DNA from: a virus
IMG/VR virus record: IMGVR_UViG_3300042344_000316
Location: 1 to 42,538 of that record
DNA length: 42,538 nt
Reading direction: 5' to 3' (one strand)
The notes under the pieces are model-generated. The model ran no database searches and had not been told where the DNA came from. It saw nothing but the letters and a program-made list of their open reading frames with translations. Positions 1 to 42,538 of this stretch are shown here, piece by piece. The translations under genes and the position numbers were made by a program. The first letter of the stretch is position 1. Every line of letters begins with the position of its first letter.

Positions 1-127
1 CTCCCCGAGGTCATCAACGAGAAGTTGATGGAGGCCGTTGAGGATCCCACTTTCGTTGAGAACATTGTTGCTGGAATCGTTGAGGCGGCGGGGTTTGTCC
101 TTGAGCCGCTGATTGCTGCGAACGAAT
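1..127. repeat. Terminal direct repeat, left copy (circular overlap)
   Basis: These 127 bases are identical to 42412-42538. The reading frame of the large virion gene runs through the end of the window into position 1 without a break, so the repeat marks closure of a circular or circularly permuted map. A length of exactly 127 is a common assembler k-mer overlap, so I read it as an assembly overlap and not as a biological terminal repeat. Confidence 0.93.
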
Positions 128-3100
128 GGGTACAGGAAGGGTGGCGCGCTGGCGCTTACCGCCAAGCCCAGGATCGCGCTGATGGCCTTGTGACCGACGA
201 CATGGCTTGGCAGATGAACCTGTCAGGATTTGCCTACGGCTTCTTTGCTGACCGCGACAAGGTTGGCATTAAAGACATCAACGAGAGCTACATCCAGCAG
301 ATTCGCGACTCAGGCGAATACAGCGAGCGCCAAATAGACATTGCCCTAGAGGTGTTCAAGGGGGCAGTCAGCGGCGCGGAGAACCCGATTACGGCAGCAC
401 TCGTCAAGTACGGCGATGATCCTGAAGCCGTCTCGATCATGCGCGATATTGCCTACTCGCGGGCTGAAGGAAACACTCAAGAGCTTCTTCGCCAGATTGA
501 CTCGGCATACTTGGGCAACGTCGGTCAGGTCTATTTTGGCGCGGCTGATCAGTCAGCGGAGTATGACCCATTTCGTGGAAGCGAGTTCCGCCAAGATCTG
601 GCTAATGCCACAGCCTTCGGCATTTCCCTCGCAACTGATCCGACATTGTTCTTCGGCAAGGGTGTCAAGACCTACAAGGCGTTCATGTGGGGTCTGGATC
701 GACTTGCCCCTGGAGCAGGGTCGGCTTCTCAGGTTTTGGCTAAGGGACGCCTAGGCCGGCTCGGTCTTGAGAACCCCGCATACCGGTACATGAAAAGGCT
801 TGCTGACGATCTAAACAATCTTGATGACCTTGAGAAGCGGGCTGCTGCTGCAACTGGGGACGCTCAGACGAACTTGAAGATGCAGGCAGCGGCGTACCGC
901 AACAGGATGACCCGGCAGTATGACGAGCTGCCGGAAGATCTGATTGAGGATTTTCGCACGTCTCCGTGGCGTAACGTTGATGGCAAGTTCGACGTGGAGC
1001 ACATGGCTGCCGCGATTGACGACATGAACGATGCCTTCGTTGTGGCCGCTGGTGGGGTTGCGGACAAACTCGCTATTGAAGGGGCGACAGAGGCAGCGAG
1101 AGCAGCAGCGCTTCAGGAGTTGTACGCCCAGGCCAGCTTTATGGGTCGAGTGATCGGTACCAACCAGAAGCGCACGGCACTCGTCCCACGCATGACACTC
1201 GCACGCATGCTGCGCATCAATGCCGTGAACCGCTTGGCGTTTAGCATGTCACCGCAGAAGAACTCGCAGAAGATGATTGCGGAGTTTCTGAACACGTCCG
1301 GTGATGCGGCTCTGTTCTCCGAGTCAATGAGTGACAACGCCCTTTCGTTTGGTCAGGCTGCCCGCGAGCAGAAGTTCACGTCGGGCCTAGCGGACAGCGC
1401 CGCACGCATGTTCTCGTCCATCCCGACGGCGAGAACCATCTCGGTGTCTTCTGCGGAGGACACTAAAGAGGTCTACCGATATGCCCGCATGTTCTTTTCC
1501 AAGCGCACCGCAGAGCTGGTTGCTGAGCAGTTTCGCACGGGAACAGAGGGTTCGCGGCGTTTGCTGCTTTCCGGCCTTGTGCGTTCCGCTGCGGCATCTC
1601 GCGGCCTGACGCTCCAGGTGCGGGACGCGGATGAACTGACCCGTGTACTGACGCCCCGAGCGCGAGGGTTGATGACCGGGTCGATGGAGGGCGAGCAGTA
1701 CGCGATCACGGTTCGTGGTGGGCTGAAGCCTTCAGAGCGGGCAGAGGAAGCGAAGCGGGTTGCCGCCGAGAAGCGTCGGGTGGAGAGCGAACTCCGCAGC
1801 CAAGGCGTTGATGATTCAGAGATCGCTGCTGCTTTGGCCGCCATTGATGATGAGTTTGCGGCTAGCCTGAATCAGGACATTCGACGGTCCCTGTCTGCGG
1901 ATTTCAATGATATTGAGCACGCTATTCACCTGAATCAGACTGCTGACAATGTGGCGCTGCCGACAATCAAGGACTTTGAGGATCTGCGCAATGGTCTGAG
2001 GACTGGCATCACGGAGGGCGCGCAGACGGTTACTGACTGGTGGTCGCTTCTCACCCTGTTTGGCCTCAGATTCTCTATGCGCAACGCTATTGAGGAACTT
2101 GGTCTTTACTGGCTGACTGGTGGCCGCATTGTTGACCTGTACCGTGGCCGCAAGGCATCGCAGGCAATTCGTCGGGCTCGCCCGCGCATCTTCATTGAGA
2201 ACATTGACGGGCAGCCAACACCTGTTTTGCGCACGTCACTTGGCATGGTGGCTAACAAGGCGGAGTGGACATCACGTCGCCTGAAGGAATGGTCACAGCG
2301 CTGGGGCCGCTATCAGGGTCTTGGCGAGTGGACCGCAGAACTCATCTTCCGCGGGGCGGACCCCGAGGCACTGAAGGCTGCTGGCGTAGCTCTTGCTCAA
2401 GGTAACCCAGACGCTTTTGCCCGTCTGGCCATTGAGTCTTTGGCTACGCAGAGAGTCTTCGGATTCAGCACCAACCTGATGTCAGTCGAGGATCGGCTGG
2501 CGATACGCTTCTTAGTGGATTCCACGCATGGAATGTCACAGCTGGATGAGATTGGTGAAGCAGCCCCCTACTTGAACAGTGGTGGCTTCCCGGCGTATGC
2601 GTCCAGCGCCAACGGCATTGACGAGGCCGTGCCGGGTGTTGAGTACGGCAAGATCCGTGACTTCAGGTTCGGCGATTACGGCAACGTTCCTCCAATCGGC
2701 CGCGACGAGGCTGGTCGTGACGTCTTTGGCTTGGCCTTTTGGTGGCGAGGATTCCAGGAGACTCTGGACGGGGATGGGCCGATTGGTGAGGCTGCGGTAC
2801 GAGGACTCCTGAATCCGCAGCAGGCGAAGGCTGAGATCGCAGCTATCCTCCGCGCTGACACAACGTTCCGGTACAAGGAGCGCTTCTCCCGACTCCGCAG
2901 TGACGCAGACATTGATCAGTTTGCCGATGACTACTTTGAGAACGTCTTCCAGATGTTCACGAAGGAGGACGGCACCCTCAACGTTGATCTCCGCGCCCGG
3001 TTTATGTCGGTTGACGACAACGGCAACCCGGTCGCAACGTTCTGGGAGGATCTAACTCCAGACGAGCTTAATGCGATTAATGCGGGCGAGTGGTCTGACT

Positions 3101-5277
3101 CTGAGATGCTGACCATTGGCAAGAAGTCGGGCCTGATGAAGGCCCGTGTCGGTCGCAACGATCTCAATGCGATTCGCCGACCGGACCGTCCCGAGTTCAT
3201 CTTTGGGCGCGATGTGATTCACGAGCCGTACATTCCGAACGCCATGAACGCATCGTCGCTACTGACTGAGCGAGCATGGGCATGGATGGGTCGCCAGAAT
3301 GCGCGCATCTCGCGTGAGCCGATCTTCATTGCCAACTACCTGCAGGCGTTCCGGCAAACAGCCGAGGCCCGCGAAAGTCTTGCCCGGTCAATCGCCACGC
3401 GAAACGCCGACGAGGGTGCCGACGTTGTAGTCACCGAGGCCCACCGAGAGCTAGCCGATCTTGCCTACTCACGGATGGCGATGGATGACGCCTACAGCCG
3501 CACCTTGGCTTATGTTGACAATCCAGCCAACCGCTCAAATTTGGCGTGGAAAGTTCGGAACATGTCGCGCTACTACCGGGCGACCGAGGACTTTTACCGA
3601 CGCCTGAAGCGGATCGGAAGGAATGACCCGCTGGCCCTGTGGAAGGGTGCCCTGACGTACCAGCTTCTGGGAGATTTCGGGTTCACGTACACGAACGACA
3701 GCGGTGAACAGTACTTCGCCTATCCGGGTAACCAGCTCGTTATCAACGCGCTGGCTGGCGGAGTCAACATTCCAGGGACGGACATTGATCTTCCGGGGCT
3801 GTCAAGCCTGTGGGGCATTGATTTCCAGCAGTATGCGGACTTGAACCCATTCAGCCTGAATGCCCGGATGCTTGGCATTTCGCCTTCAACCGACCCGAAC
3901 CAGCTTGCACCGTCATTAGCCGGCCCGGTTGTTGCTCCAGTTGCTGGGTTCCTGTCAGCGTTCCCGCAGTTCCAAGGGATTCGCACGATTGTTTTCGGGC
4001 AATACAACCAGTCAACGGGAAACCCGCTGGCTGACGCCATCAACGCGGCACTGCCCGCTGGCGTGACACGCATCCTGCGAACTTCCAATCAGGAGTGGGT
4101 TGATTCCCAGATTGCACAGGCTGGCGTTGACACGATGGCTCTGATGGCTGCTGAGCGAATGCTTGACCGGATCACCATCGGCGGGAAGCCTTACACGAAC
4201 GCTGATGGCGTGGAAATCCCGACGGCCATGATCCCGTTTGAGGAGTTTCAGCAGACCGATCAATACCAGGCTTCGCAGGCAATTGCCCTGTCTCTGTTCA
4301 CTGTCAAGTTGATTGGCGGCTGGACGCTTCCCGCTGCCCCGCAAGGCGGCTCAGACACGGCGTCAGAGTTTGCCAAGCGGTATGGCATTGACAGCATGGA
4401 TGACCTGTACAAAGACCTTCTCGATGAGAAGACCAAGGCAGGCGATCCTGCACCGTTTGAGTCGGCTCTTTCGGCTTTCTACTCGATGAAGATCAACGAG
4501 CTGAACGAATCTGGCTATGCATCGTTTGAGTCCATGCTGCCTTTCACGGTGTCTCAGTACAAGGACAACCCGGACAAGAAGGCGCAGATGCTTGCCACAA
4601 TCCGGACGACGGATGACTGGTTTAAGTGGCTTCGCGAGGATTCCACGAAGGATCTGCAGAAGCGCTACCAGGATGTGTACCTGTTCCTCTCCCCCCAGAC
4701 GGGCGAGTTTGCGTGGCCGGCTTGGACTGCGGCAACAACCGCACTTGATCTGAAGGTCAAGAAGTCGGAGGCGGAACAGGTTACTGACTTGTTTGCGATT
4801 GTTGGTGAGGCTGAAGAGAATCGGATCAAGCGCTACTACGAAGCCGAAATGCTGAACGATCCGGAGAACGCTGACACTCTGTCGGAGGAGATGGCGGCGG
4901 CTGTTGCGCTGACTCGCTCTCAGAATCCGTGGTGGCGGCGCAAGAAGGAGAACTTCAATACGGCTTTCGCGTCAGCGGAGAATGTCAACAGTGTGATGTG
5001 GCGTGTCACCGACATGCTGCGTTACGTTGAGAAGCGCGACGGATCTCTTGACGCTGACGCCCAGGCCATTCAGAACGCTATTGACATTTACCACTATTAC
5101 CGTCCTCAGATGGACGGTCTTCAGGGTACGTCGGCGGAACGTTCTCGTGCAAAGAAGTCTCTGCAGTTGGAGATGGCCTCAAACCTTGACTGGGTTAAGG
5201 GCGAGTCCGATGTGGCTAAGCGCTTCATCGAAACCGTTATTGAAAGCGATCCTGACTACACTTATGGGGTGCAGTAA
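1..5277 (+). CDS. Giant virion protein, C-terminal 1,758 of 1,940 residues (gene begins at 41866)
   Basis: Continuation of the gene that starts at 41866; the first codon here is codon 183 of the joined 1,940-codon protein. I recognise no enzyme domain. The protein is mostly polar and helical in appearance, with long Ala/Arg/Glu-rich stretches, one hydrophobic patch (full-length residues about 861-893, TDWWSLLTLFGLRFSMRN) and another near 1490-1509 (GPVVAPVAGFLSAFP). Size, position between portal and scaffold/capsid genes, and company of three smaller unknown proteins in one tight operon suggest an internal virion or DNA-ejection protein, comparable in role to the large core proteins of T7 or N4; this is inference from position, not homology. 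The stop overlaps the next start (TAATG). A structural tail or tape-measure role cannot be excluded. Confidence 0.85.
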   Translation, partial: LPEVINEKLMEAVEDPTFVENIVAGIVEAAGFVLEPLIAANEWVQEGWRAGAYRQAQDRADGLVTDDMAWQMNLSGFAYGFFADRDKVGIKDINESYIQQIRDSGEYSERQIDIALEVFKGAVSGAENPITAALVKYGDDPEAVSIMRDIAYSRAEGNTQELLRQIDSAYLGNVGQVYFGAADQSAEYDPFRGSEFRQDLANATAFGISLATDPTLFFGKGVKTYKAFMWGLDRLAPGAGSASQVLAKGRLGRLGLENPAYRYMKRLADDLNNLDDLEKRAAAATGDAQTNLKMQAAAYRNRMTRQYDELPEDLIEDFRTSPWRNVDGKFDVEHMAAAIDDMNDAFVVAAGGVADKLAIEGATEAARAAALQELYAQASFMGRVIGTNQKRTALVPRMTLARMLRINAVNRLAFSMSPQKNSQKMIAEFLNTSGDAALFSESMSDNALSFGQAAREQKFTSGLADSAARMFSSIPTARTISVSSAEDTKEVYRYARMFFSKRTAELVAEQFRTGTEGSRRLLLSGLVRSAAASRGLTLQVRDADELTRVLTPRARGLMTGSMEGEQYAITVRGGLKPSERAEEAKRVAAEKRRVESELRSQGVDDSEIAAALAAIDDEFAASLNQDIRRSLSADFNDIEHAIHLNQTADNVALPTIKDFEDLRNGLRTGITEGAQTVTDWWSLLTLFGLRFSMRNAIEELGLYWLTGGRIVDLYRGRKASQAIRRARPRIFIENIDGQPTPVLRTSLGMVANKAEWTSRRLKEWSQRWGRYQGLGEWTAELIFRGADPEALKAAGVALAQGNPDAFARLAIESLATQRVFGFSTNLMSVEDRLAIRFLVDSTHGMSQLDEIGEAAPYLNSGGFPAYASSANGIDEAVPGVEYGKIRDFRFGDYGNVPPIGRDEAGRDVFGLAFWWRGFQETLDGDGPIGEAAVRGLLNPQQAKAEIAAILRADTTFRYKERFSRLRSDADIDQFADDYFENVFQMFTKEDGTLNVDLRARFMSVDDNGNPVATFWEDLTPDELNAINAGEWSDSEMLTIGKKSGLMKARVGRNDLNAIRRPDRPEFIFGRDVIHEPYIPNAMNASSLLTERAWAWMGRQNARISREPIFIANYLQAFRQTAEARESLARSIATRNADEGADVVVTEAHRELADLAYSRMAMDDAYSRTLAYVDNPANRSNLAWKVRNMSRYYRATEDFYRRLKRIGRNDPLALWKGALTYQLLGDFGFTYTNDSGEQYFAYPGNQLVINALAGGVNIPGTDIDLPGLSSLWGIDFQQYADLNPFSLNARMLGISPSTDPNQLAPSLAGPVVAPVAGFLSAFPQFQGIRTIVFGQYNQSTGNPLADAINAALPAGVTRILRTSNQEWVDSQIAQAGVDTMALMAAERMLDRITIGGKPYTNADGVEIPTAMIPFEEFQQTDQYQASQAIALSLFTVKLIGGWTLPAAPQGGSDTASEFAKRYGIDSMDDLYKDLLDEKTKAGDPAPFESALSAFYSMKINELNESGYASFESMLPFTVSQYKDNPDKKAQMLATIRTTDDWFKWLREDSTKDLQKRYQDVYLFLSPQTGEFAWPAWTAATTALDLKVKKSEAEQVTDLFAIVGEAEENRIKRYYEAEMLNDPENADTLSEEMAAAVALTRSQNPWWRRKKENFNTAFASAENVNSVMWRVTDMLRYVEKRDGSLDADAQAIQNAIDIYHYYRPQMDGLQGTSAERSRAKKSLQLEMASNLDWVKGESDVAKRFIETVIESDPDYTYGVQ

Positions 5278-6107
5278 TGCCTTCTCTTTGCGATGGTAAG
5301 TGGAGCAGTCTTCCCCCCGGTTCAAAGTGCCCAAGCGGTTCTACGTCTACCGCTTTGCCCAACTCCCAAGAGCCCGTGCCCGTGAACTCGATGGGTGAGG
5401 GGTTTCAGTGGAATCAGGATACGTCCCCGGTTCAGGTTGGATCCGAGCGAAAGTATCTTGGCAGCACCCTAGAAACCGTGCCCACGATGATGCCTGTCGC
5501 TCAAGCGCAGGACATTTTCAATCAGGTTTGGGGAGCAGGCTCAGTAAAGGGTGCCAGTGCTGCTGCAAAGCAGCAGAAGGAGAACATGCTGGCCCTGCTG
5601 CGCAGATACTCAAACAGCGAACTGGGCACTCGCGGAGCTGCCGAGCAGGCGTGGAACGATGCTTTGACTGATGCCGCAAGAGGCAATGTTGATGTCTATG
5701 AGCTTCTGGCCGGTGAGTCCGGTTTTGATGACGACGACAAGAGCGGCTCAGGTCGTGGGGGCTACTCTGGCCCCACCGCATCTACGACGTTCATGGACGA
5801 GCGGGACGTTGACCGGACCGCTAACGCTCTGGCACTTGAGCTGATCGGTCGCCCCCTGTCACCGAACGAGATGGCGAAGGTTGCGAAGCGCCTGCGTTCG
5901 GAGGAGGCGGCGAATCCGACGATCTCTACACCGGGTGTCGGTTCGTCGGTGACTCAGTCGGGTCTGTCGGCGGAGGGCCGTGCGGATGTTCTGCGTGAGG
6001 TGATCGCGGAGAACCCTGAGTATCAGCAGTTCCAGGTAGACAACACAGTGCTGGACACGATGCTGTCTGAACTGAACGAGCGGGAGCAGATGGTCAATGG
6101 CGGATGA
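5277..6107 (+). CDS. Putative structural protein, 276 aa
   Basis: ATG overlaps the stop of the giant virion gene (TAATG), implying translational coupling. The first 60 residues are Ser/Pro/Gly-rich and low complexity; the middle (about 60-150) is helical, followed by an acidic linker (DDDDKSGSGRGG) and a C-terminal helical region with the segment LIGRPLSPNEMAKVAKRL. No family recognised. It belongs to the block between portal and capsid and overlaps the next gene by 11 bases, so a virion or ejection-complex role is likely but unproven. Confidence 0.72.
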   Translation: MPSLCDGKWSSLPPGSKCPSGSTSTALPNSQEPVPVNSMGEGFQWNQDTSPVQVGSERKYLGSTLETVPTMMPVAQAQDIFNQVWGAGSVKGASAAAKQQKENMLALLRRYSNSELGTRGAAEQAWNDALTDAARGNVDVYELLAGESGFDDDDKSGSGRGGYSGPTASTTFMDERDVDRTANALALELIGRPLSPNEMAKVAKRLRSEEAANPTISTPGVGSSVTQSGLSAEGRADVLREVIAENPEYQQFQVDNTVLDTMLSELNEREQMVNGG

Positions 6108-7008
6108 GATGACCCCTGCTGAACGCAGGAAGCTGAAGGCCCAGTACAACTGGATTCTCGGATTGGCCGTTGAGGATCCAACCAAGTCAATTGAGCAGTT
6201 CTGGCGTCAGCTTAAGCGGACGATCAATCAGTCCGATGGTGACACTGCGGTAATCCAGTCGTTTGTGCAGCAGCGACTGCCGGAGATTGATGCCTTTAAG
6301 GGCATGTACGCGGAGCAGATCAGGACTGCGATTGTTGATGCGCAGCCGGATCTTGCCGCCGATGTTGATCGTGCCGTTGAGGTAAACCGCCAGACCGTTG
6401 ACGATGTCGCTCGTGAGCGTGGCATCAAGCTGACGCCTGAGCGTGCAGTTGATCTGGCTCAGCAGGCCCGCCGTAACGGCTGGAGTCGTGCGGAGATCTT
6501 CCTCAACATGCGTGCCGACCTTGAGAACACTCTCATGGAAGGCGACACGACTGGTACTGCTGGTGACTACCAGAATGCTCTAATGCAGTGGGCTTCCCGG
6601 AACGGACTGTCCCTGTCCAAGGAGACTGCAGCGAAGTACGTGATGAACATGACTGTGGGTTCGCAGTCGCTGGATGACGTGAAGGCAGACCTTCGACGCA
6701 CGTACCTTGCCGGTGCCTACCCGGCATGGTCGGACCGAATCAACCAGGGCTATGACCCGGCTGACATTTTTGAGCCGTACGTCAATGATATTCGTGACCT
6801 TCTGGAAGACGACCAGATCGGGCTGAATGATCCTCTGATGCAGCAGATCACTCAGAAGGTCGGCAATGACGGTAAGCCGTTCGCGGTCCCACTGTATGAG
6901 GCGAAGCAGATGGCCCGTCAGGATCCGCGCTGGCAGAAGACGGATAATGCGTACGCGACGTACGCGAATGTTGCTCAGAATCTTCTGCGCACGTTCGGGT
7001 TTGCGTGA
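6097..7008 (+). CDS. Putative structural protein, 303 aa
   Basis: Starts ATG inside the end of the preceding gene. The protein is almost entirely polar and helical with no signal peptide or membrane span. It opens with a charged helix (MTPAERRKLKAQYNWILG) and contains several short helical units with NG/DG turns (ARRNGWSRAEIFLNM, ASRNGLSLSKETAAKYV) that look like loosely repeated helical hairpins. No enzyme motif. By position it is part of the same virion set as its neighbours; a minor internal virion protein is the simplest reading. Confidence 0.72.
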   Translation: MADEMTPAERRKLKAQYNWILGLAVEDPTKSIEQFWRQLKRTINQSDGDTAVIQSFVQQRLPEIDAFKGMYAEQIRTAIVDAQPDLAADVDRAVEVNRQTVDDVARERGIKLTPERAVDLAQQARRNGWSRAEIFLNMRADLENTLMEGDTTGTAGDYQNALMQWASRNGLSLSKETAAKYVMNMTVGSQSLDDVKADLRRTYLAGAYPAWSDRINQGYDPADIFEPYVNDIRDLLEDDQIGLNDPLMQQITQKVGNDGKPFAVPLYEAKQMARQDPRWQKTDNAYATYANVAQNLLRTFGFA

Positions 7009-7026
7009 TGAGGATGGTGACTGATC

Positions 7027-8208
7027 GTGGCTAAGAAGCCAGCCCCTAGGCCAGCAGCGTCTCCGTTCGCTGTTGGTGGGATGGGTATCAACTTCCCGCA
7101 GTCAGCACCAGCGCCCGCTGCAGCGACACCGGCTGCGACACCGGCAGCGGTGAGGGTTGAGCAGTGGTCGCCAGCGAAGGATGACCAGTACAGCAGGGCC
7201 GTCGCCGATGGCGACATGGCTACCGCTGCTCGTCTTGTGGCTGAGCGTGATGCACTGGTGGCTGCGAACGAGGATTTCCATCGACGCAACAAGACCGGCC
7301 CGTTCGCTGTGGGTGGGTCTGCTGCGGCTGCCGATACTGCCGCAGCCAACGCGGATCGCGCTGCACGCGAGGCCGCTTCTGCCTGGTTGACGAACCTGCT
7401 CAGCCAGTACGGCATCTCCGACATGTCGGGACAGGTGTCTAGCCTGATCGAGCAGTTCGGGCCGAACACTGAAGTGATCGCCCTGAAGCTGAAGGACACG
7501 CAGCAGTACAAGGACCGGTTCAAGGGTCTGCTGTCGCTGAAGTCCAAGGGCGTGACGGATGTGGCGAATGAGGCGGAGTACATTCGCTTGGAGTCGTCGT
7601 ACCGTCAGGTGTTCCGTGACGCTGGTATCCAGTCGTTCATCGGTGACGCCGGGTCCACGAACGAGCGGGACGCTATCGCACGCCTCGTCGGAGACTTCAG
7701 CGTGTCCGTGGATGAGGTTCGTGCCCGCGTGACGGACGCGCAGCGAGTCGTCGGAGACACCGCACCGGAAGTCAGGGACGCCCTGCAGCGGTTCTACAAC
7801 GTGTCCGCATCCGACCTCGTCGCCTACACACTGGATCCGACCCGTGCACGGAACCGCATCAACGAGATCGCGAACGCCGCAATGATCGGCGGTTACGCTT
7901 CCCGTTCCGGTCTGGACGCGGATGTTGCCACGTCGGAGCAGATCGCTTCCCTGTCCGGTACGAACGATGTCCAGTTGCAGGCACTGATGCCGCAGCTCGG
8001 TGTGGCCCGCCAGGTCGCGGACGCGACGAAGCGTCTGGCGAACCTTGAGGCTACGGACCTGACCGATTCGGAGATCCTGCGTTCAGAGTTTGATCTGGAC
8101 ACGGGCGCGGAACGGAAGATCAAGGGCTTGCAGTCACGTGAGCGGGGCCGATTCTCTGGCCGTTCCGCTGTCACCGCTGAGACGCTGTCTCGCGGCACTG
8201 GCGTCTAA
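7027..8208 (+). CDS. Putative structural protein, 393 aa
   Basis: GTG start (MAKKPAPRP) 18 bases after the previous stop. Residues 1-45 are Pro/Ala-rich linker; the segment PFAVGG occurs twice, near residue 14 and near residue 96, which suggests a duplicated docking peptide. The rest is helical and charged, with two similar units (QYGISDMSGQVSSLIEQFG and the later FSVSVDEVRARVTDAQRVVG) and no catalytic motif. It ends the block of unknown proteins before the scaffold gene. Virion-associated function is inferred from position. Confidence 0.7.
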   Translation: MAKKPAPRPAASPFAVGGMGINFPQSAPAPAAATPAATPAAVRVEQWSPAKDDQYSRAVADGDMATAARLVAERDALVAANEDFHRRNKTGPFAVGGSAAAADTAAANADRAAREAASAWLTNLLSQYGISDMSGQVSSLIEQFGPNTEVIALKLKDTQQYKDRFKGLLSLKSKGVTDVANEAEYIRLESSYRQVFRDAGIQSFIGDAGSTNERDAIARLVGDFSVSVDEVRARVTDAQRVVGDTAPEVRDALQRFYNVSASDLVAYTLDPTRARNRINEIANAAMIGGYASRSGLDADVATSEQIASLSGTNDVQLQALMPQLGVARQVADATKRLANLEATDLTDSEILRSEFDLDTGAERKIKGLQSRERGRFSGRSAVTAETLSRGTGV

Positions 8209-8345
8209 CGCCAACCCATAAACCTAGTCGGACCGACCGGCCCCGACAGTTGTTGAAAGCCCGGTAGTCACAGCCACTGCTGCTTCCCCGAGTAGTTGGT
8301 GCGGGTGGCGATTCACCTATTGATGAACATAGTTGGGAGACACAC

Positions 8346-8840
8346 ATGTCCGATTTCGATTTCGATGACGATGACTTCGGGGACGCCCAGGGCGACTCGG
8401 GTGCGCTGCGTGATCTGCGCAAGGCGTACAAGACTTTGCAGAAGCAACTTAAGGATGCTACTGCGGAGAATGAGTCGCTGAAGTTCTCCGTTCGGGAGAG
8501 ATCGGTTAAGGACGTGCTGGCATCGAAGGGGCTTCCCGAGAAGATCGCGAAGTTCATCCCTTCGGATGCCACCTCTGCGGAGGACGTGGAGGCGTGGCTG
8601 TCCGAGAACGGTGACGTTTTCGGTGCATCGGCCACTGCTGACACTAAGGGACTGCCGCAGCAGGACGCACCGGTTGATCCGAATCTTGCCGCATGGCAGC
8701 GGATCAGTCAGACGCAGTCGTCTGGTCAGCCGTTCACAAACGACCCTGACCAGCTCGCGTCTCTGATCAAGTCAGCCAGCGATCCGGGAGAACTGAACAA
8801 GCTGTTGTTCGGTAACGCTGCCGGCCCGCAGGCCGTCTAG
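8346..8840 (+). CDS. Capsid scaffolding protein
   Basis: A 164-residue acidic protein placed directly before the major capsid gene, the usual place for a scaffold. It begins with an Asp-rich segment (SDFDFDDDDFGDAQGD), followed by a predicted coiled coil (LRDLRKAYKTLQKQLKDATAE, about residues 20-55), a short conserved-looking unit (ASKGLPEKIAKFIP) and a Gln/Asn-rich tail. The start is supported by a GGGAG ribosome binding site nine bases upstream. About 137 bases without a gene precede it, which may hold a promoter that I cannot define. It would direct procapsid assembly and then be lost or cleaved. Confidence 0.8.
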   Translation: MSDFDFDDDDFGDAQGDSGALRDLRKAYKTLQKQLKDATAENESLKFSVRERSVKDVLASKGLPEKIAKFIPSDATSAEDVEAWLSENGDVFGASATADTKGLPQQDAPVDPNLAAWQRISQTQSSGQPFTNDPDQLASLIKSASDPGELNKLLFGNAAGPQAV

Positions 8841-8870
8841 TCCCTTTCTTCCATCAACAACTCATTCACC

Positions 8871-8880
8871 AAGGAGGTGA
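8871..8880 (+). promoter_or_regulatory. Strong ribosome binding site of the major capsid gene
   Basis: AAGGAGGTGA matches the anti-Shine-Dalgarno sequence almost fully and sits nine bases before the ATG at 8890. It is among the strongest such sites in the window, as expected for the most abundant virion protein. Confidence 0.85.
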
Positions 8881-8889
8881 ACACACAAT

Positions 8890-9819
8890 ATGCCTAACGC
8901 ATACACTGACACTGCGGCTCTTGCTGGTCTTGTCAAGACCGCTTACGACCGTTACGTCGAGTTCGCTCTGCGTTCGCAGCCGCTGTTCCGCAACCTTGCG
9001 GACAAGCGTCCCGTCCAGCAGGCGATGCCGGGTTCGTCGGTTGTGTTCTCGCTGTACCAGGATCTCGCGGCTGCGACCTCGACCCTGACCGAGACGACCG
9101 ACCCGGACGCTGTTGCCCTCTCTGATGTCAACACTGTCTCGGTGACCCTCAACGAGTACGGCAACACCGTCCTCAACACCCGCAAGCTCGGCGAGTTCGC
9201 GTTCAGCGATGTCGATCCTGCGGTTGCCAACATTGTTGCGTTCAACATGGCGGACTCGATCGACAAGATCGTTGTCAACGTTCTCCGCCAGGGCAGCAAC
9301 GTCATCTACTCGGGGTCCGCTACCGCGACTTCCGGTGTGACTGCTGCCATGACGCTCGGTGGCGCTCAGATCCGTCGCGCTGTCGCGAAGCTGCGTGCCA
9401 GCAACGCGGTTCCCCGCGAGGGCATGCTGTACGCCACGTACACGCACCCGGAGACTGCGCATGACCTGCGCTCGGAGACGGGTTCGCTCACGTTCGAGGA
9501 CATCCGCAAGTACACGGACCCGAACGTTGGCAACATCCTGAACGCCGTGACCGGTGTTCTGGGTGGCGCGTACATCGTGGAGACTCCCCGCGCCTACACG
9601 GCGACTGACGGTGCGTCGTCCGCGAAGGTGTACCGCACCATCATTGCCGGCCAGCAGGCGCTCGCTGAGGCGACCGCTGTTGAGCCCGGTATCGTCATCG
9701 GCCCGGTCGTTGACAAGCTCATGCGATTCCGCCCGGTGGGCTGGTACTCGCTCCAGGGATGGTCGATCTACCGTCAGGCCGCCCTGTACCGGATTGAGTC
9801 CGGTTCGTCTATCGCCTGA
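8890..9819 (+). CDS. Major capsid protein, N4-gp56-like
   Basis: A 309-residue protein after the scaffold gene with a near-perfect ribosome binding site. Sequence features match the N4-gp56 family of HK97-fold capsid proteins as I know them: an N-terminal segment (TAYDRYVEFALRSQPLFR), a central strand-rich segment (VSVTLNEYGNTVLNTRKL) followed by the helix VANIVAFNMADSIDK, and a C-terminal P-domain segment ending FRPVGWYSLQGWSIYRQ. The protein forms the icosahedral shell. Codon choice is strongly biased toward C/G-ending codons, as expected for high expression. A long stem-loop follows the stop. Confidence 0.9.
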   Translation: MPNAYTDTAALAGLVKTAYDRYVEFALRSQPLFRNLADKRPVQQAMPGSSVVFSLYQDLAAATSTLTETTDPDAVALSDVNTVSVTLNEYGNTVLNTRKLGEFAFSDVDPAVANIVAFNMADSIDKIVVNVLRQGSNVIYSGSATATSGVTAAMTLGGAQIRRAVAKLRASNAVPREGMLYATYTHPETAHDLRSETGSLTFEDIRKYTDPNVGNILNAVTGVLGGAYIVETPRAYTATDGASSAKVYRTIIAGQQALAEATAVEPGIVIGPVVDKLMRFRPVGWYSLQGWSIYRQAALYRIESGSSIA

Positions 9820-9831
9820 TAGCGACACAAC

Positions 9832-9870
9832 GGTAGGGGCCGTCACTCTTTATGGGTGGCGGTCCCTACC
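9832..9870 (+). terminator. Long stem-loop after the major capsid gene
   Basis: A 15-bp stem (GGTAGGGGCCGTCAC pairing with GTGGCGGTCCCTACC, two G-U pairs) with a nine-base loop, 13 bases after the capsid stop. It is followed by pyrimidine-rich DNA (TCTTCGTTTCTTC) but no long T run. It may attenuate transcription into the minor structural genes and stabilise the capsid message end. Confidence 0.65.
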
Positions 9871-9910
9871 CGTGTACCCCATCTTCGTTTCTTCACAGTG
9901 AGGGATCAGC

Positions 9911-10294
9911 GTGGCTGACAATCTTCCGAACACTATTGAGAACCAGCTTCTGGACGCCCTTGTCGGCACTGCTGCCTACAGTGTGACTACGCCGATCAAG
10001 CTGGCGCTGATGACAGCGAACGGCAGCGACTCGACTCCTGGCACTGAGGTGACGGGTGGCTCGTATGCGCGGCAGACGATTGCGTGGGACGCTGCCGCGT
10101 CTGGCGTGATTGATAACTCGTCCACGATCAACTTCACGGACATGCCGACGTGCACGGTTGTCGGTGTTGAGGTGTATGACTCTGCGGGGACGCCGAAGCG
10201 TCTCATGTATGGGGCACTGTCTACGTCGAAGTCTGTGACTTCGGGTGACACGCTGCAGTTCGCTGCCGGGGCGATCACGTTCTCTCTGGCGTAA
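9911..10294 (+). CDS. Gp80-like head/tail fibre or decoration protein
   Basis: GTG start with AGGGA upstream; 127 residues. The pattern NTIENQLLDALVGTAAY, then LALMTANGSDSTPGTEV and GGSYARQTIAWD, is the layout I associate with a small family found next to capsid genes in many phages and often labelled phage tail fibre or Gp80-like protein. It is all-beta in appearance with no cysteine. Position straight after the capsid suggests a capsid decoration or head fibre as much as a tail part. Its stop overlaps the next start (TAATG). Confidence 0.65.
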   Translation: MADNLPNTIENQLLDALVGTAAYSVTTPIKLALMTANGSDSTPGTEVTGGSYARQTIAWDAAASGVIDNSSTINFTDMPTCTVVGVEVYDSAGTPKRLMYGALSTSKSVTSGDTLQFAAGAITFSLA

Positions 10295-10962
10295 TGGCTG
10301 ACATTGTTGATCCGGTAGTCACTCTTCTGGGGCTGCCGAATCTGGCATTGACTGCCGAACTGGACATGTCTGGGCAGTCTGAGTTGACGGCTGCCGGGAC
10401 TGGGATCCTGCAGTTGACGGTGGCGATGTCTGCGGACACGTCGCTGGCGTTCAACGTGGTGCGGATCACTGAGGCTGTGTCGATGTCGTCGGCGGAGTCG
10501 TCACTGACGGCGACCGGCTTGTACATCGCTCTTGCTTCGTCCGCTATGAGCGCGGAGACGAACCTGTCACCGGTCGGTGGCGTGGTGTTCGGTGGCGAGT
10601 CGGCCATGTCCGCCGAGACGGACATGGCAGCGACGGGCACCTATGTGGTGATCGCGTCCAGCGTGACCATGTCGGCCCAGTCGGACATGCCTGACGTGAC
10701 ACCGGAACCGATCTACCGACTGAAACTCCCCACGGCGGAGTACTCGTACACGACGAACGTGCTGCTGATCCGATACCCGATAGCGAACGGCGTGTCACTG
10801 GTCATTGATGACGGTGTCGGTGAGCTGCGTGAGTTCGTGGATCAGGGCACGACTTTGAACGCTGACTACTACTTCGGTGGTGGACGCAACTACCAGTTGA
10901 CGCCGTCGGAGTACACGGCTGTTGACGATGCTGGATTCGGATACCTGGTGGAGGTGGCATGA
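10294..10962 (+). CDS. Virion protein with six ~20-residue repeats
   Basis: A 222-residue protein starting in the stop of the previous gene. Residues about 24-137 consist of six imperfect repeats centred on Met25, 45, 64, 85, 105 and 126, with core MSAETDL-like motifs (MSGQSEL, MSADTSL, MSSAESS, MSAETNL, MSAETDM, MSAQSDM) and alternating small and hydrophobic residues. Residues 138-222 form a separate, non-repeated domain (YRLKLPTAEYSYTTNVLLIRY onward). The repeats resemble a beta-solenoid or stalk, the second part a head group. Neighbours are capsid and connector genes, so a surface decoration or fibre is likely. No family recognised. Confidence 0.75.
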   Translation: MADIVDPVVTLLGLPNLALTAELDMSGQSELTAAGTGILQLTVAMSADTSLAFNVVRITEAVSMSSAESSLTATGLYIALASSAMSAETNLSPVGGVVFGGESAMSAETDMAATGTYVVIASSVTMSAQSDMPDVTPEPIYRLKLPTAEYSYTTNVLLIRYPIANGVSLVIDDGVGELREFVDQGTTLNADYYFGGGRNYQLTPSEYTAVDDAGFGYLVEVA

Positions 10963-11276
10963 CGTGCCGTAGCGGTTGTATGTCACAAGACCACGTGTCG
11001 TATTCGGATTGCCTGCGGTCCGCGAACGTGCGGGTCACCGCGACTGTGAACTCTGCGCTGCAGCCGGTGTGGGAGAAGACGAAGTCTGACCTGTCCGCGT
11101 ATGAGGCGGCCAGGAGGAACGGCATCCAGCCTGAGGGCACCACGGTGCAGAAGGTGCGGGAGGCGGAGTCAGCGTCGAGGGCTCTTGGTCGCCCGTATGA
11201 CGCGAACACGATGCCTCCGGCGAACTTGATCGTGAACAAGAACACTGCCCGTTTCGTGAATGCGAGCGATGGATGA
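10959..11276 (+). CDS. Conserved-type small virion-region protein, 105 aa
   Basis: ATG overlaps the preceding stop by four bases. The N-terminus carries three cysteines (CRSGCMSQDHVSYSDCLRS), a pattern seen in small proteins of many actinobacteriophages, and the remainder is charged and helical (VWEKTKSDLSAYEAARRNGI). Function is unknown. Its place between the repeat protein and the adaptor suggests a head-completion or accessory virion role. It overlaps the next start by four bases. Confidence 0.7.
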   Translation: MTCRSGCMSQDHVSYSDCLRSANVRVTATVNSALQPVWEKTKSDLSAYEAARRNGIQPEGTTVQKVREAESASRALGRPYDANTMPPANLIVNKNTARFVNASDG

Positions 11277-12166
11277 GCACGTTTGACCAGTTGACGGATT
11301 CAACGCTGCTGTACCTGTATGGGTTCACGACGTTGCAGGATCAGGCGACGTACCTCACGTCGCAGGCGTCAGCGTCCGCGCTGACGTTGAATGTGGCGGA
11401 TGCGACGACGATTAGTCGTGGTGTCCTGGAGATCGGTGATGAGCTGATCTGGGCGGACAACGTGGACACGTCCGCGTTGACGGCGACGATCCCACCGTAT
11501 GGTCGCGGCTATCGTGGCACGACGGCGACGACGCACGCGTCTGGGACGCGTGTGGTGTCCTCTCCCCTGTTCCCTCGTCATCTGGTGAAGCAGGCGATCA
11601 ACGAGTCGATTCGGGCGGTGTTCCCGGATCTGATGGGTTTGGGTACGTCTACGTTCACGTACCTGCCAGCGGTGTCTACGTTCTCTCTGCCTGCCGGTGC
11701 CTTGGATGTGATTCAGGTGTCATGGCAGTCAATTGGCCCGTCTCGGGAGTGGTTCCCGATCCGCCGCTGGCGTGTGGACAAGCATGCGAACACGACAGCG
11801 TTCGCGTCTGGTGCAACGTTGAGCTTGTATGAGCGGATCGTTCCGGGTCGCACGGTGCAGGTTGTGTACACGAAGCAGCCGTCGGTGCTGTCTGCCGGTT
11901 CGGATGATTTCACTGACGTGACGGGCCTGCCGGCGTCAAGTGAGGACGTGATCCGGCTTGGTGCCGCGTATCGCATGGTTCCGTTCTTTGATTCCCCGCA
12001 CTTGTCGGGCATGTCCGCTGAGGCGGATTTCGCTGCGAACCAGCGCCCTGTGGGTGCATCGGCCCAGCTTGGCCGGTTCCTGCTGCAGCAGTACCAGGTG
12101 CGCCTGACGGAAGAGGCCCGCAGGCTTCAGTCAATCTACCCAGTCCGTAGTCACTACACCCGATAG
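11273..12166 (+). CDS. Putative head-tail adaptor protein, 297 aa
   Basis: ATG overlaps the previous stop. Residues about 30-105 form a small beta module (LNVADATTISRGVLEIGDEL ... YGRGYRGTTATTHASGTRV). This is followed by a helix typical of adaptor proteins (HLVKQAINESIRAVFPDLM), a beta domain, and C-terminal helices (VIRLGAAYRMVPFFDS, LQQYQVRLTEEARRLQ). The layout resembles phage head-completion/adaptor proteins that bridge portal and tail, including podovirus tubular proteins. The family assignment is by eye only. Confidence 0.65.
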   Translation: MSTFDQLTDSTLLYLYGFTTLQDQATYLTSQASASALTLNVADATTISRGVLEIGDELIWADNVDTSALTATIPPYGRGYRGTTATTHASGTRVVSSPLFPRHLVKQAINESIRAVFPDLMGLGTSTFTYLPAVSTFSLPAGALDVIQVSWQSIGPSREWFPIRRWRVDKHANTTAFASGATLSLYERIVPGRTVQVVYTKQPSVLSAGSDDFTDVTGLPASSEDVIRLGAAYRMVPFFDSPHLSGMSAEADFAANQRPVGASAQLGRFLLQQYQVRLTEEARRLQSIYPVRSHYTR

Positions 12167-12174
12167 GAAGTCGG

Positions 12175-12660
12175 ATGGCTCGTAGGTATTACTCCAGTAT
12201 TGCTCAGCGGACCACGCTGGCGTCGTCCATGTCGGATGTGGCGACGACGATGGTGGTGAATGCTGCTGTCGGGTTCCCGGCGTCTACGCCGTACACGATG
12301 ATCGTTGACCAGGACACGGTCAATGAGGAGGTCGTGGAGGTTACGGCTCGCTCGGGGACGACCCTGACGGTGACTCGTGGCGTGGATGGGACGACTGCGG
12401 TCGGCCACTCGACGGGTGCCGCGGTGAATCACGGTGTGTCTGCTCGTGATTTTGATGAGCCTAACGCGTTCCTGAATGGGACGGGTGTGGTGACGACGAC
12501 GATGATCGCGAGTCAGGCGGTCACTTCGGCGAAGGTTGGTTCTGGTGCTGCCACGAATGGGCAGACGCTGGTTGCTGATGGTTCTGGTGGCGCTTCTTGG
12601 GGAGCTGCTGCGTCTAGTGGTGGGGGTTACCCCGATATTTTCTTGCTGATGGGAGCTTGA
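12175..12660 (+). CDS. Minor tail / fibre base protein, 161 aa
   Basis: Starts ATG after a GGAAG site. Residues 10-85 contain a compact beta module (VVNAAVGFPASTPYTMIVDQ ... TLTVTRGVDGTTAVGHSTGA) that is common in actinophage minor tail proteins and is similar in pattern to the module in the upstream 297-residue protein. The C-terminus has the fibre-like phrase NGQTLVADGSGGASWGAA followed by a hydrophobic end (FLLMGA). It probably anchors the downstream glycine-rich adhesins. Confidence 0.65.
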   Translation: MARRYYSSIAQRTTLASSMSDVATTMVVNAAVGFPASTPYTMIVDQDTVNEEVVEVTARSGTTLTVTRGVDGTTAVGHSTGAAVNHGVSARDFDEPNAFLNGTGVVTTTMIASQAVTSAKVGSGAATNGQTLVADGSGGASWGAAASSGGGYPDIFLLMGA

Positions 12661-12663
12661 TTC

Positions 12664-13008
12664 ATGCCTGCAACGTATAAGCAACTCGCTGCCGCCGCTG
12701 GTAACGGCACCATCGGCACCGCCGCTAACCTCTATTCCGCTAGCGGTACGGCTAGCACGTCCACGATTATTTCGAGCATCGTGATCTGTAATACGTCTTC
12801 GTCGTCTGCGACGTACACGATTGCGATTAACACGGCTTCGGCTACTTACGCGACGGGCCGGTATGTGGTGTATCAGGCGACGATTGCCGGGAATGACACG
12901 GTGGCGTTGACGTTGGGGCTGACGATGGACCCGACGAACCGTTACATGAATGTGTCGTCTAGCGCGAACACGGTGAACTTCTCGGTGTACGGGGTGGAGA
13001 ACTCCTAA
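12664..13008 (+). CDS. Small beta-sandwich-like tail protein, 114 aa
   Basis: ATG three bases after the previous stop region. Ser/Thr/Ala-rich beta-strand protein with the phrase ISSIVICNTSSSSATYTIAI, and alternating hydrophobic residues throughout, compatible with a single immunoglobulin-like or jelly-roll domain. Located inside the fibre cluster, so a fibre or baseplate component is likely. Its stop overlaps the next ATG (TAATG). No enzymatic motif. Confidence 0.65.
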   Translation: MPATYKQLAAAAGNGTIGTAANLYSASGTASTSTIISSIVICNTSSSSATYTIAINTASATYATGRYVVYQATIAGNDTVALTLGLTMDPTNRYMNVSSSANTVNFSVYGVENS

Positions 13009-13613
13009 TGACAATGAGTAGCGCACGCTTTACTCAGGGTATGCCTTACACGGAAGTAATTTCGGCTGCTGCTTTTACTGGATTCACTTCAAGTACTACT
13101 TATGTTGTTCCCGCAAATTGTACGTCTGCAACAGTTTTTGTTGTGGGCGGAGGTGCTTCGGGTAGCGGTGGTGGCAGCACTAACGACGTTACTTACAATG
13201 TTGGTGGAGAAGGTGGAGTTGTAAATCAGCAAACAGTCTCAGTTAATGCTGGCGAAACTTTGACGATCACAGTTGGTGCTGGTGGAAGTGGATCAAGTGT
13301 TGATGGAAACACTTCTTCCATCTCTGGTTCTTTCGGAACTGTAAGCGCCGCTGGAGGCACTACGCACAATAATGGCGGTGGGGGCGGAACTTTCACTAGC
13401 CCGTGGGGTTGGTATGGAGCGAATGGCCCGTACACACGCTTTGGTGGCAGTCAGCCGGGATATGGGCCAAATGATCCTGGTGCTGGAAGGGGTGGCGGTC
13501 CTAATAGCGTCGGCGCTATGGATGGGAAGGCAAACACTGGCGGTGGTGGCGCTGACTCTAATCGTAGTGGCAACAATGGTGGTAGTGGTTTCGTCGGAAT
13601 CTTTGTGAAGTAG
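13008..13613 (+). CDS. Glycine-rich adhesin domain protein, 201 aa
   Basis: After a short N-terminal beta segment (FTSSTTYVVPANCTSATVFV) the protein is dominated by glycine blocks (VVGGGASGSGGGS, NNGGGGGTF, GAGRGGGPN, NTGGGGADSN) and ends in SGNNGGSGFVGIFVK. This is the glycine-rich fold used by tail-fibre tips, where polyglycine helices pack together and exposed loops bind receptors. The same domain occurs twice in the next gene. The DNA looks more A/T-rich and uses different codons from neighbouring tail genes, which suggests recent exchange. Receptor binding is inferred from family knowledge. Confidence 0.75.
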   Translation: MTMSSARFTQGMPYTEVISAAAFTGFTSSTTYVVPANCTSATVFVVGGGASGSGGGSTNDVTYNVGGEGGVVNQQTVSVNAGETLTITVGAGGSGSSVDGNTSSISGSFGTVSAAGGTTHNNGGGGGTFTSPWGWYGANGPYTRFGGSQPGYGPNDPGAGRGGGPNSVGAMDGKANTGGGGADSNRSGNNGGSGFVGIFVK

Positions 13614-13618
13614 GGAAT

Positions 13619-15331
13619 ATGAGTATTCAGAAACTCTCTACGACTACGGGTGCTGGTAGCACCGCTCCTTCTGCTGGTCGTTTCGCGCAAACGTCGGGCG
13701 GCACTATCACTACGTACACCAGTGGTGGTGTGACGTATCAGGTTCAGACTTTCACGTCGTCGGGCACGCTGACAGTGAACAGCAGCGGTTGTGTTGATGT
13801 GCTTGTTGTGGGCGGGGGTGGATCGGGCGGCAAGTTTGTGCAGAACACCAACGCGGGCTATGGACACGGTGGTGGTGGTGCTGGTGGAGTCATCGCAAAC
13901 GATAGTGTCTTTCTTCCCGCTGGCTCTTATACAGTTACAGTTGGCGGTGGCGCTGCTAACTCAGTTGCTAAAGGCACTGATTCTTCAATTGGCTCAATTT
14001 TTGTTGCTGTTGGTGGCGGCACCGGAGGCGTTGCAATCTCCGCAGACTCTCAAAGCCTTGGAATGAATGGTGGTTCTGGCGGAGGTGGACGCAACACGGT
14101 AACTGCTAGGCAAGGTGGCGTAGGTGTAAGCGGTCAAGGATTTGCTGGTGGTAACGGATACGCCGGTGATGCCAATAACACTTTTGGAGGAGGCGGCGGC
14201 GGGGGCGCTGGTGCTGTTGGTGCAGTTGGCACCACTTCTGCCGGTGGTGCTGGTGGAGCAGGCGTTTCAAACTCATTGCAGACTGGTTCCGCGCAAACTT
14301 ATGCTGGCGGTGGTGGCGGCGGTCGCACATCAGGATCGCCCGGCGCGGGTGGTTCAGGCGGCGGTGGCGCTGGCGGTTCAACTAACGGCACTAACGGAAC
14401 TGCAAATACTGGCGGCGGTGGCGGTGGTGCTGGTAGCAATCTCAGCGATACAGCAGGTACTGGCGGGTCAGGTATTGTCGTCGTTCGCACGATCATTGCT
14501 GGTAGTGCAGCGGGTGTAGCGGCTTCTGGTGGTACGGAGACGACGTACACGGGTGACGGCACTAATGGTGTGAACGGTCAGGCGTACAAAGTCCATTCCT
14601 ACACAGCATCGGGCACTTTCACTGTAAACGCCCCCGGATTCTGCGACGTTCTCGTTATTGGTGGTGGTGGCGGTGGCGGTGGTCGCGCAGGCGGTGGAGG
14701 CGGTGCAGGAGGTGGACTGTTCGCTAATGTCTATGTGCCCACGGGCACGCTGACTGTGACTGTGGGCGCTGGGGGTTCTGGTGGCGTACACGCCGATTTC
14801 AGCGGTCGCAATGGACAAAACGGCGGTTCTAGCCAGATCGGTTACTACTACGGCGTTGGCGGTGGCGCTGGTGGCGGGTCATCGCAAGTAACTACTGGTG
14901 GCCCCGGTGGTTGTGGCGGCGGTGGCGGTTCCGGCTCTGCTGGCGGTGCTGGCATGTCGGGGCAGGGCTACAACGGTGGAAACTCGTCTAGTGGCGGCGG
15001 AGGTGGAGCCGGCCACGGAGCAGTTGGCGCAAACGCATCTGGCGGTACTGCTGGTAATGGTGGCGCTGGCCTTGCGTACACAATCACAGGCACTTCTGCC
15101 ACTTATGGTGGTGGTGGCGGCGGCGGCGGTAGAAGCGACCTTGGCGGGTCCGCTGGTACTGGCGGCTCAGGTGGTGGAGCAAATGGAAGCAATACATCCG
15201 GTGCCTCTGGTGGTAACGGAACCGCTAATACGGGTGGTGGCGGTGGAGGAAACGGCTACGACACGGGTGGCAGCGGTGCTAGCGGTGGCAGCGGTGGTAG
15301 TGGACGAGTCATCATCAGGTACCCGATCTAA
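13619..15331 (+). CDS. Tandem glycine-rich receptor-binding protein, 570 aa
   Basis: Two copies of the same glycine-rich domain lie in tandem. Each opens with a matching beta segment (TFTSSGTLTVNSSGCVDVLV near residue 42; SYTASGTFTVNAPGFCDVLV near residue 325), continues through polyglycine blocks, and ends with a similar strand (GGSGIVVVRTI and GSGRVIIRYPI). The start is supported by TAGGGA upstream. The protein most likely forms the distal tail fibre or adhesin and determines host range. The two halves have diverged mostly in the loops between glycine blocks, the expected contact surface. Confidence 0.8.
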   Translation: MSIQKLSTTTGAGSTAPSAGRFAQTSGGTITTYTSGGVTYQVQTFTSSGTLTVNSSGCVDVLVVGGGGSGGKFVQNTNAGYGHGGGGAGGVIANDSVFLPAGSYTVTVGGGAANSVAKGTDSSIGSIFVAVGGGTGGVAISADSQSLGMNGGSGGGGRNTVTARQGGVGVSGQGFAGGNGYAGDANNTFGGGGGGGAGAVGAVGTTSAGGAGGAGVSNSLQTGSAQTYAGGGGGGRTSGSPGAGGSGGGGAGGSTNGTNGTANTGGGGGGAGSNLSDTAGTGGSGIVVVRTIIAGSAAGVAASGGTETTYTGDGTNGVNGQAYKVHSYTASGTFTVNAPGFCDVLVIGGGGGGGGRAGGGGGAGGGLFANVYVPTGTLTVTVGAGGSGGVHADFSGRNGQNGGSSQIGYYYGVGGGAGGGSSQVTTGGPGGCGGGGGSGSAGGAGMSGQGYNGGNSSSGGGGGAGHGAVGANASGGTAGNGGAGLAYTITGTSATYGGGGGGGGRSDLGGSAGTGGSGGGANGSNTSGASGGNGTANTGGGGGGNGYDTGGSGASGGSGGSGRVIIRYPI

Positions 15332-15349
15332 CATCTAGGAGAAGAAGTA

Positions 15350-15592
15350 ATGCCTTACGAGAACGCTCACGCAGCGAAGATTGAGAACGGTGTTGTCACT
15401 CAGGTCATCGTCATCCCCCATTGCGGTGATGATGATGCCGCTGTGACCGCGTACTGCAATGGGATTGGGCTGGATGGTGTTTGGGTGGATACCTCATACG
15501 TTGGGGCTCGCCGCTCGAAGTACGCCGGGATCGGTGACCTGTTCGATGGGGAGAACTTCATCTCCCCGGTGGTCGAGGAACCCGCTGCCTGA
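15350..15592 (+). CDS. Small fibre-associated protein, 80 aa
   Basis: ATG preceded by AGGAGAAG. The pattern HAAKIENGVVTQVIVIP, a conserved-looking Cys pair, GVWVDTSY and RRSKYAGIGDLFDGENF is one I associate with short proteins placed after tail-fibre genes in marine and freshwater phages. It may be a fibre cap or assembly factor; no activity is established. A terminator follows 20 bases after the stop, closing the fibre transcript. Confidence 0.7.
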   Translation: MPYENAHAAKIENGVVTQVIVIPHCGDDDAAVTAYCNGIGLDGVWVDTSYVGARRSKYAGIGDLFDGENFISPVVEEPAA

Positions 15593-15611
15593 CCGTCACC
15601 ACACCCACCTG

Positions 15612-15640
15612 GCCCCGCCTTTGTGCGGGGCTTTCGTATT
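15612..15640 (+). terminator. Intrinsic terminator after fibre genes
   Basis: GCCCCGC, a six-base loop, GCGGGGC, then TTTCGTATT. A perfect 7-bp GC stem followed by a short T run, placed between the fibre-associated protein and the 638-residue tail protein, whose own ribosome binding site (GGAG, 15641-15644) lies just after it. Confidence 0.75.
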
Positions 15641-15649
15641 GGAGCTTGA

Positions 15650-17566
15650 GTGCCGTACTACGACATCACAGAGGAAACACTCTCTGAGCTGGGGTTGACC
15701 CTCACCGGGTCCGGTGGTGCCCTCGTGCCTTCCAGTATCCGGTGGGACTGCGAGATCGGTGGGTTGCCGTTCCTGCTCGGGATCTCCGATCAGGTGCCGA
15801 TGCGTCGGGAAACGTCAGAGTTTCGGCGTCAGCGCATTGACAATGAGCGGGATCCTGGCGAGCAGTCTCTGGACAGTGGCTATTGGATCCGGTCGCAGTC
15901 AACGTGGCATTACGGCAGTGGCCTGACGACGGCGGAACCTTTGGAGGTTCCGGCGGAGGAGGCCCGTTTCCGGTACGCGTCCGGTGGCGGCATCAACGTG
16001 TGGACACCTGGTGAATTGTCCCTGCTGAATGCGTCCGCGTCTGCGGTGTCAGCTAGTGCGGCAGTCCAGTTCCTGATCGGTGTGGATACGGGTGTCTTGC
16101 ACGGCTTTGGTTCGACGGTGCAGTACGTGCCGGCTAGTGGCGGGACAGCGTCCGCGATCTCGTGGGGTGGTTCGGGGACGATCACGTCGATCACGTCGGA
16201 TGGGTCGAACTATTACGTCGCTGATGCGACCGGCATCTATAAGGGTTCTTTGCCTGCGGGTGCCGGGTCCAAGATTTGGGATACGGGCAGTTCGACGCTG
16301 GTGCGTTGGGTGAAGTCGCGTCTGATGGCGACGGTCGGTAAGGCCGTGTATGAGCTGACGGGTACGGGTCCGACGTTGCCGACGCCTTTGGATCCGGGTA
16401 CTGCTCGACCGTCGGGGTGGACGTGGACGGATATTGCGGAGGGTCCGGCTGCGATCTATCTGTCCGGGTATGTGGGTGACACGTCCACGATTGAGAAGGT
16501 CGCCGTGACGGCGACTACTTCTACGGTGACGTTGGATGTGCCGGTGGTTGTGGCGGACATGCCACGGTCGGAGACGGTCCGGTCCTTGTACTCGTATGTG
16601 GGGACGTATCTGATTGTCGGCACCTCTAAGGGGTGCCGTGTGGCGTCTATCCAGTCAGACGGGTCACTGGCCCTCGGGCCACTGGTGGTGACTGCTGCCG
16701 CTGTCACGGACGCGGTGGCGGTGGACAACTACGTGTATGTGACGGTCGGTGACCAGGCTGATGCGGGGAACCGGGTGAAGCGTGCTGGCTTGTTCCGGAT
16801 TGATTTGGGTCGCACGATCAACGAGTCCCCTCTGCAGTTTGCGTCTGCCGCGGACTTGACGGTCCCGGCAGGGGTGTCGGGGTCGGCGTCTCAGGTGACG
16901 ATTGCTCAGGGGAAGCTGTTCTTCGCGGTGAACGGTACGGGCGTGTTCAAGCAGTCGGACGGGTTCGTGTCGGAGGGTTGGCTGGAGTCGGGCCGGATCC
17001 GGTTGGGCACGGTGGAGTCGAAGTCGTGGGTGGATGTGCGCCTGATTGGTGTGCAGGGTATGGCTGGTGACGCGACCTTGTTCGCGTCTACGACGGGTGA
17101 TAGTGCCCCGTCGGGCTGGCAGCAGACGATCACGGTGAACTCGGCGAACTTTGACGATGTGGGCACTCTGGGTGCGGTGGCTGCTACCCCGCAGTCGGAC
17201 ATCTATCTGGCTTTGCGGATGCGTCCGAATAGTGGTGCGTCTACGTCGAGCACGGTGAAGGGCTATCAGGTGCGGGCGATCCCGTCACCGTCCCGCACGG
17301 AACTGATCAGTGTCCCGGTGTTGTGTTACGACTTTGAGGTGGACCGGCAGGGTGTCCGGTACGGGTCGAGGAACGGTGCGTTTGCCCGGTTCAAGCTGTT
17401 GAAGGCTCTTGAGCAGGCGACGGCCCTGGTGTCGTTCAGGGATTTCACGACTGGTGAGCAGGCTCAGGCGTATGTGGAGCGTGTGTCGTATGCCCGCACT
17501 ACTCCCCCGACACGTCAGGTGTCGGGCAATGGCGGGCTCGTGACGGTGCTGTTGAGGCTTGTGTGA
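15650..17566 (+). CDS. Propeller-like tail tube/nozzle protein, 638 aa
   Basis: GTG start with GGAG five bases upstream. The N-terminal part (RWDCEIGGLPFLLGISDQVP, ERDPGEQSLDSGYWIRSQST) matches a pattern in actinophage minor tail proteins. Residues about 110-430 contain several repeats of about 45-60 residues, with motifs such as YYVADATGIYKG, LMATVGKAVYEL, AIYLSGYVG, YLIVGTSKGCRV and YVYVTVGDQ, which look like blades of a beta-propeller. The C-terminal 200 residues are a separate beta domain. In podoviruses a propeller-type nozzle closes the short tail, and the position before the lysis genes fits that role. Function is inferred. Confidence 0.72.
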   Translation: MPYYDITEETLSELGLTLTGSGGALVPSSIRWDCEIGGLPFLLGISDQVPMRRETSEFRRQRIDNERDPGEQSLDSGYWIRSQSTWHYGSGLTTAEPLEVPAEEARFRYASGGGINVWTPGELSLLNASASAVSASAAVQFLIGVDTGVLHGFGSTVQYVPASGGTASAISWGGSGTITSITSDGSNYYVADATGIYKGSLPAGAGSKIWDTGSSTLVRWVKSRLMATVGKAVYELTGTGPTLPTPLDPGTARPSGWTWTDIAEGPAAIYLSGYVGDTSTIEKVAVTATTSTVTLDVPVVVADMPRSETVRSLYSYVGTYLIVGTSKGCRVASIQSDGSLALGPLVVTAAAVTDAVAVDNYVYVTVGDQADAGNRVKRAGLFRIDLGRTINESPLQFASAADLTVPAGVSGSASQVTIAQGKLFFAVNGTGVFKQSDGFVSEGWLESGRIRLGTVESKSWVDVRLIGVQGMAGDATLFASTTGDSAPSGWQQTITVNSANFDDVGTLGAVAATPQSDIYLALRMRPNSGASTSSTVKGYQVRAIPSPSRTELISVPVLCYDFEVDRQGVRYGSRNGAFARFKLLKALEQATALVSFRDFTTGEQAQAYVERVSYARTTPPTRQVSGNGGLVTVLLRLV

Positions 17567-17811
17567 TGTCGCCGGGGGAAGTGGTGGGCCTGACTGTTGG
17601 TGTGCTCACGATTGTGGGTGTGCTGCTGGCCGCCTTGGGCTGGTTTATCAAGCAGAAGATCCGCGAGTACACGTATCAGATTCAGCCTGAGTCCAATGGT
17701 GGCAAGTCGCTGGCGGATGTGCACAAGAAGCTGGATGCGCTGGTGACGGATGTGGATCTGTTGAAGAGGGCTGTCATTCAGATCGAGGACGACATTGAGG
17801 ACATGAGGTGA
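17566..17811 (+). CDS. Membrane protein with C-terminal coiled coil (DUF2746-like)
   Basis: ATG at 17566 overlaps the upstream stop; a GTG at 17563 is an alternative. One transmembrane helix near the N-terminus (VVGLTVGVLTIVGVLLAALG), a basic patch (IKQKIREY), then a heptad-like coiled coil (ADVHKKLDALVTDVDLLKR). This is the layout of the DUF2746-type proteins found beside actinophage lysis genes. It may be a second holin, a spanin-like or holin-regulating protein. It overlaps the holin start by four bases. Confidence 0.75.
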   Translation: MSPGEVVGLTVGVLTIVGVLLAALGWFIKQKIREYTYQIQPESNGGKSLADVHKKLDALVTDVDLLKRAVIQIEDDIEDMR

Positions 17812-18062
17812 GCGGGCACGTGTGGACGTTGGGTTTCTGGAAGGGCTCTGCGGAGCGGGCTGTGAAGACCGCTGCTCAGGCCGGGTTGGCTTTCTTCATT
17901 GTGGGTGAGACGGGTGTTGCGGATGTGGATTGGGCGACTGTCGGCGGGGTCGCTGCTGTGGCTGCTATTGCGAGTGTTCTCACCTCGCTTGCCTCTGCGC
18001 CATTCGGTCCTGCGGGTACACCTTCGGTCGTGTGGGATGGGGATGTAGTCAATGAGCGCTAA
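17808..18062 (+). CDS. Holin, r1t type
   Basis: GTG start overlapping the previous stop (GTGA). The 84-residue protein has the r1t-holin signature: an N-terminal motif WTLGFWKGSAERAVKTAAQ, a first hydrophobic helix (GLAFFIVG), an acidic DVDW turn and a second helix (VGGVAAVAAIASVLTSLAS) ending in a small-residue tail. It would oligomerise in the cytoplasmic membrane and open holes at the lysis time. It overlaps the endolysin start by eleven bases. Confidence 0.88.
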   Translation: MSGHVWTLGFWKGSAERAVKTAAQAGLAFFIVGETGVADVDWATVGGVAAVAAIASVLTSLASAPFGPAGTPSVVWDGDVVNER

Positions 18063-18561
18063 GACGATTCATGGGTGGCCGGTGATTGCTGACGGCTCTA
18101 GCCGCCTGTTGCAGGATTTCCGCATTCCGGGGTCTGGTCGGTCGATCAAGCTGCGGAAGGATGTGGGTCCGTATCTGGTGTCGTTTGCTGCCCAGTATCA
18201 CAAGAAGATCGCCCCGATTGATGAGGGCACGTTTGATGACTGGGGTTGGGCTCCGGTCCGCCAGGGGAATGCTTCGTCGAAGATTTCGGATCATTGTGCG
18301 GGTGTGGCGATTGACCTGAATGCGACCCGTGAGGGGTCGCAGTCGAAGTACAACACGTGGTGGAAGCGGAACCCGGTGAAGTATCTGCAGTTGAAGCGGA
18401 TGCTGAAGCGGTGGCGTCTGCTGGAGGCCGGGATTGACTACAAGAATTTCTGGGATCCGATGCATTTTGTGATTGACACGAGCAATGTTGCGGTGGTGAA
18501 GGCGGAGATGGCCCGTATGGGCATTGACGCTAAGGGCCGTATTAAGGGTGAGTCTTACTGA
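18052..18561 (+). CDS. Endolysin, M15 family metallopeptidase
   Basis: A 169-residue enzyme with the M15 zinc-peptidase motifs: SDHCAGVAIDLN (zinc ligands His81 and Asp88) and FWDPMHFVID (catalytic Asp135 and zinc ligand His138). M15 enzymes of this kind cut peptide stems of peptidoglycan (D,D-carboxypeptidase or L-Ala-D-Glu endopeptidase; which one cannot be told here). There is no signal peptide and no separate cell-wall binding domain, so it relies on the holin for export. It follows the holin directly and precedes a strong terminator. Confidence 0.9.
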   Translation: MSAKTIHGWPVIADGSSRLLQDFRIPGSGRSIKLRKDVGPYLVSFAAQYHKKIAPIDEGTFDDWGWAPVRQGNASSKISDHCAGVAIDLNATREGSQSKYNTWWKRNPVKYLQLKRMLKRWRLLEAGIDYKNFWDPMHFVIDTSNVAVVKAEMARMGIDAKGRIKGESY

Positions 18562-18586
18562 CACTACCCTAGAGATGCCTCTATAC

Positions 18587-18652
18587 GGGCCGAGAACGGC
18601 CCTTAGAGCGACTGAACCCCCCTGTCTGGTGTATCCGGGCAGGGGGGTTTTT
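18587..18652 (+). terminator. Double hairpin terminator closing the late operon
   Basis: First a short hairpin GGGCCG-AGAA-CGGCCC (18587-18602), then a 10-bp stem AACCCCCCTG/CAGGGGGGTT (18615-18649) with a run of five T. It lies between the rightward lysis genes and the leftward zinc-protein/integrase pair, so it separates converging transcripts. Confidence 0.85.
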
Positions 18653-18684
18653 CGTCGTCTCTACGGGGCTTTCAGGGATTCAGC

Positions 18685-18921
18685 TCACGGAGCCTGCTCA
18701 GGGGTGAGGATCGTCTCCACCATCTTGTACTGCGGACGCAGGTTGGCCCGCTTCACCGGATGCGACAACCGGATCAGGTCATTCATTCGCTTGTCGTAGC
18801 AGTCTTGGCACAAGTCCACCCCCCACGGGCGTCCCTTCCCGTACCGGTAGACGACCACGCATTCCTCAATGTCCCGGTCACTGCGACACAGGTCGCAGAC
18901 CCTCTTAGGCACCGTTGCCAC
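18685..18921 (-). CDS. Zinc-ribbon protein, 78 aa
   Basis: Two CxxC pairs (CDLCRSD near residue 9 and LCQDCYDK near residue 38) separated by a short beta segment (CVVVYRYGKGRPWG) predict a treble-clef or zinc-ribbon fold. The rest is basic and helical. It starts inside the end of the integrase gene (17-bp overlap), so the two are probably co-transcribed and coupled. A directionality or DNA-binding accessory role is possible; the family is not recognised with confidence. Confidence 0.75.
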   Translation of the reverse strand: MATVPKRVCDLCRSDRDIEECVVVYRYGKGRPWGVDLCQDCYDKRMNDLIRLSHPVKRANLRPQYKMVETILTPEQAP

Positions 18922-19945
18922 TGCCGACCTCCTTCAACGGGACGATTTTAGCGTCCTTGCGCTGCAGTGCCGGGAACATCGGCTTGCCGGCGAGCAGCTC
19001 GTTGCGCTGCTGGCGCTCCAAGGACAGGCCCAGGTAGATCTCGGTGGTCTTGGTGTCCGCATGTCCGAGCATGCTGGACACCCGTCGGAGGGCACCGTCG
19101 TAGCCTTCCGAGCGGAGCCGGTCGAACAGGGCACGGGCACCGGACCGGCGCAGTGAATGCACCCCGGTGCCTTTGGTGTCGTAGCCGAGTTCTGTCAAGG
19201 CACGCTTGACGCACTCGTACGGCTTGCCCATCTTCACGGTCGGCTTCAGCCGTGCCTCCCCTACCGGCTGCAGCAGGCCCACGGTCGGGTCGTACTGCAT
19301 GGGCAGTGGCGCGTAGGCGGGGGCCAAGAACCAGTCAGGCTGCAGGCTGAAGTCGCTCATCTTCTGGTAGTGCCGCAGCCACGTTCGCATCTCGTCGCCA
19401 AGCTCCTCCGACACGGGCAGGGTGTCGGCCTGCTTCGTCTTGAACCGGTAGATGTTCAGCGTGGACCGATCGAGGTCAAGGTCTTGGATCCGCAGCGAGT
19501 TGATCTCGCTGCCACGCATGAACGTGAACAGCCCTAGGGCGATGATGGCCCGGTCGCGGGGATTCTTGGCGGCATCCAGCAGGTTGGGGAACTCCTCCAC
19601 CGGGAGCCAGAACTGCTCGACGTGCTCCGCACGGACGGACTTCCACCCGTCAGTCGGGTCAGCGTCGGGTGACAGGTAGCCGTGCCGACGGCACCAGGGG
19701 AAGAACGTTCCCCGCAGCATGGACAGGTACAGGTTCTGGGTCTTCGGTGCCCAGTTGCCGGCCCCGAAGAACCGGTCCAGTTCGGCAGCGTTGATCTTGT
19801 CAACATTGGTGTCACCAACCAGCTCAAGCCACCGGTTGAGGACTTGGATGTTGTTCTTGACGCTGCGGTCAGCGAGCCCACGGGCTCGCAGATGTGCCTT
19901 GAAATCGGGAACAATCTCGCTGATGACGGCCTTCTTGGTTCGCAT
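18905..19945 (-). CDS. int: Tyrosine-family integrase
   Basis: A 346-residue recombinase. The N-terminal SAM-like core-binding domain (about residues 8-90) is followed by the catalytic domain with Arg144 (FTFMRGSEINSL), a lysine in the beta-hairpin (FKTKQAD), His263-x-x-Arg266 (GVHSLRRSGAR), His295 (MLGHADTKTT) and the nucleophile Tyr304 (EIYLGL). It would join the phage attP to a chromosomal attB. A tRNA-like core lies 90 bases upstream of its start. The gene is leftward, opposite to the flanking lysis and early modules. Confidence 0.95.
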   Translation of the reverse strand: MRTKKAVISEIVPDFKAHLRARGLADRSVKNNIQVLNRWLELVGDTNVDKINAAELDRFFGAGNWAPKTQNLYLSMLRGTFFPWCRRHGYLSPDADPTDGWKSVRAEHVEQFWLPVEEFPNLLDAAKNPRDRAIIALGLFTFMRGSEINSLRIQDLDLDRSTLNIYRFKTKQADTLPVSEELGDEMRTWLRHYQKMSDFSLQPDWFLAPAYAPLPMQYDPTVGLLQPVGEARLKPTVKMGKPYECVKRALTELGYDTKGTGVHSLRRSGARALFDRLRSEGYDGALRRVSSMLGHADTKTTEIYLGLSLERQQRNELLAGKPMFPALQRKDAKIVPLKEVGSGNGA

Positions 19946-20014
19946 AGTGACTCCCTACCTCAGTGTTGGACTATCGGAATACTAACCCTCGCGGGTGGAT
20001 GATGACAACACTGT

Positions 20015-20026
20015 ATGACCGGTCAT
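20015..20026. promoter_or_regulatory. Operator-like palindrome ATGACCGGTCAT
   Basis: A perfect 12-bp palindrome upstream of the integrase start and 9 bases before the tRNA-like core. Its core TGACCGGTCA recurs at 20962-20977, and a half site GGTCATTGA lies at 20181-20189. Repetition across the control region suggests binding by a phage repressor or integrase-control protein. Confidence 0.6.
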
Positions 20027-20034
20027 TATGCCAC

Positions 20035-20063
20035 GAGGGTTCAAGTCCCCCCTCGGACACAAA
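20035..20063 (+). other. attP: attP core resembling the 3' end of a tRNA gene
   Basis: The stretch contains a T-loop TTCAAGT flanked by GAGGG and a C run, then TCGGACACA, which reads as T-arm plus 3' acceptor strand. No other tRNA parts lie upstream, so it is a fragment and not a tRNA gene. Such fragments are the usual attP cores of integrases that insert into a tRNA 3' end. By sequence feel the host gene could be a tRNA-Leu, but this is a guess. Confidence 0.7.
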
Positions 20064-20185
20064 CGCTTTATTTGCAGTCCGATTATGAGTTCTGACCAGG
20101 CCAAACGTGTAGTTGAACGTTGAACTTAGTCCCGGTATTCGGACGTTTTGAAGTTTCCTCACCGGGACCACTCCTTGCTCGGTCA

Positions 20186-20218
20186 TTGAGACAGGACTAC
20201 GTAGCCGTCTGCTATCCT
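20186..20218 (+). promoter_or_regulatory. Weak promoter candidate for the HTH regulator
   Basis: TTGAGA and TATCCT lie before the regulator gene but 21 bases apart, longer than usual. The half-operator GGTCATTGA overlaps the -35 element, which would allow repression. Support is limited to these motifs. Confidence 0.3.
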
Positions 20219-20256
20219 GAAACCGTCCATGTGGGCAGATGGAGACAGGAGCAGTT

Positions 20257-20724
20257 ATGGCACCGCGAACCAAAGTACCCGACAAGAACACCCTGGAACG
20301 CTGGCGTGATGAAGGCTATACGCAAGCCCAGATGGTTGAGCTGACTCTCAGCGAGTTCGGTGAGGTGGTGTCCAGGTCAGCCATCGCCAATGCGATGGCC
20401 CGGTACGGGCTCTCTGCCGTTGGCCCCCGCTACGACGAGGAAGTTCCCTGGCAGATTAATGCCACTCACGCCACCGCTCACCCGCTCCGGATGCTTCGCC
20501 TGCTGGGTCGACGTAACGCCACCGACGACCTCGGCGAGGAGGAGAGCCGGCAGCTCGACTCCTGGCTGCAGCAGCTTGATGAGCGTCAACTGATCGTCGG
20601 ATACGACCCGGACGACACGATGGGTTTCCGGTACATCAACATCAGCTACAAGGATCACGAGCTGGACATTCCGATCCGTAGGCGTCTGCTGTACATGGCT
20701 GCACCGAAAGCAAGACGAGCCTAG
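20257..20724 (+). CDS. HTH DNA-binding regulator, 155 aa
   Basis: The start at 20257 (MAPRTKVPD) is preferred to an in-frame ATG at 20239 because CAGGAG lies six bases before it. The N-terminus carries a helix-turn-helix (TLERWRDEGYTQAQMVEL ... VSRSAIANAMARYGL), followed by GPRYDEEVPWQIN and a C-terminal helical/beta region, a layout I know from actinobacteriophage regulators. It sits divergent from the integrase, between TGACCGGTCA palindromes, which fits an immunity or early-gene regulator. Whether it represses or activates cannot be told from sequence. Confidence 0.78.
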   Translation: MAPRTKVPDKNTLERWRDEGYTQAQMVELTLSEFGEVVSRSAIANAMARYGLSAVGPRYDEEVPWQINATHATAHPLRMLRLLGRRNATDDLGEEESRQLDSWLQQLDERQLIVGYDPDDTMGFRYINISYKDHELDIPIRRRLLYMAAPKARRA

Positions 20725-20732
20725 GCGAGGTC

Positions 20733-20763
20733 TTGACAAGCCTCGGCAAGGTGTGACTACAAT
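20733..20763 (+). promoter_or_regulatory. Promoter TTGACA / TACAAT
   Basis: A consensus -35 box (20733-20738) and near-consensus -10 box (20758-20763) with 19-base spacing, just after the HTH gene and pointing toward the replication module. The -35 lies in a partly symmetric sequence (GAGGTCTTGACAAGCCTC), a possible operator. A predicted start near 20770 would place a large hairpin at the very 5' end of the transcript. Confidence 0.6.
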
Positions 20764-20773
20764 AGAAACTATA

Positions 20774-20824
20774 TAAACAGTAGTAGTAAGAGCCGGGGCT
20801 TTATGGCCCCGGCTCTACTGTTTA
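20774..20824. terminator. Large hairpin directly downstream of the promoter (attenuator or terminator)
   Basis: An 11-bp GC-rich stem (AGAGCCGGGGC/GCCCCGGCTCT) with a six-base loop is enclosed by a second inverted repeat (TAAACAGTAG/CTACTGTTTA). On the plus strand it ends in TTTA, on the minus strand in an A/T-rich stretch, so it could end transcription both ways. Placed right after a good promoter, it suggests attenuation of the early operon or a short abundant RNA. Confidence 0.65.
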
Positions 20825-20848
20825 CGTACTGAGTGATAACGGTACATC

Positions 20849-20866
20849 CACCGGCTATAGCCGGTG
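20849..20866. promoter_or_regulatory. Perfect 18-bp palindrome CACCGGCTATAGCCGGTG
   Basis: A perfect palindrome between the hairpin and the first early gene, with a GGCTATAGCC core. Such dyads are typical dimer-binding operators. It differs from the TGACCGGTCA sites, so a second regulator may bind here. Confidence 0.5.
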
Positions 20867-20908
20867 ATCTCCTCACAGTTTCAATGAATTTTCAGACAAC
20901 TGTCAGAC

Positions 20909-20942
20909 GCCTTGGCTAACTTGAAAAGACACTCGCCAAGGC
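20909..20942. repeat. Inverted repeat GCCTTGGC / GCCAAGGC
   Basis: Two 8-base arms 18 bases apart in the early control region; each is one of several dyads packed into this 308-bp gap. A TTGAAA lies between the arms and might serve as a -35 element, but no clear -10 follows. Confidence 0.4.
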
Positions 20943-20956
20943 AGCGAAGCGACACG

Positions 20957-20977
20957 CCGGTCAATGACCGGTCATTG
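20957..20977. promoter_or_regulatory. Operator-like overlapping palindromes around TGACCGGTCA
   Basis: CAATGACCGGTCATTG is a perfect 16-bp palindrome (20962-20977), and CCGGTCA-A-TGACCGG (20957-20971) overlaps it, giving three half sites in a row. The core is shared with 20015-20026. It lies about 55 bases before the first gene of the early operon, a suitable place for repression. Confidence 0.62.
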
Positions 20978-21032
20978 TGGAACCCTAGGGTGATGTGTCA
21001 ACATAGCCGCATCAACGCCGAAGGGGGCATGA

Positions 21033-21251
21033 ATGATCACCGTCACCGTCACTGAAACCGCTCTGATTATTGTGTCAGTTGGGGACATTGATGAAGATGA
21101 GTGGCGGGACACCGCCGCACGTCACGGGCTGCACGGGCGGATGGGCCACCTCGCTGACTACCGCACCGAAACCGGCCAAGACGGCACCGATCTCGTGCAC
21201 TACTGGCGCTTCCAGTTCACCCCCACTGACAGCAAGGCGGCGACCCAATGA
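21033..21251 (+). CDS. Small early protein, 72 aa
   Basis: ATG preceded by AAGGGGG. The protein is acidic, with a beta segment at the start (ITVTVTETALIIVSVGDI) and a helix (DEDEWRDTAARHGL); no cysteines, no membrane span. No family recognised. It is the first gene of the early rightward operon and overlaps the nuclease gene start by four bases. Confidence 0.65.
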   Translation: MITVTVTETALIIVSVGDIDEDEWRDTAARHGLHGRMGHLADYRTETGQDGTDLVHYWRFQFTPTDSKAATQ

Positions 21252-22066
21252 GCCACTTGTCCTACTCGCAGGTAGAAACCCTTCTCACGTGCGGTGAGAA
21301 GTACCGGCTGACCCGTGTTGTCGGCCTGCAGGAGCAGCCCGCCTGGTGGCTGATGGGCGGCAGCGCCGTCCACGTCACCACCGAAAGGTACGACCTGTCC
21401 GAGAACCCTGACGGGTTTGATGTGGACACAGAGTTCGCTGCCGCACTGTCGGAGCAGCTCTTCGAGATCTCCCATGATGGACCCATTCGTGCGTCGGGCC
21501 GTGCCACAAAAGAGTGGCCCGGTGGGGAAGACGACGCATGGTGGGCTCATCATGGGCCTAAGTTCGTTCAGTCATGGATTGACTGGCGTAAGCAGAACCC
21601 GAACCTGGTTCTGCACATGGTGAACGGCACGGTGCCAGCGGTTGAGGTCGCGGTCACCGCGATCACGGAGGACGGTGTCGCCCTGCGCGGCTTCATCGAC
21701 CGGGTGTTCCAGGACCGGGAGTCCGGTGATCTGCTGATCGTTGACCTGAAGACGGGACGCAACTCTCCCCCGTCGAGCTTGCAGATGGACTTCTACCGGT
21801 ACGGCCTGCAGTCCACGCTCGGCATCAACGCCCGCCACGGCGGCTTCTGGATGGCCCGCAAGGGCACCCTCGATGCCGTCCATGAACTGTGGCGTACCGA
21901 TGAGCAGATCGCGAAGATGCTGGTCAACGCCCGCATCCTCATTGACAACGAACTGTTCATCCCCCACATGACGAGCATGTGCAACTCGTGCGGTGTCAAG
22001 GAGTTCTGCACCGCCTACACGAAGCCTACGTCCAATCACAACACTAAGGTAGAGGAGTCCGAATGA
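21248..22066 (+). CDS. Cas4/RecB-like PD-(D/E)XK exonuclease with Fe-S cysteines
   Basis: A 272-residue nuclease. Active-site residues are visible as Asp151 (RGFIDRVF), Asp166 and Lys168 (LLIVDLKTG), and a QMDFYRYGL motif (about 179-187). One cysteine near the start (TLLTCGEKYRL, Cys15) and three near the end (Cys245, 248 and 254) would hold a 4Fe-4S cluster, as in Cas4 and AddB. Such phage proteins act as single-strand exonucleases in recombination. It opens the replication module together with the resolvase and helicase downstream. Confidence 0.88.
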   Translation: MSHLSYSQVETLLTCGEKYRLTRVVGLQEQPAWWLMGGSAVHVTTERYDLSENPDGFDVDTEFAAALSEQLFEISHDGPIRASGRATKEWPGGEDDAWWAHHGPKFVQSWIDWRKQNPNLVLHMVNGTVPAVEVAVTAITEDGVALRGFIDRVFQDRESGDLLIVDLKTGRNSPPSSLQMDFYRYGLQSTLGINARHGGFWMARKGTLDAVHELWRTDEQIAKMLVNARILIDNELFIPHMTSMCNSCGVKEFCTAYTKPTSNHNTKVEESE

Positions 22067-22530
22067 GTGCACCGGATAACGTTCTCGTGCAGTCCAACTT
22101 CAAGACCCCGCTCGGGGGTTTGCACAACGCCTACGGGCATGACGAGCAGTCGTTTGACCTGGCTCTGGCGATCCTTGAGGATCGTGTTGGCCGACTGACG
22201 GCATTGGAGCAGCAGCTCCACGGGGCCGGCAACGTCGCGCAGGGTATTGGTCTTGCGGCACCGTCGCGTCAGCCTGCACCGGCAGCACCCGCTGCTGCAC
22301 CTACTCCCCCACCGGTCGCACCGGGATGGGAGACACCGGCACCGGCACCGTCGTTCCAGCAGGCCACTGTTCCGCAGTGTGCGCACGGTCCCCGCACTGC
22401 CCGGTCCGGGTCCGGTGCGAAGGGTCCGTGGAAGGCGTGGTTCTGCCCAACCCCGAAGGGGACACCGAATCAGTGCGAGGCGATTTTTGTGACTCGCGGC
22501 ACGTCGGAGTGGGACGGGTTCCCCGCATGA
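22063..22530 (+). CDS. Proline-rich zinc-finger protein, 155 aa
   Basis: Start overlaps the nuclease stop (ATGA). Residues 1-65 are helical, 66-105 are Pro/Ala-rich linker, and 106-155 carry a Cys/His cluster (CAHGPRTARSG, GPWKAWFCPTPKG, NQCEAIFV) that looks like a small zinc domain similar to those at the C-terminus of topoisomerases and in many actinophage proteins. A single-stranded-DNA binding partner of the adjacent nuclease is plausible but inferred only from domain and neighbours. Confidence 0.72.
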   Translation: MSAPDNVLVQSNFKTPLGGLHNAYGHDEQSFDLALAILEDRVGRLTALEQQLHGAGNVAQGIGLAAPSRQPAPAAPAAAPTPPPVAPGWETPAPAPSFQQATVPQCAHGPRTARSGSGAKGPWKAWFCPTPKGTPNQCEAIFVTRGTSEWDGFPA

Positions 22531-22534
22531 GCCT

Positions 22535-22745
22535 GGTTGTGCGAAGCGGTATCGGCGGGACCGTCAACGTCAGCGACTAAGCCGCAGGGGAAGGCCGCGA
22601 ATTACATGCCTAGCCGGATTCTAGATCACCGCCCTCGTCAACCCGGGGGAACGCTGGCTGAATGTCGCGGAACACCGGATCTGCATTACGGCGCAACGGA
22701 TGCCCTGTTCTCAGGGCGCAGGTTCGACTCCTGCACACAACCACC
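22535..22745 (+). ncRNA. tRNA-domain RNA, compact tmRNA-like candidate
   Basis: A 5' strand GGTTGTG (22535-22541) is fully complementary to CACAACC (22736-22742), which is followed by ACC. Just before the 3' strand lies a clear T-arm: GCAGG, loop TTCGACT, CCTGC (22718-22734). After the 5' strand comes GCGGTATCGGCGGG, similar to the tmRNA D-loop region (GGnTTCGACGGG), and GGGC precedes the T-arm where tmRNAs have GGAC. Arms about 200 bases apart exclude a normal tRNA. Against it: one unpaired A between T-arm and acceptor, no convincing tag reading frame, and shorter than usual tmRNAs (about 350). A degenerate or intron-bearing tRNA is the alternative. Confidence 0.42.
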
Positions 22746-22765
22746 TAACGTGAGAAAGGAACGCA

Positions 22766-23548
22766 GTGAGAACACTTCACCGCTCAGTGCGGACCATTGA
22801 CCGTGGCGGAACGTCACTGCCCGTTCCGTTCCCGTCATGGGCTGACCGTGGCATCAGCATCCGTCGTGGCGAAGTGTCCATGATCGCTGGCCCACCAGGA
22901 GCCGGCAAGTCATCACTGGCATTGGCCATTGCCGTCGCAGCGAAAGTACCCACCTTGTACGTGTCGTGCGATTCGCACGAGTCCACGATGGCGCTGCGCA
23001 CGATAGCGATGCTGACTCGCACCTCGCAGAACGAGGTCGAGCAGTACATGGAGTCCGACCCCGATTGGGCCGCATCCGTGATTCGTGATCACGCATCCCA
23101 CATCAAGTGGATGTTTGACGCGTCACCGACTCTCAATGATCTTGAGGATGAGGTGAACACGTACCGGCTGGTAATGGGTGACAACCCTCAGCTTGTTGTC
23201 GTGGATAACGCTGTGGATATCACGCATGACAGTGGTGACGAGTTCTCGTCACTGCGGTCGCTGATGCGGGAAGTGAAGTGGTGGAGTCGCGACACGGGTG
23301 CAGCGTTCTTGATCCTGCATCACACGTCGGAGTCGTATCACGGTAACCCGTGCCCGCCTCGTGCCGCATTGCACGGAAAAATCGCACAGATCCCTTCACT
23401 GGTGCTGACACTTGCCAGTGAGCAGCCGGGGTTGATGGCGGTAGGTGCGGTCAAGAACCGTTACGGCCCCGCCGATGCGTCCGGTCAGACCGCCGTATGG
23501 CTGGACTACCACCCGTCAACGATGCAGCTAAAGGACATCGACGCATGA
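22766..23548 (+). CDS. RecA/DnaB-like ATPase (replicative helicase candidate)
   Basis: GTG start with AAAGGA upstream. The 260-residue protein is a RecA-fold ATPase: Walker A GPPGAGKSS (residues 42-50), a conserved LYVSCDSHES strand, Walker B LVVVDNAVD (Asp147), and a sensor region with LILHHTSES (about 187-195). It lacks the N-terminal domain of bacterial DnaB, as is common in compact phage helicases and KaiC-like proteins. It probably unwinds DNA at the fork or loads recombination factors, acting with the primase genes downstream. The stop overlaps the methyltransferase start. Confidence 0.82.
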   Translation: MRTLHRSVRTIDRGGTSLPVPFPSWADRGISIRRGEVSMIAGPPGAGKSSLALAIAVAAKVPTLYVSCDSHESTMALRTIAMLTRTSQNEVEQYMESDPDWAASVIRDHASHIKWMFDASPTLNDLEDEVNTYRLVMGDNPQLVVVDNAVDITHDSGDEFSSLRSLMREVKWWSRDTGAAFLILHHTSESYHGNPCPPRAALHGKIAQIPSLVLTLASEQPGLMAVGAVKNRYGPADASGQTAVWLDYHPSTMQLKDIDA

Positions 23549-24384
23549 GATTCGTGTCCCTGTTCGCGGGTGTTGGTGGGTTCGATCTCGGGTTTGAGCG
23601 TGCCGGGTGGGAATGCGCAGGCCAGGTAGAGATTGACAAGCATGCACGGGCAGTGCTGGAGAAGCATTGGCCTGACGTGCCCAAGCATGACGACGTGCGT
23701 ACCGCTAAGGAGTGGGCTGATGAGCGTGGACTCGTGGGAAACGTTGACCTTGTTTGTGGAGGATTCCCATGTCAGGACGTTTCCGTCGCAGGCAAGCGAG
23801 CTGGACTTGCCGGTGAGCGAACAGGTTTGTTCTGGGACGCACTCGCTTTCGCGAGCCATATCCAAGCGGGATGGGTCGTTCTGGAGAATGTGCCAGGACT
23901 TCTATCAAGCAACAGCGGACGCGATTTCGGAGTCGTCGTCTCTGCGCTGGCCGACGCAGGGTATAGCCACGTCGAGTGGCGGGTTCTGGATTCGCAGTTC
24001 TTCGGAGTCCCCCAACGTCGCCGTCGACTCTTCATTACAGCAGGTACTGGAGGACACAGTGGACGACCGGTACTTGTTGAGCGAGAAGGCGTGCGCTGGG
24101 ATCCTGCGCAGGGCGGAGCGTCGGGGTCGGACGCTGCCGGATCCGCTCAGGGAAGCGTTGCTAGCCGTCGCGTCGTAGCGGCTTTGACAACGAATGGTCT
24201 TGGTGGTGGCGGGCCTGACGACAATCTGGCGCAGGCTGGTCATCTAGTTCCTCTCTCTCTCTCTCTCGCCAACAGCAGCCGCATGCAGGAAGTGGCGAGC
24301 ACAGTGACGGTCGGGACGGGAGTCCGGTACGACCCGGACACGGAGTCGCTAGTCGTGCTCTCACGGACAGGTGTGGAACGTTGA
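23545..24384 (+). CDS. C5-cytosine DNA methyltransferase, N-terminal fragment (motifs I-VIII)
   Basis: Start at 23545 (MRFVSLF) overlaps the helicase stop (ATGA). Motif I (FAGVGGFDLG), II (VEID), IV with catalytic Cys76 (GGFPCQDVS), VI (ENVPG, Glu114) and VIII (QRRRRLFI, 157-164) are all present. Motifs IX and X are absent from this reading frame; they are encoded from 24580. After the (CT)8 tract and VTVGTGVRYDPD the frame ends in an unrelated tail (LSRTGVER). The expected continuation (SGGAHPGGFNGQDAYTG) is in another frame at about 24384-24449. This is either a broken gene, a phase-variable gene in the off state, or a two-subunit enzyme like M.AquI. Confidence 0.85.
   Translation: MRFVSLFAGVGGFDLGFERAGWECAGQVEIDKHARAVLEKHWPDVPKHDDVRTAKEWADERGLVGNVDLVCGGFPCQDVSVAGKRAGLAGERTGLFWDALAFASHIQAGWVVLENVPGLLSSNSGRDFGVVVSALADAGYSHVEWRVLDSQFFGVPQRRRRLFITAGTGGHSGRPVLVEREGVRWDPAQGGASGSDAAGSAQGSVASRRVVAALTTNGLGGGGPDDNLAQAGHLVPLSLSLANSSRMQEVASTVTVGTGVRYDPDTESLVVLSRTGVER
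24251..24267 (+). repeat. (CT)8 dinucleotide tract inside the methyltransferase gene
   Basis: Seventeen bases of alternating C and T (eight CT units plus C) in the target-recognition region, coding PLSLSLA. A slippage of one unit would shift the reading frame, so it is a possible on/off switch. It is one of two simple repeats in this gene. Confidence 0.8.
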
Positions 24385-24454
24385 GTGGCGGGGCTCATCC
24401 CGGTGGCTTCAACGGGCAGGACGCTTACACCGGCCAGCTCGTGGTGGTGTCGTG

Positions 24455-24583
24455 ATGTGTGAAGAGACGTGCATCAACTGCGGTAACGACATTGGGCCGC
24501 ATCATCTGTGCTCTGACTGCTTGGAGGAACTCGGTGCAGGCGTGGACAAAGTCGCGGCGTGCAATGAATGTGGACGACTATGA
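24455..24583 (+). CDS. Short zinc-finger ORF inside the methyltransferase locus, 42 aa
   Basis: Three CxxC pairs (CINC, CSDC, CNEC) in 42 residues predict a zinc knuckle. The first 26 codons look like an insertion into the methyltransferase gene; the last part, including CNEC, is read out of frame from sequence that in another frame encodes the methyltransferase segment TKSRRAMNVDDYETW. There is a weak upstream site only. It overlaps the start of the next fragment (ATGA at 24580). It may be a genuine small gene captured here or an accident of the insertion. Confidence 0.5.
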   Translation: MCEETCINCGNDIGPHHLCSDCLEELGAGVDKVAACNECGRL

Positions 24584-24960
24584 GACGTGGATTGAGGGGG
24601 GGGGTGTGCCCGACATTGAACGCTTTCGATAACGCTACGGAGACACGGGCAACAGTGGTCGCGTTCGGGATCACTGACGATGAGACAGCAGCGGAGGACT
24701 TGATGCCCACTATGCAGACCCCGTCGTCCGGTGGCGGTGGGCACCCACCCGCCGTTGTCATGGCATCCGTCCCGTCAGTACGCAGGCTCACCCCACGTGA
24801 ATGCGAACGCCTCCAAGGATTCCCCGACGACTGGACTGCCGGCCAGTCCGACAGTCAGCGTTACAAGCAGATGGGTAACGCCGTCACCGTCAACGTCGCC
24901 CACTACGTCGCGGCACTCATTGAAGCAAACACCAGCGTAGAGGTGTCCCATGCCCGGTGA
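24580..24960 (+). CDS. C5-cytosine DNA methyltransferase, C-terminal fragment (motifs IX-X)
   Basis: Encodes VCPTLNAFDNATETRAT, then motif IX (RRLTPRECERLQGFPDDW) and motif X (QMGNAVTVNV), the C-terminal third of a C5 methyltransferase. The natural upstream part (SRRAMNVDDYETWIEGG) is in frame 0 and would join this frame if the G9 run at 24596-24604 had one G fewer. As written, translation could start at ATG 24580, coupled to the zinc-finger stop. The sizes of the two fragments (279 and 126 aa) are close to those of natural two-chain C5 methyltransferases, so activity is possible. Confidence 0.75.
   Translation: MRRGLRGGVCPTLNAFDNATETRATVVAFGITDDETAAEDLMPTMQTPSSGGGGHPPAVVMASVPSVRRLTPRECERLQGFPDDWTAGQSDSQRYKQMGNAVTVNVAHYVAALIEANTSVEVSHAR
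24596..24604 (+). repeat. G9 homopolymer causing a frameshift in the methyltransferase
   Basis: Nine consecutive G. With nine, the upstream frame runs into GVPDIERFR and stops. With eight, it reads IEGGVCPTLNAFDN, the conserved sequence. Either phase variation or a homopolymer sequencing/assembly error. Confidence 0.85.
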
Positions 24961-25072
24961 CCCCACGTTTGAGTCACGCCTGTGGCGTGCATCCCTCACC
25001 ACCCTTGGACTGTTCACGGTCGCCTGCGGTGCTGTCCTCGTGCACTCACTGTGGAAGCTGGTGCGCGGGTGA
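24950..25072 (+). CDS. Single-span small membrane protein, 40 aa
   Basis: ATG with GAGGTG five bases upstream, overlapping the methyltransferase fragment end by eleven bases. One hydrophobic helix (LTTLGLFTVACGAVLVHSLW) is bracketed by Arg-containing ends. It overlaps the resolvase start by four bases (GTGA). No family recognised; small membrane proteins of this type are common between phage replication genes. Confidence 0.65.
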   Translation: MPGDPTFESRLWRASLTTLGLFTVACGAVLVHSLWKLVRG

Positions 25073-25431
25073 GCGCATCAAACAAAGCGAAAGGTTCCCG
25101 TTGGGAGCGGGAACTTGAGGACTACCTGAACGCGTGCGGGGTGCACGCTCGACGCCTTCCCCGTGCAGGAGCGAAGGACATTGGTGACGTGTCTATCACG
25201 GTCGGTGATTTCGTGATCGTGGTTGAGGCGAAGAACGTGAAGACCGCTGACATGGCTGACTTCCTGCGGCAGGCGGATGTGGAGTCGGATCACTATGAGG
25301 CGAAGTATGGGGTGGCGACTGTCCCGGTGGTGGTGACGAAGACCAGGCAGAAGGGTGCCGGTGAGGGTCGCGTCACGATGACGGTGGACACGCTGCTGGA
25401 TCTACTGCGGTTAGCGGGGGCCGTGCGGTGA
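25069..25431 (+). CDS. Holliday-junction resolvase, Hjc-like
   Basis: GTG start at 25069 (MSASNKAKG) is preferred over an upstream in-frame ATG because of the GTGA overlap. The 120-residue protein has the PD-(D/E)XK pattern of Hjc-type resolvases: KGSRWERELEDYLNACG with Glu in helix 1, RLPRAGAKDIGDVSI (Asp), and FVIVVEAKNVKTA (Glu-x-Lys). It would cut four-way junctions and debranch DNA before packaging, complementing the Cas4/RecB-like nuclease. Confidence 0.87.
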   Translation: MSASNKAKGSRWERELEDYLNACGVHARRLPRAGAKDIGDVSITVGDFVIVVEAKNVKTADMADFLRQADVESDHYEAKYGVATVPVVVTKTRQKGAGEGRVTMTVDTLLDLLRLAGAVR

Positions 25432-25877
25432 CAAAGCTGTACTTGGTTCCACTAACGCAGCGACAAGCTCGTACGGCGTGCAGTGACTGGCATCGACACA
25501 ACCCACCTCCACGCGGCGACCTTTTTCGAGTCGGTGCAGCGGTGGACGGCGAACTCGTGGCCGTCGGCATAGCGGGTCGTCCCGTAGCTCGACACTTGGA
25601 CGACGGGCAAACCGTTGAAGTGACGCGGGTTGCCAGTTCGGGATACGACAATGCCACATCATTCTTGTACGCGGCGCTCCGTCGAGCAGCGTTCGCGTTG
25701 GGCTACAGCAGGATCATCACGTACACCCAAGCTGGCGAGACTGGAGCTAGCCTCCGAGCTGCCGGCTACCGGAAGGTAGCGGAACGCCCAGCGACAAAGG
25801 GATGGTCGCGTACTGCGCGCCCACGGGACGACGCCCTCTATCAAAGCGTTCAACGGACACTCTGGGAGGCGTCGTGA
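25428..25877 (+). CDS. GNAT-like acetyltransferase, XF1762 type
   Basis: GTG start coupled to the previous stop. Patterns WHRHNPPPRGDLFRVGA, VAVGIAGRPVARHLDDG, VEVTRVASSGYDNATSFLYA and FALGYSRIITYTQAGETG match the XF1762-type N-acetyltransferases common in phages, with an acetyl-CoA-binding region around the RVASSGYDNATSFLY segment. The substrate is unknown. Possible roles include modification of a host protein or a DNA base, but neither can be read from the sequence. Confidence 0.82.
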   Translation: MTKLYLVPLTQRQARTACSDWHRHNPPPRGDLFRVGAAVDGELVAVGIAGRPVARHLDDGQTVEVTRVASSGYDNATSFLYAALRRAAFALGYSRIITYTQAGETGASLRAAGYRKVAERPATKGWSRTARPRDDALYQSVQRTLWEAS

Positions 25878-26257
25878 CTGACGCCCGCTTTGACATCTGG
25901 CCTGTCCTAGAGCACTACGACTGGGAACTGCCCGCACCTAGGGGCACGTGGCAGACAGTGAAGTGCGGTGCACACGACGACTCTCACCAGTCCTGCCGTA
26001 TCAGCTCTGACGCCGGCAAAGTGAAATGCCTCGCGTGCGGGTTCAGCGGTGACGCCATTGACGTTGTTCAACACTATGAAGGGATCGGATACCGGGATGC
26101 TGTCTCTCGATGCGAGGAGATCACTGGAGCAAGCGACGGACTCGTATCACAGTCAAGTCGCCCACGCAGGACCGTATCTGGCAAGTCGCGGTATCAGCGC
26201 AGGGACCGCGAGTACGTTCCGCCTCGGCTACGTCGAGGCACCGATGATCGGGCATGA
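25874..26257 (+). CDS. Primase zinc-binding subunit (CHC2-like)
   Basis: GTG start coupled to the acetyltransferase stop. The 127-residue protein carries a CHC2-type zinc finger as in DnaG: Cys31, His34, Cys52 and Cys55 (KCGAHDDSH, KCLACGFSGDAIDVV), then GIGYRDAVSRCEEITG. The C-terminus is basic (YVPPRLRRG), an ending seen in separately encoded phage primase zinc subunits. It recognises template sites for primer start. The catalytic TOPRIM part is in another frame from 26097, overlapping this gene by 161 bases. Confidence 0.85.
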   Translation: MTDARFDIWPVLEHYDWELPAPRGTWQTVKCGAHDDSHQSCRISSDAGKVKCLACGFSGDAIDVVQHYEGIGYRDAVSRCEEITGASDGLVSQSSRPRRTVSGKSRYQRRDREYVPPRLRRGTDDRA

Positions 26258-26714
26258 ACAGTACGTCGGACGGCTTGTGATCCCGTACCTGACTCCGACT
26301 GGTGTCGTGGATGTGCGGTTCCGTGCGATCACTGATGACAGTGGACCAAAGTACCTGTCCCGTCCTGGTGCGGAAGCAACCCTGTTCAACGTGCCAGCGT
26401 TCCAAGAGGACACGGACGTGATCGCTGTGTGTGAGGGCGAGCTGGACACGATCATCACGCACGGTGAATGCGGCATTCCCGCTGTCGGTGTGCCTGGTGC
26501 ATCGAACTGGCGTGACTGGTGGCATCGGGCGTTCCATGACTACCGCCGTGTTGTCGTGCTTGCCGACGGTGACAGTGCCGGTCGCGAGATGGGGAAGCGG
26601 ATCGCGCAGTTGATTGATGTGGCGACCGTCGTCGTGATGCCTGATGGCATGGATGTGAATGCCGTGTTCCTGCAGGAGGGACCGGATGGGATCAAGCGAA
26701 GGGTCGGTGTGTGA
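26097..26714 (+). CDS. Primase TOPRIM catalytic subunit
   Basis: ATG at 26097 is my choice; the start is uncertain because it lies within the previous gene. Patterns PYLASRGISAGTASTFRLGY, FRAITDDSGPKYLS and the TOPRIM motifs VCEGELDTI (Glu113) and VLADGDSAGREMGK (Asp157, Asp159) mark a DnaG-like catalytic core. It makes RNA primers together with the CHC2 subunit and the helicase upstream. A -1/+1 frameshift joining the two is an alternative to separate translation. No helicase domain is attached. Confidence 0.83.
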   Translation: MLSLDARRSLEQATDSYHSQVAHAGPYLASRGISAGTASTFRLGYVEAPMIGHEQYVGRLVIPYLTPTGVVDVRFRAITDDSGPKYLSRPGAEATLFNVPAFQEDTDVIAVCEGELDTIITHGECGIPAVGVPGASNWRDWWHRAFHDYRRVVVLADGDSAGREMGKRIAQLIDVATVVVMPDGMDVNAVFLQEGPDGIKRRVGV

Positions 26715-26899
26715 TGTCGCTGCTCATGTACGCGGGTGTTGTGTTCGTTGCATCATTTTTTGCGGTCAGCCTGTACGCCTGGTTGAAGGCGGAGTGGGAT
26801 GAGCGGCAGTGGCGGAAGATCATGGAGGAGGAACTGGAGATGCCTCGGTTCACGTATCGCATGGTCATGGAGGACAAGGATGGGAGTGATCGTGGGTGA
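26714..26899 (+). CDS. Small membrane protein, 61 aa
   Basis: ATG overlaps the primase stop; a GTG at 26711 is an alternative. One N-terminal membrane helix (MYAGVVFVASFFAVSLYAWL) followed by a charged helix rich in Glu and Trp (EWDERQWRKIMEEELEM). No known family. The stop overlaps the next GTG by four bases. Confidence 0.68.
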   Translation: MSLLMYAGVVFVASFFAVSLYAWLKAEWDERQWRKIMEEELEMPRFTYRMVMEDKDGSDRG

Positions 26900-27015
26900 C
26901 GCGCCAAGATTGGGAGCGCCTGCTGGACATGCTGCGGTCGACCGGGATGGAAATTGCTGGTGCGGACTTCGAGACGGGCATAGTGACGCTTCGCGTCCCG
27001 AACCGGTTTCGTTGA
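26896..27015 (+). CDS. Very small protein, 39 aa
   Basis: GTG start in the GTGA overlap with the membrane protein gene. Reads TRQDWERLLDMLRSTGMEIA then a short beta segment GIVTLRVPNRFR. It resembles no family I know. Kept because the four-base overlap is the rule in this operon and leaves no gap; the competing longer frame has no ribosome binding site. Confidence 0.5.
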   Translation: MTRQDWERLLDMLRSTGMEIAGADFETGIVTLRVPNRFR

Positions 27016-27053
27016 CGGCTGGTGGCGGGCAGGCTGAGTATGCCGGAGTCACG

Positions 27054-27314
27054 GTGAACCCTCCGTCTCCGAAACCGCACGGCATGACGGTCAGTGATCT
27101 TGCCGAAGCGCAGCGCCTGTTCACCAACTACGCACGCATCCGACTGCTGTCTGCCAGTGAGTATGACGATGGTGACGAGCAGGCTTTTGAGCGGTTCGGT
27201 CCGGATCGTCTACTGCTGGAGTTGCGGCAGGAGATCGCTGACGCCGTCAACTATCTGACGTTCCTAGATATTCAGCTTGCTCGCTGGGGAAAGCGAATTG
27301 AGGCAATCGGATGA
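27054..27314 (+). CDS. Helical protein, 86 aa
   Basis: GTG at 27054 has GGAG six bases upstream; a TTG at 27012 coupled to the previous stop would add 14 residues. The protein is helical and charged (DLAEAQRLFTNYARIRLL, LELRQEIADAVNYLTFLDIQ), without cysteines or membrane spans. No family recognised. Its stop overlaps the phosphoesterase start. Confidence 0.65.
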   Translation: MNPPSPKPHGMTVSDLAEAQRLFTNYARIRLLSASEYDDGDEQAFERFGPDRLLLELRQEIADAVNYLTFLDIQLARWGKRIEAIG

Positions 27315-28051
27315 GAGTGTGGCTGATCAGCGACCTGCAGGTTCCGTTCCACGACAAGCGTGCCGTTGATGCTGTCGCTCAGTGCATCACGGACATGCGT
27401 GAACCGGGCGACCTGGTCGTGTCGGTGGGTGATGAGCAGGACTTCCAGACGATCTCCCGTTGGGCGCAGGGCACTGCGCTGGAGTGGGAGCGTTCCATTG
27501 GTCGTGATCGTGACACGACGGTAGAGGTGTTGCAGTCGCTTCAGGTGCAGCACATGGTGCGGTCCAATCACACGGATCGTCTCTATCACTCGGTGATGAA
27601 GCGCCTGCCTGGCCTGCTCGGCCTGCCGGAACTGGAGCTGGAGAACTTCTGGCGGCTCCCCGACAACGGCATCACATTCCACCGGGAAGGGTTCCGAGTT
27701 CCGGGCACTGACTGGATCGTGCTGCACGGTGACGAGGCAGGCACATCACAGGTTGCTGGACAGACCGCTGCCGGTCTGGTCCGCAAGGTGGGCCTGTCGG
27801 TGGCGTGTGGTCACACGCATCGGCTCGGACTGCAGCCGTACACAACCAGTGTGCAGGGGAAGGTGACCCGCACCCTGTGGGGTTTTGAGGTCGGGAACCT
27901 GATGGACATGTCCAAGGCCACGTATGCGAAGACCCACAACTGGCAGCAGGGCTTCGGCCTGCTGTACGTGGACGGGAAGACCGTGACACCGGCACCGGTC
28001 CCGATCCAGAACCGTTCATTTGTCGTGGAAGGAACCCAGTACAAGTGGTGA
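27311..28051 (+). CDS. Calcineurin-like metallophosphoesterase, 246 aa
   Basis: Metal-binding motifs of the family are in order: D-x-H region (ISDLQVPFHD, Asp8 and His14), GDEQD, SNHTDR, HGDE and GHTHRLG. Phage members act as nucleases, 2',3'-cyclic phosphodiesterases or protein phosphatases; the sequence does not tell which. Position in the replication module suggests a DNA-repair or nucleotide-related task. Coupled to both neighbours by four-base overlaps. Confidence 0.87.
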   Translation: MRVWLISDLQVPFHDKRAVDAVAQCITDMREPGDLVVSVGDEQDFQTISRWAQGTALEWERSIGRDRDTTVEVLQSLQVQHMVRSNHTDRLYHSVMKRLPGLLGLPELELENFWRLPDNGITFHREGFRVPGTDWIVLHGDEAGTSQVAGQTAAGLVRKVGLSVACGHTHRLGLQPYTTSVQGKVTRTLWGFEVGNLMDMSKATYAKTHNWQQGFGLLYVDGKTVTPAPVPIQNRSFVVEGTQYKW

Positions 28052-28644
28052 CGGATGCGGAGATCCGTATCGCCCGCCAAGGCGCGTTGAGTGCGGCCCG
28101 GTCCGCTCGTGGGCTCGTGCCGACGGGTGACCTGATCGGTGAGGCGAACCTGTGGATGCTGCAGCACATGGACAAGGTGGAGTTGTGGCGGGATCAGGGC
28201 AGGCATGGGCAGAACAAGCTGCGTCGAGCCTGCAAGCAGTGGTGCTTGAGTGTGGTCGCTACGGAGCGCCGTAAGACTTCACGTTTGCGTAACGGTGACC
28301 TGTTCTACTACTCCCCCACGCTGGTCAGTGAACTGCTTCCCTACATTTGGGATCCGGACGACTGGACATCCAGCAGTGCCGCTGCCCAGGAGGAGCGGCA
28401 TGCGCCGTCTCGACCGTCGGAGGGTAACAACCGGTTGGCGATGATTGTGGACGTGCGCGGTGCGTTCTTCGGCCTGCCGGTGGAGGATCAGCGTCTGCTG
28501 CTGCTGATCCATAAGGATGGTGGCGCATCGTATGACGCGGTCGCCGAATTCCTTGAGGTGTCGGAGCGGACGGTTAGGCGTCGCGAGGAGCGGGTGCTGG
28601 AGAAGCTGGTGGAGCGTCTGGGTGGTGAGGCTCCGTGGCGGTGA
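28048..28644 (+). CDS. Sigma-factor-like HTH protein, 198 aa
   Basis: GTG at 28048 overlaps the previous stop (GTGA), with GGAAGGAA upstream. The C-terminal 60 residues (VRGAFFGLPVEDQRLLLLIH, YDAVAEFLEVSERTVRRREE) look like sigma region 4, a helix-turn-helix that binds -35 elements. The N-terminal half has helices with conserved-type residues (IGEANLWMLQHMDKV, KLRRACKQWCL) where region 2 would be, but no clear -10 binding motif. It may direct host RNA polymerase to late promoters. Last gene of the rightward early operon. Confidence 0.75.
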   Translation: MTDAEIRIARQGALSAARSARGLVPTGDLIGEANLWMLQHMDKVELWRDQGRHGQNKLRRACKQWCLSVVATERRKTSRLRNGDLFYYSPTLVSELLPYIWDPDDWTSSSAAAQEERHAPSRPSEGNNRLAMIVDVRGAFFGLPVEDQRLLLLIHKDGGASYDAVAEFLEVSERTVRRREERVLEKLVERLGGEAPWR

Positions 28645-28707
28645 CCCAGCGGATGAGACAGTTCGTTGGGCAGTAGCCGGCGAACAGGTCATCCCGGCAG
28701 ATACAGG

Positions 28708-29337
28708 CTACGGCCCGGTCCATGTGTGCCCTTCCAGATTCATGTTCAGGAACGGGTTCAGGCTGTAGATCCGCACACCGTACTGGTTCACGAGGGCGTG
28801 CTTGACGGCACGCAGATGCTGCTCCCACCGCCCCAGCCACATCATCGTGTCATCGTTCACAAGGTTGCCTGAGAAGTAGCCGTCCTGGTTTGCCTGCTGG
28901 TCAATCATCCCGCAGTCAGCACCGACAAGGATCACGTTCCTTGCCCCGAGAACGCACGCCAAATGCATGGATCCGTGCAGGCTGGTTGATCCCACGATCA
29001 GGCCACCGTCAGGAGGCCATGCTGTTTCCACGGTGAAGTCGTATCGGGTTGGCTGATGAGGGTAGTGGGTGACGTTCGGTAGATCGGTACGGCCAGGAGT
29101 GCCGGGGTGTCCTTGGTCCCCTTCCGGCACCCAGAACTGGTGCTGTGGATACTTCTCCGCCAGCGGGTACGTGTCATGCCACTGATAGTGGGAATGCGTG
29201 TGGACAGTGCAGTCCATGTCGTACAGGCCAAGTCGTTCACCGACACGGTTCGTGGCGATCACTGTCTTGCCGGTGAAGAAGCCGGGGTCAATGAAGGTGA
29301 GGCTCGGCCCTGAGCCGAGAACGTACATGTCGCTCAT
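28708..29337 (-). CDS. DUF115 / MptE-like protein, 209 aa
   Basis: Start at MSDMYVLG (29337) overlaps the glycosyltransferase stop; an upstream extension lacks support. The N-terminal YVLGSGPSL and later IVGSTSLHGSMHLACVLGA and VILVGADCGM match the nucleotide-binding pattern of the 6-hydroxymethylpterin-diphosphokinase-like (DUF115) family, which also includes proteins tied to sugar transfer onto surface structures. Paired with a glycosyltransferase, a role in glycan transfer or sugar-nucleotide handling is likely. It is the last gene of the leftward operon. Confidence 0.75.
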   Translation of the reverse strand: MSDMYVLGSGPSLTFIDPGFFTGKTVIATNRVGERLGLYDMDCTVHTHSHYQWHDTYPLAEKYPQHQFWVPEGDQGHPGTPGRTDLPNVTHYPHQPTRYDFTVETAWPPDGGLIVGSTSLHGSMHLACVLGARNVILVGADCGMIDQQANQDGYFSGNLVNDDTMMWLGRWEQHLRAVKHALVNQYGVRIYSLNPFLNMNLEGHTWTGP

Positions 29338-30428
29338 GCGACGTACGGCACGTTTGATGTGCGCACCGGCACCGTGCCGTCCCACTCATTGAACAACGCC
29401 ACCCATTCGTGTGCCGTGTTCACGATCGTGTGATCCTTCAAAGCTGCACGCATGTTGAGTCGTGCTTCTCGTTTCCTGGTCGTGTACTGCAGCAGCTCAG
29501 TCATGTGCTGCGCCCACTCGCCTGGTGTGCGGGCGATCCGCCCGACACCCATGCTGGCGATCCGCTCATACTCTGGAAGCGGGTCAGCGACGAACGGGAT
29601 CCCCGCTGCCGCATACTCGAGCCCTTTGATCGCGCTCTTGGCCCGGTTGAAGTCAATGTCTGCGAGCGGCACGATGCCGATATCGAAGGCGAGCATGTCC
29701 GCGTACCGGTTGATCGGCTGCATGCGCATGTGAAGCATGCGCTCCAGTGGTACACCGGTCAGTTCGTGGAATGCGGGTGCGTCCGGTTCGTGACCGGAAT
29801 GCAGGAACTCCAGATCATGCTCGTCAAGGAACTGTGGCAGCCAGGTACGTAGGTGTTCTAGATCGTTGGAGCGCCAGTTCGTGGCACCGGCCCACCCGAT
29901 CACGGGTTTCCGGTTCGTGTGCTTGAGCGGGGTGAACTGGTTCGGGTTGATGCCGTTACGGATCAGCCGCACATCCCTGGCGATGCCACTGTAGTAGTCG
30001 GCGAGGAACGGTGTCGTCACGGTGACCGTGTCCGCCTGCTGCACGATGGAACGCAGATGATCCCTGTTGTAGCCCCGGTTCCGGGCAGGATCCGTAAATG
30101 CTTTCGCCCGGTTCGCATCATGCAACCCATCGAAATGGTCATCGATGTCCACGATGATCCGCTGCCCGAGATCTTGAGCGACACGCATCTGGTTCGGGAT
30201 CTGCTTATGCATGATCATCTTGAACACGACCTGATCAAAACCGAACGTGGCGGTAGTGCCACTGGTGCGGACACCGAACCCGGCAGTCGGGGTGAATGCG
30301 ATCTTCCCAACGGTCGAGGCTCCACCGACCGTGTTCGCTGGCAGTAGACACCGGTAGTAGGTGCATCCACCAGGGATGAGGGTGCCTATGCCGGCGTAGT
30401 CCTCACTGCAGAATCCGACCCGTGTCAT
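29334..30428 (-). CDS. Glycosyltransferase, GT4-like, 364 aa
   Basis: Two Rossmann-like halves: the N-terminal half with DIDDHFDGLHDANR and a linker VTVTTPFLADYYSG, then LIRNGINPNQF and KPVIGWAGATNWRSNDL. The C-terminal half contains IGIVPLADIDFNRAKSAIKG followed by LEYAAAGIPFVA, the nucleotide-sugar binding signature of GT4 enzymes (the usual EAMA-like Glu is in KGLEYAA). It may glycosylate host surface polymers, altering superinfection, or modify virion or DNA. ATGA overlap at both ends places it in the leftward operon. Confidence 0.88.
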   Translation of the reverse strand: MTRVGFCSEDYAGIGTLIPGGCTYYRCLLPANTVGGASTVGKIAFTPTAGFGVRTSGTTATFGFDQVVFKMIMHKQIPNQMRVAQDLGQRIIVDIDDHFDGLHDANRAKAFTDPARNRGYNRDHLRSIVQQADTVTVTTPFLADYYSGIARDVRLIRNGINPNQFTPLKHTNRKPVIGWAGATNWRSNDLEHLRTWLPQFLDEHDLEFLHSGHEPDAPAFHELTGVPLERMLHMRMQPINRYADMLAFDIGIVPLADIDFNRAKSAIKGLEYAAAGIPFVADPLPEYERIASMGVGRIARTPGEWAQHMTELLQYTTRKREARLNMRAALKDHTIVNTAHEWVALFNEWDGTVPVRTSNVPYVA

Positions 30429-30865
30429 GGCCGGTTCTCTGCAGCTCGTGGGTCGTATCCAACCGGCGATTTGTATGGTTCACGACCGGCGTTTTGTAAG
30501 GTTGTGTCGTCTCCGATACGGTTTGCCGTATCGAAGTTGATATGTTCATTTATTTCCTGCTGGGGTGTATCAACTTCCTGTAGGGCACGCAAGGCACGAT
30601 CACATGCCGCTGATTCACAGAAACATTCTGAAGTCTTGTCGTCGTACCAAGTATCAAGGCAGTGGGTGTCGTGTGGCAGGGCTGCTATGCACTTGGCGAG
30701 CATGTCCCGAGCCGCCTGACGGCGGAACAAGCCAACGGCTGCCAACTGCCCGATCTCCGACCAGTCGGCATCAAAGGTCTTTTGGCGCTCGTCCTTCCGC
30801 ACCTCGGCGATCAGGTCGCAGACGCAGTAGTGATCAGACTTGGCGCACAGCGGGTCGTGTGTCAT
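30425..30865 (-). CDS. Cysteine-containing accessory protein, 146 aa
   Basis: ATG in a TGATG overlap with the preceding gene. The N-terminus reads THDPLCAKSDHYCVCDLIAE, a Cys/His pattern seen in many small actinophage proteins; a second cluster occurs at CLDTWYDDKTSECFCESAAC. It is otherwise polar. Probably metal-binding; function unknown. Its stop overlaps the glycosyltransferase start (ATGA). Confidence 0.68.
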   Translation of the reverse strand: MTHDPLCAKSDHYCVCDLIAEVRKDERQKTFDADWSEIGQLAAVGLFRRQAARDMLAKCIAALPHDTHCLDTWYDDKTSECFCESAACDRALRALQEVDTPQQEINEHINFDTANRIGDDTTLQNAGREPYKSPVGYDPRAAENRP

Positions 30866-31119
30866 CAATCCACCTCACAGTCATGCAGCATGATCAACGC
30901 ATCCACCCGCCGCCTCAACGGATAGTGATTGCCGCACTCAATCACCTCAACCATTGCCTCATCAGCCAGCACCACATACACGTGCTGCCCGTTAAACGTC
31001 CCCAACTCCAGCAGCGCATCGTCCGGAACCTGCCAATGATCCAGCTCAATCAGCAGATCCCGCAGATCACCGACAGTCTCCGCCTTATGCGTCAACCCCA
31101 GATACCCCGTTACCGGCAT
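30865..31119 (-). CDS. Small protein, 84 aa
   Basis: Start at MPVTGYLG is chosen because GGAGGAG lies six bases upstream on the minus strand. Alternating beta/alpha pattern with DLRDLLIELDHWQVPDDALL and NGQHVYVVLADEAMVEVIE. No cysteine cluster, no membrane span, no family recognised. Coupled to genes on both sides. Confidence 0.65.
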   Translation of the reverse strand: MPVTGYLGLTHKAETVGDLRDLLIELDHWQVPDDALLELGTFNGQHVYVVLADEAMVEVIECGNHYPLRRRVDALIMLHDCEVD

Positions 31120-31298
31120 GACCGCTCCTCCCTCAACCAATCAACCTGAGCCTCAATCCACAACTCGTGCGCAACAAGCTCCAAGTCGTCACACGAGCAC
31201 TCACCTGGTGGCGTGTAGTAGTCACCCCACGAAGCGCAATCCGAGTAATGCTCATCACGCTGCACGACGCACCCCCATTGGCCGCGACTGTGGATCAT
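31110..31298 (-). CDS. Small protein, 62 aa
   Basis: ATG at 31298 (MIHSRGQW) lies inside the end of the upstream HTH gene; longer versions lack a binding site. Contains Cys residues at GCVVQRDEHYSDCAS and ECSCDD and a helical end rich in Trp and Glu. Possibly metal-binding. Overlaps the next start by ten bases. Confidence 0.58.
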   Translation of the reverse strand: MIHSRGQWGCVVQRDEHYSDCASWGDYYTPPGECSCDDLELVAHELWIEAQVDWLREERSCR

Positions 31299-31887
31299 CA
31301 ATGTCGTCCCACGCTGCAGCGGGTGCCCATCCGGCACGCTCAGCCTGCAACCGTGCACGCGAACTGCCACCCTGCATGTAGGCAAGCTCCGTGTACACGT
31401 CACGGATCAGTGCATCCATGTAGGCGCGTGTCTCCGGGTAACGTCCCCGGCGCACATCAGACAGGACAGTGGACGCGATACCGGTACGCCGTGACACGTC
31501 AGCCAGCGACCAGCCGGCACACGCCAACGCCTGCAACCGGCGACGTGCACCGGCACTCGACACAAGAGACCGGTCACTGGTGATCCGTGGCTGCACCGCC
31601 AGCAGGCGACCCAGTGTGGACACACGGATCCGGTCACGTCGAGTGATCCGATGCACGACCGTGCTTGACGAGTACCCCATCGCGTCAGCGATAGCCATCC
31701 ATGTCATGCCCTGCGACCGCAGCCAGCTCACATGCGCGTGAGCCCTGTCCGCAGACACGACACGCTTACGCCCACGTGCATGATCCAGACGCAGGCGCTT
31801 CTGATATGTGTTCGCGACCGTCGCACAGTCCACACACCTGCAGGCGTGCGTCTTGTACGTTGTCAACGTTCCATGATTGTTCAACAT
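31255..31887 (-). CDS. HTH DNA-binding protein, 210 aa
   Basis: The N-terminus has GTLTTYKTHACRCVDCATVA, a CxCxxC-type small metal site common in actinophage DNA-binding proteins. Two helix-turn-helix units follow: MTWMAIADAMGYSSSTVVHR (about residues 61-80) and GWSLADVSRRTGIASTVLSD. The tail is basic. It is likely a transcriptional regulator or a homing-type DNA binder; no nuclease motif is seen. Start overlaps the stop of the upstream gene. Confidence 0.75.
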   Translation of the reverse strand: MLNNHGTLTTYKTHACRCVDCATVANTYQKRLRLDHARGRKRVVSADRAHAHVSWLRSQGMTWMAIADAMGYSSSTVVHRITRRDRIRVSTLGRLLAVQPRITSDRSLVSSAGARRRLQALACAGWSLADVSRRTGIASTVLSDVRRGRYPETRAYMDALIRDVYTELAYMQGGSSRARLQAERAGWAPAAAWDDIDDPQSRPMGVRRAA

Positions 31888-32150
31888 TCACCATCCACGG
31901 GAGTAGGTGCTGTCAGCCACGACCCGCACGAGGCGCATCGGGCATCCAGCAGATAGAAACCAGGCAGCCTTTCGGCTGGATCGAAACGGGTGCAGATGAT
32001 CAGGAAGTCGCATCCGCACGGGCACGTGTCGGACGGCAGTCCCCGATAGTCACCCGCTGGTGGCTCCGACAGTGCACTGAAAGGTGCCGAAATAGCGTTA
32101 GATACCAACGTGTTTTCGGTCTTGCGCTTGCGGCGCAGCATCCCGATCAC
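31881..32150 (-). CDS. Zinc-ribbon protein, 89 aa
   Basis: GTG at 32150 overlaps the transglycosylase stop (GTGA). After a basic start (MLRRKRKTENTL) the protein has CPCGCDFLIICTRFD and RCASCGSWLTAPTP, two Cys groups that predict a zinc ribbon. This pattern recurs in small actinophage proteins. The exact role is unknown; nucleic acid binding is likely. Confidence 0.65.
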   Translation of the reverse strand: MIGMLRRKRKTENTLVSNAISAPFSALSEPPAGDYRGLPSDTCPCGCDFLIICTRFDPAERLPGFYLLDARCASCGSWLTAPTPVDGEC

Positions 32151-32587
32151 AAGCCACCATGCCGGTTGCATGCCGAACCGGACAGGAACCAGTGCCGTGC
32201 ACCGGACAGCGGGTATCGTGCGTTCAGAACCGTGTAGAACGCGCGATCCTGCCAATAGCGGGACCATGCCGTCACCGGCATTGACTGTAAGTGCACCCGT
32301 TTCGCGCGCGTGATCGGATCAGCGGGGTCCATCCGCATCATCCACGCCGCACCGTCACCCAGCTCCGGAGTGAGCTGATACAGGCCACGATGACCACCAC
32401 GAGACACTGCACGAGTCGAGTTGCGGGACTCCCGCCACGCCACACACTTACGGAACGTCTCCGCAGGGTGAGCCTGGTAGTAGTGACCCGTATATGCCGT
32501 GTCTGGCACTGTGCCCGCATCCGCGTGAGCCACACCCACACTGCCCACCAGAGCCGCAAACGTCGCAACCATGCACCGTCTAAACAT
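32147..32587 (-). CDS. Secreted transglycosylase/lysozyme-like protein, 146 aa
   Basis: The first 24 residues form a Sec signal peptide: Arg-containing start, hydrophobic core (VATFAALVGSVGVA) and an AHADA cleavage region. The mature part has CVAWRESRNS, where the Glu is the expected acid catalyst, GGHRGLYQLTPELG and a terminal SGARHWFLSG, as in resuscitation-promoting-factor or lytic-transglycosylase-like domains. It lies in an early leftward operon, away from the lysis cassette, so it likely acts on the wall of the living host or in superinfection exclusion. The start may alternatively be Met6. Confidence 0.76.
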   Translation of the reverse strand: MFRRCMVATFAALVGSVGVAHADAGTVPDTAYTGHYYQAHPAETFRKCVAWRESRNSTRAVSRGGHRGLYQLTPELGDGAAWMMRMDPADPITRAKRVHLQSMPVTAWSRYWQDRAFYTVLNARYPLSGARHWFLSGSACNRHGGL

Positions 32588-32894
32588 TGTCTACCATCCT
32601 GTCCATATCAGATGCGGGAACGGAACCAGTCATGGGTGCAACCAGCACCCGTGGCCGTGCCGGCCCCGCATACGTGAACGCCTTCAGGAACCTGTCCGCC
32701 TGCGTGCGTGACTCAAACGGGCCATGCAGGGTGACCGCCACACCAGGCTGATCCAGTACGACACCGACACGGTCACGTGCCTGCAGCAAATCCCACGCCA
32801 GCATCAGAACCGCTCGTGCGAGTGATTCGACATCGTCCGCAGGCTCATCAAGCAGTGCCACCACTGCCTCCAGCTCAGCCTTACGCGGACGCAC
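32580..32894 (-). CDS. Conserved-type small protein, 104 aa
   Basis: GTG start overlapping the WhiB gene end. N-terminal helical half (AELEAVVALLDEPADDVESL), then a beta-rich half (GVAVTLHGPFESRTQADRFL, RPRVLVAPMTGSV). The second half looks like a small ferredoxin-like domain found in several actinophage proteins. Function unknown. It overlaps the transglycosylase start. Confidence 0.65.
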   Translation of the reverse strand: MRPRKAELEAVVALLDEPADDVESLARAVLMLAWDLLQARDRVGVVLDQPGVAVTLHGPFESRTQADRFLKAFTYAGPARPRVLVAPMTGSVPASDMDRMVDNV

Positions 32895-33162
32895 GAGTTT
32901 CCACCATCAGCAGAGGATCCAAGGTGCGGATCCGACGCCGCTTACGCACTTGCTGGCGTTCCTCATGCGTCAGGCCACCCCACACGGCGGTAGACATGGC
33001 CTCATGGTTCAGTGCCCATTCACGGCACGCTTCCATGATCCAGCACGAGTCGCATGCGGCACGCAGCACCATCAGCATGCCTTCCGTCTTCACCGGAGCC
33101 TCATACAGGTCCGGTCCCAGTTGCGTGCACGGCTCATCACCATGAAAGTCTGGGTATCTCAC
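32881..33162 (-). CDS. whiB: WhiB-family iron-sulfur transcription regulator, 93 aa
   Basis: GTG start in a GTGA overlap. Four cysteines at 12, 37, 40 and 46 with spacing C-x24-C-x2-C-x5-C would bind a 4Fe-4S cluster; AVWGGLTHEER gives the family's W-G-G turn, followed by a basic DNA-binding tail (RKRRRIR). WhiB proteins occur only in Actinobacteria and their phages, where they bind the primary sigma factor. A phage copy can hold back host genes or block superinfection. It is the strongest host marker in the window. Confidence 0.93.
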   Translation of the reverse strand: MRYPDFHGDEPCTQLGPDLYEAPVKTEGMLMVLRAACDSCWIMEACREWALNHEAMSTAVWGGLTHEERQQVRKRRRIRTLDPLLMVETRASA

Positions 33163-33308
33163 GCGACATCACCACCATGAGCTCCCCACCAGCATGCGTG
33201 ACTGCAGTAGTGACGGCCATCAGCCGTCAACCAGGATGCCGGCACCACACTCGACGGCATCCGGTCCGTCCAGTCGCACCCGTCGCACGTGATCAGTTCC
33301 ACGATCAT
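33159..33308 (-). CDS. Small zinc-ribbon protein, 49 aa
   Basis: Starts at MIVELITCDGCDW, coupled to the preceding stop (ATGA), and ends in the WhiB start (GTGA). Cys pairs CDGC and CSHAC with intervening basic residues predict a zinc ribbon. The longer frame around it has no support. Function unknown. Confidence 0.68.
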   Translation of the reverse strand: MIVELITCDGCDWTDRMPSSVVPASWLTADGRHYCSHACWWGAHGGDVA

Positions 33309-33514
33309 GCTGACGCCCCCGTCACCATGTCCTCCGGGATTCCAAGAAAATCCACGGCCACTTCCGCATACTCCAGCGCCCACTGGGGGCGGTAACCGGC
33401 CCGCCACCGTGCCTTCCCCTGCGTCTGACAGAACGACGCATAGATGCGATCCGCTAGCCGTTCGATCACCGCTTGCTCCGCAGGATCCGGAGCCACGTAC
33501 TGTTCTGTCACCAT
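33305..33514 (-). CDS. Small protein, 69 aa
   Basis: ATG at 33514 (MVTEQYVAP) has GGAAAGGA on the minus strand, five bases upstream. Helical, with QAVIERLADRIYASFCQTQG and YRPQWALEYAEVAVDFLGI. No family recognised. Coupled to both neighbours. Confidence 0.65.
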   Translation of the reverse strand: MVTEQYVAPDPAEQAVIERLADRIYASFCQTQGKARWRAGYRPQWALEYAEVAVDFLGIPEDMVTGASA

Positions 33515-33666
33515 GCAATCCTTTCCTGTATAGTTCCTGCCAACGTTGCGTAATCCGTCCACGACCAGGGTGATCCGTCCGCGCGAGCGACCATGCACTG
33601 CTCAAGTGCGTCAAGGATCATGGATATCTCACGCTCGGTAAGCACCATGTGAAAACTGCCGCCCAT
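33508..33666 (-). CDS. Small helical protein, 52 aa
   Basis: ATG overlaps the upstream stop (TAATG on the minus strand). Core MVLTEREISMILDALEQCMV followed by SWTDYATLAGTIQERIAW. Met7 is an alternative start. Typical of short operon fillers in actinophages with a conserved ALEQ-like helix. Function unknown. Confidence 0.6.
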   Translation of the reverse strand: MGGSFHMVLTEREISMILDALEQCMVARADGSPWSWTDYATLAGTIQERIAW

Positions 33667-33983
33667 TACTGTCCCGCTCCCAATTCCGGACCACGGAGAA
33701 CGGTTTCACGTCGACAACTGCCGCACTCCATCGTCCACGTGTTCCCCGTGCCGTCGGAGTAGTCATCCTCGCTCATTTCGCCCACTGGCACGAAACTGAT
33801 CAGCTCCCCGTAATCCACCACGGGTCGAGCCCGCCAGCACTGCAGCACGCTATAGCTCCGCGTGATAGCAATCCGGCAGTGCCGATGATCATGCATGAAC
33901 TGTTGGAACCTGTCGGACAACCCCTCAAGGGCCAAGAATCCATCTAGGCTTCTCGCTTGACAGTCAAATTGCACGCGGCTCAT
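33666..33983 (-). CDS. Small protein, 105 aa
   Basis: ATGA overlap with the preceding gene. Contains Cys/His residues (FDCQARS, HDHRHCRIAI, MECGSCRRE), the last a CxxC pair near the C-terminus, so a zinc-binding end is possible. The rest is mixed alpha/beta and acidic. No family recognised. Confidence 0.62.
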   Translation of the reverse strand: MSRVQFDCQARSLDGFLALEGLSDRFQQFMHDHRHCRIAITRSYSVLQCWRARPVVDYGELISFVPVGEMSEDDYSDGTGNTWTMECGSCRRETVLRGPELGAGQ

Positions 33984-34210
33984 GCCGCACCGTCCTCGGG
34001 CATCGAATCCAAATACACCAGGGCCGCGTCAAGCGCGTCCCGCAATGCCTGCAGCGCATCCCGGTCCATGTACTGCACATGCCAGTCATAGTGGAAATGC
34101 TTAGGCTTATCGAAAGTCAATCCGCCTAGCGAAACGTACGGTTCGAATCCGTCGGGCGACACCACGAGAGTTGTCTCCCCTGCCCACACGTGCCATTCAG
34201 GATGCATCAT
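33980..34210 (-). CDS. Small protein, 76 aa
   Basis: ATG with GGGAG about nine bases upstream on the minus strand; a second ATG follows directly. Beta-rich start (HVWAGETTLVVSPDGFEPYV), then WHVQYMDRDALQALRDALDA. No cysteine. No family recognised. Its stop overlaps the next gene. Confidence 0.65.
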   Translation of the reverse strand: MMHPEWHVWAGETTLVVSPDGFEPYVSLGGLTFDKPKHFHYDWHVQYMDRDALQALRDALDAALVYLDSMPEDGAA

Positions 34211-34307
34211 TACAACCAGCTCCCTCTCTCATTCTCAGGCCGGGACGGTCCCGCCTGCCCAGCCACCGGCACCACGTCCGGTGACCAGACACACACTACC
34301 GTCGTGT

Positions 34308-34403
34308 CTACATTGACTCCAGATACGACACGCCGACCACGGCCAGGGCCATCAGGCACGCGACCAGGACATGCCCGCGGCGCGTCAACCGGAGCCCGGT
34401 CAC
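34308..34403 (-). CDS. Very small membrane protein, 31 aa
   Basis: GTG in a GTGA overlap with the upstream gene. Reads TGLRLTRRGHV then a membrane helix LVACLMALAVVGVSYL. A basic N-terminus and a single span. About 97 bases without a gene follow on its downstream side, where I see nothing definite. Confidence 0.55.
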   Translation of the reverse strand: MTGLRLTRRGHVLVACLMALAVVGVSYLESM

Positions 34404-34747
34404 TCGGACACCGACCAGTTGACCGGCATATCCCGCAATGCACGCACCGCAGACACCACATCCTCATAACTGTGCAACGGCTGACCGTCACCAAACGGCA
34501 CCCCGGCCCCGTCAACCCACATGCCGGCATCATCACCGCAATACCGGAACGCCACCAATGGCCCCTCCACCCGCTCATCCCCGTAGTCATGGAAGTCCGA
34601 CTCCCACGGGAACACTTGCACCATGTCACCACCCTCACACGGCACAAACACGGACCCGATACCGCCACCAGTCGAACCGTATGAAGCTGCGACACCGGCG
34701 CTTTCCAGAATCTCTACGGTCTGGCGCATCGACCACATGTCTGCCAT
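34400..34747 (-). CDS. Small acidic protein, 115 aa
   Basis: ATG preceded by GGGAGG. After a helix (MRQTVEILESAGVAASYG) the protein is acidic and beta-rich, with Gly-rich turns (STGGGIGSVFVPCEGGD), a segment VQVFPWESDFHDYGDERVEG and a helix EDVVSAVRALRDMP. No family recognised. Its stop is coupled to the following 31-residue gene. Confidence 0.65.
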   Translation of the reverse strand: MADMWSMRQTVEILESAGVAASYGSTGGGIGSVFVPCEGGDMVQVFPWESDFHDYGDERVEGPLVAFRYCGDDAGMWVDGAGVPFGDGQPLHSYEDVVSAVRALRDMPVNWSVSE

Positions 34748-34751
34748 GTCA

Positions 34752-35018
34752 CTACCTCCCAGTCGCTTGAGCGTTCACGGAATGATCCACCCCATCCGAG
34801 AACCTGCGATGCAGGTGGCGGGTGTGGGTCCGGCACTGGATGTAGTCGTAGTCATCGTCAGTCATCGACGTGACCAGCACGGCTGACCAATCAGGTGCCA
34901 GCAGACTCCACGCTATCGTGCCGTCGTCGGGCACGTCTTCCGCCTCTCGGCATCCATACACATCACACGTCCAACGAACTACGCGAACATCCTTCACCTG
35001 CTGGAACGTGAATCCCAT
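34752..35018 (-). CDS. Small protein with Cys/His residues, 88 aa
   Basis: ATG at 35018 (MGFTFQQVK) has GGGAG about ten bases upstream; a GTG at 35027 would add three residues. Contains WTCDVYGCREAEDVPDDG and YIQCRTHTRHLHRRF, a Cys pair and a Cys/His cluster at opposite ends of a beta domain, which predicts a zinc-stabilised fold. Function unknown. Confidence 0.63.
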   Translation of the reverse strand: MGFTFQQVKDVRVVRWTCDVYGCREAEDVPDDGTIAWSLLAPDWSAVLVTSMTDDDYDYIQCRTHTRHLHRRFSDGVDHSVNAQATGR

Positions 35019-35064
35019 GTCACTCACTCTCCCTCTGTCTCAGTACGGACTATCCGCACTCCCC

Positions 35065-35090
35065 CACTACCGGCAGCATGGCCGGTAGTG
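35065..35090. terminator. Perfect 10-bp stem-loop between leftward genes
   Basis: CACTACCGGC, loop AGCATG, GCCGGTAGTG. It lies in the 102-base gap after the GP88-like gene and before the next leftward gene, so it may reduce read-through or separate two transcription units. No T run follows on either strand. Confidence 0.55.
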
Positions 35091-35120
35091 AGAGACTACA
35101 GACACTCTACCCTAGTGTCA

Positions 35121-35984
35121 TCATGGCATCCGGACGAAACCGGACGCGTCGCCGATAGCGTCACCCTTCGCGCGGAGTCCCACGATCACCCCGTGCGGGT
35201 CGGACGGGCGGAAATCCGTCACGTCACCATCGATAACAGGCATGCCATGCCACACGGTCGGTAGCTCTTGGCCGCGACGTGTCGCGAACGGCACGGCCAC
35301 GTTCCCATGCGCCAGCATGGCGCGAATATCCTCAACCGCGTGCGTTTCCTTCGCCGAATAGGTGAGATGGTATCCGTCCGGACGCGCGTCCCGGAGACGC
35401 GCCGGGAACGCGGTGTAATCGTAAAGTGTGACGCCACGGTGACGCGCCAGAGTCGCCACCATGACCGGCGTCGCCAGCTCCCAACGGATATCCGACACAC
35501 AATTCAACCGGATACCGATACGGCCACGCTTACGCACCGCGGCGCGAATCTCGTGCGCCAGGAGTACGCCCGATTCGAACGGGTGCACCACGAGGAAACC
35601 CATGCGCACCATGCGCGCGAAACGCACGTCATAGATGCCGCCCTTACCGGACGTATCCAGACACGCATCCGAGCATCCCCGCGTAGCAGCTGGACACGCG
35701 TTCCCCCACACCGACCGTGCCGGCGCAAGCATAAGCGTAAACGTCGGAACCTTATTCTTCCCCGTCTTCGGTTGCGCATCCGGTGGCGTAAACAACGGAC
35801 GTGCCTCCCTGGCGTAACCGAAACTTTCCCGATACTCCCCCAACGTCAACCGTGCCGCGCGCACCATGCGCGCACGCGCCACACGATTAGCCTTCCAATA
35901 CGCCACGAAACCGTGATCCACGGGAGCCAGCTCCCGCTCGAGCCTTGTCAAGCCGCGCACCGTGTCGCGAACCGTGGCGCTCAC
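35121..35984 (-). CDS. GP88-like protein, 287 aa
   Basis: GTG start coupled to the upstream gene. Central patterns include TFTLMLAPARSVWGNACPAA, TRGCSDACLDTSGKGG, VRMGFLVVHPFESG, IRLNCVSDIRWE and TLYDYTAFPAR, then YHLTYSAKE. This matches my knowledge of the actinophage gene-product-88 family, which has a cluster of cysteines near the start (ACPAATRGCSDAC) and a barrel-like pattern of strands resembling radical SAM proteins without the canonical CxxxCxxC motif. The activity is unknown. Confidence 0.78.
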   Translation of the reverse strand: MSATVRDTVRGLTRLERELAPVDHGFVAYWKANRVARARMVRAARLTLGEYRESFGYAREARPLFTPPDAQPKTGKNKVPTFTLMLAPARSVWGNACPAATRGCSDACLDTSGKGGIYDVRFARMVRMGFLVVHPFESGVLLAHEIRAAVRKRGRIGIRLNCVSDIRWELATPVMVATLARHRGVTLYDYTAFPARLRDARPDGYHLTYSAKETHAVEDIRAMLAHGNVAVPFATRRGQELPTVWHGMPVIDGDVTDFRPSDPHGVIVGLRAKGDAIGDASGFVRMP

Positions 35985-36238
35985 GCGGCACCGCCCAACG
36001 GTGCCACGATCCTACGCAAGGCCGTAGCAATATGAGCCGCCGCGGGGTCGGCAGAATCGACCAGAACCTCATACCCGCGACAGGCAAAGAAAAGATCCCA
36101 CCGGTAACGGGTGTCAAGGTCGCGCACAAGATGCGCACGAACAAAGTCACCACGCCGATACCGTTCCCGTAAATCTGGCGTGTCGAGCGCGGCCACACGC
36201 TCCCGCAACGCCTCAAATGATGCCGGGTCAATACGCAT
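35981..36238 (-). CDS. Small protein paired with GP88, 85 aa
   Basis: ATG at 36238 with GGAAGG eight bases upstream; a GTG three codons earlier is possible. Helical and charged, with the segment LRERYRRGDFVRAHLVRDLD and RYRWDLFFACRGYEV. It is the first gene of the leftward accessory operon and overlaps the GP88-like gene by four bases, so the two may work together. No family recognised. Confidence 0.68.
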   Translation of the reverse strand: MRIDPASFEALRERVAALDTPDLRERYRRGDFVRAHLVRDLDTRYRWDLFFACRGYEVLVDSADPAAAHIATALRRIVAPLGGAA

Positions 36239-36302
36239 ACCTGCCACCTTCCATCTATCTGCGGCACCGTGCCGCTAAAACGATACTGACAGAAGAGGAC
36301 GG

Positions 36303-36320
36303 CACATGTCAACACATGTG
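36303..36320 (-). promoter_or_regulatory. Leftward promoter element with overlapping inverted repeat
   Basis: CACATGT-CAAC-ACATGTG is an inverted repeat about 65 bases upstream of the first leftward gene. A minus-strand TTGACA (36307-36312) lies within it and could be a -35 box; the best -10 (CAGTAT) is 18 bases further. A repressor or WhiB partner could act here. Confidence 0.4.
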
Positions 36321-36491
36321 GACCCTACGCGTCTCGCGGCTCGCCAGCACAGCCGGCACGACATGCACCGACAGGGGCACATGACAGTCTTCCCGAATAT
36401 GTATGGGCACACAACAAATAGACTGAGCTCGTCCGGGTTGTCTATACAAATCCTGGCAAGTTAGGCCACCTTAACCTCGTGGGAGGGGACT

Positions 36492-36554
36492 ATGGGCACA
36501 ATCCATTTCGGACCGGTCGCGAGGGGGGTACGGGGGTCGAGCTGGCCCACGTGA
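36492..36554 (+). CDS. Possible leader peptide, 20 aa
   Basis: ATG three bases after GGGAGGGG, a strong ribosome binding site, in an otherwise non-coding region upstream of the terminase. It encodes MGTIHFGPVARGVRGSSWPT. It may be a leader peptide or a remnant of a lost gene. Without the ribosome binding site I would not list it. Confidence 0.3.
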   Translation: MGTIHFGPVARGVRGSSWPT

Positions 36555-36724
36555 CAGGCTTGACCCGGGGCATGTTTGCGACGTCGCCGCCTATGTATAC
36601 GTCATCCCTCTGTGGTTTTGCGTGGTATTCCCTTGCCTGGTGGAGCTACGGTGCGGTGTACTGGATTGTCCGGTTTTGACCCGGTATTTTGTGTGATCTC
36701 TGTCTCATTTTTGAAAATCGTGTC

Positions 36725-36733
36725 TTATCCACA
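36725..36733 (+). promoter_or_regulatory. DnaA box TTATCCACA (perfect)
   Basis: Perfect match to the consensus 9-mer for DnaA. A TTGACA (36740-36745) and the A/T-rich TATATTTATAG follow within 30 bases. Confidence 0.6.
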
Positions 36734-36762
36734 GGTGTTTTGACAGGAAGTATATTTATAGA

Positions 36763-36987
36763 GGCTACTTACGTAGCCGCCCCCCTGTGTGCGTTGGGGG
36801 CGGCCCTACTGCCAGCCCCCTTTGAGGGGGGCTGGCTACGGTACTTCGCACCGCCCCTTTGAGGGGGCGGTGCTCAGTACTACTACTGGTAGTTGGTTTG
36901 TGGATAACCACTGTGCAACCCCTTGTGGGGGTTGCTACGGGTACCCCTTGTTTTGACGGTTGCTGCCCCTGCTGTTGCCGGGGCAGC
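36763..36987. repeat. Run of six hairpins, five GC-rich
   Basis: In order: GGCTAC/GTAGCC (36763-36778), GCCGCCCCC/GGGGGCGGC (36776-36804), GCCAGCCCCC/GGGGGCTGGC (36811-36836), GCACCGCCCC/GGGGCGGTGC (36848-36873, with an outer GTACT/AGTAC), GCAACCCC/GGGGTTGC (36915-36935) and GCTGCCCC/GGGGCAGC (36962-36987). All stems are perfect. The third and fourth share the loop TTTGAG, so at least two arose from a common unit. No T runs follow, so they are not ordinary terminators. Confidence 0.8.
36899..36907 (-). promoter_or_regulatory. DnaA box TTATCCACA on the minus strand (perfect)
   Basis: TGTGGATAA on the plus strand, an exact inverted copy of the box at 36725-36733, 165 bases away, with three of the GC hairpins between them. 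Confidence 0.6.
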
Positions 36988-37072
36988 TTTGCCCCCTCTT
37001 CTTCCTTCGCCAAGGCTCCCGTTGGTCGCCTTGGCTCATGGTTTCTTCTCCCCCGTCGTTCGGAGGTTCGTC

Positions 37073-38956
37073 GTGGCTGCTCCTGGCCGGAAGACGGATG
37101 AGACGAAGGTGGATGCTCAGCGTCGCTTTTTGAAGGCGTTGGGTGATGGCTTGTCGGTGCGGCGGGCGTTGGAGGAGATTGGGCGTTCGACTTCGACGTA
37201 TGAGCAGTGGCGTCGGGAGTCGGATGAGTTCCGGGATGCGGTTTCTCGGATTCGGGTGATGAACCAGTCGGGTAAGCATGCCCGGGGCGAGTTCATGGAG
37301 TTCCCGGAGTTCAGTGAGCGGTTTTTGGGGGCTCACGTGTTTCCGCATATGCAGAACGTGGTGGATCTGATTGAGGGCCGGGAGCCCAGCTGGGTGCATG
37401 CGGCGATGACGTGGCAGCCGGGTGACCGGGATCTGGTGATGGTGAACATGCCGCCGGAGCATGCGAAGACCACGTCGATCACGATCAACTATGTGACGTA
37501 TCGGATTGCGATGGATCCGAATGTCCGGGTGATTTTGATTTCTAAGACGGCGGATATGGCTCGGAAGATGCTGTATGCGATTAAGACGCGTCTGACGCAT
37601 CCGGCGTATGCGGAGATGATTGCGGCGTATGCGCCGACGGGTGGCTTTGATAAGGATTCTGAGGCGTGGAATCAGTCGATGATTTACGTGTCGGACAATG
37701 CTCGTGACTCGGGTGAGAAGGATCCGACGGTTCAGGCTTTGGGTATTCGGGGTCACGTGTATGGCGCTCGTGCTGATCTGATTGTGCTGGATGACTGCGT
37801 TGACTTGTCGAATGCGCATGAGTATGAGAAGCAGATTGACTGGGTTCAGTCTGAGGTGATCTCCCGTATTTCCAGTAACGGCTCGATGCTGGTGGTGGGG
37901 ACGCGTCTGGCTAGCAAGGATTTGTATTCGGAGCTGCGGGATGAGCACCGCTATCCGGATGAGACGAGCCCGTGGTCGTATTTGGCGATGCCGGCGGTGC
38001 TGGATTTCGCGGAGGACACGAAGGACTGGGTGACGTTGTGGCCGCGGTCGAATCAGCCGGAGCCTGGGGCTAAGGGCGGCCAGCTTGAGCCGGATGCGGA
38101 TGGGCTGTTCCCGAAGTGGGATGGGTCGCGGTTGGCGAAGAAGCGGGCGAGGGTGTCGGCCCGCGCCTGGAGCATGGTGTACATGCAGAAGCAGGTTGCT
38201 GACGATGCGGTGTTCTCCCCCGATGCGGTGAAAGCGTCCATCAACGGCAACCGGATGACCGGGGTGATGCCCCGCGGCATGGTGAATTGCCGCCCGGAGG
38301 GCATGGATGGCCTGATCATTGTGGCGGGACTTGACCCGGCCACGTCAGGGCATACGGCTGCGGTCGTGATCGGTTTGGATGTTCGCACGTCGAAGCGGTA
38401 TGTGCTGGATTTGTACAACAAGGCGGGCACTACCCCGGAGGGTATGCGGAATCTGATCCAGGAGTGGACGGACCGGTACGGGATCTGCGAGTGGCGGATT
38501 GAGAAGAACGGTTTCCAGGGCTTTCTGGTGCATGACCGGGAGATCAACCAGTACGCGACTGCCCGCGGAACGGTGATCCGCCCCCACTTCACGGGCTCCA
38601 ATAAGCATGACACGGATTTCGGTGTCGCGTCGATGACATCACTGTTCAACGGCTGGCAGGACAAGCAGCAGATGATCGAGCTGCCGTCCACGGCGATCAG
38701 CGAAGCAGCGAAGGCGTTTGTGGAGCAGCTTGTGACGTGGGCTCCGGATCTGCCGAAGGGCACGAAGACGGACCTTGTGATGGCGTTCTGGTTCGCCGAA
38801 CTGGCGTGCCGGGACCGGGTGATGATGCATTCGACGTATGCCCGCTCCCATGCGGGTTCCAGCATGTTCTTGACGCCGTGGGATAGGCGCAACCAGATGA
38901 CCGTGAACCTGCTCGACGCGGAGGCAATGCAGGCGTTTCGACCGATTGGGGCTTGA
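37073..38956 (+). CDS. terL: Terminase large subunit with N-terminal HTH-like region
   Basis: GTG at 37073 is chosen because GGAGG lies six bases upstream; the open frame extends 150 bases further into the hairpin region without support. ATPase domain: Walker A-like MPPEHAKTT (126-134) and Walker B LIVLDD (Asp240, Asp241). Nuclease domain, RNase H fold: Asp421 (AGLDPATSG), Glu477 (RIEKNGFQG) and Asp567 (KTDLVMAFWF). The first 65 residues (RRFLKALGDGLSVRRALEEI, YEQWRRESDEF) resemble the helix-turn-helix of small terminase subunits. No separate small subunit is seen, so this segment may recognise the packaging site next to the gene. It pumps DNA into procapsids. Confidence 0.93.
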   Translation: MAAPGRKTDETKVDAQRRFLKALGDGLSVRRALEEIGRSTSTYEQWRRESDEFRDAVSRIRVMNQSGKHARGEFMEFPEFSERFLGAHVFPHMQNVVDLIEGREPSWVHAAMTWQPGDRDLVMVNMPPEHAKTTSITINYVTYRIAMDPNVRVILISKTADMARKMLYAIKTRLTHPAYAEMIAAYAPTGGFDKDSEAWNQSMIYVSDNARDSGEKDPTVQALGIRGHVYGARADLIVLDDCVDLSNAHEYEKQIDWVQSEVISRISSNGSMLVVGTRLASKDLYSELRDEHRYPDETSPWSYLAMPAVLDFAEDTKDWVTLWPRSNQPEPGAKGGQLEPDADGLFPKWDGSRLAKKRARVSARAWSMVYMQKQVADDAVFSPDAVKASINGNRMTGVMPRGMVNCRPEGMDGLIIVAGLDPATSGHTAAVVIGLDVRTSKRYVLDLYNKAGTTPEGMRNLIQEWTDRYGICEWRIEKNGFQGFLVHDREINQYATARGTVIRPHFTGSNKHDTDFGVASMTSLFNGWQDKQQMIELPSTAISEAAKAFVEQLVTWAPDLPKGTKTDLVMAFWFAELACRDRVMMHSTYARSHAGSSMFLTPWDRRNQMTVNLLDAEAMQAFRPIGA

Positions 38957-40836
38957 TGTACGAGTATCCGCCTAACGCGGAGCGTGTCGGGTACGACGAT
39001 GGGCTCCCCAAGCAGTCACTGGGTGACATGCGGGCACTGTATAACCGGATGAAGGCCCGGTACGGTGAGCGCGATCAGCGCATGCAGAACGTTCTCGCGG
39101 TCCGCCAAGGCCGTATGCGGGACGTGTACCCGGATCTGTTCCCCGAGGGGCCGTTTGATCGGGGCATTGTCGCGAACATGGTTGATGTCGCGGCCCGTGA
39201 CTTGGCCGAGGTGCTTGCACCGATGCCGTCGTTCAACTGCGCGAGCGCGAAAATGGTGTCGGATACGGCTCGAGAGTTCGCGGAGAAGCGGACCCGCATC
39301 GTCAACGGCTACCTGTCCTACTCGGACGTGCAGCGCCAGATGTACACGGCAACGGACCGCTACTTCACGTACGGTTTCGTGCCGTCAATGATCGAGGTGG
39401 ATCTGGATGAGCGGATGCCACGCATCCGTTTCCTTGACTCCATTGGCGCGTACCCGATCCGTGACCGTTGGGGCCAGGTCAGTGGGGCGTTCTTCTCGTT
39501 CTACAAGTCCCGCGACGAGCTGGAAGCCATGTACCCGGACCGGGTCAGCGCCCTAGGACGCCCATCGAGCGGCAATGACCTCATTGAGGTGGTCCGCTAC
39601 CACGACCGGTTCGTGGACACGATCTTCCTTCCCGGTCGCGACGGTGTCGTGCTGGAGTCCGCGAAGAACCCCATCGGCGAGGTGCTGGTGGAGTGGACGC
39701 AGCGCCCCGGCGTGGACGATGACATGCACGGCCAGTTCGATGACGTGCTCGCCGTCCAGGTCGCCAAGGCCCGGTTCGCACTGCTCGCACTGGAGGCGGC
39801 ACAGAAGTCGGTGCAGGCACCTATCGTCCTGCCGCCGGATGCTCAGGAACTTGCTCTGGGACCGGACGCGGTGCTGCGTACCGCGAACGGTGAGAAGGTC
39901 CGCCGTGTCCCCATCGAGGTTCCTCAGGCGGCGTTCGCCCAGCAGGGCGTCCTTGACTCCGAACTGCGTGCCGGTGCCCGCTATCCGGAGGCCCGCAACG
40001 GTCAGATCGACTCGTCCGTGGTCACCGGTCGTGGCGTGCAGGCACTCATGTCCGGGTTCGACACCCAGATCCGCACCGGTCAGGCGATGTTCGCCAAGAC
40101 ATTTGAGCGCCTCGTTGAGAAGGCTCTCATGGTTGATGAGAAGCTGTTCGGGTCGGACACCAAGAGCGTCCGCGGGAACAGCGACGGCACCCCGTACGAG
40201 ATCCGGTACAAGCCTGAGCGGGACATCAAGTCCGACTACACGGTGGATGTGCAGTACGGCCTGATGGCCGGCCTGGACCCGAACCGTGCCCTTGTGTTTG
40301 GCCTGCAGGCCCGCGGTGACCGGCTGATCTCTCGTGACTTCCTGCGCCGCCAGATGCCGTTCGCGTTGAACGCGACGGAAGAGGAGCAGCGTGTCGATAT
40401 TGAGGAGATGCGGGACGCCTTGAAGCAGGCGGTGGCCGGCTACGCGCAGGCCATTCCCGTTCTCGCCCAGAACGGCCAAGACCCCGGTGACATTCTGAAG
40501 CGCCTCGCGGACATCATTGTCGGACGACAGCGTGGCCGCTCCATCGAAGAGGTGGTGCAGGAGGCGTTCGCGCCGGAGGAGATGCCTGAACCGGCAGGGG
40601 TTGAGGCTCCGGGTGCGGAGGCCGCTGGGATGGTCGGCTCCCCCGAGGGTGCTCCCCCTGCCGGTGAGGGCGGCGGTGCCGGACTATCCGATTCGGGTCT
40701 GATGCGTGGTGTTGCTCCTGGTCAGGCCGGTATGGCTGCCGGTGGCCGCCCCGATCTGCAGATGCTGCTCGCCGGTATCGGGTCGAGCGGTCAGGCGAAC
40801 CTGCAGGCGAACGTGTCTCGCCGTCTACCAATCTAG
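38956..40836 (+). CDS. Portal protein, 626 aa
   Basis: ATG in a TGATG overlap with the terminase stop. The protein has the podovirus/siphovirus portal outline: an N-terminal region with MRALYNRMKARYGERDQRMQ, a wing with YFTYGFVPSMIEVDLDER and IRFLDSIGAYPIRDRW, a conserved stretch ARFALLALEAAQKSVQAPIV, then the crown region (VVTGRGVQALMSGFDTQIRT) and a Pro/Gly/Ala-rich C-terminal tail (from about residue 535). Twelve copies would form the DNA channel. Position straight after terminase supports the call. Confidence 0.87.
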   Translation: MYEYPPNAERVGYDDGLPKQSLGDMRALYNRMKARYGERDQRMQNVLAVRQGRMRDVYPDLFPEGPFDRGIVANMVDVAARDLAEVLAPMPSFNCASAKMVSDTAREFAEKRTRIVNGYLSYSDVQRQMYTATDRYFTYGFVPSMIEVDLDERMPRIRFLDSIGAYPIRDRWGQVSGAFFSFYKSRDELEAMYPDRVSALGRPSSGNDLIEVVRYHDRFVDTIFLPGRDGVVLESAKNPIGEVLVEWTQRPGVDDDMHGQFDDVLAVQVAKARFALLALEAAQKSVQAPIVLPPDAQELALGPDAVLRTANGEKVRRVPIEVPQAAFAQQGVLDSELRAGARYPEARNGQIDSSVVTGRGVQALMSGFDTQIRTGQAMFAKTFERLVEKALMVDEKLFGSDTKSVRGNSDGTPYEIRYKPERDIKSDYTVDVQYGLMAGLDPNRALVFGLQARGDRLISRDFLRRQMPFALNATEEEQRVDIEEMRDALKQAVAGYAQAIPVLAQNGQDPGDILKRLADIIVGRQRGRSIEEVVQEAFAPEEMPEPAGVEAPGAEAAGMVGSPEGAPPAGEGGGAGLSDSGLMRGVAPGQAGMAAGGRPDLQMLLAGIGSSGQANLQANVSRRLPI

Positions 40837-40845
40837 GAGTACCTG

Positions 40846-40977
40846 ATGTGCATTTCTTGTGGATGCTGGACGGACACGTCCGGCAAGACCGGTGGCGACG
40901 GTGCGCACGTGGAGGATTCCACGGTGATGCCGAACGTGCCAACAACCAAGTCGCCGCTCAGCGGCATGAACAAGTAG
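40846..40977 (+). CDS. Small Cys-containing protein, 43 aa
   Basis: ATG with AGGAG six bases upstream, nine bases after the portal stop. Begins MCISCGCWTDTSGKTGG with three cysteines, then a polar tail ending SGMNK. Probably a zinc or structural knuckle; similar short proteins follow portal genes in related phages as far as I recall. Function unknown. Confidence 0.65.
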   Translation: MCISCGCWTDTSGKTGGDGAHVEDSTVMPNVPTTKSPLSGMNK

Positions 40978-40988
40978 GGAGATAGTCA

Positions 40989-41126
40989 ATGCCGCAGCCG
41001 AATCAGGGCAAGCCCGCTCCGGGTGCCCCCACGTCGCAGCCGATCATGGACAAGTCCGGCGCTAAGAGCGACCCGCACATTATGACCGGTGTGCACACGA
41101 CCGGGATCAAGGGTTCCGGCAAGTAG
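40989..41126 (+). CDS. Small basic protein, 45 aa
   Basis: ATG with a GGGAGA site upstream. Low-complexity, Pro/Gly/Lys-rich (QPNQGKPAPGAPTSQP), ending GIKGSGK. The end resembles that of the preceding 43-residue protein, which hints at a shared docking tail. No family recognised. Confidence 0.6.
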   Translation: MPQPNQGKPAPGAPTSQPIMDKSGAKSDPHIMTGVHTTGIKGSGK

Positions 41127-41157
41127 TAGTTGACGGTTTCTGGTCGAGGAGGGCGAC

Positions 41158-41433
41158 ATGCGAGGTCTTTCCCGCAATATGCACGCTGTGATCGCGTGGC
41201 AGGACATGCGTGTCGCCCTCACGGCTGAGGACGTGTCGTGGTCGCCGGATGTGGCGGCTGACATGGTGAACCGTCTGCACGAGCTTTGGCACGACACGCT
41301 TCTGGAACTGCATCGTTTCGGGATGCTGGCTAACGACCTTGATGACGATGAGGCCGATGAAGCCGAGTTGGCGTCAGAGCGTGAATTACAGGAACCGCAC
41401 ATTGTGAAGCTGGAGGATGGTGAGGATGGCTGA
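41158..41433 (+). CDS. Acidic helical protein, 91 aa
   Basis: ATG with GAGGAGGG upstream. Contains the helices DVAADMVNRLHELWHDTLLE and an Asp/Glu-rich C-terminus (DLDDDEADEAELASERELQE). It overlaps the next gene start by eight bases. It may be a scaffold-like or assembly factor of the portal region; there is no family match that I can make. Confidence 0.68.
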   Translation: MRGLSRNMHAVIAWQDMRVALTAEDVSWSPDVAADMVNRLHELWHDTLLELHRFGMLANDLDDDEADEAELASERELQEPHIVKLEDGEDG

Positions 41434-41869
41434 GCAGCATGGTGGTCGTCGTACCCCGTCAAATCCGGCTCCCGTTCCGATGCCTGGTGCGTTGTCGCGC
41501 CGCACGGATGGCGGTCCTTCACAGTCCACCGTCCCCATGACGGGGATGGGCTATGGGGAGAACGCGGATTTCAACGATATCCAGTCGTCTGCTCCTATGG
41601 CGGCAGCGCCCACGGTGTCCAATGCGCGAGTGCGGAGATCAAGTCCCACCGGTCAGGGCGCTGCCGCCACTCCCCTGTTCGCTCCGACGGGTTTCCCGGA
41701 TGAGCCGGTGACGGCTGGTGCACCGTTCGGTCCCGGCCCCGGCCCAATGCCGGTCGCCCCGATGCCTACGGCACCTCGACTCAGCGACACGCTGTACAAG
41801 GTTGCTCGTTTCTCAGATGATCCGGCCCTAAATGCCTTGGCAACGCTGTTTGCAAGGCGCGGCCAGTGA
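41426..41869 (+). CDS. Proline-rich virion-region protein, 147 aa
   Basis: ATG at 41426 with GGTGAGG upstream (an ORF start nine bases earlier is unsupported). The protein opens EQHGGRRTPSNPAPVPMPGA and LSRRTDGGPSQ, and continues with repeated Pro/Gly/Ala segments (FGPGPGPMPVAPMPTAP); a short C-terminal helix (YKVARFSDDPALNALATLF) ends it. I have seen this pattern in other phages next to portal genes, without a known role. GTGA overlap with the giant virion gene. Confidence 0.7.
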   Translation: MAEQHGGRRTPSNPAPVPMPGALSRRTDGGPSQSTVPMTGMGYGENADFNDIQSSAPMAAAPTVSNARVRRSSPTGQGAAATPLFAPTGFPDEPVTAGAPFGPGPGPMPVAPMPTAPRLSDTLYKVARFSDDPALNALATLFARRGQ

Positions 41870-42538
41870 GCACGGAATACATGGGCGGCTACTCGGGCAT
41901 TCCTTCACAGAGGGAGCCCGAGGACAAGATCGTTGATCTTGATCCTGCCGAGGATTTCACTCCTGAGCGGGCGTACCTTAATGAGGCGGCTCGCCAGCTT
42001 GACTACAGCGACTCGCGACGGTTCCTAAACCAGAAGGTGTCGCGTGCGCTGGCGCAGCCCCAGCAGCCTCAGGTTGCTGCTCCGGGTGGTCGCGGCGGCA
42101 GGACGGTAACGAACGCCAACGTTCAGGCTTCCTATTACCAGAACATTGCCAACGACCTTGCTGATCGCGAGCAGGCCCGACGGGCGCGTCCCGCCGGCTT
42201 CGCCAACTACGAGTCCGTCAAGACGTTCATTGACATGGCGGCGCGCGAAAACGTTGAACTCAACGCTGATGATGTTGAGAACTTGATGGACTTTGGCGTG
42301 CTTAATGCTGCTGCTGATCAGGCGATCATTGCTCACAAGGCCGGTTTTGAGCCTGGTGTCAAGAACGTATTCTTGACGCTTGAGCAAACAAATCCGATGA
42401 TGGCGGCCATTCTCCCCGAGGTCATCAACGAGAAGTTGATGGAGGCCGTTGAGGATCCCACTTTCGTTGAGAACATTGTTGCTGGAATCGTTGAGGCGGC
42501 GGGGTTTGTCCTTGAGCCGCTGATTGCTGCGAACGAAT
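41866..42538 (+). CDS. Giant virion protein, N-terminal part (continues at 1-5277)
   Basis: GTG in a GTGA overlap with the previous stop; 224 codons lie here, of which the last 42 are repeated at the window start because of the 127-bp overlap. The joined gene has 1,940 codons. The N-terminus is polar (STEYMGGYSGIPSQREPEDK), followed by helices (QASYYQNIANDLADREQARR) and a hydrophobic helix near VAGIVEAAGFVLEPLIAANE. No signal peptide. See the entry at 1-5277 for function. Confidence 0.87.
   Translation, partial: MSTEYMGGYSGIPSQREPEDKIVDLDPAEDFTPERAYLNEAARQLDYSDSRRFLNQKVSRALAQPQQPQVAAPGGRGGRTVTNANVQASYYQNIANDLADREQARRARPAGFANYESVKTFIDMAARENVELNADDVENLMDFGVLNAAADQAIIAHKAGFEPGVKNVFLTLEQTNPMMAAILPEVINEKLMEAVEDPTFVENIVAGIVEAAGFVLEPLIAANE
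42412..42538. repeat. Terminal direct repeat, right copy
   Basis: Identical to bases 1-127. Evidence for a circular or circularly permuted map with a 42,411-bp unit. Confidence 0.93.

Follow-up and report, generated by a model that had tools for sequence, protein, structure and literature searches.

A probable late-gene control region with a conserved CRP-like site and a hairpin-rich leader upstream of the terminase gene in a relative of Streptomyces cluster BF phages

The stretch of DNA analysed here, hereafter the window, is the complete 42,538-base viral record IMGVR_UViG_3300042344_000316. The terminase gene that the initial annotation had placed after a row of stem-loops is confirmed as that of the large subunit (TerL), the first gene of the late operon (Table 1); its best start is a GTG preceded by GGAGG, and the portal gene follows. 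A divergent, leftward gene lies at 35981 to 36247, and the 825 bp between it and TerL are non-coding as far as seen. The two ends of the record repeat each other over 127 bp, which we rejected as a physical direct terminal repeat (DTR) because a repeat of this kind, likewise found in L030 and L165 (127 and 123 bp), is likely an assembler overlap, the usual remnant on a circular contig, and hence uninformative on the physical ends. TerL searches matched 219 loci, from which 78 non-redundant upstream regions were retained for comparison. The nearest isolates are the Streptomyces cluster BF phages (Beephvirinae) with TerL identities of 46 to 48%, compared with 80 to 88% for L003 and L004 and 99% for L002. 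A genome scan did not find the host, and the phage is probably lytic, podovirus-type and related to cluster BF; podovirus morphology and a 265-bp DTR have been published for Destructrice (PMC13097060). Other genes in the window include a C-5 cytosine methylase in two frames (23497 to 24960; N-terminal part 23497 to 24384, C-terminal part 24568 to 24960), which is either split or broken, a Mom-like DNA modification protein (25428 to 25877; phrog_1384), and a leftward glycosyltransferase-like gene (28708 to 30428) adjoining a weak sialyltransferase-family match.

Table 1. Observed and predicted features between the predicted genome end and the terminase gene (positions in the window)
Feature	Position	Strand	Basis or remark
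Predicted DTR right edge, TTGACCC...TATGTATACG	36560..36602	+	homology to Streptomyces cluster BF phages
CRP-like operator (predicted) TGTGATCTCTGTCTCA, one mismatch to TGTGA-N6-TCACA	36692..36707	.	motif match, relatives
GTGTC...GACA dyad in promoter, possible operator	36720..36747	.	counterpart of relatives' GTGTCC...GGACAC
DnaA box TTATCCACA	36725..36733	+	exact match; overlaps putative -35 (36728-36733)
Predicted late promoter: weak -35 TCCACA, -10 TATATT (36751-36756), start ~36763	36728..36762	+	TATA element after CRP-like site kept in relatives
Predicted 5' leader of late (terL) mRNA, full of GC-rich hairpins	36763..37072	+	position, hairpin density
Hairpin 1, GGCTAC TTAC GTAGCC, 6 bp	36763..36778	+	at predicted transcript 5' end
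Hairpin 2, arms 9 bp	36776..36804	+	
Hairpin 3, arms 10 bp, loop TTTGAG	36811..36836	+	
Hairpin 4, arms 10 bp, loop TTTGAG	36848..36873	+	
DnaA box TTATCCACA, inverted, within leader	36899..36907	-	exact match
Hairpin 5, arms 8 bp	36915..36935	+	inverted as a whole in L002
Hairpin 6, arms 8 bp	36962..36987	+	overlaps terminator-like hairpin 36980-36995
Hairpin 7, arms 8 bp	37009..37035	+	
Terminase large subunit (TerL), first late-operon gene	37073..38956	+	phrog_38, E 3.2e-66

The strongest conserved DNA element of the region is a CRP-like site, which was absent from the initial annotation. TGTGA-N6-TCACA is found within one mismatch upstream of TerL in 62 of the 78 genomes versus 1.4 in shuffles, and without mismatch in 35 of the 78, L003 and L004 also having exact copies. 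Exact sites number 39 in 66 kb upstream of TerL versus 19 in 710 kb elsewhere (shuffles 0.07), and two control patterns with letters or spacing altered gave zero matches. Of 13 exact sites in 24 records scanned from end to end, 10 fall in the ~0.5 kb upstream of TerL. In the TerL loci, outside copies occur ~1 to 3.5 kb upstream of the gene, among early genes (L069, L104, L118, L179 and L217). The most frequent arrangement has the promoter TATA starting 52 bases after the first base of the site, the centre of which is then ~57 to 62 bp before the predicted start (~63 in the window). Class I CRP-dependent promoters have their CRP site centred at about such a distance before the start, and the likeness extends to a TGTGA-N6-TCACA centred ~57 to 64 bp upstream, with the difference that here it stands in the late regions of lytic phages and its operator role is predicted. 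No phage-encoded cNMP-binding protein was found, so that a phage-encoded CRP was rejected as the ligand and a host protein is the likely one. An 11-bp direct repeat upstream of the promoter, GTNAC-N6-GTNAC, was dropped as a candidate element since most relatives have the TGTGA-N6-TCACA dyad; in the close relatives L010, L012 and L019 a GTAAC-type direct repeat with an 11-bp step replaces the CRP-like dyad at this position.

The A/T-rich stretch noted earlier beside the stems (~36683 to 36760, up to 70% A+T in 30 bp) is best read as the promoter of the late operon, with an activity predicted from its motifs and their conservation. The window has the succession of BF-type late promoters, from CRP-like site to TATA-type promoter, hairpin leader and TerL. 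A phrog_1590 protein with helix-turn-helix matches (31255 to 31887) is a candidate phage regulator for the GTGTC...GACA dyad.

All six perfect stem-loops previously described in 225 bases are present between 36763 and 36987, the first two overlapping by 3 bases and two sharing the loop TTTGAG, and we found a seventh that was missing from that list (hairpin 7). Hairpins with arms of at least 8 bp number 22 in the whole window and six in the 316-bp leader, versus 0.044 in shuffles (maximum 1). Among the relatives, the 300 bp immediately before TerL contain 0.44 to 0.59 hairpins per 100 bp, compared with 0.03 in the 100 bp further upstream and mostly 0 to 0.03 within TerL; 25 of the 78 lack a strong hairpin in the final 330 bp before the gene. 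The first stem begins 0 to 8 nt past the -10 in 32 of the 40 relatives with a located promoter versus 6 of 40 after one mononucleotide shuffle each, although the 40 promoters are not independent because many come from related phages with one common hairpin type. In the window it begins exactly at the predicted start. Comparison by eye with L004 revealed stems that differ in sequence with their pairing kept (GCCGCCCCC/GGGGGCGGC and GCGGCCCCC/GGGGGCCGC; GCAACCCC/GGGGTTGC and GCTGACCCC/GGGGTCAGC). Between the window and L002 the whole of hairpin 5 is inverted, despite TerL being 99% identical. Neither mismatch type (9 G.T to 8 A.C) nor folding (z -3.47 sense, -3.43 antisense) indicated a strand preference of the stems, and no Rfam match was found at the gathering threshold. 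With the first of them at the predicted 5' end of the transcript and the others occupying the leader of TerL, the hairpins are best interpreted as the 5' leader of the late operon, leader RNA fitting better than origin or pac DNA; position favours RNA, while the strand tests are neutral between RNA and a role at the DNA level.

If transcribed, the hairpins could alternatively form an attenuator, that is, terminators without U-runs that block transcription in the absence of a phage antiterminator, in the manner of the lambda late promoter. GC-rich stems immediately after the promoter would suit this role, as would the overlapping alternatives formed by hairpin 6 and the stem at 36980 to 36995, the latter followed by CTCTTCTTCC, and the length of the late operon, estimated at ~26 kb (37073 round the circle to ~20.7 kb). 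However, a T-run is missing after most stems, no antiterminator gene was recognised, and the overlapping pair, weakened in L002 and not retained in L003 or L004, was rejected as a conserved attenuator, making this alternative rather unlikely in our estimation. A strong 11-bp hairpin at 20789 to 20816 (AGAGCCGGGGC-TTTATG-GCCCCGGCTCT), located between the late and replication genes, likely marks the end of the late operon. In put-type antitermination the leader RNA itself renders RNA polymerase resistant to terminators, no phage protein being needed. The put RNA of HK022, which is ~70 nt long with two stems and acts in early transcription, likewise forms stem-loops shortly after a promoter, in a phage leader with a long operon behind it (PMC9378689), whereas here six or seven stems precede a late operon.

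On the other side of the promoter lies the predicted genome end. The DTR of BF phages ends ~40 bp past a GACCC...GTTGTTAA motif, and by homology we predict an edge at ~36602 in the window, the ends of which are invisible because the assembly is circular. The DTRs in the records of WRightOn, Manuel, FlowerPower and Immanuel3 are 264, 276, 253 and 275 bp long, respectively, and a 253-bp repeat has been published for FlowerPower and relatives (PMC9753666); the record of Abafar opened elsewhere (396 bp shared) and was left out of edge placement. A GACCC...GTT/TTAA motif, spotted by eye and then counted with a loose pattern and no shuffle baseline, is present in 53 of the 78 relatives. From the DTR edge, BF phages continue with one or two TGTGA-N6-TCACA-like sites, an TATATATA promoter, hairpins and TerL, and the environmental relatives have the same order. 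The terminal and late-promoter region of the four BF phages thus resembles that of the window in its GACCC...TTAA element, CRP-like site, TATATATA promoter, hairpins and their order before TerL, but has fewer hairpins, lacks DnaA-like boxes over its initial 900 bp, and contains a DTR that is known rather than predicted.

This layout bears on the earlier suggestion of a pac site or combined element at 36725 to 36987, which stands insofar as a predicted end lies nearby; since that end, like the DTR edge of BF phages, is placed upstream of the promoter and outside the interval, the packaging reading was probably off by one to a few hundred bases. Were the hairpins themselves a pac site or a terminal DNA structure, the terminase would recognise or cut within the hairpin row, a proposal in keeping with stems that stand directly before its gene and are equally good on both strands, and with some contigs ending near them. 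We regard it as very unlikely given the location of the BF edge upstream of the late promoter, the matching edge motif in the window, and the scatter of the contig ends, which may be assembly breaks. Clustering of contig ends upstream of TerL was for its part rejected as proof of a DTR, as they fall at differing positions and assemblies can break at hairpins.

The two perfect inverted DnaA boxes reported in the initial annotation are exact copies of TTATCCACA, 165 bp apart; the window has no further exact copies, and allowing one mismatch adds no third box in the region. Dinucleotide shuffling of the 825-bp intergenic region, in 20,000 trials, yielded 0.0044 boxes on average and never two. Across the relatives, exact boxes are enriched 27-fold upstream of TerL (19 in 66 kb versus 7 in 710 kb elsewhere, with 0.6 in shuffles) and occur there in 11 of the 78 genomes; the window was picked for having such boxes, and leaving it out gives 17 in ~65 kb, still a ~24-fold enrichment. 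Clusters of at least three boxes within 100 bp occur five times upstream of TerL and never in 710 kb elsewhere. L012, L018, L054, L096 and L152 carry arrays of 3 to 7 boxes in non-coding DNA before TerL, often in 11-bp steps, for example five in L012, spaced in steps of exactly 11 bp immediately before the edge motif (-482 to -438 from TerL), and seven in L096 (-783 to -704). Clustered DnaA boxes typify DnaA-dependent origins such as P1 oriR, which the arrays of these five relatives resemble in their TTATCCACA-type boxes, whereas the window itself has two distant boxes only. A role of host DnaA in this region is plausible.

For the window phage itself, a host-DnaA-dependent origin, as proposed initially, would have DnaA bind the boxes, the A/T-rich DNA melt and the phage helicase be loaded, with the hairpins assisting priming or being incidental. 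The enrichment and the arrays speak for this, together with a DnaB-like helicase and a Toprim primase encoded in the window, where no polymerase or DnaA was recognised. The window also encodes a RusA-like resolvase and an exonuclease. The DnaB-like helicase is present in all six genomes considered (the window, four relatives and WRightOn), in which neither a polymerase of family A, B or III-alpha nor DnaA was recognised; such a gene set is consistent with reliance on host replication proteins without indicating where an origin lies. Conservation in relatives, suggested as a check, holds for the overall layout and the hairpins in many of them but not for the DnaA boxes, which vary in position and are lacking upstream of TerL in L003 and L004, in the four BF phages and in the corresponding region of Abafar. 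Only 5 of 20 exact boxes fall upstream of TerL in the 24 records scanned whole, and the A/T-rich DNA is accounted for by the conserved promoter. The GC skew does switch sign near 36.3 to 36.6 kb as the origin proposal anticipated, but gene direction switches at the same place, so that skew cannot tell an origin from a divergent promoter region and was rejected as origin evidence. The left DnaA box overlaps the only sigma-70-like -35 found, making a regulatory role as possible as an origin. With two boxes so far apart, an origin is a possible but weakly supported reading in this phage, and we think it rather unlikely.

We consider it likely that the region serves late-gene control, being composed of a predicted DTR edge, a putative CRP-family operator, a predicted activator-type promoter, a 310-nt hairpin leader and TerL. 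From the layout, conservation and enrichment seen by comparison we infer the DTR end, promoter activity, protein binding and every functional step of the following model. A host CRP-family protein would activate the late promoter via the CRP-like operator, perhaps assisted by a phage regulator at the GTGTC...GACA dyad. RNA would start at ~36763 and its leader fold into a row of GC-rich hairpins before the terminase. Beginning at the first bases of the RNA, these hairpins would protect the 5' end of the long late transcript, and they may bring RNA polymerase into a controlled state of elongation. Some members would keep the DnaA boxes in the region as host-DnaA sites, at which DnaA may contribute to replication initiation near the genome end or else modulate the promoter, one box overlapping its -35. 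A bolder version, which we hold to be quite improbable, is that a large group of phages has its late switch wired to a host CRP-family protein (and to host DnaA in some lineages) in one compact region beside the genome end, the hairpin-array leader producing a termination-resistant polymerase along the ~26-kb operon. Our literature search found no direct precedent for this combination, which does not prove that none exists.

The proposed arrangement provides a testable anatomy for late-gene switch-on in a wide group of little-studied phages. Given a CRP-like site at the late promoter of most members, the nutrient state of the host could set the timing of lysis, and the concentration of host-regulator sites across related phages suggests more generally that the host may help time infection. 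DnaA-box arrays near the predicted genome end of some members offer a handle on host-DnaA use by phages with no recognised polymerase, and the hairpin leader is a candidate for a phage RNA that protects mRNA or controls elongation.
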